Shown here: positions 1 through 64,000 of the stretch, in pieces | How positions within the stretch are numbered: the first letter of the stretch is position 1 | Layout: the number at the start of each line of letters is the position of its first letter | Source: Accumulibacter sp. | GTDB taxonomy: Bacteria > Pseudomonadota > Gammaproteobacteria > Burkholderiales > Rhodocyclaceae | Length of the DNA: 64,000 nt | Direction: 5' to 3' | Assembly (NCBI RefSeq): GCF_029255285.1 | Contig: NZ_JAPUVI010000030.1 | Location: 23,758 to 87,757, forward strand | Translations under genes and position numbers: made by a program | The notes under the pieces: model-generated | Database searches by the model: none | Told to the model about the DNA's origin: nothing | What the model saw: the letters and a program-made list of their open reading frames with translations, nothing else

Positions 1-692
1 GACAAGGCGTCGCGCGCGGCTCGGGTACTCGTCCTCATTGTTCCCGCCTTCTGGCGTACCCGCTCAGGCGTTGGTCGCTCGCGTCGTGCGCAAAGCCCCG
101 CTATGGCCGATGCCGAGCCGGGCGAGTTCAACCGAAGCTCAGGCGGCACCCGGCTACCAATTCGATCAGCGCATCGCCTGGTGTCTTCAGCGGTAGGAAA
201 ACGCGGAAATCTGGCGGAGAAAAGCTCAGGCCACCATGGCTGAAGCGCGAAATGCCGTGCTTACGGCTAGGCTCCCGCGTATCCGTCCCTTCGCCGCGTC
301 GAGGACTCGCTGCGTCAGGCTGCCGCCCGTCCTTCGCCCGGCTCCAGGCCGACAATTTTCGGGCCCGATTTCTTGGTGGCGCCAGACCCCCGTGGCTGTT
401 GGCCGCCTTTGACACTTGGTAGAGGCCGCACGAAGACGGTTCGTCCCAAGCCGTCGGGACTGCTTGCCGCCTGGGTTGCGCTGCGATTCCGGCGAAGTTT
501 TCAGCTTTCGTCGGCATGCTTTCCCCGAACAACGAGTGCTGTCAGCGCCTTTCAGAGCCTGAATTAGTTGCGGGAACCGCATTGGTCTCCTATTGTTTTA
601 TTATCCATTCTTCGGTCGGCGTTGCGACACTTTGGGCTATAAGCCCTAAATACTAAATATGGATGCCGTAACTTCCTGGGGGGTTGCCAATC
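1..692. other. Left-edge region without a supported gene
   Basis: I see no gene I can support here. Open frames exist on both strands (for example 128-532 and 226-582 on the minus strand), but their translations are rich in Arg, Gly, Pro and Ser, show no recognisable domain, and overlap each other in different frames, as expected of GC-rich non-coding or decayed DNA. From about 580 to 690 the DNA becomes clearly AT-richer and probably holds the promoter of the lipoprotein gene that follows. The first 560 bases could be the tail of an element or pseudogene extending left of the window, but nothing such as a terminal repeat is visible to prove it. Confidence 0.4.
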
Positions 693-1508
693 ATGGCGGC
701 ACGGGTCTTGTTGGTCGTCTTGCTTGCCTTTCTCGTCGGTTGTGCCCAAATGAGCGAGATGGCATTCAAGCTGAAGGTGACGGCGGCACCAAATTCGCAG
801 CTTTATGTGCAACAGGAAGGCTTTCAGCCAACCGTTCGAACCCTCGAGGTCGTGGTTGATGTGGCCCCGCCGGTACTAGGGTGGGACGATTCAACTGCTT
901 CGATTCACTCAGCCCTTCGCAACGAATACGATACGATTACCGATGTCGTTCTTGAGCAACTGGTAGCTCAGTCAAAACAGTTGGGATATGAACCGAGCTT
1001 CCGGCTTCAGGCCGAGCGGGTCAGCCTGTTCCACAGAAGTCCCTCGACATCTCCCGTTGCGGTCGTGAGTTCCGTAGGAAAAAAAGTGACTGAGCGGCGC
1101 AAACAGCTCGAGCCGCACAACCTGCTCTATGTCTGTCTACCAGTTGCCAAGAGCCAGACTATTCCCGCGGCATTTGGAGGAAGGCAGGCCATCCTCGCTT
1201 TTTCCAGGCCAGTCTTGTATCTGGGCTCAGCCCGAGAAGACTGCGGAGGGATGTTCGGTCTCACCAACATGAATATCGGTTTCAGTGATAACAATGGCAA
1301 AGGTGTTTGGAGCGCACAGGTGCGTGTCAGATCAATTCTCGCCATCGCACCGAACGATTTTGATTCCCTATACAGCCGGGTAACCAGGAACTCGAATGAG
1401 AGTTCGTTTCAAGTGCCCAGCGTGCAGTACCTCACCGCAAAAGAGTGGGGTGCCGTCCTTGCCAAGGATTTGGCGGATACCTTCTCGTCGGCCTCGAAGC
1501 CCGAGTGA
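693..1508 (+). CDS. Putative outer-membrane lipoprotein, unknown function
   Basis: This encodes a 271-residue exported protein. It begins with a short basic stretch and a hydrophobic core ending in a lipobox (Leu-Val-Gly-Cys, Cys near residue 17), so it should be lipidated and anchored, probably in the outer membrane. I chose the ATG at 693 because a GGGGGG-containing ribosome binding site lies about 9 bases upstream. An in-frame TTG at 684 overlaps that site. No known domain was recognised in the remainder. Codon use is less GC-biased than in the neighbours (many AAA, AAT, TTG, GAA), which suggests horizontal acquisition. It stands alone, with comEC converging on it from the right. Confidence 0.7.
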   Translation: MAARVLLVVLLAFLVGCAQMSEMAFKLKVTAAPNSQLYVQQEGFQPTVRTLEVVVDVAPPVLGWDDSTASIHSALRNEYDTITDVVLEQLVAQSKQLGYEPSFRLQAERVSLFHRSPSTSPVAVVSSVGKKVTERRKQLEPHNLLYVCLPVAKSQTIPAAFGGRQAILAFSRPVLYLGSAREDCGGMFGLTNMNIGFSDNNGKGVWSAQVRVRSILAIAPNDFDSLYSRVTRNSNESSFQVPSVQYLTAKEWGAVLAKDLADTFSSASKPE

Positions 1509-1753
1509 CCGGCAGTTCCCCGAACTCTGGCGTGTGGGCTTGCTTCGTCAATTCGGCCGGGAGCGATGCTCCGCCGTTACTGGGGGGCGTTGCTTGCAAG
1601 GAGGAGCAGACGCAAGATGACGGTTTTTGCCGATCTGGCCAACGTTTGTTACTTCGCGAAAGTCAAGCCTGAGTGACACTCCTGTGCGCAACAGCGGCTA
1701 AATAGGCTCGAAGGGCAGAGCGAAGAATATGGCGCAGACCACGGCCCGGCGTT

Positions 1754-4072
1754 TCAGCGTCCCTGCCAGTACCGACGGTACTCGCCGCGATAGGAGGACA
1801 GCGCGAGTTCGCTGGCCAGCTCGATGCGCACCGCGCCGTCGCGGTCGCTGCGCCACAGCCGGCTGCCGGCGTAGCGTGCGACGACATCGGGCCGCGGATG
1901 CTGGAAGCGGTTGCGGTAGCCAACCGGAATGATCACTTCCTGAGCGCCAACGGCCGCCACGAAGTCCGGGGTCGATGACGTTCCACTGCCGTGATGCGGC
2001 ACCAACAGCACGTCGCTGCGCAGTTGATCCGCTGCCCGGGCCAGCAGCGCCTGCTCGTCGCGTGCCTCGATGTCGGAGGTGAGCAGCATGCTGCCGACGG
2101 CATTCTCGATCCGCAGCACACAACTCATGTTGTTGGTCTTGACGGCCTGGTGCTCGTAGTCGTCCGCCTGCGGATGGAGGATCGTGAAACGCACGCCATC
2201 CCAGGTCCAGGTCTGACCCGCGACGCAGCGTTCGCCGGCGAGTTCGGGAACCGATGACAGCGTGCGGGCGATCGGTAAAGCTTCCTGCACGGCGACGACG
2301 CCCCCAGAATGGTCCTTGTCGCGATGCGTCACGATCAGCGCATCGATCAGCCCAAGCCCTTGCGCGCGCAGAAAGGGAACGACGATTCGCTGGCCGGCGT
2401 CGGATTCCGCGCTGTACAGCGGCCCGGTATCGTAGAGCAGGGTATGTCCGGCCGTGCGCACGACCACGGCCAGTCCCTGGCCGACATCGAGCACGTCGAT
2501 CCAGGCGTCGCCTGCCGCCGGCCGGGCAGCCGGCCAGGAGAGCGCCGGCAGCAGCAGGCACAGGCCGAGCCAGCGTGCCGGGAAGCCGCGTGGCAAGAGC
2601 AGCCACAGCACGCCGAGCACGGCCAGCAGGGTGGCCGCTAGTGGCGGTGCCGGCTGTTGCCAGATCGGCCAGCCGCCCAGCCAGGCGAGAAAGTGCATCA
2701 CGCCCGATAGCAGCCAGTGGTCGAGAAACAGCAGCGGTGGCCAGGGAAATACGGCGAAGACCAGCGCCAGCGGCGTGATGACGAAGCTGACCAGGGGGAT
2801 GGCCAGCGCGTTGGCGAGCGGCGAGACGAGCGAGAACTGCTGGAACAGAAAGAGCAGCAGGGGCAGCGTGCCGATCGTCACTGCCCACTGCGTCGCTCCC
2901 CAGCCGACGAGTGCCGCCCGCCAGCCGCCCGCGGTGCCGATTCGCGCCGTGCCGACGAAGAAGAGCAGGCCGACGGCGACGAAGGACAGCCAGAAGCCGG
3001 GCGCCAGAACGGCCCACGGATCGATCAGCAGCACGACGAGCAGCGCCAGCAGAAGGCTGCGGCTGGCGCCGAAGTGGCGACCCGACCACAACGCCAGGGC
3101 GACGACGGTCAGCATGTAGAACGTCCGCTGCGTTGGCACGGCAAAGCCGGCGAGCAGCGAGTAAGCGCCGGCGGCCAGCCAGCCGGCGGCGATCGACGCT
3201 TTCGGCGCCGGCAGGAGAAGCATCAAGCGCTCGCTGCGCCGCCACAGCCAGCCGACGAGGCCGGCGAACAGAGCCGCCACCATCGTCACATGCAAACCCG
3301 AGATCGACATCAGGTGAGTCACCCCGGTCTGCCGGAACAGGCGCCATTGGTCGGCGGGAATGGCCGCCTGGTCGCCGATTGCCAGCGCCGCGAGAATTCC
3401 CACATAAGGCGCTTCCGGCAGGGTATCGAAGAACGAGCGGCGGAGCCGCTCGCGCCAGCGCTCGAGCGCGTAAGCGGGTCGCCAGACGAAATCGTCGAGT
3501 CGCTGCGCCGCGCTGCGCGGCCGCACATAGCCTGTCGCCCGCAGTCCGCGTTCGAGCAGCCAGGCCTCGTAGTCGAAGCCATGCGGATTGGCGTTGCCGT
3601 GCGGACGCTTCAGGCGAACGGTGAATCGCCAGCGCTCGGCGGGGCGGATCGGCAGCGCCTCACGCCACTCTTCCTCGAGCTGGCCGCGGTACCAGGAAAG
3701 CATGACGCGGCGAGGTAGCACGGCACCCGGCGTCACCACCGTCTCGACGACGAACTCGAAGCGCTCGCCACGCTCGAAGGCGTGCGGCAGCGCGGCGACG
3801 ACGCCGACGACTTCGATATCGCGGCCTTCCCACTCGGGTGGCAGTCGATCCGCCAGACGCTCGCCGGCGAGCAGCGCGGCCCAGGCCAGACCGAGTAGCG
3901 CGCCGCCCAGCATGGCCGCCAGGTGGCCGATGGCGCTTGGCCGACGGCCCGGCCATACGGACAGCAGCAAGCCGGCAAGCAGCAGGCCGGCGAGCAGCAG
4001 CAGGGCCGGAAGTCGTTCCTGGATCTGCAGAAGCCCGACACCGAGGGCGAAAGCGATGATGCGCAGGCGCAT
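1754..4072 (-). CDS. comEC: ComEC/Rec2-type DNA internalisation channel
   Basis: This 772-residue polytopic inner-membrane protein matches ComEC, which moves single-stranded DNA across the inner membrane during natural transformation. The N-terminus carries several hydrophobic helices and a soluble ComEC N-terminal region. The middle is the competence membrane domain (about residues 200-490) with a Gly-Leu-His motif after an Ile-Ser stretch. From about residue 500 onward lies a metallo-beta-lactamase domain with Asp-Val-Gly-Gln-Gly and a His-Arg-Asp-Lys-Asp-His-Ser-Gly-Gly metal motif, followed by a Pro-His-His-Gly-Ser motif. The length is normal for the family. No other competence gene is nearby, which is usual for comEC. 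The start is the ATG at 4072. Confidence 0.93.
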   Translation of the reverse strand: MRLRIIAFALGVGLLQIQERLPALLLLAGLLLAGLLLSVWPGRRPSAIGHLAAMLGGALLGLAWAALLAGERLADRLPPEWEGRDIEVVGVVAALPHAFERGERFEFVVETVVTPGAVLPRRVMLSWYRGQLEEEWREALPIRPAERWRFTVRLKRPHGNANPHGFDYEAWLLERGLRATGYVRPRSAAQRLDDFVWRPAYALERWRERLRRSFFDTLPEAPYVGILAALAIGDQAAIPADQWRLFRQTGVTHLMSISGLHVTMVAALFAGLVGWLWRRSERLMLLLPAPKASIAAGWLAAGAYSLLAGFAVPTQRTFYMLTVVALALWSGRHFGASRSLLLALLVVLLIDPWAVLAPGFWLSFVAVGLLFFVGTARIGTAGGWRAALVGWGATQWAVTIGTLPLLLFLFQQFSLVSPLANALAIPLVSFVITPLALVFAVFPWPPLLFLDHWLLSGVMHFLAWLGGWPIWQQPAPPLAATLLAVLGVLWLLLPRGFPARWLGLCLLLPALSWPAARPAAGDAWIDVLDVGQGLAVVVRTAGHTLLYDTGPLYSAESDAGQRIVVPFLRAQGLGLIDALIVTHRDKDHSGGVVAVQEALPIARTLSSVPELAGERCVAGQTWTWDGVRFTILHPQADDYEHQAVKTNNMSCVLRIENAVGSMLLTSDIEARDEQALLARAADQLRSDVLLVPHHGSGTSSTPDFVAAVGAQEVIIPVGYRNRFQHPRPDVVARYAGSRLWRSDRDGAVRIELASELALSSYRGEYRRYWQGR

Positions 4073-4154
4073 GCGGCATCAGACCTCAATGACTCGCATC
4101 CGCGGAAACGACCATGCGGGTTGCTGCCGCGCGCCGGCCGCCACAGGAAGCCGG

Positions 4155-6176
4155 TCAGCCGAGACGGAAGCGGCGCATCTCGGCCTCGAGATCTCGCGAC
4201 AGTGTTTCGAGCTGCTGAGCCGTGCTGGCGTTACCGGCCACCAGGCGGCGGTTCTGTTCGGCCATTTCGGCGACGCGCTCAACATTGTGGGCGATCCCGC
4301 TACTGGTGGTGCTCTGTTCGCGCAGCGCCTGCGAAATGTCGGCTACGCGGTCGACCACCTGCCGCGCGTTGCCACCGATTTCGGCGATCGACTCCCCGGC
4401 CCGCCTGGCCAGGGCGACGCCCTCGCCGACACGGCCGACCCCGGCGTTCATGCTGGCCGCCGCGGCGCGTGTGCCGTTCTGAATGGCGCTGATCATCTCC
4501 GCGATCTCGCTCGTCGAGCGGCTTGTCCGCTCGGCCAGTTTGCGCACTTCGTCGGCCACCACAGCGAAGCCGCGTCCCGACTCGCCAGCGCGCGCCGCCT
4601 CGATCGCCGCGTTGAGCGCCAGCAGGTTGGTCTGATCGGCAATCTCCTTGATCACGTTGACGATCGCCGAGATACGTTCCGAACGTCCGCCCAGCTCGGC
4701 GACGATGGTTGCCGACTGATTGACGATGTCGGCGATCCGCTCGATCGCCTGGACGACACTGCCGACCGCTTGCTGGCCCTCGGACGACAGCTCGCCGGCT
4801 CGCGCAGCAATCCGGTCGGCGTCCTGCGCACGGCTCGACAGGTGTTCGATGCGCGCGCTCATCTGCTCAATGGCGGCGGCCATGGTCGACGCCGCGTTGC
4901 TCTGCTGCTCGCTGCCATGCTGAATACGCGCCGCCGACGCGGAAAGGTGTTGCGTCGCGTCGCGCACCTCGCCGGCGCCGCGCTGGACGCTTTGGAGCAG
5001 GCCGCGGAAGGCGGCCACCATGTCGTTCAGGCTGTCGCCGACGAGTTTCAGCTCGTCGGCGGTTCCGAGATCGACGCGGACGCTCAGGTCGCCGGTAGCG
5101 ATCGTTCGTGCGTCGGCCGCCAGCCTATCGATACTGCCTATCGTCGAGTAGTAGGCACCGACAGAGACGTAGGCGTAGAGCAGCAGGATCAGCACCGACA
5201 GGGCGAGGCTGAGGTGCAGCTTGCGTTCGGCCTCGGCGACGCGGCCATGCAGCAAGTGCTCGATGGTCGGAAACAGGCTGCCGAACATCTCCTTATACGC
5301 TTTTTCGAGTGAAGCGGTGGTTAACGAAAAATACTCGCTCGCGGGCGTCGCGAAGGTGCCCGAAAGAATGTCCTGGTTGACCAGCGCGCTGACTTTCTCG
5401 GCCGCCCCCGCCATGTCGCCGGTCGAAGCCGCCAGCGCCGGCTGCAGGGCGGGGTTGTAGCGCGAGGTTTTTCCAATATTGCGGCGCAGACCTTCCACGG
5501 CCGCATTCAGGTCGGCCAGCAAGGCGGTAAACTCGACCTGTTGCGACAACACCAGCGCTTGCCTGCGGGTCAACACTCCCGTACCCAAAGCGCGTAGCTG
5601 TCCCATTCGCTCGATGGCCAGCGGCAGCTTGTCGACCGCCGTATCGATCAGGTAAGTCGAGTCGATTTCCGGATCATTGATCAGCGTGTAGTGATCGGCG
5701 ACGAAACCCTGCAGGCTGAGCAGATCGTCGATCAGGCGGTTGTGCGCCAGGAAGTTCTCGCGCGGGATCAGATCCAGGCCATCCTTCTGAATGGCAGCCC
5801 AGCTTTCGGCAATCTTCTGCCACAGATCGCTCGTTGCCAGTGCAGGCACCAGCCCGCCTTCGAGGGCCTGGAAGGCGGCGTTCACTTCCTCTTCGCGTGC
5901 CGCTCGCCTGTCCCGCATCTCCTCGCTTCCGTTGAGCACGCCCGCCGAAAGACCCCGGTGGACCTGCAGATGTTGGACCAGGCGGGCGACCGGTTTGAGC
6001 ACCTCGATACCGGCCAACTCGTGTCGCGAACTGTCGATCACTCGGGACAGGCTCTGGTAGAGGTTGGCCACCAGAACGGCGATGGCGATCAGGGCGAGCG
6101 CACCCATGAACGCGAATTTCTTCGTATAACCGACACGGTTGAGCAGCACGATGGCGGGTGTGAACAGGGCTCGCAT
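4155..6176 (-). CDS. Methyl-accepting chemotaxis protein
   Basis: A 673-residue transmembrane chemoreceptor. A first membrane helix (about residues 20-42) is followed by a periplasmic sensor of about 270 residues, a second helix (about 318-342), a HAMP linker and a cytoplasmic signalling domain. The signalling hairpin tip is unmistakable ([20 protein letters not shown]). The sensor contains an Arg-Gly-Leu-Ser-Ala motif near residue 76 and is mostly helical. That resembles NIT-type nitrate/nitrite sensors, but this assignment is tentative. No CheB/CheR-binding pentapeptide was seen at the C-terminus. It lies between comEC and lolD without other che genes, so it is an orphan receptor whose ligand cannot be read from the sequence. 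Confidence 0.92.
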
Positions 6177-6252
6177 CTTTGGCTCCCTCCTTTCCTTGGA
6201 CCAGGCTTGTCAGGCATCGCGAGCGGCGCTGGCCAGAGCCGGTCCATGAATG

Positions 6253-6939
6253 TCACTCGCCCGACGTGTGCAGGCGTCCGTCGCGCAGCGTCAGGATTCG
6301 GCCGACGCGGCCGGCCAGGGCCGGGTCGTGGGTGACGACGACGAAACTCGTCTGGCGCGAGCGGTTGAGCGCCAGCATCAGCTCGAAGACGCTTTCGGCA
6401 GTCTGTCGATCCAGGTTGCCGGTCGGTTCGTCCGCCAGCACGCAAGCCGGCTCGGTGACCAGTGCGCGGGCGATCGCCGCCCGCTGGCGCTCGCCGCCCG
6501 ACAGCTCGGCCGGTGTGTGTTGCAGGCGGTGCGCCAAGCCGACCTCGTCGAGAACCTTTGCCGCGCGCGCTTCGGCTTCGCTCCTCGCTACCCGGCGGAT
6601 GTGCAGCGGCATGGCGACATTCTCCAGAGCGCTGAATTCGGAAAGCAGATGGTGAAACTGGTAAACGAAGCCGAGGTGGCGATTGCGTAGCTCGCTGCAC
6701 TGCGCGTCGTCGATTTTCGCCAGATCGTGCCCCATCAACTGCACGCTGCCGCCGCTCGCCGCATCGAGACCGCCGAGCAGGTGCAACAACGTGCTCTTGC
6801 CCGAGCCCGACGCACCGACGATAGCCACCCGTTCGGCGACGCCGATCGCCAGATCGACGCCGAGCAGGACCGGGACGTCGGTTTCGCCCTGGCGAAAGAT
6901 TTTGCGCAGGCCCTGGCAGGCCAGTACCGGATCACTCAT
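6253..6939 (-). CDS. lolD: Lipoprotein-releasing ABC transporter ATPase LolD
   Basis: LolD is the ATPase that powers extraction of outer-membrane lipoproteins from the inner membrane for hand-over to LolA. The 228-residue protein shows a Walker A (Gly-Ala-Ser-Gly-Ser-Gly-Lys-Ser-Thr), the ABC signature Leu-Ser-Gly-Gly-Glu-Arg-Gln-Arg and a Walker B ending in Asp-Glu-Pro-Thr-Gly-Asn-Leu-Asp. The ATG at 6939 gives the normal family start and overlaps the end of lolC by 8 bases, so the two are translationally coupled. A longer open frame extends upstream to 7023 but would run deep into lolC. Confidence 0.95.
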
Positions 6940-8179
6940 AGCGCAACGCCGCCGCCGGATTGACACGTGCCGCTCGCCAGCTCGGATAGAGCGTCGCCAC
7001 CAAGGCGAGAACGAAAGCGACACCGGTGATCGTCGTCACGTCGCGCCATTGCAGTTCGGACGGCAGATTGGAAATGTAGTAGACCTCCTTGGCCAGAAAC
7101 TGTGTGCCAAGCAATCGTTCGATGAAGGGAACGACGACGTCGACATTGAGCGCCAGCGCCACGCCACCGGCGACGCCAAGCCCGAGGCCGATGAAACCGA
7201 TCAGGGCACCCTGCACGATGAAGATGGCCATGATGCTCGACGGGCGGGCGCCCAGAGTGCGCAAAATGGCGATGTCGGACTGCTTGTCGGTCACCGCCAT
7301 GACCAGGGTCGACACGATGTTGAAGGCGGCGACCGCGATGATCAGCGACAGGATGATGAACATCATGTTCTTTTCGATCTGCACGGCGCGAAAGAAGTTG
7401 GCGTGGCTGCGCGTCCAGTCGCTGATGAAGGCATCAGTATCGAGCGTGGCGGCCAGCGCGCGCGCGACGCGCGGCGCCAGAAAGAGATCGTCGAGTTTCA
7501 GGCGCACGCCGGACACCCGGTCATCCATGCGGTAGAGACGCTGTGCGTCGGCCAGGTGGATCAGGGCCAGGCCGCTGTCATATTCGTACATGCCGACCTC
7601 GAACAGTCCGGCAACGGTGAAGGTCTTCAGGCGAGGAACGACGCCGGCCGGCGTGACGACACCCTGGGGCGCGATCAGCGTCACCTTGTCGCCGACGAAG
7701 ACGCCGAGCGCACGCGCCAGTTCGCTGCCGAGAACGATGTTGAAATGCTCGGCCTGCAGGGCGTCGAGCCGGCCGCTTTTCATGTGCGGGCCGAAGTCGG
7801 CGACCTTGTCTTCCCGATCCGGCAGAATGCCGCGCACCAGCGCGCCGCGCACCGCTTGCCCGAAGGCGAGCATTCCCTGCGCCTGCACGAAGGGCGCCGT
7901 AGCCAGGACATGGGCCTGCCCGGCGGCCTGGCTGGCGACCCGCTCCCAGTCCCCCATCTCGCCGCTGGCGCCGGTGATCTGGACGTGCGAGACGACGGCA
8001 AGGATGCGCGCTCGCAGCTCGGTCTGAAAACCGTTCATCACCGACAGAACGACGATCAGTGCCGCAACCCCCAGGGCAATGCCGAGCATCGAGATCAGCG
8101 AAATGAAGGAAATGAAGTGGTTGTGCTTCTTGGCGCGCGTATAACGCAGGCCAATCAGCAGTTCGTAGGGCAGAGCCAT
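6932..8179 (-). CDS. lolC: Lipoprotein-releasing permease LolC/LolE family
   Basis: This 415-residue inner-membrane protein is the permease partner of LolD. It begins with the characteristic family stretch Gly-Leu-Arg-Tyr-Thr-Arg-Ala-Lys-Lys and has one N-terminal helix, a large periplasmic MacB-like domain and three C-terminal helices. The ATG at 8179 is preferred because a GAGGAG site lies 12 bases upstream. The upstream TTG at 8188 sits almost on that site. Only one LolC/LolE-type gene is present, so the transporter may be a LolC homodimer with LolD, or a second subunit lies elsewhere. Confidence 0.93.
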
Positions 8180-8331
8180 CAGCGGCAAATACTCCTCTCA
8201 GGGTGGCGGCGCGAAGCGCCGAAGGCACGGGTTCACTATGCTACACTTTTCGACGTCATCCGGCCGCAGGCTGTCCGTCGCTCCCATCGGAACGGCCTGC
8301 CTGGCCTTCCGTCACATCACTACGCCTCCCC

Positions 8332-9387
8332 ATGCCGCTTACCCTGGTCGTTCCCGAACTGCTATGGCCCGAACCCGGCGACCGCCAGACTTTGGAGTCC
8401 CTGGACTGCCCGGGCTTGTGCACGCTGCTGGCGCGCAGTCGGCTCGGGCGGCGCCCGCCGCAATCGTTCGAAGCCGCACTCTGCGAGCCATTCGGACTGA
8501 CCGGCGAGCTTCCGTATGCCGCCTATCGCGTGCTTGGCGAAAGCGGCATGACGGCGGCGCGTGAAGCCTGTTGGATCTGCGCCGATCCCGTTCATCTACG
8601 CCTGCATCAGGAGCGCCTGGTTCTGGCCGACGGCGGCAGCCTGGCCATCGATTCCGCCGAGGCCGAGGCGATCGTCGGCGAACTCAACCGCCAGTTCTCC
8701 GACATCGGCACGTTTCACGTCGCGACGGCCGAGCGCTGGTACTTGCAGTTCGCCGGCGCGCCCGATCTCGGCCAGTTCGACGTTCTGCCGCTGTCTACGG
8801 TCGCCGGCCGACGGGTCGAACGGCAACTGCCGGAGACGCCACGCTTGCGCTGGCTGCGCCAACTGCTCAACGAGATCCAGATGCTGCTCCACCGGCATCC
8901 AGCCAACATCAAGCGTGAAGAGGAAGGCCGATCGACGATCAACAGCCTGTGGTTGTGGGGTGCCGGCGCCTTGCCGGCGACCGCGGCAAGCTCACTCGCC
9001 GGTGTCTGGGCGGACGATCCGCTGGCGCTCGGCCTGGGCCGGGCGTTCGGGCTGCCGGCGCATCCACTGCCGGACGATGCCGGCCAGTGCTTGTCCCGCT
9101 GCGCTTCCGCCAGCCGCCAACTGCTGGTCGTCGACGCGCTGCAGCGGGCGGTTCACTACGAAGATGCCGATGCCTGGCGCGCCGCTTTGCTCGACCTCGA
9201 AGCCCGCTGGTTTGCTCCCCTGCAGAAGGCGCTGGCCGGCGGTCGGATCGGCCGCCTGTGCCTGCAGGCGACAACGGCCTACGGGACGCTGGCCTGGGAG
9301 AGCGGCCGCAGCGAACAGTGGAAGTTGTGGCGCCGCCCTGAGCCATTGATCAGCCACGTGCAGTCGCTGGCCAGGGCGAAACGATGA
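8332..9387 (+). CDS. RpfE-type protein (phosphoglycerate-mutase-like, AP superfamily)
   Basis: This 351-residue protein resembles the conserved RpfE-type proteins annotated as phosphoglycerate mutase-like or regulatory. They are found next to recJ in several beta- and gammaproteobacteria, including the Xanthomonas rpf region. It begins with a hydrophobic beta-strand segment (Leu-Thr-Leu-Val-Val-Pro-Glu-Leu-Leu) and contains the conserved Asn-Ser-Leu-Trp-Leu-Trp-Gly stretch near residue 204 typical of this family. The start is the ATG at 8332, since the open frame upstream to 8203 runs into the lolC promoter region. Its stop overlaps the recJ start by 4 bases (ATGA), so the two are co-translated. 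Its biochemical role is not established. Confidence 0.72.
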   Translation: MPLTLVVPELLWPEPGDRQTLESLDCPGLCTLLARSRLGRRPPQSFEAALCEPFGLTGELPYAAYRVLGESGMTAAREACWICADPVHLRLHQERLVLADGGSLAIDSAEAEAIVGELNRQFSDIGTFHVATAERWYLQFAGAPDLGQFDVLPLSTVAGRRVERQLPETPRLRWLRQLLNEIQMLLHRHPANIKREEEGRSTINSLWLWGAGALPATAASSLAGVWADDPLALGLGRAFGLPAHPLPDDAGQCLSRCASASRQLLVVDALQRAVHYEDADAWRAALLDLEARWFAPLQKALAGGRIGRLCLQATTAYGTLAWESGRSEQWKLWRRPEPLISHVQSLARAKR

Positions 9388-11120
9388 CGCGCCTGCGCGC
9401 TCGTCCGGTCGCGCCGCGTCTCCAGTGGCAGCTCGAACAACAGGGGTTGCACCCGTTGCTGGCGCGCCTCTACGCGGCACGCGGAATCACTACGCGCAGC
9501 GAACTCGACTACGATCTGACCTCGCTGCTGCCGCCGGCCAGACTGACGCACGCCGCCGAAGCCGCCGTCCTGCTGGCCGATGCGATCGCCGCGCGGACCC
9601 GGATCCTGATCGTCGCCGACTACGACTGCGACGGGGCGACGGCTTGCGCGGTCGCCATCCGGGCGCTGCGCGCCTGCGGTGGCTGCGTCGACTACCTGGT
9701 GCCGAACCGCTTTACCTGCGGCTACGGCCTGTCGCCCGACATCGTCGACCTGGCGGCGACTCGTCGGCCGCAGCTCATCGTCACGGTGGACAACGGCATC
9801 GCCAGCATCGACGGCGTGGCCCGTGCCCGGCAACTCGGGATCGCCACGCTGATCACCGACCACCACTTGCCGGCGGACGAATTGCCGGCCGCCGACTGCA
9901 TCGTCAACCCAAATCTGGCGCACTGCGACTTCCCGAGCAAGCACCTGGCCGGGGTCGGCGTCATCTTCTACGTGATGCTTGCGCTGCGCGCCGAACTGCG
10001 CGGCCGCGGCTGGTTTGCCGAAGGCAGTGGGCGCCAGGAACCGAAACTCGCGGCCCTGCTCGATCTGGTGGCTCTCGGCACCGTCGCCGACGTCGTGCGG
10101 CTAGATCACAACAACCGCGTACTGGTCAGCCAGGGCCTGCAGCGCATTCGCCAGGGCCGGCTGACGCCCGGTTTGCGCGCCATTTTCGACGCCGCCGGAC
10201 GCTCGCCGGCGCAAGCCACGGGTGTCGACCTCGGTTTCGTGATCGGCCCCCGCGTCAACGCCGCCGGCCGTTTGGCCGACATGTCGCTCGGCATCGAATG
10301 CCTGATCACCGACGACGAGGCGCGTTCGATGAACATCGCACAGCAGCTCGACGCGCTCAATCGTCAGCGGCGCGAGATCGAATCGGGCATGCAGGAGCAG
10401 GCGCTGAGCCAGATGGCCCGGGCGACCGCCGATCTGGAAGCGGCCGCGACGGGTATGGCGACGGCGGCGGCCGGGCTGGCGCTGTTCGATGCGCAGTGGC
10501 ATCAAGGCGTCGTCGGCATCGTCGCCGCACGCCTCAAGGAAAAGTGGCATCGGCCAGTCTTCGCCTTCGCGCGCGGTGAAGGTGGCGAAATCAAGGGTTC
10601 GGGCCGTTCGATCGCTGGCCTGCACCTGCGCGACGCCCTGGATCTGATCGGCAAGCGCGCGCCTGGCCTGCTGTTGCGCTTCGGTGGTCACGCGATGGCC
10701 GCCGGGGTGACGATTCGTGAAGTCGACTTCGAACGTTTTCGCGAGCTGTTTGCCGAGGTCGCCGACGAGTTTTTGGCACCGGCCGATCGCCTGCGCACGC
10801 TCGAAACCGACGGCGGACTGGAAGCCGGGTATTTCTCGGTTGCCACGGCGCGACTGCTGGCGGCCGAAGTCTGGGGTCAGGGCTTTCCGCCGCCACTTTT
10901 CGAAGACGAATTCGTCGTCGAAAGCCAGCGCATCCTCAAGGACAAGCACCTCAAGCTACGCCTGCGCAAGGGGACGCAGCCGCTCGATGCGATCCAGTTC
11001 AACTTCGAGCAGGCGCCCGGCGGTACGATGCGCGCCGCTTATCGACTGGCGATCAACGAGTTCAATGGCGTCCAGACGCCGCAGTTGATGATCGAACATA
11101 TCGAAAGCGTGGTGCCGTGA
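9384..11120 (+). CDS. recJ: Single-stranded-DNA-specific exonuclease RecJ
   Basis: RecJ degrades single-stranded DNA 5' to 3' in RecF-pathway recombination, base excision and mismatch repair. The 578-residue protein has the DHH-family motifs in order: Ala-Asp-Tyr-Asp-Cys-Asp-Gly near residue 76, Thr-Asp-His-His-Leu-Pro near residue 160, Gly-Pro-Arg-Val-Asn-Ala-Ala-Gly-Arg near residue 290, and a DHHA1 Gly-Gly-His-Ala-Met-Ala-Ala-Gly motif near residue 440. The ATG overlaps the preceding gene by 4 bases. In many proteobacteria recJ is followed closely by prfB and lysS. Here about 7 kb of other genes intervene. Confidence 0.96.
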   Translation: MTRLRARPVAPRLQWQLEQQGLHPLLARLYAARGITTRSELDYDLTSLLPPARLTHAAEAAVLLADAIAARTRILIVADYDCDGATACAVAIRALRACGGCVDYLVPNRFTCGYGLSPDIVDLAATRRPQLIVTVDNGIASIDGVARARQLGIATLITDHHLPADELPAADCIVNPNLAHCDFPSKHLAGVGVIFYVMLALRAELRGRGWFAEGSGRQEPKLAALLDLVALGTVADVVRLDHNNRVLVSQGLQRIRQGRLTPGLRAIFDAAGRSPAQATGVDLGFVIGPRVNAAGRLADMSLGIECLITDDEARSMNIAQQLDALNRQRREIESGMQEQALSQMARATADLEAAATGMATAAAGLALFDAQWHQGVVGIVAARLKEKWHRPVFAFARGEGGEIKGSGRSIAGLHLRDALDLIGKRAPGLLLRFGGHAMAAGVTIREVDFERFRELFAEVADEFLAPADRLRTLETDGGLEAGYFSVATARLLAAEVWGQGFPPPLFEDEFVVESQRILKDKHLKLRLRKGTQPLDAIQFNFEQAPGGTMRAAYRLAINEFNGVQTPQLMIEHIESVVP

Positions 11121-11139
11121 CGGATTCGGAGATCGGTAA

Positions 11140-11170
11140 ACAAGAAAGGCGGCCGAAGCCGCCTGCTTGT
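11140..11170. terminator. Bidirectional stem-loop between recJ and PEP-CTERM gene 1
   Basis: A perfect 7-base stem (AGGCGGC/GCCGCCT) closed by a CGAA loop lies at 11147-11164, extended by outer ACAAG/CTTGT pairing at 11140-11170. It sits between two convergent genes, and short A- and T-containing flanks are present on each side. It probably terminates both, although no long T tract follows. Confidence 0.6.
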
Positions 11171-11191
11171 GCGTTACGCTGAAACGGTGTA

Positions 11192-11707
11192 TCAGCTGCG
11201 GCGCCGACGCGTCGCCAAACCCAGTAGACCGAGGCCGACAAGCGCCAGCGATCCGGGTTCCGGCACCTGAATCTGGACGGTCTCGATTTCAACGATCCAG
11301 TTACCCGGGTCGATGTCGATGCGCAGCGTGTTCGCTCCCGGCAGCAGCTCGGCAAACACATCGAAGAACGAGTCCAGACTTTCGGTCGTTCCGACGCCAA
11401 GGCTCCCCGGTCCCGGCTGAATGTCGAAGCAGCAGTAGTTGTACGTCTGGTGGGTCAGCACGCCGAGCAGGTTACCGTTCAGCCGCACCTCGTCGTTCTC
11501 GCTCAGGTCGACTCCCTCGGCCGTGATCCTCAGGCGCCCCGCGACGCCGGCGGGCTTGGGGTTGAAGAAGGTGATCTCGACGGATTCGGGGTAAGGATCG
11601 CCTGCGCTGCTCTGCAGGATCTGATAGACGTCGAGGTTGATCAGAGCCGCTCCCGCCGAGAACGGCAGGCCGAGGAAAGCCAGGGTTGCCAAGACTTTCT
11701 TGATCAT
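11192..11707 (-). CDS. PEP-CTERM sorting domain protein 1
   Basis: A 171-residue exported surface protein. A cleavable signal peptide (about residues 1-20, ending Ser-Ala-Gly-Ala-Ala) precedes a small beta-rich domain containing two adjacent Cys residues. The C-terminus is a classic PEP-CTERM signal: Val-Pro-Glu-Pro-Gly-Ser, a hydrophobic helix, then an Arg cluster. Such signals are recognised and cleaved by EpsH-type exosortases in bacteria that make extracellular polysaccharide or biofilm. No exosortase lies in the window. A GGAGACACAC ribosome binding site precedes the ATG at 11707. Expression is probably sigma-54 dependent (promoter at 11816-11830, upstream site at 11883-11899). Confidence 0.88.
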   Translation of the reverse strand: MIKKVLATLAFLGLPFSAGAALINLDVYQILQSSAGDPYPESVEITFFNPKPAGVAGRLRITAEGVDLSENDEVRLNGNLLGVLTHQTYNYCCFDIQPGPGSLGVGTTESLDSFFDVFAELLPGANTLRIDIDPGNWIVEIETVQIQVPEPGSLALVGLGLLGLATRRRRS

Positions 11708-11815
11708 GTGTGTCTCCTTGCGTGGTGGTCGGTGGAAGAACGTGGAGAGCCAAGCGTCCGTCTGCGGGGCCTTCCCTTTCGCGCTACTTCACTTGCGGCT
11801 TGCGAAGAAAATCCG

Positions 11816-11830
11816 AGCAAAATTCGCACC
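11816..11830 (-). promoter_or_regulatory. Sigma-54-like -24/-12 promoter of PEP-CTERM gene 1
   Basis: On the minus strand this reads GGTGCGAATTTTGCT. GG and GC are 10 bases apart, as required for RpoN holoenzyme. Ten of thirteen positions agree with the sigma-54 consensus, including an intact TTGC. The same GG-N3-GAAT-N2-TGCT pattern precedes the two other PEP-CTERM genes. It lies about 110 bp upstream of the start codon. Confidence 0.68.
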
Positions 11831-11882
11831 GGAAATATTTTTTACTTGGAATCCGAGAGTTGAATACATCTTGCCGGCGATC

Positions 11883-11899
11883 CGTAAAGTTTCCCGACA
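11883..11899 (+). promoter_or_regulatory. Putative enhancer (UAS) for PEP-CTERM gene 1
   Basis: The 17-mer CGTAAAGTTTCCCGACA is a near-palindromic TGT-N11-ACA-type site (first base C instead of T). Its centre is about 62 bp upstream of the -24 element. It matches the two 17-mers upstream of the other PEP-CTERM genes at GTAAAG and CGACA. NtrC/PrsR-type activators bind sites of this architecture. The cognate activator is not in the window. Confidence 0.6.
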
Positions 11900-11945
11900 T
11901 CGCTCGGAATGGCTATAGTTTTCTCGCCGCAGGAGTGGAGTTCCG

Positions 11946-11961
11946 TCGGTGTGGTCACCGA
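11946..11961. terminator. Short hairpin after PEP-CTERM gene 2
   Basis: A six-base stem (TCGGTG/CACCGA) with a TGGT loop lies immediately downstream of the stop codon of the leftward gene ending at 11964. No T tract follows, so its role as terminator is only suggested by its position. Confidence 0.3.
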
Positions 11962-11963
11962 AG

Positions 11964-12815
11964 TCAGCTCCCCTCGCTTCGGGCACTCGGCCGCCGGCGT
12001 CGCCATGCCGTCAGGCTGCCAAGCAGGAGGCTCCCAGCCGCCAACGCAAGACTCGACGGTTCGGGTACGGCACGCGTGGGTTCGGCATAGAGGAAATCGT
12101 CCATCACCACCATGTCGGTGATCTCGTCGGCGCGCACGCCATTGGACAGGATGGCATTGGCGCCCGAGGTGAGCCGCACCCGGCTGATCTTCTCGCCAGC
12201 TTTGGCCACGGCGCCGACGAAGCTCAAGCCCTGGTTGCCTCCGACCAGAACGTCGCGCGCCAGGAGCAGCGTATCGGTCGCGTCGAAGAACTCGATCCTG
12301 GTCACGCGAGGCAGTTCGACATCCACGAAAATGGCGCCGAAGGCGCTCGTCGTGGCGGCGATGCCTGTCCCCGGGACAAAGAACGTGACGTCGGTGATAT
12401 TGCTTTCGACGGCCGTAAACAGCCGCTGCGCGCTGAAAGTCTGCAAGTCGCCCGGGAATCCGAACAGCGTCGGGGTGGGCAGGTCGGCGTTGGCGCTCAC
12501 CAGGAAACCGCTTCCCGGCGTGCTGAAGACCGCTCCACGCGGCGAGTTGACGTTGAAGAAATTGCCGGGCAGGGGGTTGGGATCGGCCCGTGGGTCAGGC
12601 ACGCCATCCCAGTTGATCTCGCGGCGAAGGCCGCCGAAAGACCCGTTTGCTCCAGCAACGCTTCCTCCCCCGACGGCGGTACGGAAGGCGTCGCGCGCGG
12701 GGCTGATCGCCGCCGGGTTGGCGCCGGCCGCCTCGAAGGTGATCAGGCTGGCCCCCGCTGCCGGGGCCAGCAGCAAGGCGGCGACCGCTGCCGCCGATGT
12801 GTAGATTGACTTCAT
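11964..12815 (-). CDS. PEP-CTERM sorting domain protein 2
   Basis: A 283-residue exported protein with a signal peptide (about residues 1-22) and a beta-rich body. A C-terminal PEP-CTERM segment (Val-Pro-Glu-Pro-Ser-Ser, hydrophobic helix, Arg-Arg-Arg-Arg) is followed by about nine more residues. The ATG at 12815 is preceded by AGGAGAAGGG, a strong ribosome binding site. Upstream in-frame starts up to 12986 would place a non-signal sequence in front of the signal peptide. It shares promoter and upstream-site motifs with the other two PEP-CTERM genes, and is expected to be an exosortase substrate at the cell surface. Confidence 0.87.
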   Translation of the reverse strand: MKSIYTSAAAVAALLLAPAAGASLITFEAAGANPAAISPARDAFRTAVGGGSVAGANGSFGGLRREINWDGVPDPRADPNPLPGNFFNVNSPRGAVFSTPGSGFLVSANADLPTPTLFGFPGDLQTFSAQRLFTAVESNITDVTFFVPGTGIAATTSAFGAIFVDVELPRVTRIEFFDATDTLLLARDVLVGGNQGLSFVGAVAKAGEKISRVRLTSGANAILSNGVRADEITDMVVMDDFLYAEPTRAVPEPSSLALAAGSLLLGSLTAWRRRRPSARSEGS

Positions 12816-12889
12816 GTCCCTTCTCCTCGCTCTGAAAACGCCTTGGCGATACGACCATCGGCTCGCGTTGAATGCGAACAATAAGCATA

Positions 12890-12904
12890 AGCAAGATTCT
12901 GGCC
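12890..12904 (-). promoter_or_regulatory. Sigma-54-like -24/-12 promoter of PEP-CTERM gene 2
   Basis: The minus strand reads GGCCAGAATCTTGCT, with GG and GC 10 bases apart and an intact TTGC. It lies 75 bp upstream of the start codon. It shares GG-N3-GAAT-N2-TGCT with the promoters at 11816 and 23254. Confidence 0.68.
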
Positions 12905-12968
12905 TGAAAACATTTATTGCGGTATAACAGGTAGTTAGGAAATGTATTTTGCCTTGCTTGCCGATTGG

Positions 12969-12985
12969 TGTAAAGAATTTCGACA
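12969..12985 (+). promoter_or_regulatory. Putative enhancer (UAS) for PEP-CTERM gene 2
   Basis: The 17-mer TGTAAAGAATTTCGACA has the inverted TGT-N11-ACA form. It differs at a single base from the site at 23366-23382. Its centre is about 74 bp upstream of the -24 element, a usual distance for sigma-54 activators. Confidence 0.65.
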
Positions 12986-13151
12986 AGTAGGATTGACGCT
13001 GGGGCCGCGATCGGCCGGCGGAGGCAAGGGGTAGGACGTCGGTGGCGATCGTGCCCCGGTGTCAACGCGCCGAGTTTGCGTCGCGTCGCGCGACCGACGA
13101 TAATCCGTTTCGGAGCCGGCTGTGCGGGCCGGCCGAACAGGGAGGTGGTGG

Positions 13152-13904
13152 ATGGATTTGTGGGCGTGCCCGGCGGTGGTCACCGGCGCAGCTTCGGGCC
13201 TTGGTGCGGAAACGGCGCGCTATCTGGCCGAAGCCGGCGCCAAGGTGACGGTGATCGACATCGATGGCGACGGTGTGCAGAAGATCGCCGAGGAGATCGG
13301 CGGCCTGGCGATTCCCTGCGATGTCGCCGATTCACGGTCGGCCGAGAATGCCGTGGCCATGGCGCGTGCCGCACATGGTGCGGCACGCGTTCTCGTGCAT
13401 TGCGTCGGCCGTGGCCACTCCGAGCCGATCATCAGTGGCGACGGTCCGATGCCGCTCGACGACTTCCGCCAGCTCGTCGAAGTCAACCTGATCTCGACCT
13501 TCAACATGATGCGGCTCGCCGCCGCCGACATGGCGCAACTGCCGCCGCTGGCCAATGGCGAGCGCGGCGTCATCCTGTCGACCGCGTCGGTTTCCGCCTA
13601 CGAAGGGCAGAGCGGTGAAGCGGCCTATGCGGCATCCAAAGGCGGTGTCGTCAGCATGATCCTGCCGGCGGCGCGCGAACTCGGTGCGCTGGGAATTCGC
13701 GTCGTCGGTATCGCGCCGGGGCTGTTCGGTACGCAGACGCTGTTCAACATGGAGAAGAACCTGGATTCCCGGCTCGCTCGCCAGATCCCGTTTCCACACC
13801 GCTTTGGCGATGCCGCCGAGTTCGCCATGCTGGTCCTCCACGTCCTCAAGAACATCATGCTCAACGGCACCGTGTTGCGCCTGGACGGCGGCTACCACCG
13901 TTAA
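13152..13904 (+). CDS. Short-chain dehydrogenase (3-hydroxyacyl-CoA dehydrogenase type II-like)
   Basis: A 250-residue NAD(P)-binding SDR. The cofactor loop is Thr-Gly-Ala-Ala-Ser-Gly-Leu-Gly near residue 12. An acidic residue after the second strand (Asp-Ile-Asp) favours NAD. The catalytic Ser-Tyr-Lys set appears in Ser-Thr-Ala-Ser-Val and Tyr-Ala-Ala-Ser-Lys. The stretch Gly-Ile-Arg-Val-Val-Gly-Ile-Ala-Pro-Gly-Leu-Phe resembles type II 3-hydroxyacyl-CoA dehydrogenases (HSD10-like), which act on short or branched 3-hydroxyacyl-CoAs, but the substrate is inferred. The ATG at 13152 has GGGAGGTGG directly upstream. A 32-base gap to the next gene suggests co-transcription. Confidence 0.83.
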   Translation: MDLWACPAVVTGAASGLGAETARYLAEAGAKVTVIDIDGDGVQKIAEEIGGLAIPCDVADSRSAENAVAMARAAHGAARVLVHCVGRGHSEPIISGDGPMPLDDFRQLVEVNLISTFNMMRLAAADMAQLPPLANGERGVILSTASVSAYEGQSGEAAYAASKGGVVSMILPAARELGALGIRVVGIAPGLFGTQTLFNMEKNLDSRLARQIPFPHRFGDAAEFAMLVLHVLKNIMLNGTVLRLDGGYHR

Positions 13905-13936
13905 GCGGCGGGACGAACGAACGCTGGGTCGCCATC

Positions 13937-14758
13937 GTGGGCAAGCCCCTTGTTCTCCACCTCGTTTCGCACGCTTCGGGCGAGCTGGTCGAAATGCTGG
14001 CGCGTAACGCCGTCGCGCAGCTCGCCGGTGTCGAGATCGAGCGACGCTTGTGGAAGATGGTCCGCCGCCTGGGCCAGATACCGGGGATTCTGGCGGCGGT
14101 GGCCAGCAAACCGGGCTATGTCCTGCACAGCATCAGTCACATGGACATTCGCGAGACGCTGGAAGAGGGCTGCCGCCGTCTGGCCGTACCTTGCGACTTC
14201 GTCCTCGAACCTCTGGTCGGCCGCCTGGCCGCGCACGTCGGCACGGCCGTACAGTTGCATACCAGCTCCGGCGACGCCTTCGACGAAGACTACTATCGCC
14301 GCGTCGAGGCCATGAAGTACGCCCTCGCTCACGACGATGGAATGGCAAGCGACGATCTCGAGGGTGCCGACGTGATTCTCGTCGGCGTGTCGCGAGCCAC
14401 CAAGACGCCGACCTGCATGTATCTCGCATCGCGCGGCATCAAGGCGGCCAACGTGCCGCTGGTGCCGGGCGCGGCGCTGCCGGGCGGACTGATGAACGCA
14501 CGCAGTCCGCTCATCATCGGACTGGTCGTCGATCCGGCCCGCCTGGCAACCGTCCGCTCGGCCCGCCTGCACTCCCTGAACCAGGACGGCGGCAGCGAGT
14601 ACGCCGACGTCGAAGCCTTGCGCAAGGAGGTACTCGAGGCACGCCGCCTGTTCGTCATGCGCGCCTGGCCGGTCATCGACGTCACGCATCGTTCGATCGA
14701 ACAGGCGGCTTCGATGATCATCGCGAAGCTCAAGGCGCGCGCCGGCGATCGTTCCTAA
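13937..14758 (+). CDS. Bifunctional Ser/Thr kinase-pyrophosphorylase (PDRP/PpsR family)
   Basis: A 273-residue member of the DUF299 family. These enzymes phosphorylate a Thr in pyruvate phosphate dikinase or PEP synthase using ADP, and reactivate it by phosphorolysis, so they switch PEP formation from pyruvate. The nucleotide loop appears as Gly-Val-Ser-Arg-Ala-Thr-Lys-Thr-Pro-Thr near residue 156, followed by Ala-Asn-Val-Pro-Leu-Val-Pro-Gly. The wording around Ala-His-Asp-Asp-Gly and the loop looks closer to the PPDK-regulating branch than to E. coli PpsR. Translation starts at a GTG. The dikinase or synthase target is not in the window. Confidence 0.88.
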   Translation: MGKPLVLHLVSHASGELVEMLARNAVAQLAGVEIERRLWKMVRRLGQIPGILAAVASKPGYVLHSISHMDIRETLEEGCRRLAVPCDFVLEPLVGRLAAHVGTAVQLHTSSGDAFDEDYYRRVEAMKYALAHDDGMASDDLEGADVILVGVSRATKTPTCMYLASRGIKAANVPLVPGAALPGGLMNARSPLIIGLVVDPARLATVRSARLHSLNQDGGSEYADVEALRKEVLEARRLFVMRAWPVIDVTHRSIEQAASMIIAKLKARAGDRS

Positions 14759-14781
14759 CTCGCCGAGCGTCCGGCCGACCG

Positions 14782-15657
14782 TCAATCGACGCTGGCGAGA
14801 AGGCTTTTCGCCTCTGTGTGGAGTTGGTAAAGGTCGGTGTCCACAAGTTCGAGAAGGCGCAGGCACGAGCCGCCGAGCTTTTGCCATTCCTCGGTTCGGC
14901 TGCCACCGGTGAGCTGCTGGACGAGGTGTTCCGCCGTTTGGCTGATGGCCACCAGATGGCGGCTGGCGACGGGTAGGCCAGAGTCCGTGAGGTCGATTGC
15001 CGAATGGTCATGGTGGTGTCGGATGGCCAGACAGATTTCCTCAGGCAACCACCAGTCCCGCGCCAGCAGGCAGCCGATCATGGCGTGGTCGGTCGGAAAA
15101 TCCTGTTGCTCGACGGTCGTGAAAGCGCGCTCGCAGTCGGCGTTGGCCCGCTCAAGGGTTTGCCGGTAGGTCGGGAAACGGAGCAACAGCATGGCGATGC
15201 CGGTGTCCCGAAACAGGCCGTAGGTGTAGGCGTCATTGGCTTGCACGCGACGGTGCGGGGTTTTCTGGGCGAGCCAGCCGGACAGTACGGCAATCTGAGC
15301 CGAAGCGCCCCAGAAACGCTCGAGCCGGTTGTTGACCGGAAAGGCCCGACGCAGGCTGAGGGTGGCGATGGCGCGGCTGGCGACGTCCAGGCCGAGCATC
15401 AAGAGCGCGTCGTGCACCGAGCGAGCGCGCTTGCGAAAACCGAAGTAAGCGGAATTCACGCTCTGGATCAGTCCGGCCGCCAGGCCGACATCGACGCTGA
15501 TCAACTGACCGATGCGTTGCAGATTCGGCCGGTCGCTGTCCATTTCGGCCTTGATGCGGTCGATGATGAGCGGGCGCGGGGGAACGTCCAGATCCTTGAG
15601 CATCCGTTCCAGGAAGAGATCGACGTCGGGTACGGCGTTCGAGGTTTTGTCTTTCAT
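14782..15657 (-). CDS. HDOD-domain signalling protein
   Basis: A 291-residue cytoplasmic protein dominated by an HDOD domain (about residues 20-220), a catalytically degenerate relative of HD phosphohydrolases used in bacterial signalling. It contains Asp-Val-Gly-Leu-Ala-Ala, the Val-Asn-Ser-Ala-Tyr-Phe motif and a downstream His-His-His-Asp-His cluster. Its ATG at 15657 shares one base with the TAA of the upstream GGDEF/EAL gene (TAATG). The two are thus translationally coupled and probably act in one c-di-GMP pathway. It converges on the kinase-pyrophosphorylase gene with only 23 bases between them. Confidence 0.85.
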   Translation of the reverse strand: MKDKTSNAVPDVDLFLERMLKDLDVPPRPLIIDRIKAEMDSDRPNLQRIGQLISVDVGLAAGLIQSVNSAYFGFRKRARSVHDALLMLGLDVASRAIATLSLRRAFPVNNRLERFWGASAQIAVLSGWLAQKTPHRRVQANDAYTYGLFRDTGIAMLLLRFPTYRQTLERANADCERAFTTVEQQDFPTDHAMIGCLLARDWWLPEEICLAIRHHHDHSAIDLTDSGLPVASRHLVAISQTAEHLVQQLTGGSRTEEWQKLGGSCLRLLELVDTDLYQLHTEAKSLLASVD

Positions 15658-17018
15658 TACTGCAGCCTTTGAGCCATCCACGCCATCAAGGCGGGTTCGG
15701 GCATGGGTCGTGCGTGAAAGAAGCCCTGGGTCGCGTCGACGGCCGCTTCGGCGAGCGCGGCCAGTTGCGCGGGGTTTTCGACCCCTTCGGCAACGACGGT
15801 CATGCCCAGCTCGGAGCCCAGGCTGGTCATCGCCTTGACGACAGCGAAGGAGCGTCGGTCGGTCGGCAGAACGCTGGCGAAGGAACGGTCCAGCTTGAGC
15901 TTGTTGGCCGAGAGATCCTTCAGGGTCGACAGACAGGAAAAGCCGGTACCGAAGTCGTCGATCGCCAGTCCGACGCCAGCGGCGCGTGCCGCCCCCAAAT
16001 TCGCCTGTACGGGGGGTGCGAGATCCATGAAAAGCGACTCCGTGAGTTCGAGCTCAAGCAAGTCCGGCGGTAAATTGGCGCACACCAGCGCGGCGTGCAG
16101 AGCCTGAGTGAACTTGGGCGAAATCAGTTGCGCTCGTGAAACATTGATCGCCATCTTGGTTGGGGTTCCCTGTTCGCGCAGGCGGGCGGCGCAACGCGCG
16201 CCCTGAAACAGGCTCCACTCGCCGAGGCGGACGATCAGCCCCGTTTTCTCGGCCACCGGGATGAAGCGCGCCGGAGTGATCTGATGCCCGTCGACGGCGC
16301 AGCGCATCAGCGCCTCGACTGCCTCGACCCCGCCGCTGGGGCGGACAATGGGCTGGAAGTGGAGGCACAGCTCACCATTTTCCAACGCACGGTGCAGGGC
16401 GTTTTCGATGGCCAGTTCCTCGCGCGCCAGTTCGACACCGAGGCGCCTGGTCAGCAACTCGTCGCCCGACGTCACCAGGCGGTTGCGGCCACGGCGCTTG
16501 GCCTCGCTCATCGCGCGGTCAGCCCGTTCGAGCCAGACCACCGGCTCCTCGTCACACAGCTTGACGGCAAGGCCGATGCTGACCGACGGATGGATCACGA
16601 GTTCGTCGACGTGCAAGGGCCGCCGTATCTCGAGCAACAGCCGGCGCGCCAAGTCGTTGGCCGACGCTTGGTCGAAGCCGGGGGCGAGCACGACGAACTC
16701 GTCGTCACCCATGCGCGACAAGCGGCACTGGACACCGGCGAGCGCGCGGATACGTTCGGCGATGTGGGCAATGACGCGGTCTCCGGCGCTATGCCCGAAC
16801 GATTCATTGACCTGCCGAAAACGGTCGATATCCAGCCAGATGGCGCTCAGACCTGTGGCCACGGTGGCGGCCTCGGCCGCCAGAGCGATGGCTGCCTGCA
16901 GACAGGCCCGACGCGTAAGGAAACCAGTAATCGGGTCGAGCAGGGGATTCGCGGAGGGAGTCGTGGCGGCACGCCGCTGGCGTGTCGCTGCTGATGGACG
17001 GTCGGTCCGGTCGGTCAT
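15657..17018 (-). CDS. GGDEF/EAL protein, probable c-di-GMP phosphodiesterase
   Basis: A 453-residue cytoplasmic protein. A GGDEF domain (about residues 25-185) has the active-site loop changed to Gly-Asp-Asp-Glu-Phe, which suggests weak or no cyclase activity. The following EAL domain (about 200-445) keeps Glu-Ala-Leu, Asn-Val-Ser, Glu-Leu-Thr-Glu-Ser, Asp-Asp-Phe-Gly-Thr-Gly, the Leu-Lys-Leu-Asp lysine, Glu-Gly-Val-Glu and the late Gln. Phosphodiesterase activity is therefore likely. The ATG at 17018 has an AGGA site 9 bases upstream. A longer frame to 17141 would leave almost no room for the divergent AraC promoter. No sensor domain is present. Confidence 0.88.
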   Translation of the reverse strand: MTDRTDRPSAATRQRRAATTPSANPLLDPITGFLTRRACLQAAIALAAEAATVATGLSAIWLDIDRFRQVNESFGHSAGDRVIAHIAERIRALAGVQCRLSRMGDDEFVVLAPGFDQASANDLARRLLLEIRRPLHVDELVIHPSVSIGLAVKLCDEEPVVWLERADRAMSEAKRRGRNRLVTSGDELLTRRLGVELAREELAIENALHRALENGELCLHFQPIVRPSGGVEAVEALMRCAVDGHQITPARFIPVAEKTGLIVRLGEWSLFQGARCAARLREQGTPTKMAINVSRAQLISPKFTQALHAALVCANLPPDLLELELTESLFMDLAPPVQANLGAARAAGVGLAIDDFGTGFSCLSTLKDLSANKLKLDRSFASVLPTDRRSFAVVKAMTSLGSELGMTVVAEGVENPAQLAALAEAAVDATQGFFHARPMPEPALMAWMAQRLQ

Positions 17019-17173
17019 CGCTTGCTTTCCTGACGCAGAGGGGGCGGTGGTGCTCGCTGGCTTGGTCGAGTCGCCGAGCTTACGCAACCGGGTGGCAAGA
17101 CGCTTGACCCGGCGCGTCTTCCGCATGACCATTCGTGCCATTGGGAGATTCAGCGCATCTGGGAGCCGCCGCC

Positions 17174-18184
17174 ATGCCTAAACTGGAAAGTACCCTGGCC
17201 AGCCTATGGCTGATCGTGTTGCGGTTGGTTGAACTCCACGGTATCGATCCTCAACGCTTCCTGCACGAACTCGGGATCCGACCCGAGACGCTGCGCGATG
17301 TCCACGCGCGCCTGCCAAGTCGGCTGGCCGATGTCGCTTTTGCCAAAGCCGCGGCGCAGATTCCGGACCCGGCGTTCGGCTTGCGCGCCGGCGAGTGCTG
17401 GCACCCCTCCAATCTCGGGACGATGGGTTACGCTTGGTTGTCCAGCCGAACCCTGCACACCGGGCTCAAGCGGCTTGAGCGTTTTTCGTGCGTGCTGGGC
17501 AATCGCGCGACCTATCGCTGTGTCGACGAAGCGGCCGGTATACGCTTCCTATTCGACCACGGCCGCAAGGACGCGAAGGTCGGCTATCCGATGGCCGATT
17601 TCACACTGTCTGTTTTGATCGACATGTGCCGGACCAATTTCGGTAGCAAGCTGAACGCCGCCGCTCTGCGCCTGCGTCGCCCCCAACCCGACGACCCACG
17701 GGCCTGGTTGGAACTGTTCGGCTGCGACGTGCAGTTCGGCGCCGCCGAGGACAGCCTTCTGCTCGACCGCGAAACCGCTGACATGCCGCTGCCTTCGGCC
17801 AACATTCCATTGGCCAACACCTTCGATCGCATCCTGACCGAGCAATTGGCCTGCTTTTTCGACGACGACGTCGTCAGTCGCTGCAAGGCCCATCTGCTGC
17901 GGCAACTCACCTCGGGACCGCCGTCGGCGCAAGAAACGGCTAAAGATCTGGGTATGAGCCAGCGCACTCTGCAGCGCAGACTGGGCGAACTTGGCCTGAC
18001 CTATCAACGCTTGTGTGACGAAACGCGTCACGAATTGGCACGTCGCTACCTCGACGACAGTCGCAAGTCGGTTACCGAGGTGACCTTTCTGCTCGGTTTT
18101 TCCGAGCAAAGTGCCTTCACCCGTGCCTTCAGGCGCTGGAGCGGCATGTCGCCGAGCGCTTATCGCTACGGTCCGGCCGCTTAG
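17174..18184 (+). CDS. AraC-family transcriptional regulator
   Basis: A 336-residue regulator. The N-terminal 200 residues match the OruR/arabinose-binding-type effector domain. The last 90 residues form two helix-turn-helix units, including the hallmark Val-Thr-Phe-Leu-Leu-Gly-Phe-Ser-Glu-Gln-Ser-Ala-Phe-Thr-Arg-Ala-Phe-Arg-Arg-Trp. The ATG at 17174 begins a normal family N-terminus (Met-Pro-Lys-Leu-Glu). It is divergent from the GGDEF/EAL gene with a 155-base shared promoter region, so it may regulate that gene. The effector is unknown. Confidence 0.88.
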   Translation: MPKLESTLASLWLIVLRLVELHGIDPQRFLHELGIRPETLRDVHARLPSRLADVAFAKAAAQIPDPAFGLRAGECWHPSNLGTMGYAWLSSRTLHTGLKRLERFSCVLGNRATYRCVDEAAGIRFLFDHGRKDAKVGYPMADFTLSVLIDMCRTNFGSKLNAAALRLRRPQPDDPRAWLELFGCDVQFGAAEDSLLLDRETADMPLPSANIPLANTFDRILTEQLACFFDDDVVSRCKAHLLRQLTSGPPSAQETAKDLGMSQRTLQRRLGELGLTYQRLCDETRHELARRYLDDSRKSVTEVTFLLGFSEQSAFTRAFRRWSGMSPSAYRYGPAA

Positions 18185-18219
18185 AAGCGGTGTCGGCAGC
18201 AAGCTCGGCCGCGCCCGTA

Positions 18220-18225
18220 TATAAT
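18220..18225 (+). promoter_or_regulatory. Putative -10 element of prfB
   Basis: A perfect TATAAT lies 34 bases upstream of the prfB start codon. The -35 region 17 bases further upstream (CAGCAA) is poor, so the promoter assignment rests on the -10 box and position. Confidence 0.45.
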
Positions 18226-18258
18226 TGTCAGTTTTCCCCTTAGAAGATCAGAGGCATT

Positions 18259-19363
18259 ATGGAAGCCGAACAGCTCAACATCCTAGACAGCCGCCTGGCC
18301 GACCTTGGCCTGCGCGCTTCCGAACTGCGGAGGTATCTTTGACTACGATCAGAAGGCCGATCAGCTAAAGACCGTCGAGCGCGAACTCGCCGATCCCAAG
18401 GTCTGGGAAGACGCCGAGCGCGCGCAGGATCTTGGTCGCGAAAAGCGATCGCTGGAAACCGTCGTGCTGACGCTGGACCGCGTCGGCGACAGTCTGCGCG
18501 ATGCCGGCGAACTGTTCGCCATGGCGCGCGAGGAGGACGATGACGACACGCTGCACGCGCTGGTGTCGGATATCGACGGTATCGAGAAAGAGCTAGCCGG
18601 TCTGGAGTTCCGCCGCATGTTCAACAATCCGGCCGATCCGCTCAATTGTTTTCTCGACATCCAGGCCGGCGCCGGGGGTACCGAGGCACAGGACTGGGCG
18701 GCGATGCTCTTGCGCATGTACCTGCGCTACGCCGAGCGCAAGGGCTACGCGGTCGAAGTGCTCGAGGAGTCGGAAGGCGAGGTCGCCGGCATCAAGACGG
18801 CGAGCCTGAAGATTTCCGGCGATTACGCTTACGGCATGCTGCGATCGGAAACCGGCATTCACCGCCTGGTGCGCAAGTCGCCGTTCGATTCCAATGCCCG
18901 AAGACACACCAGTTTCTGCTCGGTTTCCGCCTATCCCGAGATCGACGACTCGTTCGAAGTGGAGATCAACCCGGCCGAACTGCGTATCGACACCTATCGC
19001 GCTTCCGGCGCGGGCGGTCAGCACATCAACAAGACCGATTCGGCGGTACGCATCACGCACTTGCCGACCAATATCGTCGTTCAATGTCAGAACGACCGCT
19101 CGCAGCACCGCAACCGTGCCGAGGCGATGGCGATGCTCAAGTCGCGCATCTACGAAGCCGAGATGCGCAAGCGCCAGGCCGAACAGCAGAAGCTCGAAGA
19201 TGCCAAATCCGACATCGGATGGGGTCACCAGATCCGCTCCTACGTTCTCGACCAGTCACGAATCAAGGATTTGCGCACCAACGTCGAAGTCGGCAACACC
19301 CAGGGTGTGCTCGACGGCGACCTCGACCAGTTCATCGAAGCGAGCCTGAAACAAGGCGTCTGA
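18259..19363 (+). CDS. prfB: Peptide chain release factor 2 (programmed +1 frameshift)
   Basis: RF2 releases polypeptides at UGA and UAA codons. The gene is read from ATG 18259 to codon 27. There ribosomes shift +1 at CTT-TGA-C (18337-18343) and continue from 18341 to 19363, giving 367 residues, the normal RF2 length. The tripeptide anticodon motif Ser-Pro-Phe appears in Arg-Lys-Ser-Pro-Phe-Asp. The catalytic Gly-Gly-Gln appears in Gly-Ala-Gly-Gly-Gln-His-Ile-Asn. Without the frameshift the product would be 27 residues, and the remaining frame lacks a proper N-terminus. lysS follows after 70 bases. Confidence 0.96.
18328..18343 (+). promoter_or_regulatory. prfB programmed frameshift site
   Basis: CGGAGG TAT CTT TGA C: an internal Shine-Dalgarno-like hexamer sits three bases before the CTT slip codon and an in-frame TGA stop followed by C. 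This matches the autoregulatory RF2 frameshift signal. The stimulator is GGAGG here rather than the AGGGGG of E. coli. Low RF2 lets the ribosome slip and make more RF2. Confidence 0.95.
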
Positions 19364-19433
19364 GGTCGGCGACGTCGCGCCGACCGGACCCTGAAACTCC
19401 CGCACCCCAACCGATCACGAGATACCGCTAACC

Positions 19434-20948
19434 ATGTCTCCAGACGACACTCAGGTCAAGGGCTTGCTGCCGCAAGACGAGAATCACATCATCGCCGAAC
19501 GTCGCGCCAAACTGGCCGAATGGCGGCAGACCGGTCAAGCCTATCCGAACGATTTCCGGCGGGAGAATACCGCCGGCAAGATCAACGAGGTCTACGATGC
19601 GCGAAGCCGAGACGAACTCGCGGCTTCGCCGGTCGAGGTCAAGGTGGCGGGCCGTATCCTGCTCAAGCGCGTGATGGGTAAGGCGGCGTTCATCAGCATT
19701 CAGGACCTCTCCGGGCGCCTGCAGTTGTATGTCAGCCGCGACCAGCTCGGCGAGCAAGACTACGTCGCCTTCAAGCGCTGGGACATCGGCGACATCGTCG
19801 GCGCCGTCGGTACGCTGTTTCGCACCAGAACGGGCGAACTGACCGTCGATTGCTCGGCCATCCGCCTCCTCACGAAGTCGCTGCGACCGCTGCCGGAAAA
19901 GTTCCACGGCTTGACCGACCAGGAACAGAAGTACCGGATGCGTTACGTCGACCTGATCACCAACGAGCAATCGCGCCTTGCTTTCGCCATTCGCAGCCGT
20001 ATCGTGCAGTCGATCCGCAACTTCATGGTGCGCCACGGTTTCCTCGAAGTCGAAACGCCGATGATGCACAGCATCCCCGGCGGTGCCGCGGCGCGGCCGT
20101 TCAGGACACATCACAATGCGCTGGAGATGGAACTCTTTCTGCGCATTGCCCCGGAATTGCACCTCAAGCGCCTGGTCGTCGGCGGCTTCGAGAAGGTCTT
20201 CGAAATCAACCGCAACTTCCGCAACGAAGGCTTGAGCCCGCGCCACAACCCCGAGTTCACCATGATGGAGTTCTACGAGGCGTACTCCGAGTATGGCCAG
20301 TTGATGGACTTTACCGAAGGGTTGTTGCGCCATAGCGCGCGCGAAGCGCTGGGGGGCGAGGTCTTCGCGTATCAGGGGCGGCCGCTGGACTTCGCCAAAC
20401 CTTTCGCGCGTCTGACGATCAGCCAAGCGATTCATCGGTCGCACCCCGGTTTCAGCCTGACACAACTCGCCGATGCCGCCTGGTTGCGCGAAAAGCTCGC
20501 CGCACTCAAGGTCGAGGCGGGATCCGCGGCCGGGCTGGGGGCTTTGCAGCTGGCGCTCTTCGAAGCGACGACCGAGGTCGACCTGTGGAATCCGACCTTC
20601 ATCGTCGATTACCCGGCCGAAGTCAGCCCGCTGGCGCGCCGCAGCGACCGCAACCCGGACGTCGCCGAGCGCTTCGAGCTGTTCATCGCCGGTCGCGAGA
20701 TCGCCAACGGCTTCTCCGAACTGAACGACCCGGAAGACCAGGCGGCGCGCTTCCTCGAACAGGCGAAAGCCAAGGACGCCGGCGACGAGGAGGCCATGTA
20801 CTACGACGCCGACTACATCCGGGCACTCGAATACGGGCTGCCGCCGACCGGCGGCTGCGGTATCGGTATCGACCGCCTGGTGATGCTGCTTACCGATGCG
20901 GCGAACATTCGGGACGTCATTCTTTTTCCGCAGATGCGGCCGGAGTAG
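19434..20948 (+). CDS. lysS: Lysyl-tRNA synthetase, class II
   Basis: A 504-residue class II aminoacyl-tRNA synthetase that charges tRNA-Lys. An N-terminal OB-fold anticodon domain (about residues 60-165) precedes the catalytic core. Class motif 2 is seen in Arg-Asn-Phe-Arg-Asn-Glu-Gly with Glu-Phe-Thr-Met-Met-Glu-Phe-Tyr downstream. Motif 3 is seen in Gly-Cys-Gly-Ile-Gly-Ile-Asp-Arg-Leu near the C-terminus. The length is typical. It follows prfB, as in many proteobacteria, and is followed 14 bases later by the mnmC-like gene, so all three may share a transcript. Confidence 0.97.
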
Positions 20949-20962
20949 GCCGCGACCGGGCG

Positions 20963-22180
20963 ATGAACCGCCGGGCGATCGTCATCGGCGCCGGCCTGGC
21001 GGGCAGCAGCGTCGCCGAACGGCTGGCGGCGCGTGGCTGGTCGATCGAGCTGATCGAGCGTGCCGAAGCGGCAGGCCAAGGCGCTTCCGGAAATCTGGCC
21101 GGGGTTCTGCGGCCGCTGCCTTCGCTCGACGACAACCGTCTGGCGCGTCTGACGCGCGCCGGCTTCCTTTACGCCCGTCAACATTTCGCTGCGCTGGAGG
21201 CCGCCGGTCTGGCGCTGCGCTGGCGGCCGACCGGCGTGCTGCATCTGGCGCGCGACGAGGCGCATGCCGCCACGCAGCGACGTATTGTCGAGGCAAGGCA
21301 GCCGAGTGCCGACGAACTGCGTTTCGTGGACCGGCGGCAGGCCGCGCAACTCGCCGGCTGGCCGGTAAGCGGCGGCGGCTGGTGGTTCGCCGGGGGCGGC
21401 TGGGTTGCTCCGGCCTCGCTGTGCCGCGTCAATCTGGCACGCCACGCCGATCGCATCCGGCCGCACTACGGGCGCCAGGTGGCCTGTATCGACCGGCCGG
21501 CAGATCTCTGGCGAGCGTACGACAGCGCCGGCCAGATGATCGCCGAAGCACCGATTCTGGTTCTCGCCAATGCCGGTGACGCGAAACGCTTCGCCCTCGC
21601 CGAGCACTTGCCCTTGCGCGTGGCGCGTGGTCAGGTTTCGCATCTGCCGGCGCCCGCTGGCTCGCCGCCCGACGTAGTCGTTTGCCGATCGGGCTACGTC
21701 ACCCCGGCGATCGACGGGGTGCGCTGCGTTGGCGCGACGTTTTCGGTCGACGACGGAGAACTCGGCCTGCGCCAGGCCGATACGGCCGAAAATCTGGCCA
21801 GACTCGATTTCATCCTGCCCGGCTATGGCGACGGACTGTCCGCCTCGATGCTCGGTGGCCGGGTCGGTTTCCGCCCGCTGGTGCCGGACCGTCTGCCAAT
21901 GATTGGCGCCATCGGCGACGCTGCGGCGATCGACCCCGAGCGCCGCCCCGCGCGGCTGGCCGAAGTGCCGCGCGTTCCGGGGCTCTATCTGAACAACGGA
22001 TTCGGTGCGCGCGGTATCGTCTGGTCTGCGCTGGCCGGCGAGCTGCTGGCTTGTCTGATTACCGGCGCGGCGCCGCCGCTCGCCGGCGATCTCGTAGGCG
22101 CGGTCGATCCGGGTCGCTTTCTGCTGCGCGGCCGTCAGCAACGGCTACGCAACCTTGCCGTCCAGCGTCCGCCGGGCTAG
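20963..22180 (+). CDS. Stand-alone MnmC-type FAD-dependent oxidoreductase
   Basis: A 405-residue flavoprotein with an N-terminal dinucleotide fold (Gly-Ala-Gly-Leu-Ala-Gly-Ser) and a DAO-type body. It resembles the C-terminal half of MnmC, which removes the carboxymethyl group from cmnm5(s2)U34 in tRNA. In E. coli MnmC this domain follows an N-terminal SAM-dependent methyltransferase. Here the methyltransferase domain is missing, because lysS ends 14 bases before the ATG. The protein either works with a separate methyltransferase elsewhere or performs only the oxidative step. The motif Arg-Gly-Gln-Val-Ser-His-Leu-Pro is shared with MnmC enzymes. A generic amino-acid oxidase is the alternative. 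Confidence 0.78.
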   Translation: MNRRAIVIGAGLAGSSVAERLAARGWSIELIERAEAAGQGASGNLAGVLRPLPSLDDNRLARLTRAGFLYARQHFAALEAAGLALRWRPTGVLHLARDEAHAATQRRIVEARQPSADELRFVDRRQAAQLAGWPVSGGGWWFAGGGWVAPASLCRVNLARHADRIRPHYGRQVACIDRPADLWRAYDSAGQMIAEAPILVLANAGDAKRFALAEHLPLRVARGQVSHLPAPAGSPPDVVVCRSGYVTPAIDGVRCVGATFSVDDGELGLRQADTAENLARLDFILPGYGDGLSASMLGGRVGFRPLVPDRLPMIGAIGDAAAIDPERRPARLAEVPRVPGLYLNNGFGARGIVWSALAGELLACLITGAAPPLAGDLVGAVDPGRFLLRGRQQRLRNLAVQRPPG

Positions 22181-22200
22181 CCGAATTAGCCGAATTAGCC
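22178..22200. repeat. Short tandem repeat after the mnmC-like gene
   Basis: The 9-mer CCGAATTAG occurs twice directly in tandem, preceded by a related CTAG, just at and after the stop codon. It adds in-frame stops. No function is evident. Confidence 0.5.
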
Positions 22201-22309
22201 GGACCGGTGTAGCGGCCTGGTGCGGATCACGCGGCCTGCCGCCCATCTGTGGCCGCGCGCCCCACCCGGAAAGGCGGGACGGCGATTCACCGGTCGGAGG
22301 CAGGCTCTT

Positions 22310-23152
22310 TCAGGCTGGCCGACGGCGGCGTGCGGCGGCGAGACCGGTCAGTCCGATGGCCAGCAATGCGAGCGAGGCAGGCTCGGGGATTCGCGGGTCG
22401 GGCTCGAAATTCGCACGCAGGCCCATGACGCCGTTGATCTCATTGTCACCGTCCGAAATCAGGGCACCTGGCCCGCCATTGATCACCGAGGCGTAACGGA
22501 ACGTGGCGCTGGTACCGGTGCCGACGGCATATACGAAACCGTCCCAGACGACCGAAGTGTCGCTGTAGAGTCCTTCCAGCCAGACACGTTCGGTCACTGC
22601 CAGCGTCCAGGTGATCAGGTCATTGGACAGGTAGACGGTGGATTCGATGGCTTCCTGGGGTAGCGGACCATGGTCGATGGTGTTGAAAATGGCTGCCTTG
22701 GTGGCCTGGAATCCGAGATCCCAGACCGAATTGCCGATCGTAGCATCGGTCTGAATCCAGTGCTGGTCGATCCCATTGCCGCCAGCGGCGGCGCCTACGC
22801 CGCTATACGTATAGTTGTAACTCCCCTGGTTGCCACCGTCGTTGACGCCCGGCTGATCGAGCGATGTGCCGTAGCTTCCGAAGGAGGGGTTGCTGACGAC
22901 GTTGACGCCGTTGTACCGGATCATCTGCGCCGCGGCGAAGCCGGCCGCATTGAAGTTGCCGTCGTCGAGCAAATTGTTGGCGACTACCAGCGCACGGTTC
23001 GCCGGCGTGTCGGCGCCGTAATAGAGACTGGCGAAAGTGCCGACGGTGGCGCTCTGCCAGCTACGGGCGTCGTTGGGATCAGTGAGCAGCGCAGCGTGAG
23101 CGGCACCGACGGTAAGCAGCGATGCGGAGAGGAAAACGATTGGTTTGAGCAT
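22310..23152 (-). CDS. PEP-CTERM sorting domain protein 3
   Basis: A 280-residue exported protein. A signal peptide of about 20 residues (ending Ala-His-Ala-Ala) is followed by a Gly-, Asn- and Tyr-rich beta-type body, and a C-terminal Ile-Pro-Glu-Pro-Ala-Ser, hydrophobic helix and Arg-Arg-Arg-Arg tail. It is expected to be processed by an exosortase and displayed on the surface or in the matrix. A GGAGGTTTC ribosome binding site precedes the ATG at 23152. The upstream region carries the same sigma-54-like promoter and 17-base site as the two other PEP-CTERM genes. Confidence 0.88.
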   Translation of the reverse strand: MLKPIVFLSASLLTVGAAHAALLTDPNDARSWQSATVGTFASLYYGADTPANRALVVANNLLDDGNFNAAGFAAAQMIRYNGVNVVSNPSFGSYGTSLDQPGVNDGGNQGSYNYTYSGVGAAAGGNGIDQHWIQTDATIGNSVWDLGFQATKAAIFNTIDHGPLPQEAIESTVYLSNDLITWTLAVTERVWLEGLYSDTSVVWDGFVYAVGTGTSATFRYASVINGGPGALISDGDNEINGVMGLRANFEPDPRIPEPASLALLAIGLTGLAAARRRRPA

Positions 23153-23253
23153 GAAACCTCCGTGGCGAAAGAGAGTCGGGACGGGAAGAGCTTGACGGTC
23201 GCCGGCCAGGTACTATCGGTGCGAAGACTGGTCACGTGCGATGGCTTGCGGCA

Positions 23254-23268
23254 AGCACAATTCATACC
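23254..23268 (-). promoter_or_regulatory. Sigma-54-like -24/-12 promoter of PEP-CTERM gene 3
   Basis: The minus strand reads GGTATGAATTGTGCT with a preceding CT, so the -24 element is CTGG. GG and GC are 10 bases apart. It lies about 102 bp upstream of the start codon and shares GG-N3-GAAT-N2-TGCT with the promoters of PEP-CTERM genes 1 and 2. Confidence 0.68.
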
Positions 23269-23365
23269 AGACTTTTTCGTCGATTGCAGAGTCGCTGTTA
23301 TATCGGACAGTTGGCTTTTCTGACGGGAATCACTGGAACAGCGTCTCCACTCTCATGGCAATCCC

Positions 23366-23382
23366 TGTAAAGAATATCGACA
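23366..23382 (+). promoter_or_regulatory. Putative enhancer (UAS) for PEP-CTERM gene 3
   Basis: The 17-mer TGTAAAGAATATCGACA is an inverted TGT-N11-ACA site identical at 16 of 17 bases to that at 12969-12985. Its centre lies about 107 bp upstream of the -24 element. The rest of the 426-base gap 23153-23578 shows only one small palindrome (CGAACC-AAT-GGTTCG, 23423-23437) and no gene. Confidence 0.65.
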
Positions 23383-23578
23383 GCGCGCTGCTGGCCTCGG
23401 CTTAGTTAGGTACGGCGACCTTCGAACCAATGGTTCGCTGTGCTCTGTAAACCGCGCTGGCCACCGCAGGTCCTGCACCCTGGTCAGGCGACCCTCACGC
23501 CAGCGTGTCACTGGCGCGACAGTCGTCCCGGACTCGCCGGTGGACAACGACCGGGCGCGGGAGAAGGCGACAGGGCCG

Positions 23579-25210
23579 CTACCTTGCACTTTCCTGCGCT
23601 TGCTTGGCCACCTGGTTCAGGTTCGCCTGGCGCTTGCTTCGGAAACTCAGGGCAAAGCAAGTGCGCTCCCCGGGAACGACGACGAGCGCTCCGTCGATTT
23701 GCCGGGTCAGGTTGAGCAGCAGCTGCCAAGCAAGGCTTTTCGTCGCCCGGTCGAGCCGGAAGCCTGCCGGCAACCCGACGCCGTCGTCGCTGACGGTGAC
23801 GCCTACCGCGCCGTCCATGGCGATCGCCAGTTCGACATCGACACGACCGCGGCGGCCAGCAGGAAAACCGCGTTGCAAAGCGTTGGAAACCAGTCCGCTG
23901 ACGATCAGGCTGCAGGGCAACGCGATCCCGATGTCGAGTGTGACCGCGGCCAGCGTACGGTGGAGGACGACACCCGCCGGCGTGTGCTGCTTGTCGACCT
24001 GCATGAGAAGCCGCTCGAGAAACTGATCGAAGGCGATGTCGGCGAGATTCGCGGTGTCGCACCGCGGCTCGCTCGCTGGCGCTATAGATTGTCGGTAGCC
24101 AGTTTTTTCCATGCGCACGACGCGCCCCGCCGGATCGGCAGTCGCGCGGCCCGGAATGCTTCGCAAAGCTGTCACTACGTGTGCCGGCTTCTTGACCGCA
24201 TGACGATGCCGCAGGGCTTCCTCTTCCTCGAGCGCTGCCATGCTGCAGGCCAGCGCGCGTTTACGTTGCGTGACGTCGTGCACGATGGCATAGATGCCAT
24301 CCGGAACGCCGGCGACGCTGGTCCGCAGGAAGGCACGCACTTCGACGGGAACGACAGTCCCATCGCGCCGGACGTACTCCTTCTCGTAGCTGTCGGAAAA
24401 GCCGCGCGGCAGAAGCTGCTGATCGATGATGCGGGATTCGCTGGTGTGCCAGCACGCCGGCGTCAGTTGAGTGTGGCTCAGGTTTCGCAGTTCGGTCAGC
24501 GTATAGCCGAGCATTTCCTGGAAGGCCGGGTTGGCGTCCTCAACCCGGCCAGTCATGTCGACGCTGACGAAGGCGTCGCGCAGGCTATGGCACAGGCGCC
24601 GATACTTGGCTTCGTTTTCGCGCTGTGCCTCCTCGATGGCGATACGTCCCTGGATTTCCCGGCGTAGCTCCTGGCTGTTGCGGATCAGATCTTCGGTGCG
24701 CTCGACGACCAGGCCTTCGAGGTGGCGGCTGACCTGTCGCAGTGCGTCTTCGGCGCGTTTGCGCTCGAAGATTTCGGCCTGCAAGGCCTGGTTCTGCGCT
24801 TCGACACGAGCCCGCAAGCGACGCAAACGAAGCTGTGTGTCGATCCGGGCGAGCACCTCGGCGCTCTCGAAGGGTTGGCTCAGATAGTCCGACGCGCCGA
24901 CCTCGAAGGCCAGGACTTTGTCGAAGGGTTCGCCAGAGGGGCACAGCAAGATGATCGGAATGCCGGCCATAGGCGGATCGGCACGTAGGCGACGGCATAC
25001 TTCGTAGGCGTCCATACCCGGCACGTTCAGGTCGAGCAGAATCAGGTCCGGTGGTTCGCGGCTGGCGCAGGTCAGCGCGGTCGCCGCCTCCGCTGGCGGA
25101 CGAACGTCGTAGCCATGCGTGGACAAGACGCTGCCGAGAACACTTGGGTTCTCGCCGTCTTCGATCAGCAGAATGTCCGCGACCGCCGTCAGTGGTCGAT
25201 GCTCAGTCAT
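23579..25210 (-). CDS. REC-PAS-histidine-kinase hybrid, apparently degenerate
   Basis: A 543-residue cytoplasmic signalling protein. A receiver domain (about residues 10-125) retains the phosphorylatable Asp (Leu-Leu-Asp-Leu-Asn) but has Gln in place of the conserved Lys (Tyr-Leu-Ser-Gln-Pro-Phe). A coiled-coil linker and a PAS/PAC domain (about 205-325) follow. The C-terminal HisKA_2-type kinase has an unusual H region (His-Ala-Val-Lys-Lys-Pro instead of His-Arg-Val-Lys-Asn-Asn). Its ATP lid keeps Asp-Asp-Gly-Val-Gly-Leu-Pro but loses the usual Ser-Leu-Gly-Leu. The ATG at 25210 has GGAGAAGG upstream. Kinase activity is doubtful, so it may act as a binding scaffold. Confidence 0.8.
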   Translation of the reverse strand: MTEHRPLTAVADILLIEDGENPSVLGSVLSTHGYDVRPPAEAATALTCASREPPDLILLDLNVPGMDAYEVCRRLRADPPMAGIPIILLCPSGEPFDKVLAFEVGASDYLSQPFESAEVLARIDTQLRLRRLRARVEAQNQALQAEIFERKRAEDALRQVSRHLEGLVVERTEDLIRNSQELRREIQGRIAIEEAQRENEAKYRRLCHSLRDAFVSVDMTGRVEDANPAFQEMLGYTLTELRNLSHTQLTPACWHTSESRIIDQQLLPRGFSDSYEKEYVRRDGTVVPVEVRAFLRTSVAGVPDGIYAIVHDVTQRKRALACSMAALEEEEALRHRHAVKKPAHVVTALRSIPGRATADPAGRVVRMEKTGYRQSIAPASEPRCDTANLADIAFDQFLERLLMQVDKQHTPAGVVLHRTLAAVTLDIGIALPCSLIVSGLVSNALQRGFPAGRRGRVDVELAIAMDGAVGVTVSDDGVGLPAGFRLDRATKSLAWQLLLNLTRQIDGALVVVPGERTCFALSFRSKRQANLNQVAKQAQESAR

Positions 25211-25680
25211 CACGCCTTCTCCCGCCTGAAGAAGCGCCGCCCGGCGCCGGGTTGAAGCGGCGCGCTTCGCCGACCAGGCCGCCATTGGCGGCCCTTTCCC
25301 GGTGCTTCAGCCGGTCGACGGCGGTCAGGTCGGCTCTCCGCCAAGCTGCATGATCATGGTGCTCGTCGTGTTTCACTAGACTTGTTTCCTTTGAAGTTCG
25401 TGCCGCGTAGTGGCCAGTCATCCCCGGCATCGTGCTGGCACACCGGGTTCAGAACGTCGTGTTCGATGCATTCTGGTGACGGCCCCGTGATCGCCTCGGC
25501 GACGATCCTGCGCCGACCTTACAGAGGTTCAGGCGCGCTACCAAGCGCGCTAGCGAGCCTGCCAGGAGGTAATACTAATCACAGGAAGGGCGGCAGACTA
25601 TCCGCAGATATACGGAAGATCGGTAGAAGTACCGAGTCGGGCTTCGTTCCCTCCGCCGCGCAAGCTTTGGCCGCTTACGA
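25211..25680. other. Intergenic region without a supported gene
   Basis: This 470-base stretch between the divergent kinase and HD-GYP genes contains no convincing coding frame, tRNA or repeat. Imperfect GCGCGCT-containing repeats are visible around 25532-25552. The kinase promoter should lie near its left end, but I could not identify clear -35/-10 boxes. Confidence 0.4.
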
Positions 25681-25710
25681 TTGACGGCGCTTGCCGACGG
25701 CTTCTATACT
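25681..25710 (+). promoter_or_regulatory. Sigma-70 promoter of the HD-GYP gene
   Basis: TTGACG (25681-25686) and TATACT (25705-25710) are separated by 18 bases, a near-consensus housekeeping promoter. The predicted transcript would begin near 25717, giving an unusually long leader of about 150 bases before the start codon at 25868. Confidence 0.65.
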
Positions 25711-25753
25711 GGCCGTTGATTGTCCAACGGGCTGGTCGAGCGGTCGTTGGCCC

Positions 25754-25773
25754 GGACTCCGTCCGGAGAGTCC
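25754..25773 (+). other. Stem-loop in the HD-GYP gene leader
   Basis: GGACTCCG-TC-CGGAG-AGTCC folds into a bulged hairpin and is followed by GCATTTT. Within a 150-base 5' leader this could act as an attenuator or RNA-stability element, but no ligand-binding architecture is recognised. Confidence 0.4.
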
Positions 25774-25867
25774 GCATTTTCAGGCGGTAGGCGGAGCGTC
25801 AAGGTTGGCGCGTACCGCTCGTCAGCACCGATTTTCCCCGCCGCCGGGCAGGCCGAAGGAGCACTGC

Positions 25868-27013
25868 ATGTCCATGACGTCGATCCTGCGTCCGGTGGTG
25901 ATGCCGCCCGAACTGATCGGCCAAGCCGCCCCCTGCGATCTGTTCAATGCCAGCGGTGTTTTGATGTTGCGGGCGGGCGCCCGCATTGGCCACGGTCGCC
26001 AGGATCCCTCCGAGCCGTTGCGCTTTCATTGTCCGGCGTCGTTCGCCGCCAGAATTTGTCACGTTAACCCGGCGCGGGAACTGTCGCGCATCGCGCTTGC
26101 GCTGGGCGACATGGCGGAGCGCGTCGCCAGTGGCGGGAATGTGTCGGCCAGCGAACTGCGTCGACTTGCCGATGACCTGCTCGAGGTTTGGCGACTCGAC
26201 GCGGACGCCTGCCTGGGTGCCGTGCGGCTCAGCCGGTTTGCCCGGGCCGGTGTTCGCCACGCCATCCTCGTCGCTTTGCTGGCTCTCGAGACTGGCGCGG
26301 CGGGTGGGGTACCGATCCGGAGTCTGCCTACGCTGGCCGGCGCCGGACTCAGCATGAATCTGACCAAGCTGGCGCTGCACGACGAGATGTTCGAGCGGAG
26401 CGCGGCGCCCGATGCGGCGCAGCGGCGCGAGATCGTCAGCCATCCCGCCGAGGGCGCCCGCTTGCTGCGCCGCATCGGTCAGGGTTGCGAGGAATGGATA
26501 CCGGCCGTTGCCGGACACCACGAGAACATCGACGGCAGTGGCTATCCGGCGGGATTGAAAGGCGCGTCGATTACCGTGACAGCGCGTATTCTGCGCGTCG
26601 CCGATACGCTGGCGGCGCGCTTGACCGGGCGCCGGGCGCGTTCGCCCGTCTATTGGAACCTGAGCCGCTCGGGAGACAGTTCGTTGCTGACGCGGCACGT
26701 CTTCGGTCCCGATCTCGCGCTGCTGGACAAGTCGCTGGCTGGTCAACTCATGAGGTCTCTCGGTCCATTTCCGCCGGGCAGTCTGGTTCGTTTGAGCAAT
26801 CGCGAATTGGCGGTCGTCACGCGCCGGACTTTGGGTGCTGCGGCACAGCCGCGGCAGGTGTTCGCGATCACCGACACCGATGGCCGCCCCTTGGAAACCC
26901 CGACCTTTCGCAGAACGGGTCTTGGCTGGCTGGCGATACGGGCTTACGCGCAGGATGAGGCGAGCCGCCATCAGAGCCATGGCTGGAGTTCGGCCTGGGG
27001 CTACGATGTCTGA
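25868..27013 (+). CDS. HD-GYP-type domain protein
   Basis: A 381-residue cytoplasmic protein. The central part (about residues 135-260) carries a His-His-Glu-Asn-Ile-Asp-Gly-Ser-Gly-Tyr-Pro block, the signature of HD-GYP c-di-GMP phosphodiesterases. The upstream His-Asp pair is present (Leu-His-Asp-Glu-Met-Phe) but lacks the usual Gly-Lys that follows, so activity may be reduced. A His inside a His-Pro-Ala-Glu-Gly stretch is also kept. The ATG at 25868 has AAGGAG 7 bases upstream. With the GGDEF/EAL and HDOD genes, it is the third c-di-GMP-type component in this part of the window. Confidence 0.8.
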   Translation: MSMTSILRPVVMPPELIGQAAPCDLFNASGVLMLRAGARIGHGRQDPSEPLRFHCPASFAARICHVNPARELSRIALALGDMAERVASGGNVSASELRRLADDLLEVWRLDADACLGAVRLSRFARAGVRHAILVALLALETGAAGGVPIRSLPTLAGAGLSMNLTKLALHDEMFERSAAPDAAQRREIVSHPAEGARLLRRIGQGCEEWIPAVAGHHENIDGSGYPAGLKGASITVTARILRVADTLAARLTGRRARSPVYWNLSRSGDSSLLTRHVFGPDLALLDKSLAGQLMRSLGPFPPGSLVRLSNRELAVVTRRTLGAAAQPRQVFAITDTDGRPLETPTFRRTGLGWLAIRAYAQDEASRHQSHGWSSAWGYDV

Positions 27014-27050
27014 CCGCGGCCCCGCCGGCGCTGGGCGGCGGCACAAACAG

Positions 27051-27074
27051 GGAGCCCACCTTGCGGCGGGCTCC
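27051..27074. terminator. Stem-loop between HD-GYP gene and pccA
   Basis: GGAGCCCACC-TTGC-GGCGGGCTCC forms a 10-base stem with one mismatch, located between two convergent genes. There is no strong T tract on either side, so termination is inferred from position and stability. Confidence 0.55.
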
Positions 27075-27115
27075 TCTGGCAACCGGTTGCGGCGGCAATC
27101 GCCACCGCCAGGGTT

Positions 27116-29104
27116 CTACTCGAATTCGATGATCACCTGATCGACCGACAGGCTATCGCCGGGCGCGGCAACTACCTTCTTGACCTTGCAGTCGAGTTCG
27201 GCCTTGAGGACGTTTTCCATCTTCATCGCTTCGATGACAGCCAGCTTTTCACCGGCGCTGACCTGCTGTCCAACGACCACCGACACTTCGCGCAGCAGTC
27301 CCGGCATCGGCGAAAGCAGGAACTTCGACAGGTCCGGCGGCAGCTTCTTGGGCATCAGCGCCAGCATGCGGGCCGCGTTGGCTGTCATCACCGTCACCTT
27401 GACGTGCTTGCCGAAGTGCACGACGCGATAGAGCAATCCGATGCGCTCGAGTTGCAGACAGATCGGTGCGCCGTTGCAGGTGCCGCGAAAAACGAGTTCG
27501 CCGAATTTCCAGTCGGAAACGAGATCGTAGCGGTCCACTCCGTGCGTCACCGAGTAGCCCCCGGGAATCGGTTTCACGACCACAGGGTAGTCCTTGCCTT
27601 CCATCTGCACGACCCATTCGTCACCGACCTTGCGCTGGTGACCGGCCATCTGGCCGCTGACTTGGACGGCGCGGTCGATGTAGCGGCGGCGCCCAAAAGC
27701 GGCCAGCGCGGCCAGTAGCCCCGGATCCTCGTGAACGACGTCGGAAGCCACGAAGCCGTTCGGATATTCTTCGGCAATGAAATTGGTCGTGAACACCCCC
27801 GACAGGAAGCGCGGATTCTGCATCAGCGCTGCCTGGAACGGAATGTTCGAGTCGATGCCGCGGATCACGAAAGCGTTCAGCGCATCACGCATGCGGCTGA
27901 TCGCCTGATCCCGCGTTGCCCCGTGGCAAATCAGTTTGGCGATCATCGAGTCGTAATACATCGAAATTTCGCCGCCCTCGAAGACGCCGGTGTCGACGCG
28001 GACCTGTCCTTCGGCGGTTTCCGGCGGCCGATACTTGACCAGGCGGCCGACCGACGGAAGAAAACCACGGAAGGGGTCTTCGGCGTTGATCCGGCACTCG
28101 ATCGCCCAGCCGTTGGGCTTGATGTCGTTCTGCGTGAACGGCAGTTTCTCGCCGGCCGCGACACGAATCATCAGTTCGACGAGGTCGACGCCGGTAATCA
28201 TTTCCGTCACCGGATGTTCGACCTGAAGGCGGGTGTTCATTTCGAGGAAATAGAACGACTTGTCGGAGCCGACGACGAACTCGACGGTGCCGGCGCTCTG
28301 GTAGTTGACGGCCTTGGCCAGTGCCACGGCCTGTTCGCCCATCGCCTTGCGGATGCTGTCGTCGATGAACGGCGAGGGAGCTTCCTCGAGCACCTTCTGG
28401 TGTCGCCGCTGGATCGAGCACTCGCGCTCGAGCAAGTAGACCGTGTTGCCGAAGGAGTCGGCGATCACCTGAATCTCGATGTGGTGCGGACCTTCGACGA
28501 ACTTCTCGATGAACACGCGGTCGTCGCCAAAGCTGTTGCGGGCTTCGTTGCGGCAGGCCTCGAAGCCTTCGAAGGCTTCCTTGTCGTTGAAGGCGACGCG
28601 CAAGCCCTTGCCGCCGCCACCCGCGGATGCCTTGATCATCACCGGATAGCCGATTCCCTTGGCGATCTCGACCGCCTGCGCCGAGTCGGCGATTTCCGCG
28701 TTGTAGCCCGGGATGGTGTTGACCTTGGCTTCCATGGCCAGCTTCTTGGAGGCGATCTTGTCGCCCATGGCGGCTACCGAATAGTGTTTCGGGCCGATGA
28801 AAATGACGCCGTTGTCCTCGAGACGGCGCGAGAACTCCTCGTTCTCGGAGAGGAAGCCGTAGCCCGGATGGACCGCTTCGGCGCCGGTTGCCTTGCAGGC
28901 GTCGATGATCTTGTCGATCACCAGGTAGGATTCCTTCGAAGCGGCCGGGCCGATGCAAACGCTTTCGTCGGCCATCAGCACGTGCATCGAGTCCTTGTCC
29001 GCCTCGGAATAGACCGCGACCGTCTTGATGCCCATCTTCTTGGCGGTCTTCATGACCCGGCAGGCGATCTCGCCGCGGTTGGCGATCAGAATTTTCTTAA
29101 ACAT
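27116..29104 (-). CDS. pccA: Propionyl-CoA carboxylase alpha (biotin) subunit
   Basis: A 662-residue biotin-carboxylase/biotin-carrier fusion. Using ATP and bicarbonate it carboxylates its own biotin, which PccB then uses to convert propionyl-CoA to (S)-methylmalonyl-CoA. The N-terminus is a classic biotin carboxylase (Ile-Ala-Asn-Arg-Gly-Glu-Ile-Ala) with a Gly-rich ATP-grasp loop (Ala-Gly-Gly-Gly-Gly-Lys-Gly, around residue 165). The C-terminus has the biotin attachment motif Ala-Met-Lys-Met-Glu-Asn and a BT-type linker between. Association with pccB, meaB and mcm supports propionyl-CoA rather than acetyl-CoA as the substrate. It is the last gene of a leftward operon. Confidence 0.95.
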   Translation of the reverse strand: MFKKILIANRGEIACRVMKTAKKMGIKTVAVYSEADKDSMHVLMADESVCIGPAASKESYLVIDKIIDACKATGAEAVHPGYGFLSENEEFSRRLEDNGVIFIGPKHYSVAAMGDKIASKKLAMEAKVNTIPGYNAEIADSAQAVEIAKGIGYPVMIKASAGGGGKGLRVAFNDKEAFEGFEACRNEARNSFGDDRVFIEKFVEGPHHIEIQVIADSFGNTVYLLERECSIQRRHQKVLEEAPSPFIDDSIRKAMGEQAVALAKAVNYQSAGTVEFVVGSDKSFYFLEMNTRLQVEHPVTEMITGVDLVELMIRVAAGEKLPFTQNDIKPNGWAIECRINAEDPFRGFLPSVGRLVKYRPPETAEGQVRVDTGVFEGGEISMYYDSMIAKLICHGATRDQAISRMRDALNAFVIRGIDSNIPFQAALMQNPRFLSGVFTTNFIAEEYPNGFVASDVVHEDPGLLAALAAFGRRRYIDRAVQVSGQMAGHQRKVGDEWVVQMEGKDYPVVVKPIPGGYSVTHGVDRYDLVSDWKFGELVFRGTCNGAPICLQLERIGLLYRVVHFGKHVKVTVMTANAARMLALMPKKLPPDLSKFLLSPMPGLLREVSVVVGQQVSAGEKLAVIEAMKMENVLKAELDCKVKKVVAAPGDSLSVDQVIIEFE

Positions 29105-29125
29105 CTCTCTATGTCTCCCCGTCGA

Positions 29126-30658
29126 TCAAAGCGGAATGTTGCCGTGCTTGCGCCACGGGTTTTCCAGATGCTTGTTGCGCAGCATCGCCAGCGAGCGGCA
29201 GATGCGCTTGCGTGTTTCGTTCGGCATGATGACGTCGTCGATGAAGCCACGTGCGCCGGCGACGAAAGGATTGGCGAACTTGGCCTTGTACTCGGCCTCG
29301 CGGGCCGCCAACTTGGCCGGGTCGTTCTTCTCCTCGCGGAAAATGATCTCGACCGCGCCCTTCGGCCCCATGACCGCGATTTCGGCCGACGGCCAGGCGA
29401 AATTGACGTCGCCGCGCAGGTGTTTCGATGCCATCACGTCGTACGCGCCGCCGTAAGCCTTGCGCGTGATCACGGTGATCTTCGGCACCGTGCACTCGGC
29501 ATAGGCGTAGAGCAGTTTGGCGCCGTGTTTGATGATTCCGCCGTATTCCTGGGCCGTGCCGGGCATGAAGCCGGGGACGTCCACGAAGGTCACCACGGGG
29601 ATGTTGAAAGCGTCGCAATAGCGGACGAAGCGCGCCGCCTTGATCGAGCTCTTGATGTCCAGGCAGCCAGCGAGGACCAGCGGCTGGTTGGCGACGATGC
29701 CGACCGTCGAACCGTCCATGCGCGCGAATCCGATCACGATGTTCTTGGCGTACTCGCGCTGCAGTTCGAAGAAGTCGCCGTCGTCGGCGATCTTGATGAT
29801 CAGCTCCTTGATGTTGTACGGCTTGTTCGGATTGTCGGGAACCAGCGTGTCGAGCGAGAAGTCGAGGCGGTCGGCCGGATCCTGCGACGGCAGGCGCGGC
29901 GGTTTTTCCCGGTTGTTCGACGGCAGGAAGCTGATGAAGCGGCGAATCATCATCAGCGCTTCGACATCGTTCTCGAAAGCGAGGTCGGCGACCCCCGATT
30001 TGGTGGTGTGGGTGATCGCGCCGCCGAGTTCTTCGGACGTCACGTCTTCGTGCGTCACCGTCTTGACCACCTCCGGGCCGGTGACGAACATGTAGGACGA
30101 GTCCTTGACCATGAAGATGAAGTCGGTCATCGACGGGCTATAGACCGCACCGCCAGCGCACGGCCCCATGATCAGCGAGATCTGCGGCACGACGCCCGAA
30201 GCGAGAACGTTGCGCTGGAAAACATCGGCGTAACCCGCCAATGACGCGACGCCCTCCTGGATGCGCGCCCCGCCCGAGTCATTGAGGCCGATCACCGGTG
30301 CGCCGACCTTGATCGCGTGATCCATGACCTTGCAGATCTTCTCGGCGTGCGCCTCCGAGAGCGAGCCGCCAAAAACGGTGAAGTCCTGCGAAAAGACGAA
30401 CATCAGCCGGCCGTTGATGGTCCCGCAGCCAATGACGACGCCGTCGCCAGGCACTGATTGCTCAGCCATGCCGAAGTCGTTGCAGCGGTGTTCCTTGAAC
30501 ATGTCCCACTCTTCGAAGGAGCCGCTGTCGAGCAGCAGCTCGATGCGCTCGCGGGCAGCCAGTTTGCCCTTGCTGTGCTGGTTGTCGATGCGTTTCTGGC
30601 CACCACCCAGGCAGGCCGCCGCGCGCTTTTCTGCCAGCTGGCGAATGATGTCATGCAT
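29126..30658 (-). CDS. pccB: Propionyl-CoA carboxylase beta (carboxyltransferase) subunit
   Basis: A 510-residue carboxyltransferase that transfers the carboxyl group from biotin to propionyl-CoA. It shows the two crotonase-like halves of the family. The N half has Ser-Gly-Gly-Ala-Arg-Ile-Gln-Glu-Gly and Gly-Pro-Cys-Ala-Gly-Gly-Ala. The C half has Asp-Val-Pro-Gly-Phe-Met-Pro-Gly and Ala-Tyr-Gly-Gly-Ala-Tyr-Asp-Val-Met. Its length matches PccB enzymes. It lies 21 bases upstream of pccA and downstream of meaB, so it belongs to the mcm-meaB-pccB-pccA operon. Confidence 0.96.
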
Positions 30659-30730
30659 ATGTTCTACTCCCTAACGGTCGCGTCAATCAGAACTACAAAC
30701 AAGTCGGAGGTTTCGGTGTGATAAGCGAAG

Positions 30731-31729
30731 TCAGTGCTTCAGGTAGGCCAGCAGCCGGGAGGCGGCGGCTCCGGGTGTCGTGCGTCCTTCCGCGACGTCG
30801 CCCGACAGCTCGGGCAGTGCCGAGCGGACTGCCGGGTGGGAACGGAAATAGTGACGCAGGCCCGAATCGATCAGGTTCCACATCCAGTCGACGGCTTGCC
30901 GACGTCGCTTCTCGTCGAACTCGCCGCTGGCGATCATGGTTGTCCGGTAGCGTTCGATCTCGGTCCAGAACTCGCTGATGCCGCGCTTGGCCAGTGCGCT
31001 GACGGTGAGAACCGGTGGCCGCCAGTTCGGGCTGGTGCTGCGCAGCATCGTCAGCGCCGCTTTCATCTGTCCGCGGGCAAAGGCCGCGGCGCGCTCGTCG
31101 ATGTCGGCCTTGTTGAAGACCACCAGGTCGGCGATCTCGACGATTCCCTTCTTGATCGCCTGCAAGTCGTCGCCAGCGTTGGGCAGTTGCAGCAGGACAA
31201 AAGCGTCGACCATGCCGGCCACCGTCGTCTCGGACTGTCCGACGCCGACCGTTTCGACAATGATGACGTCGAAGCCGGCCGCTTCGCAGACCAGCATCGC
31301 CTCGCGCGTCTTGTCGGCTACGCCACCCAGCGAACCCGACGAAGGGCTGGGCCGGATGAACGCCTCGTCACGCTGACAAAGCATCTCCATGCGTGTCTTG
31401 TCGCCGAGAATCGAACCGCCCGAGACCGAGGAGGACGGGTCTACGGCGAGCACGGCGACGCGTCGGCCGGCGGCAATCAGATGCAGTCCGAGAGTTTCGA
31501 TGAAGGTCGACTTGCCCGCGCCAGGGGCACCGGAAATGCCGACACGCATGGTTTTCCCGGTGTGCGGCAGGAGTGCCGTCAACACCTGCCGGGCGCGTCG
31601 CTGATGGTCGTGGCGCGTCGATTCGACGAGCGTGATGGTTTTTGCGAGCGCTCGCCGACGACCGGCCAGCACCCCTTCGACGAGATGCTGGTCGGCAGCC
31701 GAGAGGCCGGCGGCAGGGGGGCTGGTCAT
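30731..31729 (-). CDS. meaB: MeaB/ArgK-type GTPase chaperone of methylmalonyl-CoA mutase
   Basis: A 332-residue G3E-family GTPase that guards and reloads the adenosylcobalamin cofactor of methylmalonyl-CoA mutase. Visible motifs are the P-loop Gly-Ala-Pro-Gly-Ala-Gly-Lys-Ser-Thr, Asp-Pro-Ser-Ser-Ser, the switch Glu-Thr-Val-Gly-Val-Gly-Gln-Ser-Glu and the base-specificity motif Asn-Lys-Ala-Asp. It begins 31 bases after the mcm stop, as in many mutase operons. This linkage makes the mutase-chaperone role more likely than the older name ArgK. Confidence 0.95.
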   Translation of the reverse strand: MTSPPAAGLSAADQHLVEGVLAGRRRALAKTITLVESTRHDHQRRARQVLTALLPHTGKTMRVGISGAPGAGKSTFIETLGLHLIAAGRRVAVLAVDPSSSVSGGSILGDKTRMEMLCQRDEAFIRPSPSSGSLGGVADKTREAMLVCEAAGFDVIIVETVGVGQSETTVAGMVDAFVLLQLPNAGDDLQAIKKGIVEIADLVVFNKADIDERAAAFARGQMKAALTMLRSTSPNWRPPVLTVSALAKRGISEFWTEIERYRTTMIASGEFDEKRRRQAVDWMWNLIDSGLRHYFRSHPAVRSALPELSGDVAEGRTTPGAAASRLLAYLKH

Positions 31730-31760
31730 GTCGGTCGGCGAAAGATGCGCGGCGGCTGGC

Positions 31761-33935
31761 TCAGGCCGTGACCGGTGCGCGCGCTTTGCGGATTTCGGCG
31801 AGAACGGTCATCGCCGAATCCTCGATCCGGGTTCCTGGCCCGAAAATGGCTTTGGCGCCCGCCTGGTAGAGAAAGTCGTAGTCCTGCGCCGGAATGACGC
31901 CGCCGGCGAAGACGATGATGTCGTCGGCCCCTTGATCCTTCAGCGCCTGGACGAGCGCGGGGAGCAGCGTCTTGTGGCCGGCGGCGAGCGACGACACGCC
32001 GACGGCATGGACGTCGTTCTCTATCGCCAGACGGGCCGCTTCTTCCGGCGTCTGGAAAAGCGGTCCGACGTCGATGTCGAAACCGAGATCCGCGAAGGCG
32101 GTGGCCACTACCTTGGCGCCGCGGTCGTGGCCGTCCTGGCCAAGCTTGGCGATCATGATCCGCGGCCGGCGGCCTTCCTCGTCGTTGAACTTGGCGATCT
32201 CGGACTTCAGTGCCTCCCAGCTCGACAGGCCGTCGACGACCGCGCCATAGACGCCGGAAACCGTCTGCTGCGTGGCGCGGAAGCGGCCGAACACCTTCTC
32301 CATGGCGTCCGAAACCTCGCCGACGGTGGCGCGCAGGCGCATGGCCTTGACCGCGAACTCGAGCAGATTTCCGTCGCCGGTTTCGGCGCAACGCGTCAGG
32401 TCGGCCAGCGCCGCGTTGACCTGGTCGCTGTCGCGGGTGCTGCGGACTTGCTTGAGGCGAGCGATCTGCGATTCACGGACAGCGTTGTTGTCGATGTCGC
32501 GAATGTCGATCGTGTCTTCCTTGGCCAGCTTGTATTTGTTGACGCCGACGATCACGTCCTTGCCGGAATCGATGCGCGCCTGTTTGTCGGCCGCGCAGCC
32601 TTCGATCTTCATCTTCGCCCAGCCCGATTCGACGGCGTGCGTCATGCCACCCATGGCCTCGACTTCCTCGATGATCTTCCAGGCTTCGTCGACCAGATCC
32701 TGCGTCAGCTTTTCCATCATGTACGATCCGGCCCACGGATCGATGACATTCGTGATGTGCGTTTCCTCCTGAATGATGAGCTGTGTATTGCGTGCGATGC
32801 GGGCCGAGAACTCGGTCGGCAGGGCAATCGCTTCATCCAGGGCATTGGTGTGCAGCGACTGGGTACCGCCGAACACGGCGGCCATCGCTTCGATCGTCGT
32901 GCGCACGACATTGTTGTAGGGATCCTGTTCGGTCAGCGACCAGCCGGAGGTCTGGCAGTGCGTGCGCAGCATCATCGACTTGGCGCTTTTCGGCGAAAAC
33001 TCCTGCATGACCTTCCACCAAAGCAGGCGCGCCGCGCGCAGCTTGGCCACCTCGAGGTAGAAGTTCATGCCGATGGCGAAGAAGAACGACAGGCGGCCGG
33101 CAAATTCGTCGACGTCGAGGCCGGAAGCGAGCGCCGTTTTCACGTACTCGCGGCCGTCGGCGATGGTGAAGGCAAGTTCCAGCGCCTGTGTCGCACCGGC
33201 TTCCTGCATGTGGTAACCCGAAATCGAGATCGAGTTGAACTTCGGCATGTGGTGCGCGGTGTAGCCGATGATGTCGGAAATGATCTTCATCGACGGCTTC
33301 GGTGGATAGATATAGGTGTTGCGAACCATGAACTCCTTGAGGATGTCGTTCTGGATCGTTCCCGAAAGCTTGTCCTGCGGTACGCCTTGCTCTTCAGCGG
33401 CGACGATGTAGCCAGCCAGAATCGGCAGAACGGCGCCGTTCATCGTCATCGACACCGAGATCTTCTCGAGCGGGATGCCGTTAAAGAGGATCTTCATGTC
33501 TTCGACTGAATCGATCGCCACGCCGGCCTTGCCGACGTCACCGGTAACGCGCGGATGATCGGAATCGTAGCCCCGATGGGTGGCCAGGTCGAAGGCGACC
33601 GAAACGCCCTGGCCACCGGCCGCCAGCGCCTTGCGATAGAAAGCGTTCGAGGCTTCGGCGGTGGAGAAGCCGGCGTACTGGCGAATGGTCCACGGACGCA
33701 CGGCATACATCGTTGCTTGCGGGCCGCGGACGAAGGGCGCCAGACCGGGCAAGGTATCGGTGTACTCCAGACCTTCGATGTCGGCCTTTGTATACAGTGG
33801 CTTGACGACGATTCCTTCGGGCGTGACCCAGTTCAGGGCTTCGACCTGACCGCCGGGAGCCGATTTGGCGGCAGCCTTTTTCCAGGCTTCGAGATTTGCA
33901 GGGACTAAGGGCGCAGCTTTGTTCGCGTTGGACAT
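31761..33935 (-). CDS. mcm: Methylmalonyl-CoA mutase
   Basis: A 724-residue single-chain mutase that interconverts succinyl-CoA and (R)-methylmalonyl-CoA with adenosylcobalamin. The catalytic TIM barrel occupies about residues 40-560. The C-terminal B12-binding domain has [10 protein letters not shown], supplying the cobalt-ligating His in the Asp-x-His-x-x-Gly motif. The ATG at 33935 is preceded by AAAGG. Upstream in-frame codons to 33992 are Arg-rich and lie in a leader hairpin. It is the first gene of the leftward operon with meaB, pccB and pccA. The epimerase is not in the window. Confidence 0.96.
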
Positions 33936-33966
33936 GACGGAACCTTTCACGAAATCTGTGGAGTGG

Positions 33967-34023
33967 AGGCGGCGCTTCCGCCTTCTACGCAAGAATCATA
34001 CCTGTCTGGAGAGTCATGTCGAA
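33967..34023 (-). promoter_or_regulatory. Promoter and leader hairpin of the mcm operon
   Basis: On the minus strand TTCGAC (34018-34023) and TATGAT (33995-34000) are 17 bases apart, giving a start near 33988. Just after it the leader contains a 6-base stem (AGGCGG/CCGCCT at 33967-33983) before the ribosome binding site. The promoter faces the gntR promoter within a 197-base gap. Confidence 0.5.
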
Positions 34024-34042
34024 TCACGGGAATCTGAAACGC

Positions 34043-34073
34043 TTGACACTCCGCCTGCCGAATAATACTGTAT
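34043..34073 (+). promoter_or_regulatory. gntR promoter with palindromic operator candidate
   Basis: A consensus -35 TTGACA (34043-34048) and TACTGT (34066-34071) are 17 bases apart. The -10 box is embedded in the palindrome ATAC-T-GTAT (34065-34073), a likely site for autoregulation by the adjacent GntR protein. Confidence 0.55.
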
Positions 34074-34132
34074 CCATAATTATGAAAGCAAGGTCCGATG
34101 GGGGCTTCGCACAGGTCGGTGAGAAAGGATCA

Positions 34133-34804
34133 ATGGCTCCGAGTCGTATAGCCCAGACAGCGTTGTATCAGGAAGTTGCCGAAAGGTTGCGGCAGCGGAT
34201 TTTTGCCCATCAGATACCGCCGGGAACGCGTATCGACGAGCAGGCACTGGCGATCGACTACGGCATCAGCCGGACCCCGTTGCGTGAGGCGCTCAAGGTG
34301 CTGGCCTCGGAAGGTTTGGTGACGCTGCGGCCGCGTCGAGGTTGTTTCGTGACCGAAATTTCGGAACAGGATCTCGACGAAATTCTGCCGCTGATGGCCA
34401 TGCTCGAAGGCCGCTGCGCGCTCGAAGCGGCGCAGCGGGCGCAAGCCGCCGAAATCGTCAGGCTCGAATCGATCCACCGGCAACTCGAGCGCTTTGCCGA
34501 GGGCAACCAGATCGAACGCTTCTTCGAGGCCAACCAGGAGTTTCATTCCCTGATTCAGGAGATGGCCGGCAACCGCTGGCTGCGCCAGGTGATCCAGGAC
34601 TTGCGCAAGGTGCTCAAGTTGACGCGTCTGTTGTCGCTGAGCATCGACGGTCGCCTCGAACAGTCGCTGATCGAGCATCGCACCATTCTGGCGGCGATCA
34701 AGGCCGGCGACGGGCCGCGCGCGCAGACGGCGATGCACGATCACATCCTCTCGGTCCGCCGGGCTCTGGTGCGGAGCTTGGCGCAGCATGAAGTGATGGC
34801 GTGA
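34133..34804 (+). CDS. GntR-family (FCD) transcriptional regulator
   Basis: A 223-residue regulator with an N-terminal winged helix (about residues 8-75, including Ile-Ser-Arg-Thr-Pro-Leu-Arg-Glu-Ala-Leu) and a C-terminal FCD helical bundle. The FCD bundle has metal-binding-type His residues (Phe-His-Ser, Glu-His-Arg, His-Asp-His). FCD regulators sense small organic acids or acyl compounds. It diverges from the mcm operon and its stop overlaps the following enoyl-CoA hydratase gene by 4 bases, so it probably controls propionyl/methylmalonyl-CoA metabolism. The ATG at 34133 is preceded by AAAGGA. An in-frame ATG at 34082 is a possible alternative. Confidence 0.88.
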   Translation: MAPSRIAQTALYQEVAERLRQRIFAHQIPPGTRIDEQALAIDYGISRTPLREALKVLASEGLVTLRPRRGCFVTEISEQDLDEILPLMAMLEGRCALEAAQRAQAAEIVRLESIHRQLERFAEGNQIERFFEANQEFHSLIQEMAGNRWLRQVIQDLRKVLKLTRLLSLSIDGRLEQSLIEHRTILAAIKAGDGPRAQTAMHDHILSVRRALVRSLAQHEVMA

Positions 34805-35580
34805 GCGGCCATATCGTCTGGGCTCGCGAGTCGGCGATCGCCACCATCACACTGGTCAATCCGGGCAAACGCAATGCCCTCGACTTCGCGATGTGGCAGC
34901 AGTTGGCCGAGATTGCCGGCCGACTGTCGAAGGACGACCAACTCCGTTGTGTGGTCGTGCGCGGTGATGGCGACCAAGCTTTCGCGGCTGGTGGCGACAT
35001 TGCGGAGTTCCTCAGCCAGCGCGATACGCTCGATCGCGCCATGGCCTACCACGCGCAGGCAGGAGCCGCCTTGCAGGCGCTCTACGACTGCCGCCCGCCG
35101 ACCATCGCGCTCATACAGGGGTCTTGTATCGGTGGTGGGCTGGAGATCGCTGCGCAGTGCGACCTGCGCATTTGCGGTGCTTCAGCCCGCTTCGGGGCGC
35201 CGATCAACCGGCTCGGCTTTTCGATGTATCCCGGTGAAATGCAGGCCTTGCTGCGTCTGCTCGGGCCGGCGACGATGCTCGAAATCCTTCTCGAAGGCCG
35301 CCTCCTCGACGCCCAGGAGGCACTCCTCAAGGGACTCGTGACGCGCCTGGTGGCCGATGCCGAGGTGGTCGATGAGGCCTATGCCACGGCGCGTCGCATC
35401 TGCGCCGGCGCGCCGTTGGTTGCGCGTACGCACAAGCAGTGGATACGCCGTCTGCAACAGCCGTCGCCACTGAGCGACGAAGAGCTGCGAGCGTCGTTCG
35501 CCTTTCTCGACACCGAGGACTACCGCGAAGGTCTGGCGGCATTTCTCGAGAAACGTCAGCCGCACTTCCGGGCGTGCTGA
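34801..35580 (+). CDS. Enoyl-CoA hydratase/isomerase family protein
   Basis: A 259-residue crotonase-fold protein, starting at a GTG whose GTGA overlaps the gntR stop. The oxyanion-hole elements are present (Ala-Gly-Gly-Asp-Ile near residue 64, Ile-Gly-Gly-Gly-Leu-Glu near residue 108). By eye, the first catalytic Glu of true hydratases (Pro-Glu-x-x-Leu-Gly) is replaced (Pro-Ile-Asn-Arg-Leu-Gly), while the second Glu region (Leu-Glu-Ile) is kept. It may therefore be an isomerase, decarboxylase or thioesterase of the family rather than a hydratase. A methylmalonyl-CoA-related activity is conceivable from its neighbours but unproven. Confidence 0.8.
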   Translation: MSGHIVWARESAIATITLVNPGKRNALDFAMWQQLAEIAGRLSKDDQLRCVVVRGDGDQAFAAGGDIAEFLSQRDTLDRAMAYHAQAGAALQALYDCRPPTIALIQGSCIGGGLEIAAQCDLRICGASARFGAPINRLGFSMYPGEMQALLRLLGPATMLEILLEGRLLDAQEALLKGLVTRLVADAEVVDEAYATARRICAGAPLVARTHKQWIRRLQQPSPLSDEELRASFAFLDTEDYREGLAAFLEKRQPHFRAC

Positions 35581-35589
35581 GTCGCGGTT

Positions 35590-36390
35590 TCAGGCGAAAA
35601 GACTCCACAGCATTTTCACGGCGAGCCCGATCAGAACGACTGCGAACAGACGTTTCAGCGTCGCTACGGGCAGGCTGTGCGCCAACCGGGCGCCAAGCGG
35701 CGCCATCAACATGCTGGACGGGACCAGCCAGACGAGGGCCGGCAAATAGATGTAGCCCAGGCTCCACTCCGGCAGCCCGGGATGCCCCCAGCCGTTGTAA
35801 AGGTAACCCAGCGAACCGCCGATGGCGATCGGAAAACCGATCGCGGCCGATGTCCCGATGGCGTGCTGGACGCGCACGTTGCACCAGGTCAGGAAAGGCA
35901 CCGTCAGAGAGCCGCCGCCGATGGCGACCAGCGCCGAAACGGCGCCTATCCCGGCGCCGACGGCGAAGACACCGCGTGCGCCGGGCAGTTCGCGCGACGG
36001 CTTGGGCTTCAGATTCAGCAGCATCTGCAGCGCGACGAGGCAAACGAAGGCGGTGAAGAAGACGGCCAGCGGCTTGGCCGGGACACTCGATGCGAACAGC
36101 GTACCGGCCAGGGTGCCGAGGAGAATCCCCGGCGTGATCTGGCCGACGACGCGCCACAGTACGGCGCCGTGTCGGTGGTGGGCGCGCAAGCTGGCCAGGG
36201 CGGTGAACAGGATGGTGGCCATCGATGTGCCGAGCGCGAGATGAAGTACCTCGGAAGCCGGGACGGCCGCCTGCGCGGCGAACATCATGGTCAGCGCGGG
36301 AACCATGACCAACCCGCCGCCGATGCCGAGCATGCCGGCGAAGCAACCGGTGAATAGGCCCAGGGCGACATAGGCCAGCGACCAGAGCAA
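35590..36390 (-). CDS. TauE/SafE family permease
   Basis: A 266-residue inner-membrane protein with about eight hydrophobic segments arranged as two repeats, each beginning with a Gly-rich stretch (Gly-Ile-Gly-Gly-Gly-Leu near residue 22, Ala-Ile-Gly-Gly-Gly-Ser near residue 160). This is the TauE/SafE (formerly DUF81) pattern, a family that exports or imports sulfite, sulfoacetate and other organic anions. The start is a TTG at 36390 with a GGGGG stretch upstream. It converges on the hydratase gene with 9 bases between them, and lies 113 bases downstream of rmlD on the same strand. The substrate is unknown. Confidence 0.85.
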   Translation of the reverse strand: MLWSLAYVALGLFTGCFAGMLGIGGGLVMVPALTMMFAAQAAVPASEVLHLALGTSMATILFTALASLRAHHRHGAVLWRVVGQITPGILLGTLAGTLFASSVPAKPLAVFFTAFVCLVALQMLLNLKPKPSRELPGARGVFAVGAGIGAVSALVAIGGGSLTVPFLTWCNVRVQHAIGTSAAIGFPIAIGGSLGYLYNGWGHPGLPEWSLGYIYLPALVWLVPSSMLMAPLGARLAHSLPVATLKRLFAVVLIGLAVKMLWSLFA

Positions 36391-36503
36391 TTCGAACCCC
36401 CGAACACGGCTGCCAGAAGGCCGTTATCATCCCACGATTCCGCTTGCGCGTGGCTGCTCCGAGCGAAAGCTCGTAGACGCGGCAAGGAGCGCCTTCCGTC
36501 GCC

Positions 36504-37400
36504 TCAGCGGGTGAAAATTTCTGCCAGCACGCGGTTTACTCCGACTCGCCAGTCGGGCAGCTCGACGGCGAAGGTATGGCGCAATTTGTCGGTAGCCAGA
36601 CGCGAATTGTGCGGGCGTTGGGCTGGCGAGGGCCAGGCACTGGCCGGTACGGCTTCGATCGCGGTCGGGATGACGCGCGTCCCCCGGCCGGCCAGGCGCG
36701 CCTGCTCGACGATGTGACAGGCATAGCCGTGCCAGCTGGTTTCGCCACTGGCGGCGAGGTGATAGAGTCCGGCCAGGTGAGGCTGCCGCTGCACTTCGCG
36801 AACGGCGTGCGCGGTGACGTCGGCGATGAGTTCGGCGCCAGTCGGGGCGCCGATCTGATCGGCCACGACTCGCAGGTGATCGCGTTCGGCTGCCAGGCGC
36901 AGTATTGTCCGGACGAAGTTGTTGCCGCGGGCCGCATACACCCAACTGGAGCGGAAGATCAGGTGCTTGGCCCAACGGCTGACGGCCTGCTCGCCCGCCA
37001 GCTTGGTCTGCCCGTAGACGCTGAGTGGTCCGGTGGCATCGTTTTCACGCCAGGGGATTTCGCCGCTGCCGTCGAACACGTAATCGGTCGAGTAATGAAC
37101 CAACCAGGCACCGAGGCGGCGGGCTTCGTCGGCCAGAACAGCGGGCGCCAGCGCGTTGATCGTGCGCGCCAGTTCCGGTTCCGACTCGGCCCGGTCGACG
37201 GCGGTATGAGCGGCGGCATTGACGATGACGTCCGGCGCCACTTCGCGCACACCAGCGGCCAGTCCGGCGAGATCGGTAAAATCACCGCCTGTCTGGCCAT
37301 CGCCCTGCGCATCGAGAGCGATCAGCACGCCAAGTGGCGCCAGGCTGCGCTGCAGTTCCCAGCCGAGCTGACCACGTTTGCCGAAGAGCAGCAGTTTCAG
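36504..37400 (-). CDS. rmlD: dTDP-4-dehydrorhamnose reductase
   Basis: A 298-residue extended SDR that makes dTDP-L-rhamnose from the 4-keto intermediate for LPS or exopolysaccharide. The N-terminal Leu-Leu-Phe-Gly-Lys-Arg-Gly-Gln-Leu-Gly is the family signature, and the catalytic Tyr-Gly-Gln-Thr-Lys is near residue 128. I place the start at a CTG (37400) that overlaps the rmlB stop as CTGA. GGGGAG lies 8 bases upstream of it and the encoded N-terminus then matches the family exactly. The only other in-frame start, a TTG at 37433, would add 11 residues inside rmlB. Confidence 0.9.
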   Translation of the reverse strand: MKLLLFGKRGQLGWELQRSLAPLGVLIALDAQGDGQTGGDFTDLAGLAAGVREVAPDVIVNAAAHTAVDRAESEPELARTINALAPAVLADEARRLGAWLVHYSTDYVFDGSGEIPWRENDATGPLSVYGQTKLAGEQAVSRWAKHLIFRSSWVYAARGNNFVRTILRLAAERDHLRVVADQIGAPTGAELIADVTAHAVREVQRQPHLAGLYHLAASGETSWHGYACHIVEQARLAGRGTRVIPTAIEAVPASAWPSPAQRPHNSRLATDKLRHTFAVELPDWRVGVNRVLAEIFTR

Positions 37401-38464
37401 CGGTCGCGCTCCCCGTAGTTCTTGTCGACCCAATCGCGATAGGCGCCGGACAGCACGTCGCTGATCCAGTCCGGGTTGTCCAGATACCAGAGAACCGTCT
37501 TGCGAATCCCGGTCGCGAAAGTCTCCGCCGGTCGCCAGCCCAGTTGGCGGGCAATCTTGCGGGCGTCGATGGCGTAGCGCCGGTCGTGTCCCGGGCGGTC
37601 GGCGACGCGGGTGATCTGCTCGGAGTAGGGTTTGCCGTCAGATCGCGGGCAGAGTTCGTCGAGCAGGGCGCAGAGCGTGTGCACGATCTCGAGGTTGGGT
37701 TTTTCGTTCCAGCCGCCGACATTGTAGGTCTCGCCAGGGTCGCCAGCCTCGAGAATGCGGCGGATCGCCGCGCAGTGGTCCTCGACATAGAGCCAGTCGC
37801 GAATCTGCCGGCCGTCGCCATAAACCGGCAGAGGTTTTCCGGCCAGGGCATTGACGATCATCAGCGGAATCAGTTTCTCCGGGAACTGGTAGGGGCCGTA
37901 GTTGTTGGAACAGTTGCTGGTCAATACGGGCAGACCGTAGCTCTGATGGTAGGCGCGCACCAGATGATCGCTCGCCGCTTTGCTGGCCGAATAGGGGCTG
38001 TTCGGCCGATAGCGATGGTTCTCGTCGAAGGCCGCTTCGTCGGGCGCCAGCGAACCGTAGACTTCGTCTGTCGACACGTGCAGAAAACGGAAGCGGCGCG
38101 CCGCTTCGGCCGGCAGATGCTGCCAGTAGCCGCGTGCGGCTTCGAGCAGACGGAAGGTGCCGACGATATTGGTCTGGACGAAGTCTTCCGGGCCGTGAAG
38201 CGATCGATCGACGTGCGACTCGGCGGCGAAATGAACGACCGCCCGTGGCTGGTAGCGCGCCAGCAGGCCGCTGATCAAAGGCAGGTCGTTGATGTCGCCG
38301 TGCACGAAAACGTGTCGCGGGTCGTTGCCCAGAGAGCAAAGGTTCTCGCGATTGCCGGCATAGGTCAGCTTGTCGAGGTTGATGATCGCTTCGTCGCTGT
38401 GAGCCAGCCAGCCGAGAACAAAATTGGCGCCGATGAAGCCGGCGCCACCTGTAACCAGAATCAT
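37397..38464 (-). CDS. rmlB: dTDP-glucose 4,6-dehydratase
   Basis: A 355-residue extended SDR that converts dTDP-glucose to dTDP-4-keto-6-deoxyglucose. Motifs are Gly-Gly-Ala-Gly-Phe-Ile-Gly at the N-terminus, Ser-Thr-Asp-Glu-Val-Tyr-Gly near residue 130, and the catalytic Tyr-Ser-Ala-Ser-Lys-Ala-Ala-Ser-Asp. It precedes rmlD, with manC upstream on the same strand. The rmlA and rmlC partners are not in the window, so the rhamnose pathway must be completed elsewhere. Confidence 0.96.
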   Translation of the reverse strand: MILVTGGAGFIGANFVLGWLAHSDEAIINLDKLTYAGNRENLCSLGNDPRHVFVHGDINDLPLISGLLARYQPRAVVHFAAESHVDRSLHGPEDFVQTNIVGTFRLLEAARGYWQHLPAEAARRFRFLHVSTDEVYGSLAPDEAAFDENHRYRPNSPYSASKAASDHLVRAYHQSYGLPVLTSNCSNNYGPYQFPEKLIPLMIVNALAGKPLPVYGDGRQIRDWLYVEDHCAAIRRILEAGDPGETYNVGGWNEKPNLEIVHTLCALLDELCPRSDGKPYSEQITRVADRPGHDRRYAIDARKIARQLGWRPAETFATGIRKTVLWYLDNPDWISDVLSGAYRDWVDKNYGERDR

Positions 38465-38526
38465 GTCGCGATGCTTTCAGGGGATTCGTCGGCCGCTCGA
38501 GGTTTCGGTCGGCCGGCGGCTTCGGT

Positions 38527-39948
38527 CTACCTGCCGTAACTGTCTTGCAAGCGAACGATGTCATCCTCGCCAAGGTAGCTGCCGGACTGGATTTCGACGA
38601 TTTCGAGGTCGATCTTGCCCGGATTCTCGAGCCGATGAACGACACCGAGCGGGATATAGGTCGACTGGTTCTCGGACAGCAGCAGCGATTCGTCACCGCG
38701 CGCGATCATCGCCGTTCCCTTGACGACAACCCAGTGTTCGGCGCGGTGATGGTGCTTCTGCAGGCTGAGGCTGGCTCCCGGTTTGACCAGGATGCGCTTG
38801 ACCTGATAGCGCGGGCCAGTCGCCAGACCCTCGTAGCTGCCCCACGGGCGGTGCACGATGTGGCGGAACTCGGTCTCGCCGCGGGCGCCGAGTTTCAGCT
38901 CGGCGACCAGCGTCTTCACGTCCTGAGCTTTCGACTTGTCCGCCACCAGTACCGCGTCGGGCGTAGCGATGACGATCAGGTTGCGGACGCCGACCGTGGT
39001 GAGCAGGCGTCCTTCGGACAACAGCACGCAGTTTTCCGTATCGACGCTGTGTACGTCGCCCCGTTCGGTATTGCCGTTGCGGTCGGCCAGGCCGAGGGTG
39101 GCAAGCGCGTCCCAGGCACCGATGTCGTTCCAGCCGGCATCGAGCGGAATGACGACGCCACGGTCGGTTTTCTCCATCACCGCGTAGTCTATCGAGTCGG
39201 ACGGGCTGGCAACGAACGCGTCGCGGTCGAGGCGCAGGAAATCGAGATCGTGCTGCGCGTTGGCCAGGGCGGCTACGATCGACTGCCGAATTTCCGGCGC
39301 GAAACGTTCGAGTGCCTCGAGGAAGCTGTCAGCACGAAACATGAACATGCCGCTGTTCCAGTAATAATCTCCGCAACTCAGGTAAGTCTGCGCCGTCTTG
39401 GCGTCGGGTTTCTCGACGAAACGGTCGAGAACGTAGCCGCCGACCACCGGCTCGCCGCGGCGAATATAGCCGTAACCCGTTTCCGGTCGGTCAGGCACCA
39501 CACCGAAGGTAACGAGAGCGCCGGAGAGAGCGTGCGGAATGGCCGCCCTGACGGCGTCCTGCAAGGCCCCGACGTTGGCGATCACGTGATCGGAAGGCAG
39601 CACCAGGAGGAGGGTCTGCGCCGGGTCGCCTGCCGCGCTCAGGCTGTGCAAGGCGGCTGCCGCAACGGCCGGCGCCGTATTGCGGGCGGCGGGTTCGAGC
39701 AGAATGTCGGCCCGTAGTCCGATCTCGAGAAGCTGTTCGGCGACCAGGAAACGGTGGCTATCGTTGGCGACGGCGATGATGCGGGCGAGGCCCGGCAGCC
39801 CTTCGAGTCGGCGCAAGGTGTTCTGGAGAAGCGAAAACTCGTCCGCCAAACGCAGAAACTGCTTGGGGTAATGCGTTCGCGAGAGCGGCCACAAACGGGT
39901 CCCCGAGCCTCCGCAAAGGATGACCGGGCGAATCACAGGCAAGTTCAT
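38527..39948 (-). CDS. manC: Mannose-1-phosphate guanylyltransferase / mannose-6-phosphate isomerase
   Basis: A 473-residue type II bifunctional enzyme supplying GDP-mannose for surface polysaccharides. The N-terminal nucleotidyltransferase shows Cys-Gly-Gly-Ser-Gly-Thr-Arg-Leu-Trp-Pro-Leu-Ser-Arg and Phe-Val-Glu-Lys-Pro-Asp. The C-terminal cupin isomerase domain has Gln-Lys-His-His-His-Arg-Ala-Glu-His-Trp. Its length and domain order match AlgA/CpsB/XanB. It heads the leftward manC-rmlB-rmlD cluster. A divergent promoter region of 130 bases separates it from waaC. Confidence 0.95.
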   Translation of the reverse strand: MNLPVIRPVILCGGSGTRLWPLSRTHYPKQFLRLADEFSLLQNTLRRLEGLPGLARIIAVANDSHRFLVAEQLLEIGLRADILLEPAARNTAPAVAAAALHSLSAAGDPAQTLLLVLPSDHVIANVGALQDAVRAAIPHALSGALVTFGVVPDRPETGYGYIRRGEPVVGGYVLDRFVEKPDAKTAQTYLSCGDYYWNSGMFMFRADSFLEALERFAPEIRQSIVAALANAQHDLDFLRLDRDAFVASPSDSIDYAVMEKTDRGVVIPLDAGWNDIGAWDALATLGLADRNGNTERGDVHSVDTENCVLLSEGRLLTTVGVRNLIVIATPDAVLVADKSKAQDVKTLVAELKLGARGETEFRHIVHRPWGSYEGLATGPRYQVKRILVKPGASLSLQKHHHRAEHWVVVKGTAMIARGDESLLLSENQSTYIPLGVVHRLENPGKIDLEIVEIQSGSYLGEDDIVRLQDSYGR

Positions 39949-40001
39949 GTGCAGTGTCTCCAGGAGATTGGGCGCGCCGGAACGAGGGTTCGGGAGGCGG
40001 G

Positions 40002-40032
40002 ATTATAGCGTCTCGCCGTGATCTCCTATAAT
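40002..40032. promoter_or_regulatory. Divergent -10 elements of manC and waaC
   Basis: A minus-strand TATAAT at 40002-40007 faces manC, and a plus-strand TATAAT at 40027-40032 faces waaC (47 bases before its ATG). The -35 boxes are weak, so these are candidate promoters. Confidence 0.45.
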
Positions 40033-40078
40033 GGGCGTCCATTTGCTTGCCGCCCGACTCACCGACCCTGACCGACCG

Positions 40079-41032
40079 ATGCGCATCCTACTGGTAAAGA
40101 CTTCGTCGCTCGGTGATGTAATCCACAACCTGCCAGTGGTCAGCGATTTGCGACGCATTTTTTCCGACGTGCGGATCGACTGGTGCGTCGAGGAGAGCTT
40201 TGCCGACCTTCCTCGCCTCCACCCGGCTGTCGACCAGGTCGTTCCCGTTGCCCTTCGGCGTTGGCGCAGGAAGCTCGGCCGTCTGACGACCTGGCGGGAA
40301 ATTGGCGCCTTCCGACGGCGAATCTCGGCCGAGCGATACGACGTCGTGCTCGACACCCAGGGCCTGCTGAAGAGCGCGCTGATCACCCGGCTGGCGCGCG
40401 GCCGACGTTGCGGCTATGCGGCGGAGGCGGCGCGCGAACCGCTGGCGGCGCGCTTCTACGATTCCACTTTCGTCATTCCTCGCCCGGTGCATGCCGTCCA
40501 GCGCAACCGGTGGCTGGCCGCCGCCGCATTCGACTATCCGATCGATCTGCCGCTCGACTACGGAATCGTAGCGCCGGAAATCGATATCGCTTGGCTGGCG
40601 GATGACCGACTGGTCGTCCTGTTGACGGCGACCAGTCGTGACGACAAGCTGTGGGACGAACGGCTCTGGTGTGGCGTGGCGCGGGCGATGTGCGAGCGCG
40701 GCCTGACGCCGGTTCTGCCGGCCGGCAACGCCAGCGAACGTCAGCGTAGCGAGCGCATCGCGGCCACCGTCGCCGGGGCGGTCGTGGCACCACCGCTGAG
40801 CTTGCCGCAAGTCGCCGCACTGATCGCTCGAGCCCGGTTGACGATCGGTGTCGATACCGGTCTGGCGCATCTCGCGGCGGCTCTCGGCGTGCCGGTCATT
40901 GCGCTTTACGTGGCGACCGATCCGGCACTGACCGGCGTCTACGGAAGCGGTTTTGTCCGCAATCTCGGGCGCAGCGGCGCGCCGCCGACGCTCGCCGAGG
41001 TGCTTGCCGTTGCCGATCTGGCGTTGCGCTGA
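40079..41032 (+). CDS. waaC: Lipopolysaccharide heptosyltransferase I
   Basis: A 317-residue GT9-family enzyme that adds the first L-glycero-D-manno-heptose to Kdo in the LPS inner core at the cytoplasmic face. It begins Met-Arg-Ile-Leu-Leu-Val-Lys-Thr-Ser-Ser-Leu-Gly-Asp-Val-Ile-His, the family signature. It carries the C-terminal ADP-heptose-binding stretch Gly-Val-Asp-Thr-Gly-Leu-Ala-His-Leu-Ala-Ala-Ala-Leu-Gly. The TGA overlaps the waaA start by one base (TGATG), so the two core-assembly genes are translationally coupled. Confidence 0.95.
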   Translation: MRILLVKTSSLGDVIHNLPVVSDLRRIFSDVRIDWCVEESFADLPRLHPAVDQVVPVALRRWRRKLGRLTTWREIGAFRRRISAERYDVVLDTQGLLKSALITRLARGRRCGYAAEAAREPLAARFYDSTFVIPRPVHAVQRNRWLAAAAFDYPIDLPLDYGIVAPEIDIAWLADDRLVVLLTATSRDDKLWDERLWCGVARAMCERGLTPVLPAGNASERQRSERIAATVAGAVVAPPLSLPQVAALIARARLTIGVDTGLAHLAAALGVPVIALYVATDPALTGVYGSGFVRNLGRSGAPPTLAEVLAVADLALR

Positions 41033-42306
41033 TGTGGCTTTGGCTGTATTCGTTAGTCTTCTACCTGGTCATGCCGCTCGTCTGGCTGCGCCTATTGTGG
41101 CGCGCGCGCCGACAGCCTGAGTATCTGCAGCGGCTGGGCGAGCGGCACGGTTACTACGCGGCTTTTTCGCCAACGCCGCTGATCTGGGTGCACGCGGTTT
41201 CGGTCGGCGAAACGCGCGCTGCCGAACCTTTGGTCGAAGCCTTGCTGCGGCAGTATCCGGGGCATATCCTGCTGCTGACTCACATGACGCCGACCGGCCG
41301 GGCAAGCGGTGGCGAACTATTGGCGAGACACCCATCGAGGCTGATGCAGGCCTACCTGCCGTACGATCTGCCCGACGCTTGTGCTCGCTTTCTCGATCAC
41401 TTCCAGCCGCAAGTCGGCCTGCTGATGGAAACCGAAATCTGGCCCAACCTGATTGCCGCGGCCGGACGACGCCGACTGCCCCTGGCCTTGGTCAACGCGC
41501 GTCTTTCTGCACGCTCGCTGGGTGGCTACAGCCGGCTGAAGACGCTGATCGGGCCGGCACTGGCGTCGCTGAGCGCCGTTGCTGCACAGAGTGCGGCCGA
41601 CGCCGAACGCCTGCGCCAACTCGGCGCCAACGACATCAGCGTGAGCGGCAACCTGAAGTTCGATGTCGTACCGTCTCTGGAAAAGCTTCAGCTCGGCGCG
41701 GGTTGGCGGCAAGCGCTGGGCAGTCGACCGGTTTGGCTGGCGGCGAGCACGCGCGACGGCGAAGAGGCGTTGATCCTCGATGCTATTGACACACTGGACG
41801 TTCCCGGGCTGCTGCTGGTGCTGGTCGCCCGCCATCCGCAGCGCTTTGCGGAGGTCGCCGAACTGCTTCGTGTACGGGGTTTGACGTTCTCGCGCCGCAG
41901 CGACGAGACGTTACCGGACATCCGGACGCGGGTCTGGCTGGGTGACAGTATGGGCGAGATGGCGGCCTACTACGCCCTCGCGGACCTGGCGCTGATCGGC
42001 GGTACGCTGCTTCCGTTCGGCGGCCAGAATCTGATCGAAGCGGCGGCGTGCGGCTGTCCGGTGCTGCTCGGTCCGCACACCTTCAATTTCGCCCAGGCAA
42101 GTGAAGACGCCATCGCTTGCGGCGCGGCGCACCGGGTGCCTGACGCCGGCCGGGCGGCGCTGGTCGTAGGCGAACTGTTGCGTGACCGACAGCGCCTGGG
42201 GCAGATGCGCGTGGCCGCGGTGCGCTTCAGCGAAGCCCATCGTGGCGCTACCGAACGGACCGTGGCACTGGTCCGGCGTCTTATGGAGCTTCGAACAGCG
42301 TATTGA
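41032..42306 (+). CDS. waaA: Kdo transferase (3-deoxy-D-manno-octulosonic acid transferase)
   Basis: A 424-residue inner-membrane-associated GT30 enzyme that adds Kdo to the lipid A precursor. It has a single N-terminal membrane anchor (about residues 2-20), the family stretch Trp-Val-His-Ala-Val-Ser-Val-Gly-Glu near residue 52, Glu-Thr-Glu-Ile-Trp-Pro-Asn near residue 132, and Gly-Gly-Gln-Asn-Leu-Ile-Glu-Ala near residue 328. Its 3' end overlaps the tail of the convergent outer-membrane channel gene by 26 bases, so no terminator separates them. Confidence 0.95.
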   Translation: MWLWLYSLVFYLVMPLVWLRLLWRARRQPEYLQRLGERHGYYAAFSPTPLIWVHAVSVGETRAAEPLVEALLRQYPGHILLLTHMTPTGRASGGELLARHPSRLMQAYLPYDLPDACARFLDHFQPQVGLLMETEIWPNLIAAAGRRRLPLALVNARLSARSLGGYSRLKTLIGPALASLSAVAAQSAADAERLRQLGANDISVSGNLKFDVVPSLEKLQLGAGWRQALGSRPVWLAASTRDGEEALILDAIDTLDVPGLLLVLVARHPQRFAEVAELLRVRGLTFSRRSDETLPDIRTRVWLGDSMGEMAAYYALADLALIGGTLLPFGGQNLIEAAACGCPVLLGPHTFNFAQASEDAIACGAAHRVPDAGRAALVVGELLRDRQRLGQMRVAAVRFSEAHRGATERTVALVRRLMELRTAY

Positions 42307-43624
42307 TCGTTTCGAGATCGGTTTCGGCAAGCGAACCGACTGCCGCCTTGAGCTTGAGTTGCGAAAGCAGCGTGTTGAAACGGGCCCGTGCCAGGTCGCG
42401 CCGGGTGAGGTAGACCTGATTTTCGGCATTGAGGACGTCGATGTTGATGCGTACTCCGACCTCGTAACCGAGCCGGTTCGAGTCGAGCGAACTGAGGCTG
42501 GAAACCAGCGCGGCTTCCAGCGCCTTGACTTCGGCCAGACCATTGACGACGCCCAGGTAAGCCTGGCGGGCATTCAGTGCGGCGTTTCTCCGAGCGCTAT
42601 CGAGGGTCGCGCGTTCGGCATCGCGCCTGGCGAGTGCTTCGCGCGTACGCGAATTCACTGCGCCGCCCTGAAAAATCGGGATAGTGAGCTGTAGGCCGAC
42701 TTGCCGGGTGGTGGTGTCTACTTCGCCGAGACCGAACTGACCGGGACCATTGTTGGTCCCGTAGTTGGCGACGACATCCAGCGTCGGATAATGGCCAGCC
42801 CGCGTGATATCGACCGCCTTGCCCGCAGCCTCGGCCGCGGCCTGCTGTGCCTGGACGATAAGACTGTCGCGTTCCGCGGCCTCGACCCAGGGCTCCATGC
42901 TCGCCGGTTGCGGGGCTTCCATGACTGCCTTCGCCTTCAATCGATTCAAATCTCCGGGATCCTTCCCGACCAGCACGCCAAGCGCGTAGCGTTTGACTTC
43001 GAGTTCGTTTACGGCGGCAATTTCCTGCGCCGTCGCCAAGTCAAAGCGCGACTGGGATTCGTAGGTATCGGTGATCGTCGCCGTACCGACCTCGAAATTC
43101 TTCTTCGCCTGGGCCAGTTGCTGGCCGATTGCCGATTTGTTGGCCTGAACGGCGCGCAGATTCTCTATCGCGACCAGAACATCGAAATAGGCTTGGGCGA
43201 CACGGAGAATCAGATCTTGTCCCGCCTGAGCGAAAGTGGCTTCGCTCTGCATGACCAGCAACTTAGATTGGTCGTACTGCACGAAATTCTGCCAGCGGAA
43301 CAGTGGTTGCGTCAGGTTGACGCTGTAAGCGTTGCTGTTGTACTTGTTCCGGTAGAACGCCTTGCTGGTATCGAGCTTGACGTCGTAGCTCGTGTCGTTC
43401 CAAAAGGTGTTGCCGGTCGCGCCAAGCGTCGGCAGCAGGCCAGCCAGAGCCTGTGGCTGTTTTTCGCGTCCGGCTTCGGCCGTTGCTCGGGCAGCCGCAT
43501 ACTGAGCGTCATGGGCCAGCGCAGCGCGATAGACCTGCAGCAGGTCGGCGGCGTACGACGGGAAGACCGCGCAGAGGGCCAGCAACAGGAGGCTCGACTT
43601 GCGGACACCGGATTTCAGAGACAT
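42281..43624 (-). CDS. TolC-family outer-membrane efflux channel
   Basis: A 447-residue exported protein with a signal peptide (about residues 1-25) and two internally repeated OEP regions of long helices and short beta segments, as in TolC. The stretches Thr-Gln-Pro-Leu-Phe-Arg-Trp and Ile-Pro-Ile-Phe-Gln-Gly-Gly mark the beta-hairpins that start each repeat. It is the trimeric exit duct for efflux pumps or type I secretion. It follows pcm with a 98-base gap on the same strand, an arrangement I recall from other betaproteobacteria. The inner-membrane partners are not nearby. Confidence 0.93.
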   Translation of the reverse strand: MSLKSGVRKSSLLLLALCAVFPSYAADLLQVYRAALAHDAQYAAARATAEAGREKQPQALAGLLPTLGATGNTFWNDTSYDVKLDTSKAFYRNKYNSNAYSVNLTQPLFRWQNFVQYDQSKLLVMQSEATFAQAGQDLILRVAQAYFDVLVAIENLRAVQANKSAIGQQLAQAKKNFEVGTATITDTYESQSRFDLATAQEIAAVNELEVKRYALGVLVGKDPGDLNRLKAKAVMEAPQPASMEPWVEAAERDSLIVQAQQAAAEAAGKAVDITRAGHYPTLDVVANYGTNNGPGQFGLGEVDTTTRQVGLQLTIPIFQGGAVNSRTREALARRDAERATLDSARRNAALNARQAYLGVVNGLAEVKALEAALVSSLSSLDSNRLGYEVGVRINIDVLNAENQVYLTRRDLARARFNTLLSQLKLKAAVGSLAETDLETINTLFEAP

Positions 43625-43722
43625 GCCGCTAGCTCACTTTCGGTACTTGGAGATTGCCCGGTCCGGGTCGCGCTCAGGCCAAGGCTCCCCGCAAGCTTGT
43701 CGATCGCAACGCGCCGTTGACG

Positions 43723-44388
43723 TCAGAACACGAAACGCTGGCGCTGGCGGGTTTTAAGTGGTGCGACTACAGTTTCGAACAGATTGATCGTGTTGAACGC
43801 CTTGTCGTCGGTGCGCGTGATGAGTTTTGTCTCCATCACTGGAGGCTCGCCGATGAAGGCCACCAATCGTCCACCAACCTTCAGTTGTTGCAAAAAAGCA
43901 TCGGGCAGTTCGGGCAGCGAACCCGAGATGACGATTACGTCATAGGGCGAAGGTCCCGACCAGCCTTGCGACGCATCGCCGGTTTCCACGCTGACGTTGG
44001 CGATACCGGCCTGCCGCAGGTTTTGCCTGGCCGCGGCAGCCAGTTCGGGATCGATCTCTACGGTATAGACGTACTCCCCCTGCGATGCCAGCAGCGCGGC
44101 CATATAGCCGCTGCCGGTGCCGACTTCGAGAACGACATCGGTCGCCTTGACGCTGACTTCCTGCAATACGCGGGCATCGATTTTTGGCGGCAGCATGGTC
44201 TGACCCTTGCCAATCGGCAGTTCGAGGTCGGCAAAGGCGAGTGCCCGATGGGCCACCGGGACAAAATCCTCCCGTTTCACCGCCGCTAGCGCCTCGAGTA
44301 CTTCGGGATCAAGCACTTCCCAAGGGCGAATCTGTTGCTCGATCATGTTGAAACGAGCCCGTTCCATATCCATTTTCAGCGCCGACAT
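43723..44388 (-). CDS. pcm: Protein-L-isoaspartate O-methyltransferase
   Basis: A 221-residue SAM-dependent enzyme that repairs isoaspartyl damage in proteins. The family signature near the N-terminus is Met-Ile-Glu-Gln-Gln-Ile-Arg-Pro-Trp. The SAM loop is Val-Leu-Glu-Val-Gly-Thr-Gly-Ser-Gly-Tyr-Met-Ala-Ala. A hydrophobic Tyr-Asp-Val-Ile-Val-Ile strand follows. The usual glycosylated Asp-Gly-region motif Gly-Gln-Thr appears in Gly-Lys-Gly-Gln-Thr-Met. A GGGGAA site precedes the ATG. A palindrome overlaps its predicted transcription start, suggesting specific regulation of pcm-tolC. Confidence 0.92.
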   Translation of the reverse strand: MSALKMDMERARFNMIEQQIRPWEVLDPEVLEALAAVKREDFVPVAHRALAFADLELPIGKGQTMLPPKIDARVLQEVSVKATDVVLEVGTGSGYMAALLASQGEYVYTVEIDPELAAAARQNLRQAGIANVSVETGDASQGWSGPSPYDVIVISGSLPELPDAFLQQLKVGGRLVAFIGEPPVMETKLITRTDDKAFNTINLFETVVAPLKTRQRQRFVF

Positions 44389-44416
44389 GACATTCCCCGT
44401 GACAATCGTAATATTA

Positions 44417-44453
44417 GCACAATCTAATATATTGTGCCTGTGGCAAAATTATA
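44417..44453 (-). promoter_or_regulatory. pcm promoter with inverted-repeat operator
   Basis: On the minus strand a perfect TATAAT (44448-44453) is followed about ten bases later by the perfect inverted repeat GCACAAT-N7-ATTGTGC (44417-44437). The repeat would cover the transcription start. The surrounding 60 bases are markedly AT-rich compared with the rest of the window. A repressor site is likely; I cannot assign its regulator. Confidence 0.55.
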
Positions 44454-44513
44454 CCGTGTATTAGCCAGGGGCCGCGCAAGTTGGCCTCGACAGCGCGGGC
44501 TCGACGTGTCGGC

Positions 44514-44543
44514 GAAAAAAAACGGCGCCCCGAGGGGGCGCCG
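44514..44543 (-). terminator. Rho-independent terminator of rpsT
   Basis: A perfect 9-base GC stem (CGGCGCCCC/GGGGCGCCG at 44523-44543) with a 3-base loop is followed on the minus strand by eight T residues. It lies 31 bases after the rpsT stop codon. Confidence 0.93.
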
Positions 44544-44573
44544 CTTGGCGGGCCATCCCCTATCGCACTGAGA

Positions 44574-44840
44574 TCACGCAGCGAGACCTTTGATCTGCGC
44601 CGAGAGCCGGCTCTTGTGGCGCGATGCCTTGTTCTTGTGAATGATGTTCTTGTCCGCGATACGGTCGATCACCGACACCGATTCCTGGTAAATGGTCTGG
44701 GCAGCCGCTTTGTCGCCCGCCACGATTGCTTTCTGCACACGCTTTACCGCTGTGCGCAGCGTCGAGCGCAGGCTGGCGTTGTGGGCGCGTTGCTTGACGG
44801 CTTGACGGGCCCGCTTGCGAGCTTGTGCGCTATTGGCCAT
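44574..44840 (-). CDS. rpsT: 30S ribosomal protein S20
   Basis: An 88-residue, strongly basic, helical ribosomal protein that binds 16S rRNA early in 30S assembly. The start [13 protein letters not shown] and the tail [10 protein letters not shown] are characteristic. The ATG at 44840 gives the normal length. The open frame upstream to 44915 covers the promoter. It is a single-gene transcription unit with its own promoter and terminator. Confidence 0.97.
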
Positions 44841-44886
44841 GAATGTTGGTTCCTGTAAAAGCGGATGAATAGGTAGAAAGGCGCGG

Positions 44887-44915
44887 ATTATAATGGCTGC
44901 CGCACGCCGGCGCAA
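44887..44915 (-). promoter_or_regulatory. rpsT promoter
   Basis: On the minus strand TTGCGC (44910-44915) and a perfect TATAAT (44887-44892) are 17 bases apart. Transcription would start near 44880, about 40 bases before the rpsT ATG. Confidence 0.7.
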
Positions 44916-45015
44916 TACCTTGCCGAGTCTGGAACGGTGTCCGATTTCGTCGAAGCGGTGACAAAGTGTCTGATTCGTAGCGTCGTCCAGCCGACGAAAA
45001 TTGTGTTAACCGAAA

Positions 45016-45033
45016 CGGGCGCCGAAGCGCCCG
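45016..45033 (-). terminator. Terminator of porin gene 1
   Basis: Stem GGGCGC/GCGCCC with a UUCG tetraloop on the minus strand, extended by one outer C-G pair, followed by TTTCGG. It lies 27 bases after the porin stop. The same hairpin core recurs after the second porin. Confidence 0.75.
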
Positions 45034-45059
45034 CTGACCTGATGGCTGGTAAAAAATGA

Positions 45060-46214
45060 TCAGAAGCTGTGGCGGATACCCGTTCCGAAGGTGTAGTTGG
45101 TCTCGCCGGCCGCGCCGATACCCGTACCGTCGCCAGCAACCTGCGTCTGCACCGGAATGGAGTACTTGTCGTTGTTGAAGTAGGTGTAAGCGGCGTACAG
45201 GGCCGTGCGCTTGGACAAGTTGTACTGGTACATGGCGCCCCAACCCCAGCTGTCGCCATCCGGTGCACCCTTTCTATCCAGAGAGAGCTTGCCGTAGCTC
45301 AGGCCAAAAACGCCGTTGCCGATCGGCGCGCTGAGCCCCAGGGTCCAGATCTTGTTGTCGTCGAGAAAACCCACGCGGTTTTTGTCGTCCAGCGCCTGGT
45401 AGCTGGCGTAGGCTTTGACGACCTTGAAATCCCAACTGCCGCCGACATACCATTCGTTGATGTCGTCGCCCAGACCGACCAAGCCGGGAATCGGGCGCGG
45501 GAGGCCAAGAGTGACGTTCTGACGGCTCTGGTAAACCGCGTCGAGATTGATCGGGCCGTTGGCATAATTGAGCCCGAGGCCGATCTTGCCGTTGTCCGAA
45601 GTGGAAACCAGCTTGTCGTTGAAGCCGCCAAAGCTGTCGCCGGTCTCGCCGAAACCGTAGATCGCGCTAATCGTGAAGCCCGAAAGATTGTTGCTGGTGT
45701 AGGCGATCGAGTTGTTGTAGCGCGCCGGGCTGTTGGGCGTGATGGAGTTGCCCGCATAAACGCTGAGGTTCGACTGAATGCTCATGTCGGTCGCTTCGAG
45801 GGCGTCGTTGTTGGCGGTGGCGTTGAAGCCGGGTGCGTACTGACGGCCAAGCGAAACCGTGCCGAAGTTGCTGGCCAGGCCGACGAACTGCTGGCGAGCA
45901 TTGAGGCCACCCGTTCCGACGCCTTGGTTGACGTCCATACTGAGTCCGTACTCGAGCGTGAACACGGCCTTCAGGCCGTTGCCCAGGGCCTCCTCGCCTT
46001 TGAAGCCGAGACGGTTGCCGGAGGTGATACCGTTGGCGATGCCGCTGAAGACGTTCTTGCCGGGAATCTTGATGCCGAGAGCGTCACGTCCGGCATTGCC
46101 GGCACTGTAAACATAGCCGAGGTCGGCGACGCCGTAGACAGTCACGTTCGTCTGTGCCAGCACCGCGCTGGAGGCCATGCCGGTGACGGCTAGGGCGATG
46201 AGTTTCTTGTTCAT
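45060..46214 (-). CDS. Gram-negative porin 1 (beta-type)
   Basis: A 384-residue outer-membrane porin of the betaproteobacterial Porin_4 type. It has a signal peptide ending Val-Leu-Ala-Gln before Thr-Asn-Val-Thr-Val-Tyr-Gly, many alternating beta strands, the family motif Arg-Leu-Gly-Phe-Lys-Gly-Glu-Glu-Ala-Leu-Gly-Asn-Gly-Leu, and a C-terminal aromatic His-Ser-Phe for BAM recognition. The ATG at 46214 has AGGAG 9 bases upstream. An in-frame ATG at 46223 overlaps that site. It is a close paralogue of the next gene upstream. Solute preference cannot be read from the sequence. Confidence 0.94.
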   Translation of the reverse strand: MNKKLIALAVTGMASSAVLAQTNVTVYGVADLGYVYSAGNAGRDALGIKIPGKNVFSGIANGITSGNRLGFKGEEALGNGLKAVFTLEYGLSMDVNQGVGTGGLNARQQFVGLASNFGTVSLGRQYAPGFNATANNDALEATDMSIQSNLSVYAGNSITPNSPARYNNSIAYTSNNLSGFTISAIYGFGETGDSFGGFNDKLVSTSDNGKIGLGLNYANGPINLDAVYQSRQNVTLGLPRPIPGLVGLGDDINEWYVGGSWDFKVVKAYASYQALDDKNRVGFLDDNKIWTLGLSAPIGNGVFGLSYGKLSLDRKGAPDGDSWGWGAMYQYNLSKRTALYAAYTYFNNDKYSIPVQTQVAGDGTGIGAAGETNYTFGTGIRHSF

Positions 46215-46509
46215 GTGCGTCATCTCCTGAAAGGCTAAAAAAAGGTTTTGGAAATCTTTGCCGCCTCAACTTGCCAAGTATCGGAACGAATCGGCGAACG
46301 CTGAGGCGAATTTTCGCAAGCCAAGCGCAGATAGGCAACATTCATTGGTGTCAGCGGCGCAGGAGGCAGCGAATTGTTGCGGGAATGTGACATCTGCCGA
46401 CGAGCGGGCCGGCTGGCCGGCCTTTCCGGGTCGTCGCGCGATCTGCGGATGTGCTGCACCAGAAGAAACACACCGCGCCGCAAACAGAGAAAGAGGCTAG
46501 ACGTAAACG
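46215..46509. other. Intergenic region between the tandem porins
   Basis: This holds the promoter and leader of porin 1 (leftward) and the end of porin 2's transcript. A run of seven A on the plus strand (TTTTTTT in the leftward transcript) lies just before the ribosome binding site of porin 1. No gene is evident and no clear -35/-10 pair was identified. Confidence 0.5.
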
Positions 46510-46534
46510 AAAAACGGGCGCCGAAGCGCCCGTT
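46510..46534 (-). terminator. Terminator of porin gene 2
   Basis: A 9-base stem (AACGGGCGC/GCGCCCGTT at 46513-46534) with a UUCG loop is followed on the minus strand by TTTTT overlapping the stem base. It is a strong intrinsic terminator 26 bases after the stop codon. Confidence 0.88.
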
Positions 46535-46560
46535 GTAACGACTAAGCGACGGATGTCGGA

Positions 46561-47658
46561 TTAGAAAGCGTGACGAATGCCCGCCAGGAAAGTCTGGTTG
46601 CTCTGACCAACCGCGCCAACGCCATTGACCGGGCTGAAGCTGCCGTTGGTGTTGAGAGGAGCGAAGCTTTGATCGTCGTTGTCGACCCAGACATAGCCGG
46701 CGTAGAGGGTGGTCCGCTTCGACAGGCTGTGGGTGTAAGCGATGGCGGCCGAGTCTGTGTTGCCGTCGAAGAACCGGTTGACATCCCAACGGTTCTGGGC
46801 ATAGCCCAGATGAATGTTGCCGTTGCCGACCGGAATGACGGCACCAACCGACCACACCTGGTTGTCGAGGTTGGTGACGTTCTTGTCGTTCTGTTCCTGA
46901 TAGCTGGCCATCAGCTTGAGGAATTTGAGATCGAAGCTGCCGCCGATGAACCATTCCTCGATGTCGTCCAGACCTGCGACATTCTGGCGGACCTGGTAGA
47001 GAGCGTCGACGTTGAAGGCGCCGGTGGAGAAGTTGGCGCCCAGACCCCAGCGGCCGTTGTCGGTGGTCGACGTCAGCTTGTCGTTGAAGCCGCCGAAGCC
47101 GTCGCCGGTTTCGCCGAAGGAGTAGATCGCCTTACCGGTGAAGCCGCCCCAGTTCGGGGTGGTGTAGGTGACGGCGTTGTCCCAGCGGGCGCCGGAGTTC
47201 GGGGTGATGGTGTTGCCCGCCTGGGCGGTCAGGAAGGACTGCGGCGCAAACAAGGCGCCGGCGAAGGCGTCGTTTCTGGCGCTGGCGTCATAACCCGGAG
47301 CATATTGACGACCGAGGGCGACCGTACCGAAGCCGCCGGACAGGCCGACGAATTGCTGGCGAGCATTCAGGCCACCGGTGCCGACGCCGGTGTTGTTGTC
47401 GATGGTCAGCCCGTATTCGAGGGTGAAGATGGCCTTCAGGCCATTGCCCAGAGCTTCTTCGCCCTTGAAGCCGATACGCGAACCGCTCAGCAGGCCGGAA
47501 GCGATACCGCTGAACTTGTTGGTGCCGGGAACGAAGTCGTCACCCCAGCTATAGACATAGCCGGCATCGGCAATGCCGTACATCGTGACGTTGGTCTGGG
47601 CAAGAGCCGTGCCCGAGGCCAGACCGGCAACTGCCAGTGCGATGAGTTTCTTTTGCAT
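46561..47658 (-). CDS. Gram-negative porin 2 (beta-type)
   Basis: A 365-residue trimeric outer-membrane porin paralogous to the gene at 45060-46214. The two share the signal peptide pattern, Gln-Thr-Asn-Val-Thr-x-Tyr-Gly, Arg-x-Gly-Phe-Lys-Gly-Glu-Glu-Ala, Gly-Gly-Leu-Asn-Ala-Arg-Gln-Gln-Phe-Val-Gly-Leu, and a C-terminal aromatic (His-Ala-Phe here). Long blocks of the barrel are near-identical while putative loops differ, consistent with a tandem duplication and divergence of extracellular loops. An AGAGGAGA site precedes the ATG. Each gene has its own terminator, so they can be expressed separately. Confidence 0.94.
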   Translation of the reverse strand: MQKKLIALAVAGLASGTALAQTNVTMYGIADAGYVYSWGDDFVPGTNKFSGIASGLLSGSRIGFKGEEALGNGLKAIFTLEYGLTIDNNTGVGTGGLNARQQFVGLSGGFGTVALGRQYAPGYDASARNDAFAGALFAPQSFLTAQAGNTITPNSGARWDNAVTYTTPNWGGFTGKAIYSFGETGDGFGGFNDKLTSTTDNGRWGLGANFSTGAFNVDALYQVRQNVAGLDDIEEWFIGGSFDLKFLKLMASYQEQNDKNVTNLDNQVWSVGAVIPVGNGNIHLGYAQNRWDVNRFFDGNTDSAAIAYTHSLSKRTTLYAGYVWVDNDDQSFAPLNTNGSFSPVNGVGAVGQSNQTFLAGIRHAF

Positions 47659-47953
47659 GGTGAATCTCCTCTAGGTTTGAGATCGGTGAAGCCACCTGCC
47701 GCTCCACCAAACTGGACCTCTCGAAAAAGAAACGAGAAGTTGGGGCGATTCTGGCAAACGACATTGGCCGGAGCAAGTGCTGGGAGAGCTTTCGCTGTTG
47801 GCGACCACGGGTTTGTTGGTTTTTTGCTACAGGCCTGGGCGTTCTGTCCCGCGAGCGCATAGCCACGGCGCTTCAGCCGGCGTGCGTCCCTGAACTACCA
47901 CCCAGCCCGCCGGCCGAAGTCCAAGCGCGGGCGCGCGTCGCCAGGCTGTGGGG
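47659..47953. other. Intergenic region between porin 2 and trpC
   Basis: Nearly 300 bases without a convincing coding frame. They should hold the porin 2 promoter (transcribed leftward) and the 3' end of the trp transcript. I see no strong terminator hairpin for trpC and no consensus promoter. Confidence 0.4.
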
Positions 47954-48742
47954 TCAAGAAAACACTTCGGCCAGCGCCGCGCCGGGTTCGGCGGCGCGCA
48001 TGAATGCTTCGCCGACCAGAAAGGCGTTGACGCCGTGCTCGCGCATCAAGCGCACATCCGTGCTGGCCAGGATGCCGCTTTCGGTGACGACGATACGCTC
48101 GGCGGGGACGGCCGACAGCAATTCGAGGGTCGTTCGCAAGCTGACCTCGAAAGTGCGCAGGTTCCGGTTGTTGATGCCGATCAGGGGCGTCGCGAGTTGC
48201 AGGGCGAGGTCGAGTTCCTGGCGGTCATGCACTTCGACGAGGACGGCCAGGCCGAGGCTGTGGGCGATGGCTTCGAAGTCGCGCATGGTCGGCAGGTCGA
48301 GCGCGGCGGCGATCAGCAGGATGGCGTCGGCCCCCATCGCGCGCGCTTCGTGGACCTGGTAGGCGTCGACCAGAAAGTCCTTGCGCAGGGCCGGCAAGCC
48401 GCAGGCGGCGCGGGCCGCGCCGAGATACTCCGGTGCGCCCTGGAAGAAAGCACGGTCGGTCAGCACCGACAGGCAGGCAGCGCCATGCCGCTCATAGCTG
48501 GCGGCGATGTCGGCCGGGCGAAAGTCGGTCCGCAGGACTCCCCGCGATGGGCTGGCCTTCTTGATTTCGGCGATGACCGCCGGCTGGCCGGCGGCGATAC
48601 GCTGACGCAGCGCGCCGACGAAATCGCGCGCCGCCGGCTGACGCTCGGCCGCGGCGCGCACTTCGGCCAGCGGCTGGGTCGCCTGTGCGGCCGCGATTTC
48701 GTCACGCTTGACGGCGAGGATACGCGCGAGGATGTCGCTCAC
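47954..48742 (-). CDS. trpC: Indole-3-glycerol-phosphate synthase
   Basis: A 262-residue TIM-barrel enzyme of tryptophan synthesis that closes the indole ring of CdRP. Catalytic features are [10 protein letters not shown] near residue 60, Leu-Arg-Lys-Asp-Phe near residue 117, Asn-Asn-Arg-Asn-Leu near residue 187 and Thr-Glu-Ser-Gly-Ile near residue 218. It is monofunctional (no PRAI domain). It lies 166 bases downstream of trpD on the same strand, a larger gap than trpG-trpD. Confidence 0.96.
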
Positions 48743-48908
48743 GACGAGCTGGCCTTCGGCGGCGTCAGACCGCCTTCACGGCGGCCGGCCGGCGCTTCCG
48801 CGCCGACTGCGCGCCGCGCCGGAGAAGCCGCAGCGGCACTGGCGCGCGGACTGTGGTCGTCGAGTAGCGGGAAGACCATGCGCAATGCCGGTGCTCGCTG
48901 GGTGTCGT

Positions 48909-49934
48909 TCAGGCCGAAAAACGTCGTGTATACGCCACGAACTCGTCCAGCTTGGCGCGCGCGGCACCCGAGGCGATGGCCTCGAAGGCCCGGTCGACAC
49001 CGTCGGCCAGCGTCGCGGCCAGCCCGCTGACGTAGATGCTGGCGCCGGCGTTCAGTGCGACGATGTCGCGCGCGGCGCCGCTTCGGTTCTCCAACGCGGC
49101 GAGCAGCACGGCTTTCGATTCCTCGACGTTGGCGACGCGAAGGACGCGCGGGTCGTGCACCGGCAGGTTGAACTGTTCAGGGTGAATCGTGTACTCGTCG
49201 ACCCGGCCGTTCTTCAGTTCGCCGACCAGCGTTTCACCGGAAATCGAGATTTCGTCGAGACCCTCGCGGCCGAAAACGGTCAGCGCGTGCGAGCTGCCAA
49301 GCCGCTGCAGGACCCGCACCTGGATGCCGACCAGATCGGGATGGAAGACGCCGAGCACCTGATTGGCCGCGCTGGCCGGGTTGGTCAGCGGGCCGAGGAT
49401 GTTGAAGAGGGTGCGCACGCCCAGTTCGCGACGCACCGGCGCGGCGTGCTTCATGGCGCTGTGGTGGTTGGGCGCAAACATGAAGCCGATGCCGGTTTCG
49501 TCGATGCTGCTTCCGACCTGCTCCGGCGCCAGGTTGATGTTGGCGCCGAGCGCTTCGAGAACGTCGGCGCTACCCGACTGAGAGGATACCGAGCGGCCGC
49601 CATGCTTGGCGACGCGGGCGCCGGCGGCGGCGGCGACGAACATCGCCGCGGTCGAGATGTTGAAAGTCTGCGCACCGTCGCCACCGGTGCCGCAGGTATC
49701 GACCAGGTGGGCGCGGTCGCCGACCACCACCTTGGTCGACAACTCACGCATCACCTGCGCCGCGGCCGAGATCTCGCCGATCGTTTCCTTCTTGACACGC
49801 AGGCCGACGATGATCGCCGCGATCATGACTGGCGAGACTTCGCCGCTCATGATCTGGCGCATCAGCGAAACCATCTCGTCATGGAATATTTCGCGGTGTT
49901 CGATGACCCGCGTCAAGGCCTCCTGCGCTTTCAT
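48909..49934 (-). CDS. trpD: Anthranilate phosphoribosyltransferase
   Basis: A 341-residue type IV phosphoribosyltransferase fold enzyme that joins anthranilate to PRPP. The PRPP motif [14 protein letters not shown], and Lys-His-Gly-Gly-Arg-Ser-Val-Ser-Ser after it, are diagnostic. Its ATG overlaps the trpG stop by four bases (ATGA), so the glutamine amidotransferase and the transferase are coupled translationally but remain separate polypeptides. Confidence 0.96.
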
Positions 49935-50503
49935 TGGGCATGCTCCTCGAGGAAGTTCTGCAACAGATCATGGCCATGCTCGGTGAGAATCGACTCCGGG
50001 TGGAACTGTACTCCCTCGACGGCCAAGGTGCGGTGGCGCAAGGCCATGATCTCGCCGTCGTCGGTCCACGCGGTCACTTCCAGGCAGGCCGGCAGCGATT
50101 CGCGCTCGACGGCCAGCGAATGATAACGCGTGCAGGTCAAGGGATCGGGTAGCCCGCGGAAAACGCCCCGATCGCGGTGATGCACCGGTGAAACCTTGCC
50201 GTGCATCAGTTGGCGGGCGTGCACGACGCGGCCGCCGAAGGCCTCGCCGATTGCCTGATGACCGAGGCAAACCCCGAGCAACGGAATCTTGCCGGCAAAC
50301 TCGCGAATTGCGGCGAGCGAGATTCCAGCCTGAGCGGGCGTACAGGGGCCCGGGGAAATCACCAGTACGGCTGGTTCGAGGCGAGCGATCTGGCCGAGGC
50401 TGATGGCGTCGTTGCGGAATACCTGGACTTCCTGCCCCAATTCGCCGAAATACTGAACGAGGTTATAGGTGAAGGAATCGTAGTTATCGATCATGAGCAG
50501 CAT
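49931..50503 (-). CDS. trpG: Anthranilate synthase glutamine amidotransferase subunit
   Basis: A 190-residue class I glutamine amidotransferase that supplies ammonia to TrpE. It may also serve PabB, as in many bacteria. The N-terminus [13 protein letters not shown] is the family hallmark. The nucleophile sits in Gly-Val-Cys-Leu-Gly-His-Gln-Ala, and the His-Glu pair in Phe-His-Pro-Glu-Ser. Start candidates are 50503 and 50494 (Met-Leu-Leu-Met-Ile); 50503 is used. trpE is not upstream: the next gene is divergent hsp20. A terminator-like hairpin stands about 100 bases upstream. Confidence 0.94.
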
Positions 50504-50822
50504 AAATGGGCCAACCACTTGAAAGTACTGTGCATCGCCGATATCAACCGGAGTTCTTGCCCGGTAACTTATCCGGTTATTGATTCGCTGCCGCAGCCAG
50601 GGCAGAAAAACATGCCGGCCCCCGAAGACCGGCATTGTCGCACCGCACAAGCTGTCGGGCAAGGAGACGGCCGGCCGGGACGGTCAGCCGCCCGCCCGAT
50701 GGGCGTTGGCGTCCGAGGCCGATAACGATTGCCGGTGGCGGGGCTCCATGGAGTGCGCACGTCGGCGCTATACTCGCGAGGTGGCGCCGCGACTGGCGCG
50801 GGTGGGACGAGGGAATTGGCCG
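50504..50822. other. Divergent control region of trpG and hsp20
   Basis: About 320 bases without a supported gene. They hold a leftward terminator-like hairpin (50606-50635), a TAAC-N7-GTTA palindrome (50566-50580), and on the plus strand a TATACT (50769-50774) that may be the hsp20 -10 box. No sigma-32 consensus was recognised. Confidence 0.45.
50606..50635 (-). terminator. Intrinsic terminator/attenuator candidate upstream of trpG
   Basis: On the minus strand ATGCCGG-N10-CCGGCAT is followed by GTTTTTC, an intrinsic terminator pointing toward trpG, 102 bases before its start. No minus-strand gene lies upstream to be terminated, so it may act within the trp leader. I see no Trp-rich leader peptide to support classical attenuation. 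Confidence 0.5.
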
Positions 50823-51224
50823 ATGCGATCGCGTGACCGGAGTTTCTGGGTATGGGCGGAGGCGCTTGATCTGCTCCAGGGCGGCGAGCAATGGCCGCGC
50901 CGTTGCTTTCGCCTCGAAACCCTGCAGCCCGTGCCCTGCTGGGCGCCAGCGGTGGACCTGTACGAAGACGGCGACGAACTCAGGGTGCTGATCGCTTTGC
51001 CGGGCGTCAGTGCGCGGCAGATCGAGGTCGTGCTCGACGAAACCGGACTGACGGTGCGCGGCGAGCGACCAATGCCCTCGACCTCTCCGCACGTCACCAT
51101 CCATCGCCTCGAGATTCCCTACGGCAGGTTCGAGCGCCGGATCGCGCTGCCGCCCGGAAGCTACCGGGTGCACCGGCAATTCTTCGAGGACGGCTGTCTG
51201 GCCCTCGTCCTGCGCCTGCTTTGA
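50823..51224 (+). CDS. Hsp20/alpha-crystallin-type small heat-shock protein
   Basis: A 133-residue protein whose C-terminal 90 residues form an alpha-crystallin domain: Ala-Val-Asp-Leu-Tyr-Glu-Asp-Gly-Asp-Glu-Leu, Leu-Pro-Gly-Val and the late Gly-Arg-Phe-Glu-Arg-Arg-Ile-Ala-Leu-Pro. It lacks an obvious C-terminal Ile-x-Ile/Val oligomerisation motif and is shorter than typical Hsp20 proteins. Its ATG at 50823 was chosen because the domain starts well after it and GAGG lies upstream. lon follows after 20 bases, so the holdase and the protease probably share a transcript. Confidence 0.83.
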   Translation: MRSRDRSFWVWAEALDLLQGGEQWPRRCFRLETLQPVPCWAPAVDLYEDGDELRVLIALPGVSARQIEVVLDETGLTVRGERPMPSTSPHVTIHRLEIPYGRFERRIALPPGSYRVHRQFFEDGCLALVLRLL

Positions 51225-51244
51225 AGCCAAGGAGTGATGCGAGC

Positions 51245-53617
51245 ATGGCAAACGACGGCGCCGAACGGAACCGCGAGCGGGGCGCGCGGGGGACTGGCAG
51301 CTTGATCGTGCCGGAAGAGGCGCTGGCCATCGTTCCGGTACGCAACGTCGTGCTGTTTCCTGGCATGATCCTGCCGCTGACGATCGGTCGCGAACAGCCG
51401 ATCCTGGCCGCGCAGCAGGCGGCGAAGACGGACCGGCCGGTGGGCATTCTTCTGCAGCGTGATGCCGAGGTCGAGGAGCCGGGTTCCGACGATCTCTGTC
51501 TGGTCGGTACGGTGGCCAACATCCTGCGCTACGTGACCTTGCCCGACAACACGCACGTCATCGTCTGCCAGGGTTTGCAACGCTTTCGCGTCGCCGAGTA
51601 CTTGCCGGGCTATCCTTTCCTGGTAGCGCGCATCGGTCGCGTCGATGAATCCGAGGCGACTGACAGTGAGATCGAGGCGCGCTCCATCCAGCTTCGGGAG
51701 CGGGCGCTCGAAGTCCTGCGCTTCCTGCCGCAGGTTTCTCAGGAACTGGTCAGTGCGGTCAGCAACATCGCTCAGGCCGGGGCGCTGGCCGATCTCGTGG
51801 CGAGTGTTGCCGAAATCAAGATCGCCGAGCGGCAGCAGGTACTCGAGACCCTGGACCTCAAGCGGCGGCTCGATCTGGTGCTCGATTGCCTGCGCCGGCG
51901 CCTCGAGGTGCTGCGTCTGTCGCGCGAGATCGACGAACGCACCAAGGCCAGCATCGACCAGCATCAGCGCGAATACCTGCTGCGCGAGCAGTTGAAATCG
52001 ATCCAGAAGGAACTCGGCGAAGGCGACGCTGGCAACAGCAGCGAGATCGCGTCGCTGCGCAAGGCGATAGGCGAGGCGCAGATGCCCGACGAGGTGGCGA
52101 CTCAGGCGAACAAGGAGGTCAAGCGCCTCGAGCGGATGGCCGACGGTTCGGCCGAATATTCGATGATCCGCGCCTACCTCGACTGGCTGATCGAGTTGCC
52201 GTGGCGGGAACCCGAGCCTGACCGCATCGAGATCGCCGAAGCACGGCGCATCCTCGAGGCCGACCACTTCGGACTCGACCAGGTCAAAAAACGGATCATC
52301 GAGTTTCTCGCCGTGCGCAAGCTCAATCCGGGCGGCCACGGCCCGATCCTTTGTTTTGTCGGACCGCCCGGCGTCGGCAAGACCTCGCTCGGCCAGTCGA
52401 TCGCCAGGGCGCTCGGGCGGAAGTTCGTGCGCGCCTCGTTGGGTGGCTGTCACGATGAAGCCGAAATTCGCGGCCATCGCCGTACCTACATCGGCGCCTT
52501 GCCCGGCACCATCATCCAGTCGATCCGCAAGGCGGGCTCGCGCGGCTGTGTGATGATGCTCGACGAGATCGACAAGCTGGGCAGCGGGATCCAGGGCGAT
52601 CCCTCGGCGGCCTTGCTCGAGGTGCTCGATCCGGAACAGAACAACAGTTTTCGCGACAACTATCTGGCCTTGCCCTACGATCTCTCGCGCATGCTCTTCA
52701 TCACCACCGCGAACGTGCTCGACAATATTCCCGGACCGCTGCGTGACCGGATGGAGATCATCCACTTGCCCGGCTATACGCAGGAAGAGAAGCGCGAGAT
52801 TGCGCGACGCTACCTGCTCGGCCGCCAGATTGCCCAGAATGGCCTGCGCCCTGGACAGATCGAATTCTCTGACGCCGCGCTGACGGCGATCATCCGCGAC
52901 TACACGCGCGAAGCCGGCGTGCGCTCGCTCGAACGACAGATCGGCGCGCTTTGCCGGCGCGCCGCGGTGAACATCGCCGAGGGGGTGGCGAACGCGATGC
53001 GGGTCGAGGAGAGCGATTTGGCGGCGATCCTCGGACCCAGCAAGTACGACAACGAGGTCGCGCTGCGTACCGGCGAGGCCGGCGTGGCGACCGGACTGGC
53101 GTGGACGCCGGTGGGTGGCGACATCCTGTTCATCGAAGCCAGCCGCACCAGCGGTGATGGCAAGCTGATCCTCACCGGGCAACTCGGCGAGGTGATGAAA
53201 GAATCGGCGCAGGCGGCGCTGACGCTGGTCAAGACGCGTGCGGCGAGCCTCGGCCTGGGCGCCGGCAGTTTCGACAAGATCGACGTCCATGTTCACGTTC
53301 CGGCGGGAGCGATTCCGAAAGACGGTCCGAGCGCGGGGCTGGCGATCTTCATCGCGCTGGCCTCGCTCTTCGTCGAGCGCCCCGTGTGCAACGATATCGC
53401 GATGACCGGCGAGATCAGCCTGCGTGGCCTGGTCTTGCCGGTTGGCGGGATCAAGGACAAGGTGCTCGCCGCCTTGCGGGCCGGAATCGCGCGCGTCATG
53501 CTGCCGGCCAGGAACCGGCGGGATCTCGATGAAGTGCCGGCGGAGGCGAAGGAACGGCTCGACTTCGTTTTCGTCGACCATGTCGACGATGCGGTGCGCC
53601 ATGCGATGCCGCAATGA
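51245..53617 (+). CDS. lon: ATP-dependent protease Lon (LonA)
   Basis: A 790-residue AAA+ serine protease that degrades damaged and regulatory proteins. In order: an N-terminal LON substrate domain (about residues 22-215, Arg-Asn-Val-Val-Leu-Phe-Pro-Gly), a coiled-coil linker, the AAA module with Gly-Pro-Pro-Gly-Val-Gly-Lys-Thr-Ser and Met-Leu-Asp-Glu-Ile-Asp-Lys, and the protease domain with nucleophile Ser in Lys-Asp-Gly-Pro-Ser-Ala-Gly and catalytic Lys in Gly-Gly-Ile-Lys-Asp-Lys. The ATG at 51245 has AAGGAG upstream. The usual ClpX/hupB neighbours are absent, so this may be a second, stress-linked Lon copy. Confidence 0.96.
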   Translation: MANDGAERNRERGARGTGSLIVPEEALAIVPVRNVVLFPGMILPLTIGREQPILAAQQAAKTDRPVGILLQRDAEVEEPGSDDLCLVGTVANILRYVTLPDNTHVIVCQGLQRFRVAEYLPGYPFLVARIGRVDESEATDSEIEARSIQLRERALEVLRFLPQVSQELVSAVSNIAQAGALADLVASVAEIKIAERQQVLETLDLKRRLDLVLDCLRRRLEVLRLSREIDERTKASIDQHQREYLLREQLKSIQKELGEGDAGNSSEIASLRKAIGEAQMPDEVATQANKEVKRLERMADGSAEYSMIRAYLDWLIELPWREPEPDRIEIAEARRILEADHFGLDQVKKRIIEFLAVRKLNPGGHGPILCFVGPPGVGKTSLGQSIARALGRKFVRASLGGCHDEAEIRGHRRTYIGALPGTIIQSIRKAGSRGCVMMLDEIDKLGSGIQGDPSAALLEVLDPEQNNSFRDNYLALPYDLSRMLFITTANVLDNIPGPLRDRMEIIHLPGYTQEEKREIARRYLLGRQIAQNGLRPGQIEFSDAALTAIIRDYTREAGVRSLERQIGALCRRAAVNIAEGVANAMRVEESDLAAILGPSKYDNEVALRTGEAGVATGLAWTPVGGDILFIEASRTSGDGKLILTGQLGEVMKESAQAALTLVKTRAASLGLGAGSFDKIDVHVHVPAGAIPKDGPSAGLAIFIALASLFVERPVCNDIAMTGEISLRGLVLPVGGIKDKVLAALRAGIARVMLPARNRRDLDEVPAEAKERLDFVFVDHVDDAVRHAMPQ

Positions 53618-53703
53618 GGCCCTTGGCGGCGAGCCTGGCTGGGCCGTCCAGCCGGCCGCCGGGTAGCGACCTTGCCCGTTGCACGAGGCGATAGGAGGCG
53701 TAC

Positions 53704-54105
53704 ATGAGAACGAAGGATCTGTTTTTGGCAGCCGGTCTGTCGCTGCTCGGCGCGGTGGTCGGCCTGCCGTCGCCGGTGCGCGCCGGCGAGGTCATTCACG
53801 TCAGTGCGGGGATTGGCGACGACGACGCGATCGAGGTCGAGATGATGCGTCGCCTGCACAACCTGCAACTGATCTTTGCCGCGCAAGGCAGCGGATCGTA
53901 TCTGGCCGACGTCCGGGTCGCGATCTACGACGCCACGGAAGGGAAGGTGTTGGCGGCAGTCTCGCCGGGCCCGCTGTTCTTCGCCACGCTGCCCTCGGGG
54001 CGTTACCGGATCGAGGCCGAATTCCGGGGCCGCTGGCTCAGCCGGACGACCAGGATCGCGCCGGTGGGTCGGCGGGATCTCTATTTCTACTGGCCGAGCG
54101 ATTAG
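53704..54105 (+). CDS. Exported small protein, carboxypeptidase-regulatory-like fold
   Basis: A 133-residue protein with a signal peptide (about residues 1-27, ending Val-Arg-Ala-Gly). A small beta-sandwich-like domain follows, with Ala-Asp-Val-Arg-Val-Ala-Ile-Tyr-Asp and Leu-Pro-Ser-Gly-Arg-Tyr-Arg-Ile-Glu-Ala. This resembles carboxypeptidase-regulatory/transthyretin-like domains found in periplasmic proteins of unknown role. AGGAGG lies 6 bases before the ATG. It sits 86 bases after lon, and a functional link is not evident. Confidence 0.72.
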   Translation: MRTKDLFLAAGLSLLGAVVGLPSPVRAGEVIHVSAGIGDDDAIEVEMMRRLHNLQLIFAAQGSGSYLADVRVAIYDATEGKVLAAVSPGPLFFATLPSGRYRIEAEFRGRWLSRTTRIAPVGRRDLYFYWPSD

Positions 54106-54143
54106 CCTGCCGGGCTGGCGGGCGACGACGGTCGGCGGGTGAA

Positions 54144-54437
54144 TCAGCGGGTGGCTATCTGCTCGAAGCCGGGGCGCGTGCCGAGTTCGCCGGCGTTGCC
54201 TTCCTGGCAGACGACCCGATCGACGCGCGCCATCGACGGTCCGCGCTGGGCCCAGACGAGCAACGCGTCCACCGCCTCGGCCGGCCCGCGGACGAGCGCT
54301 TCGACCGTGCCGTCGCGCCGATTGCGTACCCAACCGGAGAGGCCGAGCCTTTGCGCTTCGCTACACAGCGACCAGCGATAGCCGACGCCCTGGACCCGGC
54401 CGCTGATGCGCAGATTCCGGCAGATTTCTTGCTCCAA
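54144..54437 (-). CDS. acyP: Acylphosphatase
   Basis: A 97-residue enzyme hydrolysing acylphosphates. The phosphate loop and catalytic Arg are seen in Gly-Arg-Val-Gln-Gly-Val-Gly-Tyr-Arg, and the second signature in Gly-Trp-Val-Arg-Asn-Arg-Arg-Asp-Gly-Thr-Val-Glu with its catalytic Asn. The length is normal. It is divergent from the antiporter-like gene at 54568 and is probably unrelated to the carbon-transport locus. Confidence 0.93.
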   Translation of the reverse strand: MEQEICRNLRISGRVQGVGYRWSLCSEAQRLGLSGWVRNRRDGTVEALVRGPAEAVDALLVWAQRGPSMARVDRVVCQEGNAGELGTRPGFEQIATR

Positions 54438-54567
54438 TTTGCCCCCGGGTGGTCTATCCGACGGCGCTCAGGTGGCCGTTACTGGCATAATCGTCGTCCA
54501 TGAGAAGAAGAATTTCAAGGGAATTCTCGCGCCAGACCCCGTCGCTGCGTGCGTCCATCGCCGGCCG

Positions 54568-56040
54568 ATGCTGAAAACGCTGCTCTTGCTGCCGCTGCTC
54601 GGCGCCGCGCTGCTGTCCGTGCTGCCGACGCGCAGCGTCGATCTGATGCGCTACGCGGCCAGCCTGGTCGCCGCGGCGACCATGGGCTGCGCCTTCCTGT
54701 TGGTGGCCAGTTTCGACCCCTCCGGCGCCGAGTTCCAGTTCTTCGAAACGCGGCCATGGAATCCGCGTGTCGGCTCCAGTCTGGCGCTCGGCGTGGATGG
54801 CATTTCCTTGCCGATGATCGTTCTGGCGACCGTTCTGAGTTTCGTCGCCATTTTCTCGTCGACCGGTATCCGCAGCGGCGCGCGGCTCTATTTCTCACTC
54901 TTGCTGGCGCTGGAAAGCTCGCTCCTGATCGTGTTCACCGCGCGTGACTGGTCGTTGTTCTATGTCTGCTGGGAGTTGACGCTGATTCCGCTGTTCTTCC
55001 TGATCGACCGCCTCGGCGGACCCAACCGGCATCGGGCCGCGCTCAACTTCGTGCTGTACACGCTCGGCGGCTCGGTGTTCATGCTGATTGCCTTGCTGTT
55101 GCTGTACGACGTGGCTCCCGGACACAGTTTTGCCATGGCCGACATGGCGGCCGGTGGCGCGCAGTTGCCGGCGCCAACGCAAGTGCTCATTTTTCTTGGC
55201 TTGCTGCTCGGTTTCGGCGTCAAGATGCCGATCGTCCCCTTGCACGGCTGGCTGCCGCTGGCGCACGTCGAAGCGCCGAGCCCGATCTCGATCCTGCTGT
55301 CGGGGATTCTCCTCAAGATGGGCGCCTACGGGCTGCTTCGCGCCGCCGCCACACTGCCGGCGGCGGTGCGCGCGCTGCAGGACGGGCTGGCGGTGCTGGC
55401 GCTGATCAGCCTGCTCTACGGTGCCGTACTCGCCTGGCGGCAGACCGATCTCAAAGCGATGATCGCCTACTCGTCGATCTCGCACATGGGCATCGTGCTG
55501 CTCGGCGTCGCGTCACTCAACCCGGCCGGCCTGAGCGGCGCCGTGACGCAGATGGTCGCGCACGGGCTGGCGGCGGGGCTGTTGTTCCTGCTCGTCGGCT
55601 TGCTCTACGAGCGCACGCACACGCGTGAGCTCGGGGACTACGGTTCGCTGAATCGCAGCGCGCCGCGTTTCGCCGTTTGCATCGCCTTTACGTTGCTCGC
55701 CTCGGTCGGCCTGCCGGGCAGTGCGGGTTTCGTCGCCGAACTGCAGGTACTGGTCGGCGCTTATCGCCGCTGGGGTGGCTGGCTGGCGATCGTGTCGCTC
55801 GCCGTCCTCATCTCGGCGGCCTACGCCCTGCGCGCGATCCGCTGCCTGACGAGCGACCGCGAACGGCCGGCCGCCAGCGCGCCGGCGGCTGTCGGCGGCT
55901 TCCCCGACCTCAGCCGAGGCGAGGCTGTGACGGCCGGCCTGCTGAGCCTGGGAATCGTCGCCATCGGCGTCTATCCGGCACCGCTGCTCGCCCTGATGGC
56001 GGCGTCGATGGCCCGGCTGGCGCAACAGCTTGGCGTCTGA
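54568..56040 (+). CDS. NuoM/MrpD-type proton-translocating subunit, DAB locus
   Basis: A 490-residue protein of about 14 membrane helices, related to complex I subunit NuoM. Residues needed for a proton channel are visible: the TM5 Glu in Cys-Trp-Glu-Leu-Thr-Leu-Ile-Pro, the TM7 Lys in Gly-Val-Lys-Met-Pro, the TM8 Lys in Leu-Leu-Lys-Met-Gly-Ala-Tyr, and the TM12 Glu in Phe-Val-Ala-Glu-Leu. It lies 15 bases upstream of dabA, so it most likely supplies or gates the ion flow that drives DabA. The ATG at 54568 begins a typical membrane N-terminus. The ribosome binding site is weak. No catalytic (NADH-side) complex I gene is nearby. Confidence 0.87.
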   Translation: MLKTLLLLPLLGAALLSVLPTRSVDLMRYAASLVAAATMGCAFLLVASFDPSGAEFQFFETRPWNPRVGSSLALGVDGISLPMIVLATVLSFVAIFSSTGIRSGARLYFSLLLALESSLLIVFTARDWSLFYVCWELTLIPLFFLIDRLGGPNRHRAALNFVLYTLGGSVFMLIALLLLYDVAPGHSFAMADMAAGGAQLPAPTQVLIFLGLLLGFGVKMPIVPLHGWLPLAHVEAPSPISILLSGILLKMGAYGLLRAAATLPAAVRALQDGLAVLALISLLYGAVLAWRQTDLKAMIAYSSISHMGIVLLGVASLNPAGLSGAVTQMVAHGLAAGLLFLLVGLLYERTHTRELGDYGSLNRSAPRFAVCIAFTLLASVGLPGSAGFVAELQVLVGAYRRWGGWLAIVSLAVLISAAYALRAIRCLTSDRERPAASAPAAVGGFPDLSRGEAVTAGLLSLGIVAIGVYPAPLLALMAASMARLAQQLGV

Positions 56041-56055
56041 GTCGGTGCCGGCGCC

Positions 56056-59000
56056 GTGACCGAAACCGTGTCGCCCACGACCAACGCTTCGTTCGACGCG
56101 CCGGGCGCCGCCGCGCTCGACCGATCGGCGGACTTTCGGGACTGTCTGGCGCGGCTCGCGCAGATCCTGCCGGCGCAGGCGCCGTTGCGTGATTTCGTCC
56201 ATCACAACACCTTGCACGCATTCGAGCATCTGCCGTTTGCCGAGGCGCTGGCGGCGGTTCGACGGCTGACCGGCGCCCGCCCGTGGCTGGCCGAAGACCG
56301 TTGCCGCGAGCTCTACCGCCAGGGGCGGGTCAGCGCGGCAGACCTCGCGGCGGCGCTACGGCAAGTCCCCGGCGCCGCCGTCGACGACCTGCTGTTCGCC
56401 GGTGAAACTTGGCAACTGAGCCGTGGCCAGGTGTTGCAGGCAGCATTGCTGGGCACGCTCGAGCAGCCTTCGCCAGTCCACTTGCGCTGGCTGGCCGAGG
56501 AGAGCGCCGTCTTCGAGCGCTTGCCGGCCGATCTCGATGCGGCGACGCGGCGGCGTCTGCTGACCGCCGCCGCACTCGACGGTCACGGCGAAAAATCCGC
56601 CGTGGCCGACCTCTGGGCAGCCGCGCAGGAACTGCGCGCGGCGCGGCCGCTCGGGCCGCAGGCCGCTACTGAAGCGCGCGAACCGTCGACGGAGCAGGCT
56701 GCCGCGCTGTGGCAGGACTTGCTCGCGCGGCTCGGCGAGGAGTGGACGCTGTGCGATCTGCTCGCGCACCTGGTCGGCGACGATCGCCGCGAACTGCTGC
56801 ATCCGGCACTGATACGCCAGCTTTCGGCACATCTCGACCAGGGGCTGGCCGCGTGGCGGAATCCGGCCCGCGGGCAGGGCTTCTACGCCGCGTGGCGGCA
56901 CAGCGCCGGCCGCGACCTGACGTGGGAACTCGACGAGTTCGCCTGGGCTCGGCACGACATCGAGCGCCTGCCGGCAGACCCGTGGGAGGCCATGGCGGGC
57001 GAGTTTCTGCGCCTCGGCCTCGACCCGTCGCGCTACGGCGCCTACCTGCAACGGCTGGCGCTCGAGTTGCCGGGCTGGGCCGGGATGGTCCGTCGGCGCG
57101 AGTCGCAGACCGGCGCGGCGGAAGTGCCGGTCAGCCTGGCCGACTTCCTTGCCGTGCGCGTCGTTCTCGAACGCCTCTATGCCGAACAACTCGTCCGCCG
57201 TGTCTGGGGCTTGCCGCTGCACCTGCCGGGGCTCGGCGAGTACTTCGTCGACCGGCCGGCCGAGCTCTGGGTACGACACGCCTGCGGGAGCGGGCAGTTG
57301 TCGGAAGAGATGCGCCATCGGGTGGCGCCGCGTCTGGCCTCGCCGGGCGGCGAGGAAGCGGACTGGCGGGCGCTGGCTGCCCGGCTTGTCGAAGAGCGCC
57401 ACGAAGCTGGCGCGGTCGCGCCGGACGCCTGGCCATTGTTCGACCTGGCGCGACGGCTGGGACTCTGTGGCCGGGAGTTGCGGTCCATTGGCACGGCGGG
57501 GGCGACGGCGCTGTTCGACTGCGCCGCCTCGCTCGATGCCGACCAGCGTGGCCGGGTCTGGCTGCTGGCCTACGAAGGGCATTATCGACAACAGATCCTG
57601 GCCGCCCTGGTGGCCAATCACGGCCGCGCGTCGCCGTTCGCTAGTACGCCGCAGGCGCAGTTCGTCCTCTGCATGGACGACCGCGAGGAGGGTACGCGGC
57701 GACACCTGGAGGAGGTCAATCCGGCTTTCGAAACCTTCGGCGCCGCCGGTTTCTTCGGCGTGCCGATGCTCTGGCAGGGTCTCGACGACGAGACGCCGAC
57801 AGCCTTGTGCCCGATCGTCGTGCGGCCCGAAAACGCGCTGCGCGAGGCGCCGCCAGCGGGCGTCGACGCGGCCCTGCGGCAGCATAGGCGTCGGCGGCGA
57901 ATGCTTTTCGCCTGGCGCGAACGCCTGCACCAGGGCAGCCGACGCGGCTGGCTGCCGGCCTCGCTGCTGATCGTCGCCGCCGGCCTGCCGGCCTTGCTCG
58001 GCTTGCTGGCGCGGACGCTGGCGCCGGGGCGCTGCGGCGGACTGCTGGAGGGCTGGCGCAAGGCCTTCGAGAAGCCGTTGCCAGGCGTCCTGCAACTGAC
58101 CGCCGAGCCTGCCGAGGCGAGCCGTGTCGCCAGTGCGGCGCTACCCCGCCTGGGTTTCAGCGAAGAGGAACAGGTGGCGCGGGTCGCCGGCTTCCTGCGC
58201 AGCATCGGTTTGACGCGCAATTTCGCACCACTGGTGGTCATCGTCGGCCACGGTTCCGACAGTCGCAACAACCCGCATCTCGCGGCCTACGACTGCGGCG
58301 CCTGTTCCGGAAGGCATGGCGGGCCGAATGCCAGGGTGTTTGCGGCGCTGGCCAACCGTCCGGCGGTGCGTGCCGCGTTGGTGGGGCAGGGAATCGTCGT
58401 TTCCGACGCGACCCACTTCGTCGGCGCTGAGCACAACACCTGCGACGAGACTTTCGTCTGGTACGACCTCGGTCAGATCCCGGCCAGTCATCACACGGCA
58501 TTCACCGCGCTGCGCCGTGACGTCGAGCAGGCGGCGCGGCGGCATGCCGTCGAACGCTGCCGGCGCTTCGCTTCGGCGCCACGCGCGCCGTCGCCGGAGC
58601 AGGCGCACCGTCATCTCGCCGCACGCCGCCACGACATCGCGCAGGCACGCCCCGAACTGGGCCATGCGACCGTCGCGGCGGCGTTCGTCGGCCGCCGTTC
58701 GCTGAGTCGGGGAGCCTTCTTCGACCGGCGCGTCTTTCTGATCTCCTATGATCCGCTGGCCGATGCCGACGGACGTGTGCTCGAAGCGACGCTGCTCGCC
58801 GCGGCACCGGTGGGTGCCGGAATCAACCTCGAGTACTACTTCTCGACGGTCGACAACGAGCGCTTCGGCTGCGGGTCGAAGATCATGCACAACCTCGCCG
58901 GACTGTTCGGCGTGATGCAGGGAGCCAGTTCGGACCTGCGCACCGGCTTGCCGCGGCAGATGGTCGAAGTTCATGAGCCGATGCGCCTGCTGGTGGTCGT

Positions 59001-59271
59001 CGAGCAGCGGCTCGAAATCGTCAGCGCGCTCTACCAGCGCCAAGCGCCGTTGCGCAAGCTGATCGGCAACGGCTGGATCGTTCTGGCTGCCAAGGATCCC
59101 GAGACGCCTGCGATCCATCTCTTCGATCCGACCGCCGGCTGGCAGGACTGGAAGGCCGGGCAGGCCGAGCCGCCCGCCCCGGTCGAGGTCGAACGTTCGA
59201 TCGACTGGTTTGCCGGCCGACACGAAGCGCTGCCTCCGGCCTTGTTGCGCCGTCCGGTGGTCCAGCGATGA
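56056..59271 (+). CDS. dabA: DabA-type inorganic carbon transport protein (UPF0753/DUF2309)
   Basis: A 1071-residue protein of the DabA family, large zinc proteins related to beta-carbonic anhydrases that convert CO2 to bicarbonate vectorially when coupled to a membrane partner. All four expected zinc ligands can be seen: Cys539 and Asp541 in Leu-Cys-Met-Asp-Asp-Arg-Glu, His732 in Val-Gly-His-Gly-Ser-Asp-Ser-Arg, and Cys747 in Asp-Cys-Gly-Ala-Cys-Ser-Gly. The conserved N-terminal His-His-Asn-Thr-Leu-His is at about residue 49. It starts at GTG 56056. It is flanked by antiporter-like subunits on both sides rather than a single DabB. Confidence 0.93.
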   Translation: MTETVSPTTNASFDAPGAAALDRSADFRDCLARLAQILPAQAPLRDFVHHNTLHAFEHLPFAEALAAVRRLTGARPWLAEDRCRELYRQGRVSAADLAAALRQVPGAAVDDLLFAGETWQLSRGQVLQAALLGTLEQPSPVHLRWLAEESAVFERLPADLDAATRRRLLTAAALDGHGEKSAVADLWAAAQELRAARPLGPQAATEAREPSTEQAAALWQDLLARLGEEWTLCDLLAHLVGDDRRELLHPALIRQLSAHLDQGLAAWRNPARGQGFYAAWRHSAGRDLTWELDEFAWARHDIERLPADPWEAMAGEFLRLGLDPSRYGAYLQRLALELPGWAGMVRRRESQTGAAEVPVSLADFLAVRVVLERLYAEQLVRRVWGLPLHLPGLGEYFVDRPAELWVRHACGSGQLSEEMRHRVAPRLASPGGEEADWRALAARLVEERHEAGAVAPDAWPLFDLARRLGLCGRELRSIGTAGATALFDCAASLDADQRGRVWLLAYEGHYRQQILAALVANHGRASPFASTPQAQFVLCMDDREEGTRRHLEEVNPAFETFGAAGFFGVPMLWQGLDDETPTALCPIVVRPENALREAPPAGVDAALRQHRRRRRMLFAWRERLHQGSRRGWLPASLLIVAAGLPALLGLLARTLAPGRCGGLLEGWRKAFEKPLPGVLQLTAEPAEASRVASAALPRLGFSEEEQVARVAGFLRSIGLTRNFAPLVVIVGHGSDSRNNPHLAAYDCGACSGRHGGPNARVFAALANRPAVRAALVGQGIVVSDATHFVGAEHNTCDETFVWYDLGQIPASHHTAFTALRRDVEQAARRHAVERCRRFASAPRAPSPEQAHRHLAARRHDIAQARPELGHATVAAAFVGRRSLSRGAFFDRRVFLISYDPLADADGRVLEATLLAAAPVGAGINLEYYFSTVDNERFGCGSKIMHNLAGLFGVMQGASSDLRTGLPRQMVEVHEPMRLLVVVEQRLEIVSALYQRQAPLRKLIGNGWIVLAAKDPETPAIHLFDPTAGWQDWKAGQAEPPAPVEVERSIDWFAGRHEALPPALLRRPVVQR

Positions 59272-59348
59272 GCGGCGTCCAGCGGCTGATCTGGCGCGCG
59301 GCGCGCGAGCGCTGCCTGCGGCTGGCCGATCGGCGGACGGCAGGCACC

Positions 59349-59801
59349 TCACTGCGCCGCTTCACGGCTCCGGTGAGGGCCGACGGTCTTGTCCGCCTGG
59401 CCGACGACGCGCACCTGCAGCGCGTAGTCGGCCGTCTCGTTGCGCCGCGCGGCATGGCGCATGAGGTATACGCGCAGAGTGTAGACGCCGTCGGTGGGCA
59501 ATTCGGCGGAAAACTCGTTGCCCGAGGTGGAACCGACGAACAGCGCCGAGTCGGCACCGGGCGCGATCACGTTGAAATAGGCGGACGGGTTGCTCGGCCG
59601 GAAGGCGACCACGATCGACTGTCCGGCGGCGGCGCGCAGCCGGTAATCGACGATCTGGTCGCCCTTGATCCTCCCCTTGAGCGTCGTACCGGTTTCGCCC
59701 TTCCTGAACTGCACTTGTTCCTGACGGTTGGCCGGCATGGCCGAGGCGGCGCTGCCGGCCAGCAGCAGTCCGGAAAGTACACTGGCAAGCAATCGAATCA
59801 C
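59349..59801 (-). CDS. Exported PPC-like domain protein embedded in the DAB locus
   Basis: A 150-residue exported protein on the strand opposite to its neighbours. A signal peptide (about residues 1-21, ending Ala-Ser-Ala-Met) precedes a beta-rich domain with Asp-Tyr-Arg-Leu-Arg-Ala-Ala-Ala-Gly-Gln-Ser and Asp-Gly-Val-Tyr-Thr-Leu-Arg-Val-Tyr-Leu-Met-Arg, resembling bacterial pre-peptidase C-terminal/lysozyme-inhibitor-like folds. I chose the GTG at 59801 because GGGAGGAAG lies 4 to 12 bases upstream, while the upstream ATG (59816) overlaps that site. It interrupts the rightward cluster. Whether it is functionally connected is unclear. Confidence 0.75.
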   Translation of the reverse strand: MIRLLASVLSGLLLAGSAASAMPANRQEQVQFRKGETGTTLKGRIKGDQIVDYRLRAAAGQSIVVAFRPSNPSAYFNVIAPGADSALFVGSTSGNEFSAELPTDGVYTLRVYLMRHAARRNETADYALQVRVVGQADKTVGPHRSREAAQ

Positions 59802-60046
59802 TCGTCTTCCTCCCATGGTGATGGCCGCCGGCGCGTTCCGCCGAGCGATCGGATTGTACGCTTCGCCAGCCAACGAGTGTCAGGCACTGGCCGTTCGCAC
59901 CTGGCGTTCCTTCGAGCCGACGCGTGCCTGGGGATGGCGGCGGCAGGTGTGCTAGCATCGCGCCGCCCACCCCGCGGCAGAGCACAACGGCGGCCAACCC
60001 TCACCATGCCGACGAGCGAAGCCGCCAAGGCCAGGAACTTTCTGCG

Positions 60047-61633
60047 ATGAATGTCATCGACGCACTCGCCGTCGCGCTCGCCGCGTCGGTGCGCGGTATC
60101 TGGCTGGTACCGCTCTTGCCTCTGCTCGCCGCGCTGGCGATCGGACTGCGCCTGCTGCTGGGGCGAGAGGCTGGCGAACAGCACGAGTCGCTGACCGCCG
60201 GGCTGGCGAGCGGCGCGGCGCTCGCGGCGCTGCTCTTGCTGCTGCTCATCGACATGGCCGCGCTGGCCGGACTGTCGCCGCCCGGTTTGGCGTTCGGCGC
60301 GTGGTTGCGCATCGGCGAGCTACCGGTTCGCCTGTCGTTCAGCCTCGACGTCTGGAGTTTGCCGGCGGCGACGCTGGTCGCGCTGATTGCCTGGATCGCG
60401 CTCCGCTTCTCGGCGACCTACCTGCACCGCGAGAGCGGTTTCGCGCGCTTCTTCCTTGGCATGAGCCTCTTCCTCGGCGGCCTGTTACTGGTCGTCCTGG
60501 CCGGCAATGCGCTGCTCGCCTTCGTCGGCTGGGAACTGGCCGGCTTCAGCTCCTGGCTGTTGATCGCCTACGCCTGGGAGCGACCGGTGGCGACCGGCAA
60601 CGCGCAGCTTGTCTTCCTTACCAACCGGGTCGGCGATGCCGGCTTCCTGCTCGGCATTGGCCTCGCCGTGTGGTCGGTGGGATCCGTCGAATGGGGCTCG
60701 CTGGCCGGCGACGGGACGCTGGGGACGGTTAGCGCACGCTTGCTGGCACTGGGTTTCGTCCTGGCCGCGCTGGTCAAGTCGGCGCAGTTGCCGTTTACCC
60801 CGTGGATTGCCCGGGCCCTCGAGGGGCCGACGCCGTCGTCGGCGGTCTTTTACGGATCGCTGATGGTGCACGCCGGCGTCTACCTGCTGTGCCGCTTGCA
60901 GGGCCTGCTCGTCCAGGTGCCCGACGTGCTGGCGCTGCTCCTCGTCGTCGGCCTGTCGACCGCTCTCTATGGCGGCCTGTGCGCGTTGGTGCAAAGCGAC
61001 GTCAAGTCGGCGCTGATTTTTTCGACCGTGACGCAGGTCGGGTTGATGTTCCTGCTCTGCGGCCTCGGTCTGTTCTGGCTGGCGGCCGTCTACTCCGGCC
61101 TGCACGCCGCCTGGCGTGCCTATCAGTTTCTGCTGGCACCGGCCTACATGCATCTGGTGGGCCGCCCGGCACGACCGGTGGGGCGCTGGCTGGCCGGCTG
61201 GACCTGGCTCTACACCGCGGCGTTGCAGCGTTTCTGGATCGAAGCGCTGGCCAACAGCCTGCTCACGCGGCCGACGCTGGCCCTGGGGCGCGACGTGCGG
61301 GCGCTCGACGAACACTTTATCGACCCGCTCATCGGGGCGCCGCGCGACGAGACGCAGCGCGAGCTCCGCTCGGCGCCCGACGGCCGGCCGCCGAGTCCGA
61401 TCGGCGACCCGGGCGACGCTCTGATTCGCGGCCACGGCCTGGCCGGGCGCGCGCTTCTCGGTTTCGCCGGATGGCTGCAGAACGTCGAGAACCACCTGTT
61501 GCTGAGCGGCGACGGGGCGTTGGCCGCCCTCCTGCAGCGCGCGGGACGACACGCGGACGCCGTCGAGTCGCTGCTCGAACAGCCGCGCTATCTGATGCTG
61601 ATGGTGATGGCCACTTTCGTGGTGATCCTGTGA
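60047..61633 (+). CDS. dabB: NuoL/DabB-type proton-translocating subunit, DAB locus
   Basis: A 528-residue protein of about 14 helices, related to NuoL/MrpA and matching DabB in length. Key residues are the TM5 Glu in Val-Gly-Trp-Glu-Leu-Ala-Gly, the TM7 Lys in Leu-Val-Lys-Ser-Ala-Gln-Leu-Pro-Phe, and the NuoL-like His in Met-Val-His-Ala-Gly-Val-Tyr. It is the most likely direct partner of DabA, although the 59349-59801 gene separates them. AGGAA lies 10 bases before the ATG, and the short in-frame-stopping peptide preceding it (60006-60050) ends in ATGA. Its stop overlaps the next gene (GTGA). Confidence 0.85.
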   Translation: MNVIDALAVALAASVRGIWLVPLLPLLAALAIGLRLLLGREAGEQHESLTAGLASGAALAALLLLLLIDMAALAGLSPPGLAFGAWLRIGELPVRLSFSLDVWSLPAATLVALIAWIALRFSATYLHRESGFARFFLGMSLFLGGLLLVVLAGNALLAFVGWELAGFSSWLLIAYAWERPVATGNAQLVFLTNRVGDAGFLLGIGLAVWSVGSVEWGSLAGDGTLGTVSARLLALGFVLAALVKSAQLPFTPWIARALEGPTPSSAVFYGSLMVHAGVYLLCRLQGLLVQVPDVLALLLVVGLSTALYGGLCALVQSDVKSALIFSTVTQVGLMFLLCGLGLFWLAAVYSGLHAAWRAYQFLLAPAYMHLVGRPARPVGRWLAGWTWLYTAALQRFWIEALANSLLTRPTLALGRDVRALDEHFIDPLIGAPRDETQRELRSAPDGRPPSPIGDPGDALIRGHGLAGRALLGFAGWLQNVENHLLLSGDGALAALLQRAGRHADAVESLLEQPRYLMLMVMATFVVIL

Positions 61634-63129
61634 ACGAAGTGCTGTGGGCGGCGCAGGCCGGCTACCCGCCACTGGCCACCCTGCAGTGCTTGCCGCTGGG
61701 CGGAGCGCTGCTCCTGCTGATCATGCGCGAGCAGGATCTCGCGCTGATCCTCGGCCGCGTTTTCGCGGTCGGCGAACTCGTCGTGGCGATCGACCTGTAC
61801 GCGCGCATCGACGTCTCGACCAGCGCCCTGCAGTTCGCCGAGCACCTCGACCTGTTCGCCTACCATGCGGCCGCCGACGGCGTCAGCGTGCTGTTCGTCC
61901 TGCTCACCGCCCTGCTCGGCGCCCTGTTGTCCTTCTATGGCATGGCGCGGCAACAGATCTCGCCGGTCCAGTTGCTGAGCGTCCTGTTGTTGACCGAGGC
62001 CTCGCTGATGACCTTGCTGACGACGATGAACCTCTTGTGGTTCGCCGCCGCCTCGGCCGGGCAGTTGGCGCTTGTCGGCTACCTGTTGTGGCGCTGGGCG
62101 TCGTCGCCGGAAGAAAGCCTCGCCCTGTCGCGCTTCCTGCAGTACCAGTTGTTCGGCTGGTGCCTGTTCGTCGCCGGCGCCGTCGTCCTCGTCTGGAGCC
62201 ATGCCGACGCCAGCGGCGGGCGCTGGAGCTTCGATCTTTTTGACCTGCTGCGCACGCCACAAATCGGCAAGTACCAGTCGGCGGCCTTTTACCTCCTGTT
62301 CTATGGCCTGGCGGTGCGCACGCCGCTGTTTCCGCTGCACGGCTGGCTGCCCAACTCGGCCGGCTACGGGCTGATCGCCGTCGGGCCGGTATTGTTGCTC
62401 GGTGTCAAGGTGGGGATTTACGGCATGGCGCGCTTCCTGTTGCCGCTGACCGCCGAGGCGGTGATGATCTGGCAGCCCTACGTCGTCGCCTTCGCCATGG
62501 TCGGCGTCTTCTTCGCCGCGGTGATGGCCTTCCGGCAGGTGAACCTGCGGCGTCTGATGGCCTTCGCCGTCGTCAGCCATACCAGCCTGATCGTCATCGG
62601 CCTGTTCACGCTGCATCCCGCCGGTTTGCAAGGTGCTTTGCTGCTGGCGATCAATTTCGGTCTGGCGATCACCGTCATGCTGCTCATGGTGGGCTACGTC
62701 TACCGCCGCACCGGGACGACCGCTCTCGGCCGGCTCGGCGGGCTGTTCGATCGTGTCCCCTTCATTGCCGTCGCTTTCCTGATCGGCGGCCTGGCCATCC
62801 TCGGCATGCCCGGTACGCCGGGTTTCGATGCCGCGCACCTGGTCCTCGAAGCGTCGATCGAGACGTTTGGCGCGCTGCCGACGATCGCTACCGCGTTGGG
62901 TAACGTTGCCGCCGCCGGTTTTCTGCTCTGGGCTTTCCAGCGCGCCTTCCTGGCGCCGCGACCGCGAGACGTGCCGGTAGCCCGCATCGCGCGCACCCGT
63001 CCGATGGAATATTTCGTCGGCGGCACGACCTTGCTCGTCCTGCTGGCCGCCGGCTTCTGGCCCGAACCCTGGCTGCAGCTTACCGATACCGCGACGCAGG
63101 CGCTGGCGGCGTATTTTCAGCATGACTGA
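61630..63129 (+). CDS. Divergent antiporter-like membrane subunit, DAB locus
   Basis: A 499-residue polytopic protein of the complex I/Mrp antiporter superfamily, starting at GTG with a four-base overlap. It keeps Pro-Leu-His-Gly-Trp-Leu-Pro and the TM8-type Lys (Gly-Val-Lys-Val-Gly-Ile-Tyr-Gly). However, the TM5 Glu region reads Phe-Ala-Ala-Ala-Ser-Ala-Gly without Glu, the TM7 Lys position is Arg (Ala-Val-Arg-Thr-Pro-Leu-Phe-Pro), and the TM12 site is Gly-Phe-Asp. It is probably a structural or gating subunit rather than a full proton channel. It overlaps the following gene by 8 bases. Confidence 0.8.
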   Translation: MNEVLWAAQAGYPPLATLQCLPLGGALLLLIMREQDLALILGRVFAVGELVVAIDLYARIDVSTSALQFAEHLDLFAYHAAADGVSVLFVLLTALLGALLSFYGMARQQISPVQLLSVLLLTEASLMTLLTTMNLLWFAAASAGQLALVGYLLWRWASSPEESLALSRFLQYQLFGWCLFVAGAVVLVWSHADASGGRWSFDLFDLLRTPQIGKYQSAAFYLLFYGLAVRTPLFPLHGWLPNSAGYGLIAVGPVLLLGVKVGIYGMARFLLPLTAEAVMIWQPYVVAFAMVGVFFAAVMAFRQVNLRRLMAFAVVSHTSLIVIGLFTLHPAGLQGALLLAINFGLAITVMLLMVGYVYRRTGTTALGRLGGLFDRVPFIAVAFLIGGLAILGMPGTPGFDAAHLVLEASIETFGALPTIATALGNVAAAGFLLWAFQRAFLAPRPRDVPVARIARTRPMEYFVGGTTLLVLLAAGFWPEPWLQLTDTATQALAAYFQHD

Positions 63130-64000
63130 ACTGAGCGCCTGGCCCTTGCTGAGCTTTCTGCTGGCGCTACCGGTGCTCGGTGCGCTGGTCACCGCGCTCC
63201 TGCGGCGTGCCCCCTGGGCGACCTGGCTGGCGTTCGGCGCCAGCCTATTGACGCTGCTCGTGGCACTGCTGGTGGTCGCCGCCTTCGACAGGACAGTGGC
63301 CGATTTTCAATTGCTCGACTCGGCGGACTGGATCGCCGGGCTCAACGTTCGCTATCTCGTCGGCGTCGATGGCATTTCGCTGCTCTTTCTGCCAGCCACG
63401 GCGCTCCTCTTCTGTGGCGCCGTCGTCGCCAGTTGGCGTGTCGGCGCCAACGCGTCGACGCTGGCTCCCGGACTGTACTTTTCCCTGCTGCTGCTGCTCG
63501 AAGCGGCGACGCTCGGCGTCTTCTGCGCGCTGGATACCGTCCTGTTCTTTTTCTGCTGGGAGTTTACGCTGCCGCCGCTCTACTTTCTGGTCAGTCTGTG
63601 GGGCGTCGGCGTCGGCCGGCAGGCGGCGGCGGTGCGCTATTTCCTGGTCATGCTGGCCGGCGGCGTACCGCTTCTCTTCGGCCTGCTGGCGGCAGCCTTC
63701 GGGCAGGCGGGGGGTGGCGGGCCGGTGTTCGACTTGCCGACGCTGCTCGCGACGCCGCTGCCCGAGGGCGCGCAGACCCTGGTTTTCCTGCTGCTGTTCG
63801 TCGGTTTCGCCGTCAAGGTGCCGCTCGTGCCGGTGCATACCTGGTTGCCGCCGATCGCCATCGCGGCGCCGGCAGCAGTCACGGCGCTCATCGTTGGCCT
63901 CAAACTGGGTGCCTACGGACTGATCCGCCTGGCCATTCCGCTCGCCCCCCTGGCCGCGCGCGACCTGCACTGGCTGCTTGCCGGTTGTGGCACCGTGGCG
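63122..64000 (+). CDS. NuoM-type proton-translocating subunit, DAB locus (partial)
   Basis: The first 293 residues of another NuoM-type protein; the gene continues beyond the window. It keeps the TM5 Glu in Phe-Cys-Trp-Glu-Phe-Thr-Leu-Pro-Pro, the TM7 Lys in Phe-Ala-Val-Lys-Val-Pro-Leu-Val-Pro-Val-His-Thr-Trp-Leu-Pro, and the TM8 Lys in Gly-Leu-Lys-Leu-Gly-Ala-Tyr-Gly. Its ATG lies 8 bases inside the previous gene. It is the fourth antiporter-like subunit in this locus and the second with full NuoM-type residues. Confidence 0.87.
   Translation, partial: MTELSAWPLLSFLLALPVLGALVTALLRRAPWATWLAFGASLLTLLVALLVVAAFDRTVADFQLLDSADWIAGLNVRYLVGVDGISLLFLPATALLFCGAVVASWRVGANASTLAPGLYFSLLLLLEAATLGVFCALDTVLFFFCWEFTLPPLYFLVSLWGVGVGRQAAAVRYFLVMLAGGVPLLFGLLAAAFGQAGGGGPVFDLPTLLATPLPEGAQTLVFLLLFVGFAVKVPLVPVHTWLPPIAIAAPAAVTALIVGLKLGAYGLIRLAIPLAPLAARDLHWLLAGCGTVA

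Follow-up and report, generated by a model that had tools for sequence, protein, structure and literature searches.

It is proposed that the five genes M1, dabA, dabB, M2 and M3 from a relative of Candidatus Accumulibacter encode one complex in which CO2 is hydrated by ion-motive force, with coupling altered from that of the two-gene pump DAB2; we put the probability of this reading at roughly 0.6. Judged from sequence, the set probably turns CO2 into bicarbonate with ion-gradient energy by a route other than that of DAB2. The genes lie in this order on the forward strand of the window, by which we mean the whole stretch of 64,000 nucleotides that was analysed. The features referred to below are as follows.

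27116-29104, reverse strand: PccA, in the same window
29126-30658, reverse strand: PccB, in the same window
54568..56040, forward strand: M1, NuoM-like (antiporter-like), 490 aa, frame open from 54406; PF00361 235 bits, TIGR01972 468 bits
56056..59271, forward strand: dabA, His-type, 1071 aa, GTG start; PF10070 791 bits over residues 33-1008
57670..57684, forward strand: codons of zinc ligands C539 and D541 and of R543, aligned to C351/D353/R355 of H. neapolitanus DabA2
57952..58008, forward strand: hydrophobic "finger", residues 633-651 (by hydropathy), without the Glu needed in DAB2
58249..58296, forward strand: codons from zinc ligand H732 through zinc ligand C747, aligned to H524/C539 of DabA2
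58663..58665, forward strand: codon of H870, at the Leu658 position of DabA2 (motif RPELGH versus RPEWGL)
59349..59873, reverse strand: antisense ORF between dabA and dabB, 174 aa, possibly an exported protein, outside the conserved set
60047..61633, forward strand: dabB, NuoL-related, 528 aa; PF00361 (116 bits) and PF00662
60533..60535, forward strand: codon of E163, the TM5 Glu (NuoL E144 position by alignment)
61630..63129, forward strand: M2, divergent NuoM-like, 499 aa, GTG start overlapping the dabB stop; PF00361 116 bits, TIGR01972 269 bits
63122..64000, forward strand: M3, NuoM-like, first 293 codons, cut at the contig end; PF00361 92 bits

All five genes seen in the first-pass annotation proved to be open on the forward strand with the same or nearly the same coordinates, and the PF00361 scores of the four membrane proteins are far over the cut-off. 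The divergent antiporter-like gene that had been noticed is present as M2; the last gene, labelled a second NuoM-type gene, is actually the third, with M1, M2 and M3 all matching NDH_I_M best. The description of the gene ends as mostly overlapping or near-touching holds in general and fails at the dabA/dabB junction, where 775 nt between the end of dabA (59271) and the start of dabB (60047) hold the antisense ORF. This ORF gave no Pfam or NCBIfam match at E 0.001, and among the other loci compared only L060 carries a similar sequence. The gap is unusual, but that it is unique to this genome was considered and rejected, as four of the 101 measured dabA-dabB pairs are more than 150 nt apart (775 in the window, 734 in L063, 396 in L140 and 226 in L164). 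The run stops at base 64000 because contig C30 ends there (contig position 87757), and the locus is therefore not extendable here; the conserved set of relatives closes with M3, of which full-length orthologues exist, for example at 12680-14179 of L004.

The five genes are a fixed gene set. A comparison of gene order across DabA-bearing genomes, which the first-pass annotation had recommended, revealed a conserved arrangement, with the complete order M1-dabA-dabB-M2-M3 in 62 of 80 loci of relatives and median spacings between neighbouring genes of -8 to +1 nt. Of the 18 incomplete loci, thirteen are truncated at a contig end or close to one; the others have a duplicated dabA-dabB (L063), a partly masked dabB (L018), a frameshift at the dabB-M2 junction (L052) or dabA alone (L074/L075). 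A DabB-M2 fusion, suggested by a 1002-aa frame in L052, was considered but not accepted: at the junction, the natural C-terminus of DabB and its stop are found in a different frame, so this is a frameshift. The neighbourhood scan left out L001, L003 and L084-L123, and L128, L136 (dabA alone) and L141 fall outside both gene-order patterns.

The genes also share their distribution. Among 398 genomes drawn from the phylum, 36 carry a long His-type DabA, M2 is found in the same 36 and in no other, and all five genes are present in 36/36 carriers, counts that ignore shared ancestry. The M2 matches comprise 35 single ones above 613 bits and one split, the next best scoring 329 bits. Classes were assigned from the span of the match, which gave 32 short and 34 long, G316 being counted among the latter; three further long genomes, whose matches are split, were added by hand, and a 23.6-bit fragment in G207 was omitted. 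Of the 32 short loci in this sample 29 were fetched, and one, L156, showed no DabB. Among 150 genomes of the family, M2 occurs in 15 of 17 with long DabA and in 0/133 without it, again ignoring shared ancestry; in the two exceptions the contigs end inside the locus. In G157 and G161, M1-M3-DabB-M2 lie together on a contig separate from dabA. The idea that the five genes behave as one unit is supported by their matching distribution (36/398), their kept order and a membrane quartet that stayed intact after dabA moved. An explanation as passenger genes is contradicted by the M2/DabA co-occurrence and by the quartet kept apart from dabA in G157 and G161.

DAB2, the DabA2-DabB2 pair of H. neapolitanus, is described as a working two-subunit pump with known mechanism and mutants, in which Glu444 of the DabA2 finger is essential (PMC13144422). 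The window's DabA covers positions 3-747 of the 747 in the PF10070 profile (cut-off 25 bits), as a full-length family member does, and is 40 to 75% identical to 46 aligned relatives. Its four zinc ligands C539, D541, H732 and C747, already recognised in the first reading, were verified at the codons together with R543, and the ligands and the Arg are kept in 105/105 distinct His-type rows (109 rows, four being copies of the same contig). The residue switches are seen directly in the alignments. A Glu is aligned to Glu444 in 0/109 His-type rows versus 29/29 short and 5/5 plasmid-borne two-gene DabAs, a column sensitive to how the rows are aligned, with Glu in 2/82 rows and Asp in 1/82 in an earlier alignment; some acidic residue falls within the finger core in 6/109 His-type rows. 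The absence of Glu444 makes coupling by the published DAB2 route unlikely in His-type proteins, and what replaces this residue is a guess. The Leu658 position is occupied by His in all 105 distinct His-type rows, whereas all 29 short and all five plasmid-borne two-gene DabAs have Leu; beta-carbonic anhydrases have Gln or His here, and His is the residue type of the canonical ones (PMC13144422). DabA length was rejected as a class marker, since the Nitrobacter DabA is 1037 aa long yet has Glu444 and Leu658.

The kinship of the membrane subunits is observed directly in a quick tree with long branches, in which DabB joins NuoL (support 99) apart from two-gene DabB, M1-M3 join NuoM (support 99) and each gene position forms one clade (support 97-100). 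Distances among members of the set correlate with r 0.89-0.96, with no control gene for comparison. The TM5 Glu of DabB is present in 96/96 distinct rows of this type versus 0/28 short and 0/5 other DabBs. Simple hydropathy, the sole basis of the TM counts for DabB and DabA, predicts TM1-11 in DabB, then ~150 aa without a predicted TM and one C-terminal TM; TM12-15 appear to be missing. An HL helix common to the DabB C-terminus and NuoL was rejected, as the NuoL HL region gives only a weak profile match (P 0.036 over 44 columns, probability 1.4%). In M1, the TM7 Lys, TM8 Lys and TM12 Glu are kept in 103/103 rows and the TM5 Glu in 102/103 (one gap). The channel residues are likewise kept in M3; in M2 two are lost and a third altered, with the TM5 Glu missing from 94 rows (one further row gapped), the TM12 Glu missing from 95 and Arg replacing the TM7 Lys in 95/95. 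By these residues M2 is probably not a pump subunit of the canonical kind.

The channel residues kept in M1 and M3 would also suit another division of labour, in which DabA and DabB form a working pump and M1-M3 an independent cation/proton antiporter in an accessory role, correcting pH or ion balance while the pump is running. Two subunits are enough in DAB2 (PMC13144422), and G316 has only a His-type DabA and a 440-aa DabB of this type, without M2; in that genome at least, these two may therefore be enough. Against this, no M2 was seen in genomes without His-type DabA (0/362 phylum and 0/133 family genomes), DabB in G157 and G161 stays with M1-M3 and not with dabA, and the five genes include no small Mrp-type subunit. 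DabB moreover has the TM5 Glu ion-pair set, which lies near subunit interfaces in complex I (PMC13144422). We consider this division of labour unlikely.

For the single complex that we favour, the physical assembly, the ion and its direction, the stoichiometry and the CO2-to-bicarbonate reaction are those we infer as follows. A beta-carbonic-anhydrase-like DabA head would sit on a membrane arm built from four subunits of complex I descent, namely a NuoL-like DabB and three NuoM-like proteins. Through this arm ions, most likely protons, would flow inward down their gradient, and the flow would power the hydration of CO2 to bicarbonate in DabA, in one direction only. Since key residues differ from those of the two-gene pump, the coupling route is probably different: unlike in DAB2, the channel Glu would not be supplied by the DabA finger, and DabB, with TM12-15 apparently lost, carries the complex I TM5 Glu plus the Arg/Asp/Lys set. 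M1 and M3 would serve as seemingly intact ion channels and M2 as a modified subunit, probably structural or gating. A point against this reading is that, by our own arithmetic, a single proton at 150 mV is already enough to displace the CO2/bicarbonate equilibrium ~340-fold, so that several channels are unneeded at high gradients.

The complex might instead run in reverse or with another ion, bicarbonate/CO2 conversion or Na+/bicarbonate movement being coupled to ion export. Na+ has reportedly been proposed for relatives in the work on MpsAB. In the proposal of a COGNAT study (PMC5700660), catalysis is exergonic and the ions moved relate to how many membrane subunits there are, and the invariant His at the Leu658 position is of the canonical beta-carbonic anhydrase type (PMC13144422); 34 of the 36 phylum-sample carriers are without a RuBisCO match. 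On general thermodynamic grounds, however, CO2 hydration is near equilibrium at about neutral pH and cannot alone export several ions, and the frequent SulP permease neighbour (50/107 His-type loci versus 0/29 two-gene loci) fits uptake of inorganic carbon. This reading seems quite improbable to us. An ordinary two-gene DAB beside chance antiporter genes, with the extra genes and residue differences meaningless, is hardly credible: PF00361 genes are indeed common (matches in 13/14 control genomes), but order and co-occurrence are conserved and the His at position 658 is found in 105/105 rows versus 0/29.

A RuBisCO match is found in 2/36 carriers versus 115/362 non-carriers of the phylum sample and in 13/17 versus 59/133 of the family sample; with these opposite signs a general RuBisCO link was rejected. 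The rarity of RuBisCO in the phylum-sample carriers and the antisense gene that splits dabA from dabB here are observations that speak against a single complex. Supply of bicarbonate to PccAB, put forward in the first-pass annotation, is not upheld, as these genes are ~24 kb off on the opposite strand and not among the annotated recurrent flank genes. Its view of a complex-I-like arm with no NADH module stands: tblastn with eight Nuo proteins of this genome found no NuoB-I match in 102 of 108 fetched loci, and the other six have one or two weak NuoB, NuoD or NuoI matches. In three of these six, L009, L010 and L016, genes resembling NuoB and NuoD adjoin additional antiporter-like genes, and the group looks like a separate hydrogenase-4-type cluster. 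The set is not an operon of either the Nuo or the Mrp kind; this genome has a nuo operon elsewhere, on contig C29, as well as an Mrp set (contig C104), and among the matches listed (25 per protein) the membrane proteins score below the cut-off of every Mrp or Na+/H+ antiporter model.

Gradient-driven CO2 hydration has been modelled in print from a single two-subunit structure, with the finger glutamate central (PMC13144422). The present loci (36/398 phylum-sample genomes) would add a sister class that lacks the finger Glu, has the canonical carbonic anhydrase residue type for Leu and includes a complex I-like arm. We suggest, tentatively and with more doubt than belief, that this is a distinct class with a non-redox four-subunit arm, its own coupling route, a DabB from a separate NuoL ancestor and M2 as a dedicated non-pumping coupling subunit. 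If so, spending two or three ions on each CO2 would permit function at gradients too weak for the two-gene pump. The set would also be a natural experiment on a long-standing complex I question, namely how an antiporter-like arm is coupled to chemistry, here without electrons.

Compared with the DAB2/DAC pump (PDB 9rd0), the window shares the PF10070 head with the C351/D353/R355/H524/C539 site and a NuoL-like partner with S256, K310 and the R182/D185/K235 set. It differs in its reversed order (dabA before dabB), in three extra NuoM-like subunits, in a DabA without Glu444, with His for Leu658 and mostly Leu for Trp656, and in a DabB with the TM5 Glu (Ile151 in DAB2), Tyr for H260, Arg for K347 and apparently no TM12-15. 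By these residues, whose switches the first reading had missed, the DabA/DabB pair is of a type other than DAB2. In the open-licence literature searched, we found no biochemical data on the His-type, and operons of this type are mentioned only in the text available from PMC5700660, not in that from PMC3772326, PMC9040806 or PMC13144422. The "clade C" YbcC operons noted there (COGNAT, Biol Direct, 2017) without a given function are very probably the same loci, having ybcC upstream of nuoL with NuoM (COG1008) and SulP (COG0659) genes nearby; as far as described in that source, they differ in having no fixed five, no class residue comparison and no carbonic anhydrase function, an exergonic reaction being proposed instead. 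The complex I arm, including the 2M or "green" complex I, likewise has NuoL- and NuoM-related subunits, a fourth or fifth antiporter-like subunit being described (PMC9040806), whereas the five-gene loci mostly lack NuoB-I and the nuo operon lies elsewhere in the genome. The window's DabB scores 122 bits against the NdhF3 model, with a cut-off of 589. The cyanobacterial NDH-1MS is alike in outline, with a CO2-hydrating protein on NdhF/NdhD-type subunits. It differs from the arm proposed here in being redox-driven (background also in the introduction of PMC13144422).

The window forms the terminal stretch of contig C30 in the genome of a Candidatus Accumulibacter relative, and its carbonic-anhydrase-like DabA (PF10070) is 63-74% identical to the DabAs of loci named Accumulibacter. 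Alongside dabA stand three NuoM-like genes (M1, M2 and M3) and the NuoL-related dabB, arranged as follows:

54568-56040, plus strand, M1
56056-59271, plus strand, dabA
59349-59873, minus strand, antisense ORF of 174 aa, a possible exported protein
60047-61633, plus strand, dabB
61630-63129, plus strand, M2
63122 to contig end, plus strand, M3

The antisense ORF sits within a 775-nt spacing between dabA and dabB; gaps above 150 nt occur in four of the 101 pairs measured (the window, L063, L140 and L164). Elsewhere in the locus collection, only L060 has a sequence similar to the ORF (47-52% identity).

The array of dabA with four complex-I-like genes, as proposed by the first-pass annotation, is borne out by gene order across relatives: M1-dabA-dabB-M2-M3 is complete and in order in 62 loci among the best 80 of 140 found by DabA similarity, some of the M3 genes being themselves cut. 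Thirteen of the remaining 18 break off at a contig end or close to one, L050 and L081 having a broken frame as well; the others have a partly masked dabB (L018), a frameshift (L052), a dabA-dabB duplication inside the set (L063) or a dabA without other set genes nearby (L074 and L075). L063 (13981-20399) is from a Thiothrix MAG, and the second DabA of its inserted pair is 38% identical to that of the window.

DabA matches were found in 69 of the 398 genomes of a phylum sample, and their spans form two non-overlapping classes, 32 matches at 2217-2394 bases and 34 at 2691-3054 bases, with three genomes with split matches extra and the G207 fragment left out. The short class is a two-gene dabB-dabA unit in 28 of 29 fetched neighbourhoods, no dabB being seen in the other (L156). 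The long class is the five-gene set in all 36 genomes, with a cut M3 in three of them, a cut M1 in one and a fragmented DabA match in three. An M2 profile matches strongly in exactly the same 36 of the 398 genomes (35 above 613 bits, one split; next best match 329 bits), and in a family sample of 150 genomes M2 is found in 15 of 17 with long DabA and in none of the 133 others, these co-occurrence counts being raw and uncorrected for ancestry; in the two family genomes with long DabA but without M2, contigs end in the locus. In G157 and G161, M1-M3-DabB-M2 stay together on one contig while dabA occupies another, where it adjoins a CheV-like gene (L128/L184 and L136/L185). G316, which also carries a two-gene DAB, has a further His-type DabA (995 aa; L141, 110-4416) beside a 440-aa DabB only, with no NuoM-like genes adjoining; this pair is possibly a minimal or ancestral form. 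On Nitrobacter hamburgensis plasmid 1 (L227), two neighbouring DUF2309-PII units lie beside RuBisCO and carboxysome genes, and the DabA examined there, although 1037 aa long, is of the Glu444/Leu658 type.

The locus is not a Nuo or Mrp operon, since the genome has its own nuo operon on contig C29 (A, B, C, D, E, F, H and I by Pfam match, L, M and N found too, and G, J and K assigned by position) and its own Mrp set on C104. The suggested absence of an NADH module also held: eight Nuo proteins of this genome had no match in 102 of 108 five-gene loci, and L014, L135 and L182 had one weak match each. The Accumulibacter-related L009, L010 and L016 carry NuoB-/NuoD-like genes and further antiporter-like genes flanking the set, in an arrangement that by sequence resembles a hydrogenase-4-type cluster.

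A SulP permease gene (a reference in PMC13144422, used here, as is PMC5700660, from excerpts, places the bicarbonate carrier BicA in this family) occurs at 50 of 107 loci of the long class, or 49 of 103 once copies are removed, versus none of 29 short loci. In five-gene loci it mostly lies either upstream and on the same strand or downstream and on the opposite one. None of the 50 is named Accumulibacter, and the five SulP genes of the window's genome are all on other contigs. Association of RuBisCO with the long class goes both ways. Bicarbonate supply to PccAB, whose genes share the window, had been envisaged, but nothing ties them to this locus. The excerpts of the 2017 COGNAT report describe frequent NuoM and SulP genes near ybcC where it stands upstream of nuoL, and its authors suggested more ions for more subunits (PMC5700660); those loci very probably correspond to this set, so the class had already been seen. 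No characterisation of it was found in the literature consulted on such operons, itself partly in excerpt. The constant five-gene make-up, the switched residues and the changes in M2 are results of the present analysis.

TM5 Glu, TM7 Lys, TM8 Lys and TM12 Glu are conserved in M1 (102-103 of 103 rows) and in M3 (87-90 of 90 rows, with three gaps). In M2 the TM5 position has no Glu in 94 rows (one more has a gap) and the TM12 position none in 95, TM7 Lys is replaced by Arg in 95/95 rows, TM8 Lys is retained, and Asp, His and Glu residues near TM12 are conserved. Each position forms one clade in a rapid, long-branched tree, indicating distinct subunits rather than recent copies, and the distances among the five genes, compared within the set only, correlate at 0.89-0.96, which shows common inheritance.

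For residue comparison we used DAB2, the two-subunit pump of H. neapolitanus (structure 9rd0, PMC13144422). TM5 Glu is present in 96/96 distinct long-class DabB rows versus 0/28 short ones; DAB2 has Ile151 there, linked to a stabilised open state (PMC13144422). Long-class DabB retains R182/D185/K235, with H260 changed to Tyr and K347 to Arg, and groups with NuoL (99), two-gene DabB falling outside, in the same rapid, long-branched tree. By hydropathy it has helices as far as TM11, then about 150 residues with none (weakly like the NuoL HL region) and finally a C-terminal TM, so that NuoL TM12-15 appear to be missing.

In DabA, 105/105 distinct long-class rows retain the zinc ligands and Arg355. 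Leu658, invariant across 150 DabA2 homologues at a site that holds Gln or His in beta-CAs (PMC13144422), is His in 105/105 distinct long-class rows and Leu in 29/29 short ones. Glu444, whose replacement in E444A and E444Q abolishes DAB2 activity (PMC13144422), has no aligned Glu in 109 long-class rows, a column that depends on the alignment (an earlier one had Glu in 2/82 and Asp in 1/82 rows); some acid occurs in the finger core in 6/109 long-class versus 29/29 short rows. Long-class rows have Leu for Trp656 in 103/105, Ile for His684 in 104/105 and Ala, Gly or Thr for Phe375 in 105. Five plasmid two-gene DabAs, from Actinomycetota, a haloarchaeon and Proteobacteria, have Glu444 and Leu658. 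Since DAB2 with L658Q, G, A or N still works in vivo and L658Q is inactive in vitro (PMC13144422), His at 658 need not give a free enzyme.

From these sequences, the complex would most likely be a beta-carbonic anhydrase that sits on a complex I-like arm and is powered by an ion gradient. DabB retains ion pairs that are short of one partner in DAB2, and half-channel helices seem to be missing from it; for both reasons, neighbouring M subunits may complete or control its ion path; the constant changes in M2 suggest a structural or gating part. By our arithmetic a single proton at 150 mV is enough for CO2 hydration, so our guess is that additional ions would bring a benefit only where gradients are weak or, equally a guess, that not all channels are coupled. 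The class is worth an experiment. Compared with DAB2, its DabA has the same zinc ligands and Arg355 and differs in having no Glu aligned to 444 and carrying His at 658; the two DabBs have R182/D185/K235 in common, and among the DabB rows compared TM5 Glu occurs in the long class only.
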